NCBI RefSeq assembly: GCF_000472285.1
Contig: NZ_KI421418.1
Coordinates: forward strand, 144,525 to 178,935
Length of the DNA: 34,411 bases
From: Desulfuromonas sp. TF
Lineage (GTDB): Bacteria; Desulfobacterota; Desulfuromonadia; Desulfuromonadales; ATBO01
Direction: 5' to 3'
Shown: positions 1 through 34,411 of the stretch, piece after piece
How positions within the stretch are numbered: position 1 is the stretch's first letter
Layout of the letters: each line of letters starts with the position of its first letter
Notes under the pieces: model-generated
Seen by the model: only the letters and a program-made list of their open reading frames with translations
What the model was told of the DNA's origin: nothing
Databases searched by the model: none
Made by a program: the position numbers and the translations under genes

Positions 1-1
1 T

Positions 2-1600
2 TCCGGGGCGCTGAATCTTGACGGCCGCCTGCGCAGCTCCCCCGAGGACCCGTTGCGTCTGGAAGCGGACGTCGAAATCGTCGATCTGCTGATCACCGAA
101 ACGGACGAGGGCACGCGTATCGGCAGCTGGGATCGGCTGGCGATGAACACTCTCGTATTCAGCGCGGCCGGGAAGAATCTCGAAATCTCCGAGGTACGCC
201 TCGAGAAGCCCTATGGCGACATCCTGATCACGGAAGAACGTCAGGTGAATCTTGGTCGCATCAAAAAGGTGGAGAACCCCGAGGAGGCGCATCCCGGGGA
301 GACGGTTGAGGCCGGCGGAGGCAGCGATGCCGCCGAAGGAGAAACCGGACTCCCCATCGCCGTGACGGTGGGGCGCGTGGTGATCGCCGAGGCCTCCGCC
401 GATTTCGAGGACCGCTCCCTGCCGCTGCCCTTCAGCGCCAAGATCGCAAACCTGAACGGGGAGCTGTCGACCATCTCCACGCAGAGCGCCGAGCCCTCGA
501 AGGTGTCATTGGAAGGCAAGGTGGACAAGGCCGGACTGGTCCGGGTAAGCGGCAGCGTCACCCCGCTGGAACCTCTGAAGAACACGGACCTGAAGGTGGT
601 GTTCAGTAATGTCGATATGCCGAAGTTTTCGGCCTATTCCGTCCCCTTCGCAGGTCGAAAGATCGCGAACGGCCGGCTCGATCTTGATCTCGGGTACAAG
701 CTGACCGATAAGCGACTGGTGGGCGATAACAAGATCGTTCTGCGGGAATTCGAGCTGGGGGAGAAGGTGAAGCATCCGGATGCCCGCGACCTTCCCCTCG
801 ATATCGCCGTCGCGCTGCTGAAGGACCCGAGCGGCAAAATCGATGTCGACCTCCCGGTGAGCGGGGACGTAGGCGATCCCCAATTCGAGATCGGCGGCGT
901 GATCGTGAAAGCGCTCGGGAACATGATCGTCAAGATCGCGACTTCACCGTTTGCATTGATCGGGAAACTCGTCGGCGTGGAACCGAGCGATCTGGAGTCC
1001 GTGAACTTTCCCCCCGGCCGGGCCGACCTGACACCCCCCGAGGCGGAGACGGCCGGCAAGCTGGCCGAGGCGCTCGCCCTGCGCCCCGTGCTGGTGCTGG
1101 CGGTGGCGGGCGCCTACGCGCCCGAGGCGGACGGTGAGGCGTTGCGAAAGGCGCATCTGGACGCTGCCGTAGAGGAGCGGATCAAGGCCATGGGCGCCGG
1201 AAAGGACGACCAGGCCATGTATGCCGAGCAGCGCCGAAAGGCCCTCGAAGAGTTGTTCCTGGAGCATTCTTCAAAGGGCGACGCCCGAAGCTCACTGGCT
1301 GAACTGCGCCGGAAATACACGCGTGCGCCCGATGCCGTGAAAGGCGACGAGAAGGGAATCGCCGGCTTCGACACGGTGGCCTACACGGCCGATCTCCAAC
1401 GCCGGCTCGTCGAAATGCAGCTCCTGAACGAATCGGATCTGACCGAGCTGGCTGCCGAGAGAGCCGCCAATTTGCAGGCGGCCGTCGTTGCCGGGAATGC
1501 GGGGCTGAAGGGGCGTGTGAGACTCACCGGCACCCGGGAGGTCAAGATGGAGGGTGACGTCGTCCCGATGAAAGTCGAACTCACGACGGGGGGCGGATAA
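2..1600 (+). CDS. DUF748 / AsmA-like envelope protein, C-terminal part (5' truncated)
   Basis: The reading frame is open from base 2, so the gene begins outside the window; a TTG at 53 is only an internal codon. The visible 532 or so residues show alternating hydrophobic beta-strand sequence typical of AsmA/TamB-like proteins. The stretch from about residue 200 to 320 (LDLDLGYKL, then DLPLDIAVALLKDPSGKIDVDLPVSGDV in two pieces, then a short hydrophobic segment ending in SPFALIGKLVG) is the hallmark of DUF748 proteins. The last 200 residues are charged and Ala/Glu-rich and probably helical. Family members are thought to be periplasm-spanning envelope proteins linked to outer-membrane lipid or protein homeostasis; that role is inferred here. 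The gene converges on the OmpA-like lipoprotein, with a shared hairpin between them. Confidence 0.8.
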   Translation, partial: SGALNLDGRLRSSPEDPLRLEADVEIVDLLITETDEGTRIGSWDRLAMNTLVFSAAGKNLEISEVRLEKPYGDILITEERQVNLGRIKKVENPEEAHPGETVEAGGGSDAAEGETGLPIAVTVGRVVIAEASADFEDRSLPLPFSAKIANLNGELSTISTQSAEPSKVSLEGKVDKAGLVRVSGSVTPLEPLKNTDLKVVFSNVDMPKFSAYSVPFAGRKIANGRLDLDLGYKLTDKRLVGDNKIVLREFELGEKVKHPDARDLPLDIAVALLKDPSGKIDVDLPVSGDVGDPQFEIGGVIVKALGNMIVKIATSPFALIGKLVGVEPSDLESVNFPPGRADLTPPEAETAGKLAEALALRPVLVLAVAGAYAPEADGEALRKAHLDAAVEERIKAMGAGKDDQAMYAEQRRKALEELFLEHSSKGDARSSLAELRRKYTRAPDAVKGDEKGIAGFDTVAYTADLQRRLVEMQLLNESDLTELAAERAANLQAAVVAGNAGLKGRVRLTGTREVKMEGDVVPMKVELTTGGG

Positions 1601-1687
1601 GGACCATCGCCGGGGTCGAAAAGGCAGAGGGGCATGAACCGGTGCGGTTGAATGATGATCATCCGGTAAAATCATCCGGATCGACGA

Positions 1688-1715
1688 AGAGCCGGCGGAA
1701 GACCACGCCGGCTCT
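1688..1715. terminator. Bidirectional hairpin between convergent genes
   Basis: A perfect 10-bp stem, AGAGCCGGCG at 1688-1697 and CGCCGGCTCT at 1706-1715, encloses an 8-base loop. It lies between the ends of the DUF748 gene (+) and the OmpA-like gene (-). The flanking T content is modest (GTGTGTTTG on the plus side), so it is a likely but not textbook terminator. Confidence 0.5.
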
Positions 1716-1745
1716 CGTGTGTTTGTCGGGTCGTCGTTTCGGGCG

Positions 1746-2930
1746 TTATTCCTTCGGAATGACCACGCAGCAGATGAACTCGACGCGGCGGTTCTCCTGA
1801 CGTCCTTCGGCCGTGTCGTTGGTCGCCACGGGGCGGTTCTCTCCGAAGCCGCGCGGGAACAGCCGGGAGCCGTCGACCCCGAAATTTTCGACTATGTAAG
1901 CCTTGACCGCCTTGGCCCGACGCATGGAGAGTTCGATGTTATAGATCTCCTCACCGGTAGAGTCCGTGTGTCCCGCGACCAGGATCTGGGTTGTGGGATA
2001 TCTCTTGACGAAGGCGGCCGCCTCGGCGAGCTGGGCATGATACTCGGGAGGGATGTCGGTCTTGTCGAAACCGAACTCGATCTGCATCGTGTATTTTAAT
2101 TCACAGCCGTCCTTGTCGACCACGGCGCCTCGGAGAGTGTTCGGGCACTTGTCCCTGTCGTCGGTCACCCCGTCGCCATCGCTGTCACCGGGGGGCGGAG
2201 GAGGCGCCGGTGCGGCCATGACCGGTTTGTCGGTCAGGAAGACCTGTTTCACGAACCCCGCGAATTTGTCGGGGTCCGTCAGGTCGGCTGCGTTGACCGC
2301 CATGCCGCATTGACCGGCCTTGGCGACGCCCTCCAGGGTCTTTTTGCCTTCCGGACTGTCTCCGACCATGACCGTGTAGATGCAGAGGCTTTCCCCCATC
2401 GCGGCCTTGACTTTGGCGGCCGCCTCCGGGGAGTCTTCCATCTTCACGCCGTCGCTGACCACGACTATCGCGCTGTTGCCCGTGGCGGATTTCAGGTCCT
2501 CACCCGCCGCCTTCAGCGCCTCGTCCAGGGGGCTCTCGCCGCCGAGATACTTGATGCTGTCCAGCCCACCGGCGAGGCCTGAGCGCGTGTACATCGTCAT
2601 CCCATAGGGGATTGCCGTAGGCTTGTTCGACTGTTTGGGGTCGTGCCCGAATGTACGCAGGCCGGCATTGTAGGTAATGTCCGACGGGATGCTCTGGTTC
2701 AGGCTGCTGACGAAATTCCTGGCCGTCGGGTACTCCTGCTTGCCGTGCATGTCGAGATCCATGCTCTGCGATGTGTCGAGGATTATCTGGACATTGTCGT
2801 ATTTCGCCGAGTATTTCCCGGTTTCATAGGCATGCGACTTGAATTCAAGCGGTGCTTGGGGAGCGGCGCAGCTGGCAAGCAGGACAGTGCCGAAAAGCAA
2901 CGACAAGGTTCCAAACCATTTTGTGTTCAT
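1746..2930 (-). CDS. Lipoprotein with VWA domain, calcium-binding TSP3-like repeat and OmpA peptidoglycan-binding domain
   Basis: The 394-residue product starts with a lipoprotein signal ending in the lipobox LASC (acylated Cys near residue 21). Residues of about 45-230 form a von Willebrand A-like domain with the MIDAS motif DTSQS near residue 53 and a second acidic strand VVVSDG. A proline-rich linker (APAPPPPPG) leads to one thrombospondin-3/calcium motif (DSDGDGVTDDRDKCP). The C-terminal 115 residues are an OmpA/Pal domain with GHTDSTG, the LSMRRAKAVK helix and NRRVEF, which bind peptidoglycan. The protein should sit in the outer-membrane inner leaflet and grip the cell wall, with the VWA domain binding an unknown partner. 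Start: AAGGAG lies about 8 bases before the ATG at 2930. It appears monocistronic. Confidence 0.9.
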   Translation of the reverse strand: MNTKWFGTLSLLFGTVLLASCAAPQAPLEFKSHAYETGKYSAKYDNVQIILDTSQSMDLDMHGKQEYPTARNFVSSLNQSIPSDITYNAGLRTFGHDPKQSNKPTAIPYGMTMYTRSGLAGGLDSIKYLGGESPLDEALKAAGEDLKSATGNSAIVVVSDGVKMEDSPEAAAKVKAAMGESLCIYTVMVGDSPEGKKTLEGVAKAGQCGMAVNAADLTDPDKFAGFVKQVFLTDKPVMAAPAPPPPPGDSDGDGVTDDRDKCPNTLRGAVVDKDGCELKYTMQIEFGFDKTDIPPEYHAQLAEAAAFVKRYPTTQILVAGHTDSTGEEIYNIELSMRRAKAVKAYIVENFGVDGSRLFPRGFGENRPVATNDTAEGRQENRRVEFICCVVIPKE

Positions 2931-3477
2931 TCCGGGGCTCCTTTTTGTCTGGGGCTCTTGCTTGTCGCCCGTTGGTTGCAGGCCTTTCTGATAAACACGA
3001 GTGTTATCCTCTACCTATCCATTTACCACTAATTGGAAGCATTTCATTCCCTAAACATGTTTTTTGTCGATGGGAAGTTTTTTTCGATTTCAATGGAGCG
3101 AAGCCCCCCCGGAGAGCTGCTCCCTTGCAAAGAAAGAAATTTTGCCCGAAGGCCACAGAAAAACAATGAAGCTGGAGGAGCTGCGTGTCTCCGATCCGGC
3201 GGCCGCAGCATGGCAGACGCGTCGAGATTCAGGAGTGTTTTCTATTTCATCGCCCGGGGAGTTGAATAGAAAGTGAATTGGGGTTTACTGCGTTGAGGTG
3301 ACCAAGCGGTCATTAACAAACCATGCAAACAGGGATTAAGGGGATGCAAGGGATAAAGTCATAAATCACACCCTTGGGTTTGAACTATACCTTTATCCCC
3401 TTCATCCCTGTGAATAAATTTCCATGGTTGCCAGACAACTTGCAGCAACTGGAGTTAGGCGGATAACCAGAAACTGT
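2931..3477. other. Intergenic region upstream of the OmpA-like gene
   Basis: About 550 bases without a supportable gene. Short frames at 2852-3276 lack ribosome sites and recognisable protein sequence. The proximal 120 bases should carry the promoter of the OmpA-like lipoprotein, but I could not find a convincing -35/-10 pair. The far end contains the inverted repeat at 3319-3429, listed separately. Confidence 0.5.
3319..3429. repeat. Nested imperfect inverted repeat (AACCATG ... CATGGTT; ACAGGGAT ... ATCCCTGT)
   Basis: Outer arms AACCATG (3319-3325) and CATGGTT (3423-3429) enclose inner arms. The left inner arm runs 3329-3358 and contains both AGGGATTAAGGGGAT and AAGGGATAAAG. The right inner arm, 3391-3411, reads CTTTATCCCCTTCATCCCTGT in two adjoining parts. 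The element lies just past the stop of the minus-strand OsmC gene, so its RNA could end that transcript. A dispersed intergenic repeat is the other possibility. Confidence 0.55.
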
Positions 3478-3960
3478 TTATTTGGAAACCGAGGATGTGG
3501 AAACGACCGGTGAGCATTCGTGCGGCAGACAGATCAGGTTGTAAACCGCCGATCGTTTCATCGATTCCTCCAGATAGGCGATGTCCTCTTCGGTGATATC
3601 TTCGCCTTCGACAATCAGCTCCACTTCCATCTTTCCGAACTGGTCGTGAAGTTTTCCCTTGGCTTCGGGATCCGTGAGGTGCAGGAATACATACGGATTC
3701 CATGAGATGCGGACGCGAACTTCCTGACGATGCAACGAGAGTCCGTGTTTCAGGGCGCTGGCGGAAACGGCGGCGTTCAGACATCCCGTCAGGGCTGCGA
3801 GCACTATTTCCGTAGGTTCGGGACGGTCGGTTGGAGCCGTGAAGCCCAGAGCCTCCTCCACCTCCTTATGCGCACCCGTATGGTAGACGTATTCACGGGC
3901 TGCCCTGTCGATCCGCTGCCCGCCGAGCGTGTACGGCCCGGTCTTGGCCGTCGTGTGCAC
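3478..3960 (-). CDS. OsmC/Ohr-family thiol peroxidase-like protein (5' end apparently frameshifted)
   Basis: The 160-residue product from GTG 3960 contains the OsmC signature PTEIVLAALTGC, with the redox Cys at residue 60 in a buried helix, and a second conserved Cys near residue 144 in SAVYNLICLP. Members of the family reduce organic hydroperoxides with these two cysteines. TGPYTLGG at residues 7-14 belongs to the N-terminal strand region. The same frame stays open for another 40 or so plausible residues upstream (SGLNIETFEKFCDFAKGNPEDV in two parts, then ELEAVGVSEGR) without any ATG, GTG or TTG. GTG 3960 is therefore only the first available start and probably not the ancestral one. The gene lies 40 bases behind the CDGSH gene if the ATG at 4103 is the original start, which suggests cotranscription with aconitase. 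Function is moderately certain; integrity of the 5' end is doubtful. Confidence 0.75.
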   Translation of the reverse strand: MHTTAKTGPYTLGGQRIDRAAREYVYHTGAHKEVEEALGFTAPTDRPEPTEIVLAALTGCLNAAVSASALKHGLSLHRQEVRVRISWNPYVFLHLTDPEAKGKLHDQFGKMEVELIVEGEDITEEDIAYLEESMKRSAVYNLICLPHECSPVVSTSSVSK

Positions 3961-4103
3961 GACGCGGCCCTCGCTGACGCCGACCGCTTCCAGTTCGAAT
4001 TGGACGTCCTCCGGATTCCCTTTTGCGAAATCGCAGAATTTTTCGAACGTTTCGATATTCAGTCCGCTTTTCAGAGAATGATCGAGCCGCTCTGATTATT
4101 CAT
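3961..4103 (-). pseudogene. Displaced 5' portion of the OsmC-type gene
   Basis: A strong ribosome site, GAGGAG (4111-4116 read on the minus strand), sits 7 bases before an ATG at 4103. That ATG opens only a 10-codon frame (MNNQSGSIIL, then TGA). The OsmC frame continues upstream of 3960 through family-like sequence but is one base out of register with this ATG. A single-base deletion within roughly the first eight codons, or an assembly error, explains it. Restored, the protein would have about 208 residues. Confidence 0.6.
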
Positions 4104-4143
4104 ATGTTTCCTCCTCAGGTTTTCTGCCCCCCCGATCTTTGAT

Positions 4144-4395
4144 CTATTCCCTCCCGGCAAGTGAAACCCCGCAGCTTCCATCACAAAAAGGTTGATCACC
4201 GCTCCGCCCGCATCCGCAGAGATAAACTTTCTGACGCCTCAAAATTTTGAAGGCGATGGGTAATTCTTCCGAACCGCTATGTGATCCATCACAGAAAGGA
4301 AGTTTCTGCGATTTGCCGCAGGTGCATCGAAAATAGGTGCCCGGCTCAAGGGTCAAGCCGATGGGCATCCCCCCTTCTGGATATATCTTTGCCAT
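4144..4395 (-). CDS. Dual CDGSH-type iron-sulfur protein, second motif CDGSC
   Basis: The 83-residue protein carries two CDGSH motifs. The first is C24-T-C26 ... C35DGSH39, the normal three-Cys, one-His ligand set for a [2Fe-2S] cluster. The second is C60-G-C62 ... C71DGSC75, where the expected His is Cys (codon TGC). Members with two motifs fold as one pseudo-dimeric domain and are thought to act in electron or cluster transfer. The start at 4395 is chosen because GGAGG lies 8 bases upstream; the ATG at 4401 is too close to it. The gene begins 32 bases after the aconitase stop and is probably cotranscribed with it, so a link to [4Fe-4S] aconitase upkeep is plausible but inferred. Confidence 0.88.
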   Translation of the reverse strand: MAKIYPEGGMPIGLTLEPGTYFRCTCGKSQKLPFCDGSHSGSEELPIAFKILRRQKVYLCGCGRSGDQPFCDGSCGVSLAGRE

Positions 4396-4427
4396 ATTCA
4401 TCTCCTCCGATTCCGTCACTCCCGGTT

Positions 4428-7286
<2,859 letters not shown>

Positions 7287-7318
7287 GGGGGGCTCCTTTC
7301 GAGATAAATCAGCCTCCA

Positions 7319-7347
7319 AGTATAACAGGCCTCGGTCCTTCTGTCGC
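7319..7347 (-). promoter_or_regulatory. Putative sigma70 promoter of acnA
   Basis: On the minus strand a -35 GCGACA (7342-7347) and a -10 TATACT (7319-7324) are separated by 17 bases. The -10 lies 32 bases before the acnA start codon. The -10 matches five of six consensus bases; the -35 is weaker. Confidence 0.5.
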
Positions 7348-7377
7348 TCGCTGGCCTCGCGTTGAGACAGAATCTGG

Positions 7378-7914
7378 TCAGCCCCTGCGGGTGGATTTCG
7401 AAGGCACGCGAGCTGCCAGTCGGTGCATCATCTCGGCGGCCGCCGTCCATGCCAGATGATTGCCGAGCTCCTTGACGCTGGGCTGCCAGGGGATCTTGCG
7501 CAGGGAGGGGGAAACCCCAAGGAGAGGGGCCATCATCCCGTCGCAGGCGAGGAAAAAGGGTATGGCGAAGGGAATGCCTCCCCAGCGCGCGAGACGCGGC
7601 TCTTTTTTGCGGGCCGCGGCGTAGATCAGCCCCCACATGATGCCGTAGGCAAGCCCGAAGGCCTGCTTCGCCCGTTGCTCCTGCTTTTTGGAAAGCCTTT
7701 TGCCGGTGACTTTACGGGCAAAATAAGGTCCGGCAATTTCATGGGGGGAAGCTTTACGAACCTTTCTGTCGCGTTTCTTCTGCTCTTTGCTGACGAAGCG
7801 GTCAAGGAGCTGATCGCTCTGTCCCGCCACTCCTCCCGCCACCAGTCCGGCCACCACTCCGGTCATGAGCGGATGAGAGGACTGGGGGGCCGTTTTGGAA
7901 TTGCTCTTGAACAT
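7378..7914 (-). CDS. Small membrane protein, possibly DUF1440/YagU-like
   Basis: The 178-residue product has a hydrophobic glycine-rich segment near residues 17-30 ([13 protein letters not shown]), a highly basic stretch (residues 40-80, many Lys/Arg), then two further hydrophobic segments around [16 protein letters not shown] and [21 protein letters not shown]. The layout and the tail [20 protein letters not shown] resemble DUF1440 inner-membrane proteins of the YagU type, whose job is not well defined. The start at ATG 7914 follows GGAGG by 5 bases; GTG 7920 is the longer alternative. It is separated from acnA by 91 bases containing an acnA promoter, so it is probably transcribed separately or in part by read-through. 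Confidence 0.7.
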
Positions 7915-8078
7915 ATCCACCTCCAGGCGTTTGGCGCCGAAGCGGGTTGCCGATGGAAAGGGGCATTCTTGTCGGGTGCCTTCCCTTTCAACTTCAGGTT
8001 ATCCGGATGCGGAGGGGAGTCAAGCCTGTGGGAGTCTGCTTGCAACTCGGGCTTCCTTTAGTACTCTAAAGAATCAAA

Positions 8079-9815
8079 ATGAAGCTTCTGCATGGATGTG
8101 GACCGTTTCCCCGGATAGTTTTTTTCCTCTACCCTGGAGCATTGAAGCTGAACCTTTTCGATGTGCTTTTTCAGACGATTGGCGGACTGGGGATTTTCAT
8201 CCTCGGCATGAACATGATGGCCGACGGCCTGAAGATGAGTGCCGGGACAAGGATAAAAAGCATCCTCTGCACCATCTCGTCGAATAGAATCGTCGGCTGC
8301 ATTACGGGGACTCTGGTTACGGCGGTCGTCCAATCTTCCTCGGCGACCACGGTCATGCTGATCGGATTCGTCAGCGCGGGTCTGATAAGCCTGCAGCAGG
8401 CCGTAGGCGTGATCCTTGGCGCCAACATCGGCACGACCGTCACATCCCAGCTCATCGCCTTCAAACTGACCAGTGCGGCCTTGCCGGCCATCGGGGTCGG
8501 CGTCGCGCTGAAATTCTTTTCCAAAAACCGCAAATTGAGATATCTCGGGGAGGTGGTCCTCGGCTTCGGGTTGCTGTTTTTCGGCATGACCGTTATGAAG
8601 GCGGGTCTTTCGCCGATAAAGAGCGACCCTTCCTTCGTTTCGGTTTTCACCCACTTCGATCCGGGAACCACCGGCGGCCTGTTCCTCAGCGTTGTGACCG
8701 GTGCCGTTCTCACCATCATGGTCCAGTCCTCATCGGCCACGGTCGGATTGACCATGGCGCTGGCGACCCAGGAACTCCTGTCTTTTCCGGGAGCGATGGC
8801 CCTTGTCCTGGGAGAAAACATCGGCACCACCATTACGGCAGAGCTGGCGACGATCGGAACGCGCAACATAAATGCCCACCGGGCCGCCCGGGCCCATACC
8901 ATGTTCAACGTCATCGGGGTGGGGATCATACTTTTGATATTTCCACAGTTTGTCGGTCTGGTGGAATCGATTACCGGCTGGCTCGGGTACGGCGCGGCGA
9001 ATCAGGTCGTCAGCGGCGAAGCGGTGAATATCGCCCGGTATATCGCCAACGGGCACACGATGTTCAATCTAATCAATGCCATGATTTTCCTGATGTTTCT
9101 TCCCGTTCTTATCAAAGCGGCCATCTTGCTGTCGCCCCGGGAGAAGGAGACGGACGCGTTCAAAACGAATCTCAATCATATCTTCGACGATTCCCCCATT
9201 GCCGCATTGGCACAGGTCAGGAGCGAGATCGTCAAGATGGCCAGATTGGCCGACCTGACGCTGAGGAATACGGTCGAATGCATGGAAAACAGGAATTGTA
9301 AAAGACTCGGCAACTGGAAGCCTTATGAGGAACAGCTCGATCTGATGAAACAGGAAATCACCACCTACCTGACCAAGATCTATCAGGGTAATGTGACGGA
9401 GTCAGAGGCCAGGGAGGTCGCCAGCCTGATGAGGATGACCAATAATATCGAAAAAATAGGAGACTCGGTCGAAAATCTGGCCAAGCTGACGAACAGAATC
9501 ATCGAAGAGGGGGTGGAGTTCAACTCTGGCGCCATAGCCGATATGAAAAGAATAGCCGAACAGGTGATCGTTTTTTTTCAGCTCGTCACCAGGCAGATCA
9601 GCAGGCGTACGGAGGAACTCATGGAGCGGGCCGAAGAGATGGAGGAATGCATCGACCGGATGCGGGAGGAGATGCGCCAGGAGCACATCGAAGGGCTGCG
9701 CAACGGAAGATGCGATATCGAGCCCGGCCTTATTTTCATCGATATGCTGGGAAATTTCGAGAAGATCGGGGATTACTGTTTCAACATCGCTGAGGCGGTA
9801 ACGGGAAGGAAATAG
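8079..9815 (+). CDS. Na+/phosphate cotransporter family protein (NptA/PNaS) with C-terminal PhoU-like domain
   Basis: The 578-residue protein has the two inverted PNaS halves, each with its QSSSAT motif (VVQSSSATTVM and MVQSSSATVGL) and a following GANIGTT / GENIGTT. About eight hydrophobic segments fill residues 25-365. The last 200 residues are helical and PhoU-like, with the repeated EKIGD pattern (NNIEKIGDSVENLAK and FEKIGDYCFNIAEA). It probably imports phosphate with sodium at the inner membrane. The start is uncertain: ATG 8079 has no good ribosome site, while TTG 8142 or CTG 8148 follow CTGGAG and give the usual family N-terminus NLFDVLFQTIGGLG. A possible promoter (TTGCAA 8040-8045, TACTCT 8062-8067, spacer 16) would place transcription start almost on ATG 8079, which favours the downstream start. 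Confidence 0.92.
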   Translation: MKLLHGCGPFPRIVFFLYPGALKLNLFDVLFQTIGGLGIFILGMNMMADGLKMSAGTRIKSILCTISSNRIVGCITGTLVTAVVQSSSATTVMLIGFVSAGLISLQQAVGVILGANIGTTVTSQLIAFKLTSAALPAIGVGVALKFFSKNRKLRYLGEVVLGFGLLFFGMTVMKAGLSPIKSDPSFVSVFTHFDPGTTGGLFLSVVTGAVLTIMVQSSSATVGLTMALATQELLSFPGAMALVLGENIGTTITAELATIGTRNINAHRAARAHTMFNVIGVGIILLIFPQFVGLVESITGWLGYGAANQVVSGEAVNIARYIANGHTMFNLINAMIFLMFLPVLIKAAILLSPREKETDAFKTNLNHIFDDSPIAALAQVRSEIVKMARLADLTLRNTVECMENRNCKRLGNWKPYEEQLDLMKQEITTYLTKIYQGNVTESEAREVASLMRMTNNIEKIGDSVENLAKLTNRIIEEGVEFNSGAIADMKRIAEQVIVFFQLVTRQISRRTEELMERAEEMEECIDRMREEMRQEHIEGLRNGRCDIEPGLIFIDMLGNFEKIGDYCFNIAEAVTGRK

Positions 9816-9850
9816 AACCGCTGGGCGGGCGCGAATTCATCGACGACGGG

Positions 9851-9903
9851 GCAGCGAAAACAGAAGACCCGATTCCTTATCCCGGGTCTTCGCCTTTGCT
9901 GCA
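9851..9903. terminator. Hairpin between convergent genes
   Basis: GAAGACCCG (9863-9871) pairs with CGGGTCTTC (9883-9891). The stem extends imperfectly outward to GCAGC/GCTGC. It lies between the end of the cotransporter gene and the end of the small minus-strand gene. T-tracts are short on both sides. Confidence 0.55.
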
Positions 9904-9934
9904 GTCCCGTTAATTATAACGGTCGATATGGGAG

Positions 9935-10114
9935 TCAAATCAGCTTTGGTTTACAGAGATTTTCTTCGTTATTCACTCGTGCCCCGCAGTTGGCGCAGAC
10001 ATATCGGGGGTTCTCGAAAATTTTTTCGATCTCGGGGTTTCTTTCCTTGTAATTCAATTGACAGGCATGAAGGGCGCAATGTTCTTCGGGATTGATGCAG
10101 TCCTTATCGGCCAT
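9935..10114 (-). CDS. Small Cys-rich protein, zinc-ribbon-like (59 aa)
   Basis: I do not recognise this family with certainty. The 59-residue product has an N-terminal cluster C6, C13, H16, C18 and a C-terminal knuckle YVCANCG (C40, C43) followed by C54, a pattern suited to one structural zinc site. It has no signal peptide or membrane segment and is probably cytosolic. Support for a real gene is strong: AAGGAGG stands 5 bases before ATG 10114, and a good sigma70 promoter lies upstream (TTGACT and TATCAT, spacer 16). It is a single gene, convergent with the phosphate transporter and divergent from the YkgJ operon. Confidence 0.75.
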   Translation of the reverse strand: MADKDCINPEEHCALHACQLNYKERNPEIEKIFENPRYVCANCGARVNNEENLCKPKLI

Positions 10115-10137
10115 GATTCCTCCTTCTGTTTATGAAC

Positions 10138-10165
10138 ATGATATCGCAGGTTGCAATTCAGTCAA
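10138..10165 (-). promoter_or_regulatory. Sigma70 promoter of the small zinc-ribbon-like gene
   Basis: On the minus strand TTGACT (10160-10165) and TATCAT (10138-10143) are separated by 16 bases; each matches five of six consensus bases. The -10 is 23 bases before the ATG, leaving room for a short leader with the AAGGAGG site. Confidence 0.6.
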
Positions 10166-10432
10166 TAAACCAGATTCCTCATTTCCCTTATCGATCTGTC
10201 GCGAAAAGCCATTGACAAATTTCAATCCTCCGTCTCAGTTCTTCCTTCTCGGGGAATGGAGCGTTTCCGGCTGCACTGAATAAGGAGGCCGCCTCTTGGT
10301 GTCGGAGCATTGGAGGCGATATTTGTTTTTGTTTTCTGAATTTGATAAAGTTCTTCCTGGCACATCCGCCTGGTCTTCGAATAAAATATCGAACCCCCTG
10401 CGTCAGGGAAAACCTGTTAGGTATCTTTTCCG
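10166..10432. other. Intergenic region between divergent genes
   Basis: Sequence upstream of the YkgJ-type gene. I see no convincing plus-strand promoter. A small CCCTG-CGT-CAGGG hairpin and an AT-rich stretch (AATAAAATATCG) lie in the last 60 bases before the start codon. No gene is supported here. Confidence 0.4.
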
Positions 10433-10696
10433 ATGAACTGTCGTTCGGGATGCGGCGCCTGCTGCATCGCACCTTCGATCTCCTCCCCTATCCCAGGGAT
10501 GCCGGGGGGCAAACCGGCCGGGGTGCGCTGCGTCCAGTTGACGCCGGAAAACCTCTGTCTGCTGTTCGAAACGGCTGAACGCCCCGCGGTCTGCCGGAGC
10601 CTGAGACCGGGCGCCGGGATGTGCGGCGGCAGCGCGGAGGAGGCGATGGAAAGGCTCGCGGCGATGGAGCGGGAGACGGAGCCCGGAGATTCATGA
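10433..10696 (+). CDS. YkgJ-family cysteine-cluster protein
   Basis: The 87-residue product begins NCRSGCGACCIAPSIS and continues with GKPAGVRC, a central LCLLFE, and RPAVCRSLRP then MCGG. This spread of eight or so conserved cysteines is the pattern of the YkgJ/UPF0153 family, thought to bind zinc or an Fe-S cluster; the function is unknown. The start ATG 10433 places the first Cys at residue 3, as usual for short members. Its stop overlaps the start of the glycosyltransferase gene by four bases (ATGA), so the two are translationally coupled. Confidence 0.85.
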   Translation: MNCRSGCGACCIAPSISSPIPGMPGGKPAGVRCVQLTPENLCLLFETAERPAVCRSLRPGAGMCGGSAEEAMERLAAMERETEPGDS

Positions 10697-11814
10697 CCAT
10701 CTCCTCTTCCCCCGAACTCTCCATCATCATACCCGTCATCAACGAGGCGGAAACCCTTCCGGCGCTTTTCACCATGCTTGCACGGCAGGATCGGGTCGAT
10801 TTCGAGATTCTGCTCGTCGACGGCGGCTCGGTGGACGGAACCCTGCCCCTGGCCGGCAAGCTTGCGGCCGAATCCCCCTTCGAATGCCGGATCGTGCGCA
10901 GCGAAAAGGGGCGCGGTCGCCAGCTCAACGCCGGGGCGAGAGCCGCGGGCACCCGGACCCTTCTCTTCCTCCATGCCGACTCCGCATTTTCCGATCCCCT
11001 GGCTCTTCGTCGCGCCCTTGATGCCCTTTCCTCGGCGATTGCCCGCCGCGGCGATGATCGGATCGCTGGTCGCTTTGCCCTGCGCTTCGACCTGCCGCCG
11101 GGACGGCGGAGATTCGGGTATTACCTTTACGAGAGCAAGGCCCGCCTCGATCGACCGGAGTGCACGCACGGGGATCAGGGAATTCTGCTCCGACGAGATT
11201 TTTTCGAGACCATCGGGCCGTTCGACGAATCCATATCCCTTCTGGAGGATACCTGTCTGGCCGAGAAGATCCGCCGAATGGGGGAATGGATTCTGCTGCC
11301 GGCCGAGATCCTGACCTCTGCCCGCCGCTTCGAAACCGAAGGTCTCTTCGAGCGGCAATTGCTCAACGCCCTGATCATGAATTTTGCCGCCATAGGCTGG
11401 GACGATTTCTTCAAGGAGACTGTCGGGATTTACCGCAGCCAGGATCATGCCCGCAAGCTTCGACTGCTCCCCTATCTGGACAAAATCAGGGAACTCCTGC
11501 GTGTCCTTCCGCGCCGGGAGCGCTGCCGTCTGTGGTACAGAACCGGCTCTTACGTGCGTCAGAACGTCTGGCAGTTCGCCTTTGCCCTCGATGCCCGGCG
11601 CAATTTCCGACGGGGCTTGCCGCCGGGAGAAGGGGGAACGGAAACCCTGGAATCCTTCGAGCGCTGGTTCCGCATCACCGATCACCCGCCGGGTCGTTTC
11701 GCTGCCGCGGTTCTGGTCTGGATCTGGTTTCATCTGACCTGGCTGTGGCGGCGCTTCCGGGAAGAGCGCCCCGCGCCGCCGCCCCATCCTCTCGCACCCG
11801 GAGAAATCGAATGA
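10693..11814 (+). CDS. Family 2 glycosyltransferase (TIGR04283-like)
   Basis: The 373-residue protein has a GT-A fold N-terminus: LSIIIPVINEAETLPAL, the nucleotide-binding DGGSVDGT, then RGRQLNAGARAA and LLFLHADS, where HAD is the metal/UDP-binding DXD-like site. GDQGILLRRDFFETIGPFDE and LLEDTCLAEKIRR match the acceptor and ED motifs. This block set resembles the TIGR04283 group, named after cyanobacterial arsenosugar clusters, but no arsM or related gene is nearby, so the substrate is unknown. The last 170 residues are extra, basic and carry one hydrophobic segment (AAAVLVWIWFHLTWLW), possibly a membrane anchor. It overlaps its neighbours by four bases on both sides. Confidence 0.85.
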   Translation: MTISSSPELSIIIPVINEAETLPALFTMLARQDRVDFEILLVDGGSVDGTLPLAGKLAAESPFECRIVRSEKGRGRQLNAGARAAGTRTLLFLHADSAFSDPLALRRALDALSSAIARRGDDRIAGRFALRFDLPPGRRRFGYYLYESKARLDRPECTHGDQGILLRRDFFETIGPFDESISLLEDTCLAEKIRRMGEWILLPAEILTSARRFETEGLFERQLLNALIMNFAAIGWDDFFKETVGIYRSQDHARKLRLLPYLDKIRELLRVLPRRERCRLWYRTGSYVRQNVWQFAFALDARRNFRRGLPPGEGGTETLESFERWFRITDHPPGRFAAAVLVWIWFHLTWLWRRFREERPAPPPHPLAPGEIE

Positions 11815-12221
11815 AACCTGCGACCCTGGAGTCGGGGAACGCGATTGCCATGCTGCGGACCCTGGATATACGGCTTGTCGAAATCGGCGAACACCACGCC
11901 GTCATGGAGGTCGAGGTCGGAAAGAAGCACCTCAACTACCTTGGAGGCGCCCACGGCGGCCTGATCGCCACGCTGATCGATACGGTCTGTTTCTTCCCGC
12001 GCCCCTTTATTCCCTCCGGACGGCTGGTGACCACCTCCAACCTCAACGTCAGTTTCCTCCGTCCCGCCGCCCCCGGCGACCATCTCATGGCCCGTGCCGA
12101 GGTCCTCCATCGAGGACGGCGCACCGCCAGTCTCAGCGTCCGGGTGCTCGATGGCGAGAGTCGGCTGATTGCTCATGGGACCGTGACATTGATGGTGCTC
12201 CAGGAACCCGATGCCCCATAA
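11811..12221 (+). CDS. PaaI-family hotdog thioesterase
   Basis: The 136-residue protein has the PaaI/YbgC-type hotdog signature HLNYLGGAHGGLIATLIDT, in which the loop positions an acyl-CoA thioester; the Asp of LIDT is the usual catalytic acid. It should hydrolyse acyl- or aryl-CoA esters in the cytosol. The ATG overlaps the glycosyltransferase stop (ATGA), so it is the third coupled gene of this operon. The physiological acyl-CoA is unknown. Confidence 0.88.
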   Translation: MKPATLESGNAIAMLRTLDIRLVEIGEHHAVMEVEVGKKHLNYLGGAHGGLIATLIDTVCFFPRPFIPSGRLVTTSNLNVSFLRPAAPGDHLMARAEVLHRGRRTASLSVRVLDGESRLIAHGTVTLMVLQEPDAP

Positions 12222-12278
12222 AATGCCGATGACATATTGCTTTCGATGCAAGATGCTGACAGGTGCGGCGGCGAGCTA

Positions 12279-12306
12279 TTGTTGCCGATGGCAGTTGTGC
12301 TAAAGT
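12279..12306 (+). promoter_or_regulatory. Possible sigma70 promoter of the glycine-zipper lipoprotein gene
   Basis: TTGTTG (12279-12284) and TAAAGT (12301-12306) are separated by 16 bases and lie 48 bases before the start codon. The match is moderate. Confidence 0.35.
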
Positions 12307-12353
12307 AAAGAGAACAAGTGAACAATTCTTCAATATCGAAAAAGAGATGAGTC

Positions 12354-13088
12354 ATGAATAAAAGCGCCTTGTATTCAGCCATGATGGCCGTTTTGTTCCT
12401 CCTCCTTACTTCCTGCACTTCATATAAGAGCCAGGAAGTCCCATTTCGGCTTCCCGCGGCTGCAGCCAACATGCAGGAGGTCGCCGGCGCCCAGATTGCC
12501 GCCCAGGGTTTTGCCGATGAAGGGGAGGCTAAAAAAGTTTTCGGCTTCAATATCCGGGACGCGGGCCTGCTTCCGGTCCAGGTGGTTGTGGACAATATGG
12601 GATCTCACGGTTTGACCCTCGTTCCGGAGCAGACCTTCCTGATCGATGCACAGGGGAACTTGTGGAATCTGCTCGATCGCCGTACCGCCTACCAGCGGGT
12701 TGAGAAGAGTTCGGAATATGCGAACATCGCCAAGGGAGCGGGAAGGGGCGGGATGTTCGGTGCCGCCGGAGGCGCGCTCATCGGCGCGGCGATCGGGATT
12801 CTGACCGGTGATAACGTCGGAACGGCCGCCGCCCAGGGGGCGGCGGTCGGAGGCGCCGGCGGTGCGGTCATCGGTGGGGCGCAGTCCGCCACCTCACCGG
12901 AAGCCGGTCGGGAGATCTCCCGGGACTTGGCCAACAAAGAGCTGGAGAACCGCACCATACATCCGGGGATGCTGGGGCGCGGATTCCTGTTCTTCCCCGG
13001 CGAGGCCCCTTCGACCAACGCCGTCCGTCTGCAACTGCGTGAGGAGGATACCGGTCAGACTCATACCGTGATTCTCTCGCTTCCATAG
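12354..13088 (+). CDS. Glycine-zipper lipoprotein of unknown function
   Basis: The 244-residue product has a lipoprotein signal with lipobox LTSC (Cys near residue 21). After a soluble region of about 100 residues there is a long glycine/alanine-rich segment, residues 125-180, with repeated GxxxG spacing (GGMFGAAGGALIGAAIGILTG and later AAVGGAGGAVIGG), typical of a membrane-active glycine zipper. The C-terminal part (LGRGFLFFPGEAPSTNAVRLQLRE) is a beta-strand-like ending seen in many such hypothetical lipoproteins. It should be anchored in the outer membrane. No partner genes are evident: it stands alone and is followed by a strong terminator. Confidence 0.8.
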   Translation: MNKSALYSAMMAVLFLLLTSCTSYKSQEVPFRLPAAAANMQEVAGAQIAAQGFADEGEAKKVFGFNIRDAGLLPVQVVVDNMGSHGLTLVPEQTFLIDAQGNLWNLLDRRTAYQRVEKSSEYANIAKGAGRGGMFGAAGGALIGAAIGILTGDNVGTAAAQGAAVGGAGGAVIGGAQSATSPEAGREISRDLANKELENRTIHPGMLGRGFLFFPGEAPSTNAVRLQLREEDTGQTHTVILSLP

Positions 13089-13129
13089 TGGGATCATTTT
13101 CACATATCCCACACATTCCAGTTCTCAAG

Positions 13130-13164
13130 GGGCGGATCATAACGATCCGCCCTCTTTCTTTCTT
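13130..13164 (+). terminator. Rho-independent terminator after the lipoprotein gene
   Basis: GGGCGGATC (13130-13138) and GATCCGCCC (13144-13152) form a perfect 9-bp stem with a 5-base loop, followed by the T-rich run TCTTTCTTTCTT. Confidence 0.88.
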
Positions 13165-13231
13165 GACTCAGGGCGGTCTCCGTGTTAAATCAAGAAAACT
13201 TGATTTATTCGAACCGGATATCTTGATTTAT
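13163..13231 (+). promoter_or_regulatory. SahR-like promoter with palindromic operator
   Basis: A sigma70 promoter, TTGACT (13163-13168), 17-base spacer, TAAATC (13186-13191), has its -10 inside a palindrome: TAAATCAAG (13186-13194), AAAA, CTTGATTTA (13199-13207). A second copy of CTTGATTTAT at 13222-13231 repeats that at 13199-13208, 23 bases downstream, and overlaps the start codon of the regulator. The layout fits autorepression by the ArsR-type protein encoded immediately downstream. Confidence 0.7.
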
Positions 13232-14150
13232 GTTGGAAATCATCAAAGCCCTCGCCGATCCCAGTCGCCTGCGTCTGGTGGCGGTCCTCACGCGCGGTGA
13301 ATTTACCGTGCAGGATCTGACGGCGATTCTCGGCATGGGACAGTCGCGGATATCGCGGCATCTCAAAATCCTGACCGATGCCGGAATCCTTGCCGTCCAG
13401 AGGCAGGGGACCTGGGCCTACTACCGCCTGGCGGGAGAGAATCTTTTCTTCACCGCCATCCGACCGGCACTGGAAGAGCGCCTGTCCGAACTACCAGAGC
13501 GCCCGGCCGATCTCGAAGGGATTGGGCGGGTCATGGAGGCGCGCAGAAAGCGCAGCCAGGAGTTCTTCGATCGCCACGCCCGGCAATGGGATTCCCTGGC
13601 CCGCGAGGTGCTGTCGACGGCCGACTACCTCGACCGTCTGCTCGAGTCCGTCCCCTCCTGCGCGACCATCCTCGAGGTCGGGCTGGGAACCGGGGGGCTG
13701 CTCGCAAAGCTGCGCGAGCGGGCGGAGTGGGTCATCGGAGTGGACCACTCCCCGGCCATGATCGAGGAGGCGTGGAGGCGCGTGGCCGCGGAGGGGCTGT
13801 CCGGAGTGGATCTGCGGCTCGGGGAGATGTCGCACCTCCCCCTTCCGGATGGTGAATGCGACATGGCCCTCCTCAACATGGTGCTGCACCATGCGGCGCG
13901 CCCCCTGGAGGTCCTCAACGAGTTGAACCGTGTGCTTTCCAGCCGCGGATCCCTGCTGATCGCCGATCTCGTGGCGCACCGGAGCGACTGGGTGCGGGAG
14001 AGCCTGGCCGACCAGTGGCTGGGGTTCGAGGCCGATGAACTTTCGAGCTGGCTCGCCGCCGCGGGATTTGCCGTGCAGGAGCACTCGGTGGTGGAAGAAG
14101 AAGGCGAGGCGCTGGGGGTTTTCATCCTTCGGGCACGAAAGATCGCCTGA
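13230..14150 (+). CDS. sahR: SahR-like ArsR-family regulator fused to a SAM-methyltransferase-like domain
   Basis: The 306-residue protein has an ArsR winged helix in residues 1-75 (ALADPSRLRLVAVL, then MGQSRISRHLKIL as recognition helix and RQGTWAYYRL as wing). Residues 105-300 form a class I methyltransferase domain with ILEVGLGTG, GVDHSPAMIEEA and LLNMVLHHA. The gene directly precedes ahcY. This architecture and location match SahR, shown in Desulfovibrio alaskensis to repress SAM-cycle genes and to release DNA when it binds S-adenosylhomocysteine. The methyltransferase fold would then be the SAH sensor rather than an enzyme. No Shine-Dalgarno is visible before ATG 13230, because operator sequence fills that space. 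The gene symbol rests on architecture and context. Confidence 0.85.
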   Translation: MLEIIKALADPSRLRLVAVLTRGEFTVQDLTAILGMGQSRISRHLKILTDAGILAVQRQGTWAYYRLAGENLFFTAIRPALEERLSELPERPADLEGIGRVMEARRKRSQEFFDRHARQWDSLAREVLSTADYLDRLLESVPSCATILEVGLGTGGLLAKLRERAEWVIGVDHSPAMIEEAWRRVAAEGLSGVDLRLGEMSHLPLPDGECDMALLNMVLHHAARPLEVLNELNRVLSSRGSLLIADLVAHRSDWVRESLADQWLGFEADELSSWLAAAGFAVQEHSVVEEEGEALGVFILRARKIA

Positions 14151-14211
14151 ATCCTCTGAATTTTTGCGAAGGTATCATTCATCAAACTGAAAAAAGGAAA
14201 GGAAAAGCCGG

Positions 14212-15660
14212 ATGAACGACTTTAAAGTGAAAGATCTTTCCCTTGCCAAGCTGGGACGGAAGGAAATCGAGCTGGCCGAGGTGGAAATGCCGGGCCTGAT
14301 GGCGCTGCGCGAGGAATTCGGAGCCCGTCAGCCCCTCAAGGGAGCACGGATCACCGGTTCCCTGCACATGACCATCCAGACGGCGGTGCTGATTGAAACT
14401 CTGACCACGCTTGGCGCCGAGGTCCGGTGGGCCTCCTGCAACATCTTTTCGACCCAGGACCAGGCGGCAGCCGCCGTCGCCGTCGGCAAGGACGGTACGC
14501 CGCAGGACCCCAAAGGGGTGCCGGTATTCGCCTGGAAGGGGGAGACGCTGGCCGAATACTGGTGGTGCACCGAGCAGGCTCTCACGTGGCCGGAGGGTAA
14601 ACTCCCCAACATGATCCTCGACGACGGCGGCGATGCGACCATGATGGTTCTCGAGGGGGCGAAATGGCAGAAGGACGGGGTTCCTGCAGTCACCGAGGAT
14701 GACCCCGAGGATTTGATCGAACTGGTCAGGTGTCTGAAGGACTCCATTTCGGCCGGGCGCAATGACTGGACAGCCATCCGCGACTCCATCAAGGGGGTCA
14801 CCGAGGAGACGACCACGGGGGTGCATCGCCTCTATCAACTGCAGAGGGCGGGACAACTGCCTTTTGCGGCCATGAACGTCAACGATTCGGTAACCAAGAG
14901 CAAGTTCGACAATGTTTACGGATGTCGTCACAGCCTGGTCGACGGAATCATGCGTGCCACGGATGTCATGCTCTCCGGAAAGGTCGCGGTGGTCTGCGGA
15001 TACGGCGATGTCGGCAAAGGATGCTGTCAGTCCCTGCGCGGCCAGGGAGCCCGGGTCATCGTCACGGAAATCGACCCGATCTGCGCCCTGCAGGCGTTGA
15101 TGGAGGGATATGAGGTCAAGACTCTCGAGGATGTGGTCGAGGAAGGAGACATCTTCATCACCACCACCGGGAACAAGGACGTCATCCGGGTGGAACATAT
15201 GACCAGGATGAAGCACCATGCCATCGTCGGCAATATCGGGCACTTCGACAATGAAATCGAAATAGCCGCACTCGCAAAGGTGGCGGGGATCAGGAAGATC
15301 AACATCAAGAACCCCCAGGAGCACGGCAACCAGGTCGATCAGTGGATCTTTCCCGACGGCCACGCCATCATCGTTCTGGCCGAAGGACGCCTGCTCAATC
15401 TCGGCTGCGCCACCGGTCACCCATCTTTCGTCATGTCGAACAGTTTCAGCAATCAGGTCATCGCCCAGATTGAGCTGTTCAACAACTCCGGAGAATATGA
15501 CAAGGCCGTCTATGTCCTGCCCAAGCACCTTGACGAGAAGGTGGCCCGCCTCCATCTCGACAAACTAGGAGCGAAGCTGACCGTGTTGCGCCAGGATCAG
15601 GCCGAGTACCTGGGAGTGCCGGTCGAGGGCCCCTTCAAGTCGGATCATTACCGCTATTGA
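14212..15660 (+). CDS. ahcY: Adenosylhomocysteinase
   Basis: The 482-residue protein hydrolyses S-adenosylhomocysteine to adenosine and homocysteine, closing the SAM cycle. Visible signatures are [16 protein letters not shown] and [16 protein letters not shown] near the N-terminus, [19 protein letters not shown] around the catalytic Lys/Asp, the NAD-binding GYGDVGKGC, and the C-terminal KSDHYRY whose Lys and Tyr close the NAD site. Length is normal for the bacterial type with the extra loop. The ATG follows an AAGGAAAGGA site. It lies 61 bases behind the SahR-like gene with no terminator or SAH riboswitch fold visible in the gap, so both are probably one transcription unit under the operator at 13186-13231. 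Confidence 0.97.
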
Positions 15661-15787
15661 GATGGCGTCGCAAAAATTCCGCCCTACGGCGTTACGGCGT
15701 TTTTTCAGGACCTCGACATGCCTGATGTATGCCTTCGCCCCTGAAAAACCACCAGGCCTTGCAGGACGAAGTTTTTGCTTAGCCATC
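15661..15787. repeat. 127-bp nested palindromic intergenic element
   Basis: The ends are mirror images: GATGGC (15661-15666) with GCCATC (15782-15787), and GCAAAAA (15670-15676) with TTTTTGC (15772-15778). Inside, TTTTTCAGG (15701-15709) pairs with CCTGAAAAA (15740-15748), and the centre has ACAT-GCCTG-ATGT. The element begins at the base following the ahcY stop. I recall similar GATGGCGTCGCAAAAA-type intergenic elements in Geobacter relatives, which would make it a dispersed repeat; this is from memory and unverified. Confidence 0.7.
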
Positions 15788-15793
15788 CAGCCG

Positions 15794-15820
15794 CCCCTCC
15801 TTTCCGGGAGGGGTTTTTTT
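15794..15820 (+). terminator. Rho-independent terminator of the sahR-ahcY unit
   Basis: CCCCTCC (15794-15800) pairs with GGAGGGG (15807-15813) around a 6-base loop and is followed by seven T. It lies just beyond the palindromic element and 12 bases before the end of the convergent IPT/TIG gene. Confidence 0.93.
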
Positions 15821-15831
15821 ATGGACTGCCC

Positions 15832-16758
15832 TCAGGGAATGGAGAGATCCCAGGTGGAGGACGTTTTCCCGTCCGGATTAATGATCTTCAGGGAAACGGG
15901 TTTCGGCTGGGTGCTGTAGGGATAACGGTTGTAAATGAGGGTGCCGCAATCGACGAATCGGACGTTGTCGGACTGGCTGGGGCTCGGCAGTTTGTTGGGA
16001 TCGCTGGTGGCGCTCTGGCTTCTGATGACCCGCTGCTCAGGTGGCCGGTCTGAAACTCCCACGGGATATTCGTTAATAAGAAGTGTCGAGTTGAAGAAAA
16101 AATTTTTGCCCTCGATCACCAGCTGGTAGTAATTGACGAATTCCTCCCCCGTATAGACGTTATTGATTTCGGGGATGTCATTCACATAGAGCGAATGGGG
16201 GATCGATCTGCCTCCGTTCGGGTTGGCCACCTGGATGCCGTAGACTCCCGAGGATAGATGGGGAGGGGTAAATGAAATGGTCTCCGAACCCGATTGTGAG
16301 GAGACGATCGTTTTTCCATCCAGAAGGAGGGTCGCGCCGGGCTGAAAGTGGCGTCCCTGCACAGTCACCTCCTTGTCGCCCAAGGGGACGCAGGAATCGA
16401 TGTTGGCTGGACTCAACGAGTCGATCCAGGGATCCGCGGCGGTAATCCCGAGGACGAAGGTCTGAGGCGAGGTCTCCCCCTCATCCTGCACCTGGAGCGA
16501 ATATTCACCTTCCTCCAGCGCCGGTACGGTGAAGATCAGACTTCTCTCCGACAATCCTGCCGGTTCGATGACCTGATTCCCCAGAACCACCTGTGTTCCC
16601 CGGGTGAATGGACCGCCGGAAACCCTAACGGACTCGCCGGGAGAAACACGACTCGGAGAAACCGAGGTTATTTCCAGGGCCGGGAGAGTGGTGGGGAGAG
16701 TCAGGATGACGAGGATGACCAGGTCCTTAAGGGCCCGGATGAGACGCTGTTTTCTCAT
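15832..16758 (-). CDS. Secreted protein with IPT/TIG (immunoglobulin-like) repeats
   Basis: The 308-residue product begins with a basic stretch and a hydrophobic helix (LVILVILTLPTTLPALE), a Sec signal probably cut near ALE. Three Ig-like IPT/TIG units follow: ITSVSPSRVSPGESVRVSG, then IDSLSPANIDSCVPLG ... VTVQGRHFQPGATLLLDG, and a third around LVIEGKNFFFNSTLLIN. These domains usually mediate binding in periplasmic or surface proteins; no enzymatic motif is seen. Start ATG 16758 is preferred because AGGAG stands 5 bases upstream; the ATG at 16779 has no such site. The gene follows lptG by 65 bases on the same strand and may be cotranscribed with lptFG, which hints at an envelope role only by context. 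Confidence 0.8.
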   Translation of the reverse strand: MRKQRLIRALKDLVILVILTLPTTLPALEITSVSPSRVSPGESVRVSGGPFTRGTQVVLGNQVIEPAGLSERSLIFTVPALEEGEYSLQVQDEGETSPQTFVLGITAADPWIDSLSPANIDSCVPLGDKEVTVQGRHFQPGATLLLDGKTIVSSQSGSETISFTPPHLSSGVYGIQVANPNGGRSIPHSLYVNDIPEINNVYTGEEFVNYYQLVIEGKNFFFNSTLLINEYPVGVSDRPPEQRVIRSQSATSDPNKLPSPSQSDNVRFVDCGTLIYNRYPYSTQPKPVSLKIINPDGKTSSTWDLSIP

Positions 16759-16823
16759 GTCGACTCCTGTCGGTTTCATGCCATCATTTAAACAGAAGGA
16801 GTGAAGAAAACAACAGGCGCGAA

Positions 16824-17906
16824 TTACTCTCTGGCGGAGAGGAGCAGCCAGACGCCCAGAAGGCCGAACAGAAGGTTGGCGGACCAGGCCGCCACAAGGG
16901 GGGGAAGAACGTCGGAGTAGCCGAAGGCCAGGAGGATCGCATGCAGGATGTGGTAGGCGATGCCGATGCCGACGCTGATGGCGACTCCCACGGAGAGGTT
17001 GGCGCCGCGTCCCTTCTTCAGGGCGAAGGGTATCCCTATGAATGCCATGATCAGACAGGCGAAAGGGGAGGCCAGACGGGCATGCATATCCACCCGGTGA
17101 CGGGTGGCATCATACCCTTCGGCCTGCAGTTTGAGGGAGAGGCTCTGCAGTTCACGAAAGCCCATTTCATCGTTGCTCTGTTCCGGCGCCCGGAAGTCGG
17201 TGGGGGTCTTCTCCATTTCGATGGGTTTTTCCTGCATCCGCTCGATGTCGGAAAGCTCGGCTGATTCGGGATCGAAGCGACGCACGACAGGATTTTTAAG
17301 AAACCACTTTCCCTCGGAAAAGGTCGCTCGGGGAGCATCAGTCCGTTCAAAAAGTGAGAATGCCTCGCCCATCTGAAAAATGGTGATTCCCTGAAGGGCC
17401 TGCTGCTCAGGAAGAGCAAGGCTGATATTCAGAATTTTATCCCCTTCACGGAGCCACAGGTGGTCTCTTTTGAGGGCAAGGGGCGGTTTGCCTTTGACCT
17501 CGACTTCATAGATATGGTTGGATTTTGTCGCACACAGCGGGATGAGATACTCGTTGGCTGTCAGAACGCTCGCCGATGCCATCAATGAGACCAGCAGCAG
17601 AGGCATGGTGACGCGCCAGAGACTGATGCCGCCGCTTCGCATGGCCGTGAGTTCGTTGGTGCGGGAGAGGCCCCCCAGGGTCATGAAGACTCCCATGAGC
17701 ACCGCCAGAGGAATGACCTGGGAGACGATCAGGGGAATTTTTATGATGAAATACTGAAGGTACTGGGAAGCCCGGGCCTGGTGCTCCATGAAATTGTCGA
17801 CCTTTTCAAAAAAGTCGACCAGAAGATAAATTCCCGTGAAGGCGGACAGGGAAATGAAGAAAATCCGGGCGAAGGCGGTCGTGATATAGCGGTTGAGGAT
17901 ATTCAC
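16824..17906 (-). CDS. lptG: LPS export permease LptG
   Basis: The 360-residue YjgP/YjgQ-family permease has the usual topology: three transmembrane helices in residues 1-125 (IFFISLSAFTGIYLLVDFF, and the conserved VLMGVFMTLGGLSRTNELTAMRSGGISL coupling region read in parts), a periplasmic beta-jellyroll of about 150 residues, then three helices after residue 270. With LptF it forms the inner-membrane part of LptB2FG that extracts LPS. LptG rather than LptF is assigned because of its position second in the pair and the N-terminus NILNRYITTAFARIF. It starts with GTG overlapping the lptF stop (GTGA). Confidence 0.93.
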   Translation of the reverse strand: MNILNRYITTAFARIFFISLSAFTGIYLLVDFFEKVDNFMEHQARASQYLQYFIIKIPLIVSQVIPLAVLMGVFMTLGGLSRTNELTAMRSGGISLWRVTMPLLLVSLMASASVLTANEYLIPLCATKSNHIYEVEVKGKPPLALKRDHLWLREGDKILNISLALPEQQALQGITIFQMGEAFSLFERTDAPRATFSEGKWFLKNPVVRRFDPESAELSDIERMQEKPIEMEKTPTDFRAPEQSNDEMGFRELQSLSLKLQAEGYDATRHRVDMHARLASPFACLIMAFIGIPFALKKGRGANLSVGVAISVGIGIAYHILHAILLAFGYSDVLPPLVAAWSANLLFGLLGVWLLLSARE

Positions 17907-19093
17907 GACGGCGATTCCTTTCGTCCAAGCCGGCGTTTCATGCGCAAGGGGATTTCAAGGAGACGATCCAGCCATGCCAGACGTCTTTCCAGGGCCGCGA
18001 GGTGCAGCAGGTAGGCTCCGCCGGCCATGAAGAGAAAGGTGGGAAGCCAGAGCGTGGGCACGGGAGAAAGGCCGCCCTCGATCGCCAGGGTCTCAGCCAG
18101 TGAGAGCAGGAGGTAGTAAATGAGAAAGATGACCAGGGCCAGGGTAAAGCCCCCTCCGCGTCCCGAACGATGGGACTGGATGCCGAGGGGGACGCCGATC
18201 AGGGCGAAGACCAGGGGCGCCAGGGGCAGGATGAAACGCTTGTGAAGCTCGACGGTATAGCTTTTGCGTTCAGCGGGCGAAGAGGCTTTCTGCCGTGCCT
18301 CCAGAATCTGCGCATTGGTAAGTTCGCTGTCCTTGATGCGCCGGTTTCCCGCCGATGGCAGTTGCTGACCCATATTAAGATTGATGTCGTAGGTGTCAAA
18401 AGCAATGATTTGATACGTGCTCTGACCTTCACCCGTTGGCTGTCGATGAATCGTACCGTTTTCGAGGCGCATTGTAAGGGTCTGTATATCGCGTTGCGAA
18501 ATTACCCTTCCGCGTTGAGCAAGGATGACCGAAGGAGTGCTTCCGACCCGCTCATCGGAGATGAACACCCCTTCCATGACTCCGCGTCTTTCATCCAGTT
18601 CATTGGCGTAGAGGACCAGCCCGTCGAACTCTTCATTGAAAACCCGGGGCTGTATGCCGACGCTGGCCCTATTCATGGCAATCTGAAAAACCTGATTGCG
18701 AAACGCCGAATTCCCCGCGGGTTCGAGGAAAAGGGTGAGCACCCCGGTGGCCGCGCAGACGAGCAGAGCAAGTGCGATCACCGGCTTCATCATTCCATAG
18801 AGGCTGACGCCCGAGGATTTCAGGGCAACGATTTCACTGTCCGTGGAGAGGCGGCCGAATCCGAGCAGAATTCCCAACAGAAGGGCAAGCGGAAGGGTTA
18901 TGACCAGGAAGGCGGGTAGGAGATAGGCAAAGAGTTTCGCCGTTTCGGAAAAGGGGACACCCTTGTTGATGACCATTTCCACCAGCTTCAGGATGCGTCC
19001 CATCAAAAGAACAAAGGTGAAAATCAGCAGCCCAAGCCCTGTCGGGACGGCGATTTCCTTTATAAAATAGCGATGGATCCGAGTAGTTGACAT
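17903..19093 (-). CDS. lptF: LPS export permease LptF
   Basis: The 396-residue permease starts at ATG 19093 (STTRIHRYFIKEIAVPTGLG), matching the family N-terminus; a longer frame to 19141 adds 16 unlikely residues that overlap the promoter. Six transmembrane helices flank a periplasmic domain, with the conserved ALLLGILLGFGRLSTDSEIVALKSSGVSL region in the first half (read in parts) and LPLAPLVFALIGVPLG in the second. It pairs with LptG to form the LPS extractor. No clear ribosome site precedes the ATG, and the predicted promoter leaves a leader of only a few bases. Confidence 0.93.
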   Translation of the reverse strand: MSTTRIHRYFIKEIAVPTGLGLLIFTFVLLMGRILKLVEMVINKGVPFSETAKLFAYLLPAFLVITLPLALLLGILLGFGRLSTDSEIVALKSSGVSLYGMMKPVIALALLVCAATGVLTLFLEPAGNSAFRNQVFQIAMNRASVGIQPRVFNEEFDGLVLYANELDERRGVMEGVFISDERVGSTPSVILAQRGRVISQRDIQTLTMRLENGTIHRQPTGEGQSTYQIIAFDTYDINLNMGQQLPSAGNRRIKDSELTNAQILEARQKASSPAERKSYTVELHKRFILPLAPLVFALIGVPLGIQSHRSGRGGGFTLALVIFLIYYLLLSLAETLAIEGGLSPVPTLWLPTFLFMAGGAYLLHLAALERRLAWLDRLLEIPLRMKRRLGRKESPS

Positions 19094-19101
19094 GACCGCA
19101 C

Positions 19102-19130
19102 ATACTAATATAGTTGCCGAAGCTTGTAAA
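19102..19130 (-). promoter_or_regulatory. Putative sigma70 promoter of lptFG
   Basis: On the minus strand TTTACA (19125-19130) and TAGTAT (19102-19107) are separated by 17 bases. The -10 ends 8 bases before the lptF ATG, so the mRNA would be almost leaderless. Confidence 0.45.
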
Positions 19131-19172
19131 CCATGATTCAAGATGGGGGCGCCGGATTAGAACTTTTTCCCC

Positions 19173-19201
19173 TTGCCAAGGGCCAGACCCCATGATATAT
19201 A
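19173..19201 (+). promoter_or_regulatory. Sigma70 promoter of rpsB
   Basis: TTGCCA (19173-19178) and TATATA (19196-19201) are separated by exactly 17 bases. Transcription would start near 19208, giving a leader of about 110 bases. It is the only strong promoter seen before the ribosomal and isoprenoid gene run. Confidence 0.65.
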
Positions 19202-19207
19202 CACTCG

Positions 19208-19320
19208 TTGTACAAAAACGCACGCTCCCGGACCTGTTCGGAAGGTGCCCCGTGTCGCGGGGTTTCGGGCGGGGAGGAAGGGGGCGGAGGAATTCAACCT
19301 GGAAAGAGGAGTAAGAGAAC
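19208..19320 (+). promoter_or_regulatory. Structured rpsB leader RNA (possible S2 feedback site)
   Basis: The leader is GC-rich with short hairpins, for example CCCCG (19248-19252) pairing with CGGGG (19258-19262), and CCG/CGG pairing just before. It ends in an AGAGGAG ribosome site. In E. coli S2 represses its own mRNA through a structured leader; whether this one does so is inference, and I cannot match it to a known covariance model. Confidence 0.3.
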
Positions 19321-20112
19321 ATGGCACAGATCACCATGAAGCAGCTTCTTGAGGCCGGTGTCCATTTCGGGCATCAGACCAAGCGCTGGAACCCCAAGAT
19401 GAAGCCCTATATTTTCGGGGCGCGCAACGGCATCTACATTATCGACCTGCAGAAGACCGTTCGCTATTTCAAATCGGCGTACAGCTTCATCAAGGAAACC
19501 GTTGAGAAGGGCGACAAGGTTCTTTTCGTCGGAACCAAGAAGCAGGCCCAGGACTCCATTACTGAAGAAGCGGCCCGCGCGGGTCAGTTCTATGTCAACA
19601 GCCGGTGGCTGGGGGGAATGCTCACCAACTTCAGCACCATCAAAGGAAGCATCGATCGTCTGAAAAAGATCGAAGCCATGGCCGAAGACGGCACGTACCA
19701 GTTGATCACCAAAAAAGAAGCTCTTCAACTGGATCGCGAAAAAGCCAAGCTTGAGAAGAGTCTTGGCGGCATCAAATCGATGAACAAACTTCCCGGCGCC
19801 ATCTTCATTATTGATCCCAAAAAGGAAACCATTGCCGTCAAGGAAGCCCGCAAACTCGGCATTCCCGTCGTGGCGGTTGTCGATACCAACTGTGATCCTG
19901 ACGACATCGACTATATTATTCCCGGCAATGACGACGCAATCCGTGCCATTCGTCTCTTCGCCGCCCGTATGGCCGATGCGTGCCTTGAGGGCGTAGAGTC
20001 TCGGGAAGCCGCCCTGCGTTCTGAATCGGAAGGCGGCGAAACCGCTGCCGCCGAGGAAGCCGCGGAGGTTCCGGCCGAACCCGTTGCCGAAAAACCCGTC
20101 GCTGAAGCTTAA
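19321..20112 (+). CDS. rpsB: 30S ribosomal protein S2
   Basis: The 263-residue protein has the S2 signatures [28 protein letters not shown] (read in parts) and [37 protein letters not shown] (read in parts). It ends in an acidic Ala/Glu-rich tail of about 35 residues, a common extension. It binds 16S rRNA late in 30S assembly. AGAGGAG precedes the ATG. A strong hairpin follows the gene. Confidence 0.98.
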
Positions 20113-20134
20113 TCGGCTGTTTTCCCGAAGAAGG

Positions 20135-20166
20135 AAAAGGCGGTCGGGTTACTGACCGCCTTTTTT
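20135..20166 (+). terminator. Terminator or attenuator between rpsB and tsf
   Basis: AAAAGGCGGTC (20135-20145) pairs with GACCGCCTTTT (20154-20164) around an 8-base loop, and the T-run extends to 20166. Because tsf follows on the same strand about 100 bases later without an obvious promoter, partial read-through is likely, as reported for the E. coli rpsB-tsf junction. Confidence 0.85.
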
Positions 20167-20269
20167 CCGGTTTCGACGATGGCCGAGGAATTTGACTGAT
20201 ACCAAATTGTAAACGGAGATAGGAATCCTGAGGGAATCGTATCCCAGCCAGTATCCATAGGAGGTATTC

Positions 20270-22485
<2,216 letters not shown>

Positions 22486-22525
22486 CGCCGACAGATGCGT
22501 CAGCAACCAAACAGAGGAGGTAAGT

Positions 22526-22690
22526 ATGGCTCTCAAAATCACTGAAGAATGTATCGCCTGCGGCACCTGCGTCGACACCTGCCCGACCGGAGCTATTGTT
22601 GAAGGCGGCGACATCTACACCATTAATGATGACTGCACCGAATGCCGGGCTTGCATCGACAGTTGCCCCGTCGATGCCATCACGGAATAA
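22526..22690 (+). CDS. Bacterial-type 2[4Fe-4S] ferredoxin
   Basis: The 54-residue protein contains two CxxCxxCxxxCP motifs, CIACGTCVDTCP at residues 9-20 and CTECRACIDSCP at 37-48, each binding a [4Fe-4S] cluster. It is the clostridial-type low-potential ferredoxin, usually coupled to pyruvate:ferredoxin or similar oxidoreductases in anaerobes. AGAGGAGG stands 5 bases before the ATG. It lies 40 bases behind frr with no terminator between and has its own terminator after it. Such ferredoxins could also feed electrons to the IspG/IspH steps of the isoprenoid pathway whose other genes follow, but that is inference. Confidence 0.96.
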   Translation: MALKITEECIACGTCVDTCPTGAIVEGGDIYTINDDCTECRACIDSCPVDAITE

Positions 22691-22700
22691 CGAAAAACCG

Positions 22701-22724
22701 GGGCGCCGCACAGGCGCCCTTTTA
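22701..22724 (+). terminator. Rho-independent terminator after the ferredoxin gene
   Basis: GGGCGCC (22701-22707) pairs with GGCGCCC (22713-22719) around GCACA, followed by TTTTAT. It ends the rpsB-ferredoxin run. Confidence 0.85.
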
Positions 22725-22749
22725 TCATCCCTTCTCAAGCCTGTCCCCC

Positions 22750-22778
22750 TTGCCTGACAGGATGTTTCGTGTTAGGTT
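22750..22778 (+). promoter_or_regulatory. Possible sigma70 promoter of uppS
   Basis: TTGCCT (22750-22755) and TAGGTT (22773-22778) are separated by 17 bases. It lies between the ferredoxin terminator and uppS, where a new promoter is needed. The match is moderate. Confidence 0.4.
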
Positions 22779-22828
22779 TAGTTCCCTTGTCGGGTAAGCA
22801 TTTCATTGCTGGTTGAGCGAGTCATCGC

Positions 22829-23575
22829 ATGCGTATTCCTCGGCATCTTGCCATCATAATGGACGGAAACGGTCGGTGGGCCGAACAGCGTCAGCTGCCC
22901 CGTATCGCCGGCCATCACCGGGGTGTGGAAACGGTTCAGACCGTGGTCAAGGAATGCCGGGCCATCGGAATCTCCTGTCTCACTCTTTACGCTTTCAGTT
23001 CCGAGAACTGGGGACGGCCAGAGGAGGAGGTGAACGCCCTTATGGGGCTCCTTGCCGAGTACCTGAGAAGCGAGCTGAAAACCATGATGGATAGAGGCAT
23101 CCGGCTGAAAGTTATTGGCGAAACCAGCCGTCTGCCGGTCGAGGCGAGAAAAGTCCTTGACGAGACGGTCGCCCGCACCAGGGACAATCATGATATGGTC
23201 CTGACCCTGGCCCTATCCTACGGCGCCCGGAACGAGTTGGTGCGGGCTGCGAGATATCTTGCCGGCGAAGCGCTCGCCGGCAGAATGGCGCCTGGAGACA
23301 TCAATGACCGGACGGTAGCTGCGGCTCTCGATACCGCCGACCTGCCGGACCCCGATCTGCTCATCAGGACCAGCGGCGAGATGCGGATCAGCAATTTCCT
23401 GCTCTGGCAGCTCGCCTATACCGAACTTTATTTTTCCGAGGTTCTCTGGCCCGACTTTGATGAACGGGAACTGCGTCGGGCGCTTAAGGAATACAGCCGG
23501 CGGCAGAGGCGTTTCGGATTGACCGGCGAGCAGGTGCGGACTGACGACTGCTGCCCGGGGGAGGGACATCATTAA
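22829..23575 (+). CDS. uppS: Undecaprenyl (polyprenyl) diphosphate synthase
   Basis: The 248-residue cis-prenyltransferase builds the C55 lipid carrier from farnesyl and isopentenyl diphosphates. The catalytic MDGNGRWA with its Asp and GHHRGVETVQ are near the N-terminus; TLYAFSSENWGRP follows, and DLLIRTSGEMRISNFLLWQLAYTEL (in parts) binds isopentenyl diphosphate. The start ATG 22829 puts RIPRHLAIIMDGNGRWA in the usual place. The stop TAA overlaps the probable ATT start of cdsA. Confidence 0.96.
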   Translation: MRIPRHLAIIMDGNGRWAEQRQLPRIAGHHRGVETVQTVVKECRAIGISCLTLYAFSSENWGRPEEEVNALMGLLAEYLRSELKTMMDRGIRLKVIGETSRLPVEARKVLDETVARTRDNHDMVLTLALSYGARNELVRAARYLAGEALAGRMAPGDINDRTVAAALDTADLPDPDLLIRTSGEMRISNFLLWQLAYTELYFSEVLWPDFDERELRRALKEYSRRQRRFGLTGEQVRTDDCCPGEGHH

Positions 23576-24380
23576 ACAACGCATCCTCACGGGGGTGGTA
23601 GCTCTCCCGCTGCTGATTCTCTTCGTCATTTACACCAATACGGTACTGTTCACTGCTCTCGTCTGCGGCATAACTTTTCTGGCCCTGTTCGAATACTATG
23701 CGATGTGTCTGCCTGCCGAACGTGCCCGGGAACGAATCACCGCCGCGGGCTTCGGAGTACTTCTGGTTCCCCTCCTGAGTTTTCATCGCCCCGATCTGCT
23801 GACGGCGGGCGTGGTATTTTCGGTTCTCTTTTTCGCTATCTTTTTTCTGCTGCGCTTTCGTGACCTGAATACCGTCGTCCAGCATCTGACTCTGCTCCTT
23901 TTCGGTTTACTTTATCTGCCGCTGCTCCTTGGCCATCTGGCTCTGCTTCGGGGACTTCCCTTCGGCCGGGAATGGATTTTCCTGGTCCTTCTCATCGTCA
24001 TGGCTGGGGATACGGCCGCGTATTTTACCGGAGTCTCACTGGGCCGGCGCAAGCTCTATCCCGCCATCAGCCCCAATAAGAGCATCGAAGGAGCCCTCGG
24101 TGGCCTGGCCGGCAGCCTCGTCGGCGCTCTCATTGCCAAGTTCTGGTTCTTCCCCGCCCTGATATTGCTGGACTGTGCAGTGCTGGGGCTTTTTCTCGGC
24201 GTGCTCGGGCAACTGGGAGATCTGTTCGAATCCATGCTCAAGCGGAGTTTCGGAGTCAAGGATTCAGGAACGATCATTCCCGGACATGGGGGTATGCTCG
24301 ACCGCCTGGACAGCCTCCTGTTCGCATTCCCGCCGGCTTATTACTATGCACTGCTGCGTTTCGGAGGGGGCGCTCCATGA
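23571..24380 (+). CDS. cdsA: Phosphatidate cytidylyltransferase, probable ATT start
   Basis: The membrane enzyme makes CDP-diacylglycerol from phosphatidate and CTP, feeding PssA at the far end of the window. Several transmembrane helices precede the C-terminal signature [26 protein letters not shown] (read in parts), the CdsA active site. The first ordinary start, GTG 23595, would remove the conserved KQRILTG. An ATT at 23571, overlapping the uppS stop as ATTAA and preceded by GGAGGG at a 6-base spacing, gives the expected N-terminus and 269 residues. I therefore annotate the ATT, with GTG 23595 as the alternative. Its stop overlaps dxr by 4 bases. Confidence 0.9.
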
Positions 24381-25534
24381 AAAATCTCGCCATCCTCGGT
24401 TCGACCGGTTCCATCGGAGTCAGCACTCTTGAAATAGTAGCCGCCCATCCGGACAGCTACCGGATCATCTCTCTTACAGCGGGGAACAATCTGGCCCGGC
24501 TGGAGGAGCAGATCCGTCGGTTTGAGCCCCTGACTGTGGCCGTCGTCAAGCCCGAGGACGCTCGTGCTCTAAAAAAATCCCTCGGACCGGGAGGCCCCGA
24601 AGTTCTCTGTGGAATCGAAGGGCTGATCGCCTGCGCCGCACACTCCGAGGTTCATATGGTCGTATCGGCCATCGTCGGTGCGGCCGGTCTCGTCCCGACC
24701 ATGGCGGCGATCGAGGCCGGCAAGGACGTGGCTCTCGCCAACAAGGAGACACTGGTGACGGCGGGGCCGCTGGTCATGGAGGCGGTGGCCCGAAAAGGGG
24801 TGAACCTTTATCCGGTGGACAGCGAACATTCTGCCATTTTCCAGTCCATGGAAGGTCACCGCAAAGGGGACATCCGGCGTCTGATCCTTACGGCTTCGGG
24901 GGGGCCGTTCCGAAAAAAGGCCCTGGCGGAACTTCGGGAAGTGACCCCCGCGGCCGCCCTGGCGCATCCCAACTGGAACATGGGGCGAAAGATTTCCATC
25001 GATTCCGCTACGATGATGAACAAGGGGCTGGAAGTCATCGAAGCCCGATGGCTCTTCGAGCTGCCGGCCGATCGCATCGCGGTGCATATCCATCCTCAGA
25101 GCATCGTACATTCCATGGTAGAATATGTGGACGGTTCGGTCATTGCTCAGCTTGGAATCCCCGATATGAAAACCCCCATCGCCTATGCGTTGTCCTATCC
25201 GGAGAGGCTGACGCTCAACCTTCCTCCTTTGGACCTTTGTTCCCTCGGGTCCCTGACCTTCGAGGAGCCGGACCTGGAGCGCTTCGCCTGTCTTGCACTG
25301 GCCTATGAGGCTTTGCATCTTGGGGGGACGGCACCGGCCGTACTCAATGCGGCCAACGAGGTGGCGGTAGATGCGTTTCTGAATGGTAAAATTCCTTTTC
25401 TCGAAATCCCGGCCGTCATCCGTGCCGCTCTGGAGCGGCATCAGCCTCAGCCTCTGATGCACATCGAAGAGGCTTTGCGGGCCGATCTCTGGGGCCGCGA
25501 GACCGCCCGTCTGATTATCGATACGCCAAGCTGA
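24377..25534 (+). CDS. dxr: 1-deoxy-D-xylulose 5-phosphate reductoisomerase
   Basis: The 385-residue enzyme converts DXP to MEP, the first committed step of non-mevalonate isoprenoid synthesis, with NADPH. The Rossmann motif [14 protein letters not shown] opens the protein; [20 protein letters not shown] (metal ligands) and [25 protein letters not shown] (in parts) are the active-site blocks; [12 protein letters not shown] and the C-terminal helical domain complete it. Its ATG overlaps the cdsA stop (ATGA). Confidence 0.98.
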
Positions 25535-25545
25535 CTGGAGGATAC

Positions 25546-26871
25546 ATGCTCACCGTTGTCGCCGGCATCATCATGCTAGGCATTCTGGTCTTTGTCCATG
25601 AACTGGGACACTTCTGTATCGCCAAGCTTTCGGGAGTCAAGGTCCTCAAGTTTTCGCTCGGTTTCGGTCCCCGACTGGTCTCCAGGAAGTGGGGAGAGAC
25701 GGAATACATGGTCTGCGCCGTCCCTCTTGGGGGTTACGTCCAGATGCTCGGTGAAGGCAGCGGAGAGGAGGGGGAGACCGGCGAGTTGAGCCCCGAAGAC
25801 CGCAAACGCTCCTTTGCCGAACAGCCGGTGGGGCGGCGGACGGCAATTATTGCCGCCGGTCCAGCAATGAATCTTCTCCTCCCCTTTCTTATTCTTCCCG
25901 TCGCCTACATGTCCGGGATCGATCTCCCTGCCTACTTCGACCAGCCTCCCTGCATCGGCTATGTGGCTGCAGATACCGAAGCCAAATCGACCGGATTCCG
26001 GGACGGCGACTGCATCGTCTCCGTCAATGAAGAGCCGGTCTCCTCCTGGTCCGATACGAACATGGTCCTGATCGGTCATGCCGGCGATCCCCTCGATTTT
26101 CAGGTGCGCAGGGGACAGCAGACTGTCATCATCACCATGACTCCCGAGAACGGTGGGCTGGAAGGGCTGCGCTCTCTCGGTCTGCATCCGCAGCAGGAGG
26201 CGGTGGTGGGGGGAGTGGCACCGGGCATGCCCGCCGAACAGGCGGGGATTAAAGCAGGAGACCGGATCGTGACCGTCGAGGGGGAACCGGTCGATTCCTG
26301 GTACGATCTCCGCCCGATCATCCAGGCACTGGACGGACGCCCCGCGACTCTGACCATCGAACGTGAGGGGGAATCACTGAACTTGACTGTTCAGCCGATC
26401 AGGGAAAATGGAGCCGATTACCTCATCGGGGTGGCTCCTCTTCAGGAGACCGTCCATAAACGCTTCGGTTTCATCGAGTCCGTCAGGGCCGGAGCCGAAA
26501 GGACCGTGGAGCTGGTTCAGATCACCCTGGTTTTCGTTCAGAAGCTCTTTTCCGGTGACGTTTCGACGAAAAACATCGGCGGCCCCATCACCGTGGTGCA
26601 GATTGCCGGCCAGGCGGCTCAGACCGATCTCTCCAGCGTGCTGACCATCCTTGCCTTTCTCAGTATCCAACTGGGGATTCTGAATCTCTTCCCCATTCCG
26701 ATCCTCGATGGAGGCCACCTCTTCTTCAACCTTTTCGAACTCGTTTTACGGCGGCCGCTGTCGATGCGTGTTCGCGAGATTGCCCAGCAGATAGGCCTGC
26801 TTCTCATCGTTCTGCTCATGGTTCTGGCTTTCTATAATGACTTCGTCAGAATCTTTACCGGAGGGCCGTGA
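25546..26871 (+). CDS. rseP: Site-2 protease RseP
   Basis: The 441-residue intramembrane zinc protease has the HELGH motif at residues 18-22 in the first transmembrane segment and the NLFPIPILDGG motif in the third. Between them lie two PDZ domains; the second (GVAPGMPAEQAGIKAGDRIVTVEGEPV, in parts) is the more canonical. In relatives it cleaves anti-sigma factors such as RseA in envelope stress and remnant signal peptides. GGAGG stands before the ATG, 11 bases after dxr. No anti-sigma gene is present in the window. Confidence 0.96.
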   Translation: MLTVVAGIIMLGILVFVHELGHFCIAKLSGVKVLKFSLGFGPRLVSRKWGETEYMVCAVPLGGYVQMLGEGSGEEGETGELSPEDRKRSFAEQPVGRRTAIIAAGPAMNLLLPFLILPVAYMSGIDLPAYFDQPPCIGYVAADTEAKSTGFRDGDCIVSVNEEPVSSWSDTNMVLIGHAGDPLDFQVRRGQQTVIITMTPENGGLEGLRSLGLHPQQEAVVGGVAPGMPAEQAGIKAGDRIVTVEGEPVDSWYDLRPIIQALDGRPATLTIEREGESLNLTVQPIRENGADYLIGVAPLQETVHKRFGFIESVRAGAERTVELVQITLVFVQKLFSGDVSTKNIGGPITVVQIAGQAAQTDLSSVLTILAFLSIQLGILNLFPIPILDGGHLFFNLFELVLRRPLSMRVREIAQQIGLLLIVLLMVLAFYNDFVRIFTGGP

Positions 26872-27587
26872 TGGACGAACTTCTCCTTACGGTGGACACC
26901 TCCACCCCCTGCGGGAGTGTCGCCGTCAGCCGTGGCGAGACGATCCTGGGGGAGGTCCTCCTCAATATTAAATCCAATCATACCGACCGGCTTCTGTTAA
27001 CCATCCGACAGCTGCTGACCGATATCGGAGTGACCACTGAAGGACTGGATGCCCTCGGCGTAGTCGTCGGCCCCGGCTCCTTTACCGGACTGAGAGTCGG
27101 TGTAGCCACCGTCAAGGGGCTGGCCCTGGCGCTGGACAAACCGGTGGCGGGGGTTTCGTCCTTGCGGACAATGGCGCTGCAGGTTCCTTTTCCCCGCCAT
27201 CCTCTCTGCGTTCTGCTCGACGCCCGCAAAAAAGAAGTCTATGCGGGGCTCTTCGGCTGGGAAGGGGGAATGCCCGTTTCCCTGGCGGAGGAAGCCGTGC
27301 TCCCTCCGGAAAAGCTTCTTCAGGACCTCGAAGGAGAAGTTCTGTTTGCCGGTGACGGAGCCCTTGCTTACCGAACCCTGATCGTGCGTCAGTTGGGAGC
27401 TCGTGCCCATTTCATTCCCTGGCCTTTTCACCTGCCCCGCGCCTCGTCGGCGGCAGCTCTGGCCCTGGCCGATCTGCGCCAGGATCGAACCATTCCTCTG
27501 GAGCTCCTGGCACCCCGATATATTCGCCTTTCCGAGGCTGAGATCATGTGGACCCGGCGCCTCGATTCAGGTCTTATTGATAGTTGA
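26871..27587 (+). CDS. tsaB: tRNA threonylcarbamoyladenosine biosynthesis protein TsaB
   Basis: The 238-residue ASKHA-fold protein is the pseudo-kinase partner of TsaD in forming t6A37 on ANN-decoding tRNAs. Signatures are LLTVDTSTPCGSVAV, NHTDRLLLTIRQLL, and VVGPGSFTGLRVGVATVKGLA, with LLDARKKEVYAGLF in the middle. Start ATG 26871 is preferred over GTG 26868 because the GGAGG site is 6 bases upstream; the ATG shares one base with the rseP stop TGA. It closes the run that begins with uppS. Confidence 0.94.
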   Translation: MDELLLTVDTSTPCGSVAVSRGETILGEVLLNIKSNHTDRLLLTIRQLLTDIGVTTEGLDALGVVVGPGSFTGLRVGVATVKGLALALDKPVAGVSSLRTMALQVPFPRHPLCVLLDARKKEVYAGLFGWEGGMPVSLAEEAVLPPEKLLQDLEGEVLFAGDGALAYRTLIVRQLGARAHFIPWPFHLPRASSAAALALADLRQDRTIPLELLAPRYIRLSEAEIMWTRRLDSGLIDS

Positions 27588-27612
27588 CAAGGTTTAGCCC
27601 TTTCGTTATTTT
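27584..27612 (+). promoter_or_regulatory. Strong sigma70 promoter of the YdcH-like gene
   Basis: TTGACA (27584-27589, full consensus) and TATTTT (27607-27612) are separated by exactly 17 bases. The -35 overlaps the tsaB stop codon (27585-27587). This gives a leader of about 40 bases before the YdcH-like gene. Confidence 0.75.
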
Positions 27613-27661
27613 AAAATGGTATTTTTGTTATTTTTAACCCCTTTGCCGCGGGAGGTGCATG

Positions 27662-27883
27662 ATGCAGGCGAATGATCAGACGCTGGTGCAGCAGTTATGC
27701 GATGGAAACGCCCGGTTCCGCATGCTCTATGAGGAACACCTGCTATTGGAAAAGGAACTGCGGAAACTGGAACAGAAAACCTTCCTTACTCCCGAGGAAG
27801 AGGTGGAAAAAAAGAAGATCCAGAAACTGAAGCTGGCCGGAAAAGATGAGATGGAACTTATCCTCATCAGGCACAGGCAGTAA
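27662..27883 (+). CDS. YdcH-family (DUF465) small coiled-coil protein
   Basis: The 73-residue product is almost entirely helical and charged: FRMLYEEHLLLEKELRKLEQK, then LTPEEEVEKKKIQKLKLAGKDEMELIL (in parts). This fits DUF465/YdcH, a small two-helix family of unknown function. It is preceded by the strongest-looking promoter in the window and followed by a hairpin, so it is likely a short, well-expressed monocistronic gene. ATG 27662 is 6 bases from GGAGG; the adjoining ATG 27659 would be only 3 bases away. Confidence 0.87.
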   Translation: MQANDQTLVQQLCDGNARFRMLYEEHLLLEKELRKLEQKTFLTPEEEVEKKKIQKLKLAGKDEMELILIRHRQ

Positions 27884-27907
27884 CCATGAATCCGTTCTGA
27901 ACCGCAT

Positions 27908-27943
27908 AAGGGTTCGGGCAGGATGCCTGAACCCTTTGCTTTA
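27908..27943 (+). terminator. Terminator hairpin after the YdcH-like gene
   Basis: AAGGGTTCGGGCA (27908-27920) pairs with TGCCTGAACCCTT (27924-27936) with one G-U pair and a 3-base loop, followed by TGCTTTAT. Confidence 0.75.
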
Positions 27944-27997
27944 TAGAGCCGGTTGCCCGGCCGAAGGATCTTTACCTGGGCTTCACGGTTGGTTCCG

Positions 27998-28027
27998 GCA
28001 GGGGCTGTAGAGCCCCTGCTTCATTTA
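27998..28027 (+). terminator. Second hairpin just upstream of ilvD, terminator or attenuator
   Basis: GCAGGGGCT (27998-28006) pairs perfectly with AGCCCCTGC (28011-28019) around GTAG, followed by TTCATTT. It lies 26 bases before the first possible ilvD start. No leader peptide rich in Ile, Leu or Val is visible before it, so classical attenuation is not supported. Confidence 0.5.
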
Positions 28028-28053
28028 CGACCATAAAAAGGGATATGCTTCAT

Positions 28054-29721
28054 ATGAGTGCCAAACGCAGTGATGCCATTACCAAAGGATTCGAAAGAAC
28101 TCCCCACCGTGCTCTCCTTAAAGGGACCGGCGTCCCCGCCGACCAGATGGACAGACCGTTTATCGGAATCGCTACTTCCTTTACCGACCTGATTCCGGGC
28201 CACACCGGCATGCGGGATCTGGAGCGGTTTATCGAAAAAGGGGTCCATACCGGCGGCGGCTATTCCTTCCTCTTCGGCATACCCGGCGTCTGCGACGGCA
28301 TTGCAATGGGCCACAAGGGAATGCATTATTCCCTCCCCACCCGTGAACTCATTGCCGATATGATCGAATCGGTGGCCGAGGCCCATCGTCTCGACGGCCT
28401 GGTGCTGTTGACAAATTGCGACAAGATCACCCCCGGCATGCTTATGGCGGCCGCCCGTCTCGACATTCCGTGCCTGGTGGTGACGGCCGGCCCGATGATG
28501 ACGGGCAGCGGTCAAAAAGGGCGCCGCTTCTCCTTCGTCACGGACACCTTCGAAGCCATGGCCCAGTACAAGGCTGGAGTTATCGACGAGAAGGAGCTCA
28601 TGGTCTGCGAAGACCAGGCCTGCCCTACCGCAGGCTCCTGTCAGGGGCTTTTCACCGCCAACACCATGGCCATTCTTACCGAAACGCTGGGGATGAGCCT
28701 GGTGCGCTGCGGCACCGCACTGGCGGTCTCATCCCTGAAGAGGCGCATCGCTTTCGCCTCCGGCGAGAGGATCGTCCAACTGGTCCGGGAAGGGATCACC
28801 CCCCGCCAGATTCTCACCCGCGAGGCCTTCGAGAACGCCATTCGCGTCGACCTGGCCTTGGGCGGATCGAGCAATACCGTGCTGCACCTCCTCTCCATCG
28901 CCAGGGAGGCCGGGGTCGATCTTCCCCTGGAAGACTTCGACAGGCTGAGCCGGGAAACGCCCCAGCTCGCCTCCATGAATCCGGGCGGCAAGCATTTCAT
29001 GGAAGACCTGGATGCTGCCGGCGGAGTCCCGGCGGTTCTCTATCAGCTGCGCGACCGGATTCTCGACAACCCCACCCTGACCGGACCGACCGTGAAGGAG
29101 ATCGTCGCCAGCGTGGCCCAGGTGGACGAAGAGGTGATCCAGCCCATCTCTAGCCCGGTGCGTCCCGAAGGGGGAATAGCCATCCTCAAGGGCAATCTCG
29201 CCCCCGACGGCGCGGTGGTTAAGCAATCGGGCGTCTCCGAGAAGATGATGAACTTCGAAGGACGCGCCCGCTGTTTCGACTCGGAAGAGGGGGCCATGCA
29301 GGCCCTGATGAACGGACAAGTCGTGGCCGGCGACATCGTGGTCATTCGCTATGAAGGGCCCAAGGGAGGGCCGGGCATGAGGGAAATGCTGGCTCCGACC
29401 GCCACCCTGATGGGACTCGGCCTGGGGGAGAGCGTGGCTCTCATCACCGACGGCCGGTTCTCCGGAGGAACCCGGGGGCCCTGCATCGGACATATTTCGC
29501 CCGAAGCTGCCGAAGGAGGCCCGATAGCACTGATCGAGGACGGCGATGCCATCATTCTCGACATCCCAAACCGCCGACTCGAACTCAAGGTAGACGAGGC
29601 GGCCCTCGAACAGCGCCGGGCAGCCTGGCGAAAACCTGAACCCAAGATCAAGAGCGGCTGGCTGGCCAGGTATGCCGCAGTAGTAACATCGGCCAATACG
29701 GGGGCGATCTGCAAGGCATAA
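28054..29721 (+). CDS. ilvD: Dihydroxy-acid dehydratase
   Basis: The 555-residue Fe-S enzyme makes the 2-oxo acid precursors of valine and isoleucine. Cluster and metal motifs are visible: [16 protein letters not shown], then [20 protein letters not shown], and in the C-terminal domain [23 protein letters not shown] 28054 ([18 protein letters not shown]) matches the family N-terminus; its AAGGG is 11 bases upstream, somewhat far, while ATG 28045 is only 2 bases from the same site. It starts the branched-chain cluster and ends 85 bases before ilvB, in a gap filled by a short tandem repeat. Confidence 0.97.
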
Positions 29722-29739
29722 ACAAAGCTGTAAGCCGCA

Positions 29740-29781
29740 AGCTTATAGCTTAAAGCTTAAAGCTTAAAGCTTATAGCTATA
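29740..29781. repeat. 7-bp tandem repeat (AGCTTAA/T, about six units) in the ilvD-ilvB gap
   Basis: Units at 29740, 29747, 29754, 29761, 29768 and 29775 read AGCTTAT, AGCTTAA three times, AGCTTAT and AGCTATA. Each contains the AGCT palindrome, so the stretch can also fold on itself. It ends about 15 bases before the TGGAGGAGG ribosome site of ilvB. Confidence 0.9.
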
Positions 29782-29806
29782 ATCATTTCTCTGGAGGAGG
29801 CTTTTT

Positions 29807-31504
29807 GTGAAAAAGACCGGATCGCAGATACTTCTGGAATGTCTGCAGCTGGAAGGGGTGGATACCGTCTTCGGTTATCCCGGGGGAACGGTCATCAACA
29901 TCTATGATGACCTGATGGATTATCCGATCAAGCATATCCTGAACCGCCATGAACAGGCCGCGGTGCACGCCGCCGACGGTTATGCTCGGGCCACCGGCAA
30001 GGTCGGTGTGGCCATCGCCACCAGCGGCCCCGGCGCTACCAATACGGTCACAGGAATCGCCACCGCCTACATGGATTCGATTCCGCTGGTGGTCATCACG
30101 GGCCAGGTGCCTACGCCCTTGATCGGCAATGATGCCTTCCAGGAGGCGGACATCATCGGCATTACCCGTCCCATCACCAAACACAACTACCTGGTAAAGG
30201 ATGTTCGGGACTTGGCCAGGGTGGTCAAGCAGGCCTTCTACATCGCCCGCACCGGACGGCCGGGTCCCGTACTGATCGATCTGCCCAAAGATGTTCAGAT
30301 AGCCTCCACGACATTCGAATATCCCGAAACCGTGGAGCTCAGGGGGTACAAACCGACCTATAGCGGCAATATCCGCCAGGTCGAGAAGGCGGTCAAGATG
30401 CTTCTGGCTGCCCGCAAGCCAGTGATTTATGTGGGCGGCGGGGCCACTCTGGCCGATGCGTCAACCGAACTGAAGGATCTCGCCGAAGCCATTCAGGCAC
30501 CGGTGACCACCACCTTGATGGGCATGGCCACCTTTCCCAAGAAGCACCCCCTTTCTCTGGGAATGCTCGGGATGCACGGCACCTATTATGCCAACATGGC
30601 CATCACCAATGCAGACCTGCTGATAGCCGTCGGTGCCCGCTTCGACGACCGGGTGACCGGGAAAATAAGCTCCTTCGCACCCGACGCCAAGATCATACAT
30701 ATCGATATCGATCCGACATCGATCAAGAAAAACGTACGGGTCGATCTCCCCCTCGTCGGCGAGCTCAAGGATGTACTCCAGAAGATGCTGAAAAAATTGG
30801 CCGAGCAGGGAAAGGCGGTTTCCGCCCTGGTCGAGAGTACCGAGCCCTGGCGGAACGAGATCGCCGACTGGAAAGAAAAGCACCCGACAAGCTACAACCC
30901 CTCGACATCCGTCATTAAGCCCCAGTTCGTCATTGAGAAAATCCGCGAATTGACCGACGATGATGCGATCATCACCACCGAGGTGGGGCAGCACCAGATG
31001 TGGACGGCCCAGTTCTTCGATTTCTCCCGCCCCCGAACTTTCCTGACTTCAGGCGGACTGGGAACTATGGGGTTCGGACTGCCGGCGGCCCTCGGTGCGC
31101 AGGCCGGTTTTCCCGAGCGACAGGTCATCGACATCTCAGGAGACGGCTCCTTTCAGATGAACTCGCAGGAACTGGCCACCCTCGTCCAGTACCGGCTGCC
31201 TGTCAAAATTGTCATTCTCAACAATAATTTTCTGGGAATGGTACGCCAATGGCAGCAGCTCTTCTTCAATAAGAGATACAGCCAGACCTGCATGGAGCTG
31301 CCCATCGATTTCTGCAAGCTGGCGGAAGCTTACGGAGCCACCGGTCTCTCCGCCAGCAAGCCGGAAGAAGTCGAGGGAGTCATCCGCAAGGCCCTCGAGA
31401 CCCCCGGTCCGGTCATCATGGAGTTCAAGATCGCTCGGGAGGAGAACGTCATGCCCATGGTTCCGGCCGGCGCCGGCCTCAACGAGATGGTCCTGGCTTC
31501 CTGA
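29807..31504 (+). CDS. ilvB: Acetolactate synthase large (catalytic) subunit
   Basis: The 565-residue thiamine-diphosphate enzyme condenses pyruvate with pyruvate or 2-oxobutyrate. The catalytic Glu sits in [19 protein letters not shown] near residue 47; the FAD/central domain includes [12 protein letters not shown]; the TPP-binding motif [18 protein letters not shown] ... NN lies near residue 440-470. It starts with GTG 29807, after a TGGAGGAGG site. The regulatory subunit follows 70 bases later behind a hairpin. Confidence 0.97.
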
Positions 31505-31514
31505 AAGGGAAATT

Positions 31515-31560
31515 CATAGGTCTTATAAGTCTTATAGGCCCTATGGGACCTATGCTTTTT
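31515..31560 (+). terminator. Hairpin with T-run between ilvB and ilvN
   Basis: CATAGGTC (31515-31522) pairs with GACCTATG (31547-31554), with further TATA/GGCCC-type pairing inside. CTTTTT follows directly at 31555-31560, just before AAGGAG of the next gene. It could reduce transcription past ilvB. Confidence 0.5.
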
Positions 31561-31574
31561 AAGGAGATTTTTTC

Positions 31575-33210
<1,636 letters not shown>

Positions 33211-33214
33211 TGCG

Positions 33215-33277
33215 GTGAGGCGTGAAGGATGTGGTGTGAGGGGTCAAGGCCCCTGCATCTTACGCCTCACGCCTCAC
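33215..33277. repeat. Inverted repeat in the ilvC-psd gap
   Basis: GTGAGGCGTGA (33215-33225) pairs with TCACGCCTCAC (33267-33277), a perfect 11-bp match. The inner AGGGG (33239-33243) pairs with CCCCT (33250-33254). The right side also contains a tandem CGCCTCA repeat. The gap is 82 bases between the two genes. Confidence 0.75.
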
Positions 33278-33292
33278 GCCTTTCGGTGAATT

Positions 33293-33937
33293 ATGCGCAA
33301 TCAGAATCAACCCGTGGCGAGCGAAGGTTATCCCTTTATCGCCCTGTTCGCGTTCGTGACACTGGTCTTCGCTTTGCTGGACTGGGATTTGCCGGCCTTT
33401 GTTCTTCTTTGTCTGACCCTGTTCACCGTTTACTTCTTCCGCAACCCAGAACGCATCATCCCCGGTGAAGAAGGAGCAGTTCTCTCCCCCGCCGACGGCA
33501 AAGTCATCTTTGTCGGCAAGGTCATGGAGGAGCGCTACTTCAAGGAAGAAGTGGACAAGGTCAGCATATTCATGTCGGTTTTCAACGTTCATGTCAACAG
33601 GGCTCCCTGCAGCGGCAAGATTCTGGACATGTTTTACAACAAGGGAGAGTTTTTCAATGCCTCCCTGGACAAGGCCAGTCTACAGAACGAACAGGCGGGT
33701 ATGTTGATCGAAGCCGAAGGGGGTCAGCGCCTGCTGTGCGTCCAGATCGCCGGCCTTATCGCCCGGCGGATCGTCACCTATCCGGTGATCGGCGACATGC
33801 TGGAGCGAGGCATGCGTTACGGGCTGATCCGCTTCGGATCCCGCGTCGACATTTATTTCCCTCCCGGATCGGAAATCCGGATCGGGGTGGGGGATCGTAC
33901 GGTGGCCGGCGAAAGCATTCTCGGCTCTCTGCGATGA
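33293..33937 (+). CDS. psd: Phosphatidylserine decarboxylase (short, archaeal-like type)
   Basis: The 214-residue proenzyme converts phosphatidylserine to phosphatidylethanolamine. It has two hydrophobic segments near the N-terminus ([31 protein letters not shown]), the [23 protein letters not shown] block, and [15 protein letters not shown]. The self-cleavage site is Gly-Ser in LIRFGSRVD near residue 182, where Ser becomes the pyruvoyl group. The start ATG 33293 has a weak site (GGTGA). It overlaps pssA by four bases. Confidence 0.95.
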
Positions 33938-34347
33938 ATGATACGCGCCCTCCTTATGACCGGAGGGAGAGTCTGCGCAAAGGGGTTTACATTCTCCCCA
34001 ACCTGTTTACCACCGGCAGCCTGTTTGCAGGTTTTTACGGTATCGTGGCGACCATGAACGGCGGCTATGTGGTCGCTGCCTGGTTTATTCTCATCTCGTC
34101 CATTTTCGATGCCCTCGACGGAAAAGTCGCCCGCCTGACCGGCACCACCAGTCGCTTCGGCGTCGAATACGACTCTCTTGCTGATCTGGTGGCCTTTGGA
34201 GTAGCGCCCGGACTGCTCATGTATGCTTGGGCCCTCAAACCCTTCGGTAAGATGGGTTGGCTTGCCGCCTTCCTCTATGTTGTATGCGGGGCTTTGCGCC
34301 TTGCCCGTTTTAACGTGCAGGTCAATACCGTTGAGTCGCCCGCCTGA
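33934..34347 (+). CDS. pssA: Phosphatidylserine synthase (CDP-alcohol phosphatidyltransferase), 3' end broken by a terminal duplication
   Basis: The visible 130 or so residues begin after an ATGA overlap with psd. They show [26 protein letters not shown] and the CDP-alcohol motif [26 protein letters not shown] (both read in parts), with the conserved DG..AR...G...D...D residues. The enzyme joins CDP-diacylglycerol and serine in the membrane. Family members continue for about 100 more residues. Here the frame runs to NVQVNTVES and then enters, out of frame, an exact copy of 34125-34202, meeting a stop at 34345. The true 3' part is missing. Confidence 0.9.
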
Positions 34348-34411
34348 CCGGCACCACCAGTCGCTTCGGCGTCGAATACGACTCTCTTGCTGATCTGGTG
34401 GCCTTTGGAGT
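34125..34411. repeat. Exact 78-bp direct duplication at the window end (34125-34202 and 34334-34411)
   Basis: The last 78 bases are identical to the sequence 209 bases earlier inside pssA. The offset is not a multiple of three, so the copy breaks the reading frame, and the window ends exactly at the end of the copy. This looks like a de Bruijn graph misjoin rather than a biological repeat. Confidence 0.9.

Follow-up and report, generated by a model that had tools for sequence, protein, structure and literature searches.

The closest described counterpart of the control region analyzed here is SahR; SahR proteins in general carry a methyltransferase-like domain, as the length of the Ensifer gene supports. 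SahR belongs to the ArsR family, responds to S-adenosylhomocysteine (SAH) and regulates SAM-cycle genes in alpha-, delta- and some gamma-proteobacteria; the Desulfuromonadales are among its published lineages (6 of 9 genomes). Its published site is a 20-bp palindrome with the common core ATC-N10-GAT, and its core regulon includes metH, metF and metK (PMC4239095). The described protein responds to SAH (PMC4239095; PMC8877191), and the Ensifer sahR gene, at 1023 bp, has a length consistent with the two-domain build of the 306-aa regulator considered below (PMC8877191). SamR of the Xanthomonadales is likewise an ArsR-type methionine regulator with an ATC-N10-GAT core, but its motif is 24 bp long and it is linked to metH1/metH2 (PMC4239095), in place of the ahcY linkage found here. 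The SmtB/ArsR metal repressors bind as winged-helix dimers to operators near or over the transcription start (PMC4486848), a geometry also predicted for the present locus; unlike the present regulator, they are without a methyltransferase domain, and their ligand is a metal and not a nucleoside. SAH riboswitches in ahcY leaders place the same gene under the same metabolite, but they are RNA elements, and none was detected upstream of ahcY here, where Rfam covariance models gave chance-level matches alone, far below gathering scores.

The window (the whole stretch of DNA that was analyzed, 34,411 nucleotides from Desulfuromonas sp. TF) resembles the SahR systems in having an ArsR-family regulator beside ahcY, with an ATC-N10-GAT palindrome placed as an autoregulatory site. 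It departs from them in two respects: the published motif is a single palindrome, whereas here there are tandem sites at 23-bp pitch, and a strong site is found solely at the regulator's own promoter, whereas the published core regulon extends to metH, metF and metK. Its domains, operator core, gene order and lineage all assign the regulator to SahR. Most probably, a SahR-type operon, sahR-ahcY, is controlled here by its own regulator through a tandem operator for two dimers, with repression that is released by SAH. The features of the region are collected in Table 1.

Table 1. Features of the predicted sahR-ahcY control region and operon (window coordinates)
Feature	Position	Strand	Basis
Intrinsic terminator of the upstream gene, directly 5' of the promoter	13129..13153	+	Stem and fold
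-35 box TTGACT	13163..13168	+	Sequence; TTG conserved
Extended -10 TGtTAAATC, hexamer = left end of O1	13183..13191	+	Sequence, conservation
Operator O1, core ATC-N10-GAT	13186..13207	.	Pattern search; O1 relatives in ortholog promoters
Operator O2 (putative), TCGAACCGG-ATAT-CTTGATTTA	13209..13230	.	Conserved pitch; left-half core above shuffles
sahR-type regulator, 306 aa, ArsR winged helix and class I methyltransferase domain	13230..14150	+	Pfam, model, fold
Recognition-helix residues 38-44, QSRISRH codons	13341..13361	+	Covariation of residues 40 and 43 with the inner bases of the half-site
Methyltransferase motif I EVGLGTG, residues 149-155, SAM/SAH-binding loop	13674..13694	+	Ortholog conservation
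ahcY, S-adenosylhomocysteine hydrolase, operon gene 2	14212..15660	+	TIGR00936 623 bits, cut-off 498

The regulator, its operon and its orthologs

The regulator matches HTH_5 (46 bits, cut-off 22) and NF033788 (88.5 bits, cut-off 55), and its C-terminal domain matches Methyltransf_11 (Pfam, 75 bits). An AlphaFold model has a mean pLDDT of 90.8; its methyltransferase domain resembles SAH-bound methyltransferases with Z about 22 (3ofk: Z 22.7, rmsd 2.5, 189 residues aligned), and the matches listed by the fold search are taken up by this domain and bear on it, not on the winged helix. Motif I is present in 102/103 orthologs; G151, G153 and G155 are invariant. The ahcY gene lies ~60 bp 3' of the regulator on the same strand and has a Shine-Dalgarno sequence, GGAAAGGA, at 14196-14203. 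The initial annotation had proposed a SahR-type ArsR-methyltransferase regulator upstream of ahcY, and domains, operator core and gene order all agree with it.

For comparison, 80 related loci were collected, and further loci were added by whole-genome search. Because the orthologs are related, counts are also given after thinning (removal of sequences at least 65% alike over 85 bases, leaving 53), which corrects only partly for kinship. Nine of 20 extra divergent loci, unparsed by the helix finder, were left out. A relative of O1 precedes the start in 103/104 same-class ortholog loci, and ahcY lies 3' of the regulator in 101/104. Orthologs of the same phylum that stand beside ahcY at ~40-44% identity also carry ATC-N10-GAT sites (the SahR of Desulfovibrio alaskensis itself is outside this comparison).

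Within the class the regulator is patchy, being found in 146/277 genomes. Four regulator genes, one of them from Geotalea toluenoxydans, have an apparent frameshift or in-frame stop (L078, G010, G475, G547), from either sequencing error or decay. Elsewhere in the window, the gene just upstream of the control region (12354-13088, + strand) encodes a protein of 244 aa that weakly matches a glycine zipper (YiaD-like lipoprotein), and a 456-aa open frame (10417-11787, - strand) that lies opposite smaller ORFs has no Pfam or NCBIfam match and may be non-genic.

Operator O1 and the promoter

O1 is a perfect 9-4-9 palindrome, TAAATCAAG-AAAA-CTTGATTTA, with zero mismatches. In pattern searches, by which all genome motif counts were made, it is the sole match at up to 3 mismatches within the window, where shuffles expect 0, and the single such match across the 4.40-Mb genome (4,402,753 bases). 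Its core at 13189-13204, ATC-AAGAAAACTT-GAT, is an exact fit to the published SahR core. The 12-base core alone has no other exact match in the genome, and the next-best sites for it, with 1 mismatch, fall outside the located met loci.

The palindrome is built into the promoter. A 17-bp gap separates TTGACT from the hexamer TAAATC (13186-13191), which O1 contains as its left end, as had been proposed, and TGn precedes the hexamer (TGTTAAATC), making an extended -10. The TTG of the -35 box is kept in 52/53 thinned orthologs, with a spacer of mostly 17 or 18 bp, and the TG of the extended -10 in 44/53; the hexamer, as TATATC or TAAATC, is near invariant. Column by column, in 31 thinned sequences, O1 is nearly invariant, including its 4 central A bases, and the -35 TTG and extended -10 TG are conserved while the spacer varies. 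A generic promoter scan omits this promoter because its -10 hexamer is a poor consensus match. The terminator directly 5' of it consists of a 10-bp stem followed by CTTTCTTTCT (fold -20 kcal/mol, z -6.1).

A putative second operator at the start codon

The half-site CTTGATTTA recurs at 13222-13230, so that CTTGATTTAT occupies 13222-13231 and the ATG at 13230 begins with the last A of the half-site. The pitch from the right half of O1 to this third half-site is 23 bp, with 14 bp free between them; the 23 bases that the initial annotation gave as the distance to a further half-site on the ATG are thus the pitch. With a degenerate fourth half-site at 13209-13217 (TCGAACCGG), which gives an AAC-N10-GAT core one base off, the third half-site completes a second 22-bp site, the putative operator O2, which starts 1 bp beyond O1.

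Between the GAT core of the third half-site and that of the right half of O1 the distance is exactly 23 bp in 93/103 orthologs (44/53 after thinning), and any other spacing occurs in at most 15/103. Relative to the start codon, the third half-site sits anywhere from -5 to +9; in most orthologs it touches or overlaps that codon, and overlap with the ATG is one of several arrangements. Because the pitch to O1 is fixed while the distance to the start codon varies, the third half-site is positioned relative to O1, the behavior expected of a DNA-binding site, rather than relative to the translation start. The comparison supports selection on this half-site as an operator component held at a constant 23-bp pitch.

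Less clear-cut is the left half of O2, which is poor in this genome (half-site score -11.5, against +14.3). A test with the O1 weight matrix was ambiguous, offset 24 scoring the same as 23, and a core-triplet test was relied on in its place. At least 2 of the 3 ATC bases are kept in 22/44 orthologs with 10 bases between ATC and GAT and in 25/44 in the 9-base register, where shuffles give 7.6 +/- 2.5; the best register is divided between the two. Full-dimer occupancy of O2 in this genome is not certain, because its left half is poor here and the register is split among relatives. The proposal of three half-sites for two dimers holds for the room available and the 23-bp pitch, and is weakened by a second dimer site that is half-degenerate here.

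More distant relatives give a fuller picture. One distant family within the phylum (~40-44% identity, ahcY adjacent) has two full ATC-N10-GAT sites at 22-bp pitch, exact in 4 genomes and with one mismatch in 2 more, and two further relatives (L180 and L179) have two exact sites at 22- or 24-bp pitch. Another locus (L153, helix QSTISHH) has three ATC-N10-GAT-like sites at exact 23-bp pitch between -57 and +5 relative to the start; two are imperfect, the inner bases of the middle one are CGG, and the last overlaps the start codon (ATGATT). Because these distant relatives and L153 carry them, adjacent full sites look like a property of the family, of which the version in the Desulfuromonadia looks like one with three of four half-sites kept strong. 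Taken together, the tandem operator is genuine and conserved, and it belongs to an already known family of regulators, whose binding to it is predicted. Tandem dimer sites are known for SmtB.

Other layouts occur as well. In two loci (L161 and L162) the 100 bases upstream of the regulator hold a very long near-perfect palindrome (CCATATAATCCACATATCAA-GATATA-TTGATATGTGGATTATATGG in L161), with a -10 TATAAT at its left and the mirror copy at the start codon. Two others with the helix QPLVSHH (L154 and L178) lack the usual half-site upstream of the regulator and have a different long palindrome (ATAAACCAAAATT...AATTTTGGTTTATG in L154) that again ends on the start codon. Orthologs from Verrucomicrobia/Kiritimatiellae (L081-L090) have a palindrome of the type TATATCCG...CGGATATA that extends into the start codon, and ahcY lies downstream; this points to possible SahR-like control outside the phyla where SahR was described.

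Covariation of the recognition helix and the half-site

With the helix QSR[IV]SRH (R43), an inner G (AAG or AGG) is found in 79/93 left half-sites, and with H or W at residue 43 in 0/9 (Fisher p 3.6e-7). In the thinned set the counts are 36/45 and 0/6 (p 2.8e-4); both p-values are inflated by the relatedness of the sequences. The half-site is ATCGG or ATCCG in a similar frame, an inner CG replacing AA or AG, where residue 40 is T in place of R (L153 and the Verrucomicrobia/Kiritimatiellae orthologs). Helix and inner half-site bases thus change together, which links the regulator to this operator.

The literature searched, the original SahR paper and supplementary motif figures aside, contains no description of the tandem layout or of the helix-operator covariation. 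The regulator type is already known; the two-part operator layout is provisionally new.

Translation start

The initial annotation noted that the regulator has no Shine-Dalgarno sequence, and this is real and conserved. The best anti-Shine-Dalgarno pairing at its start is -3.3 kcal/mol, vs -5.6 for ahcY; among orthologs the mean best pairing is -3.4 kcal/mol, whereas random coding positions give -4.9 and ahcY gives -7.1. O2 fills the position where the Shine-Dalgarno would lie. Translation may be unusual, and less regulator than AhcY is likely to be made from such a start. A leaderless mRNA arising from the TATCTT box at 13219-13224, with its start at the ATG, was considered and dropped because a -35 is missing at the right distance, whereas TTG-17-TGnTATATC is conserved.

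Regulon

Regulon content differs within SahR. A scan for the palindrome near metF, metH and metK, as the initial annotation had suggested, turned up no strong copy at these loci of this genome in pattern and score searches; the only one is at the regulator's own promoter. The best candidate upstream of metK, TATATCCAAAATATTTGACAAC, scored below 0 bits and was rejected, and a second weak match, on contig C13, lies in a stretch with no link to a methionine gene. Among 58 genomes of the order, most sites (up to 2 mismatches) in those that bear sahR are at the regulator's own promoter, and sites away from sahR are about as common as matches to a reversed control pattern. Because sites elsewhere are at the level of the control and none is at metF, metH or metK, a one-operon regulon is suggested for this order, judged on strong sites.

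Proposed mechanism and alternatives

A dimer of the ArsR-methyltransferase protein would bind O1 and block RNA polymerase, with which it would have to compete because O1 covers the -10 hexamer. A second dimer, aided by the first, would take the adjacent O2, whose strong half is on the start codon. Since O2 starts 1 bp beyond O1, the two dimers would be neighbors on the DNA, separated by about two helical turns, and occupancy of both would give tighter repression over ~45 bp; cooperative binding would be the simplest reason for the fixed pitch. When SAH builds up it would fill the methyltransferase-like pocket and the protein would leave the DNA, and the regulator and SAH hydrolase would then be made until SAH is gone. 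The absence of a Shine-Dalgarno would keep the regulator scarce relative to AhcY. The regulator probably senses SAH as its inducer, because the described SahR responds to it and the linkage to ahcY is strict.

The same operator and repressor could instead answer to SAM or to the SAM/SAH ratio, or the methyltransferase domain could also be enzymatic. The complete class I motif I and the resemblance of the domain to active methyltransferases would fit such a role, and the effector of the related SamR has been left open (PMC4239095). We consider this unlikely, since the strict ahcY linkage and the SAH response of the described SahR (PMC4239095; PMC8877191) speak against it. Somewhat less probable still is that O1 is the only operator and that the third half-site is an A/T-rich aid to a start that has no Shine-Dalgarno, its likeness to a half-site being accidental or a relic. 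The contact with the start codon in most orthologs and the degenerate fourth half-site here would be expected on that account, but the half-site retains a GAT core and not generic A/T, it keeps its pitch to O1 while its spacing to the start codon drifts, and distant relatives have two full sites at 22 bp that lie away from the start codon.

That the inverted repeat works as RNA, as an attenuator hairpin or riboswitch in the leader, is barely credible. A transcript of the repeat could fold into a 9-bp hairpin, but the left arm of the repeat is the -10 box and should lie outside the transcript; the leader predicted to begin at 13199 shows no better folding than shuffled sequences (z +1.4), Rfam yields no match above chance, and relatives mutate the two arms unequally, e.g., left CAAG vs right GTTG. 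A tandem operator acting on DNA, with repression released by SAH, remains the reading that we prefer.

Implications

Tentatively, and with rather less confidence than in the operon itself, SahR of the Desulfuromonadia may be viewed as an SAH sensor devoted to one operon, its tandem operator taking two dimers and extending from the -10 box as far as the start codon. Residues 40 and 43 of the recognition helix would set its DNA specificity, which would have changed several times in step with the half-sites, the promoter layout staying the same. This gives a testable rule, namely that SahR operators in this class are tandem sites at a fixed pitch; a regulon scan that uses one 20-bp palindrome as its query would overlook the second site. 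The covariation would amount to a small recognition code, open to direct test, for ArsR proteins that use a methyltransferase-like domain to sense a small metabolite.
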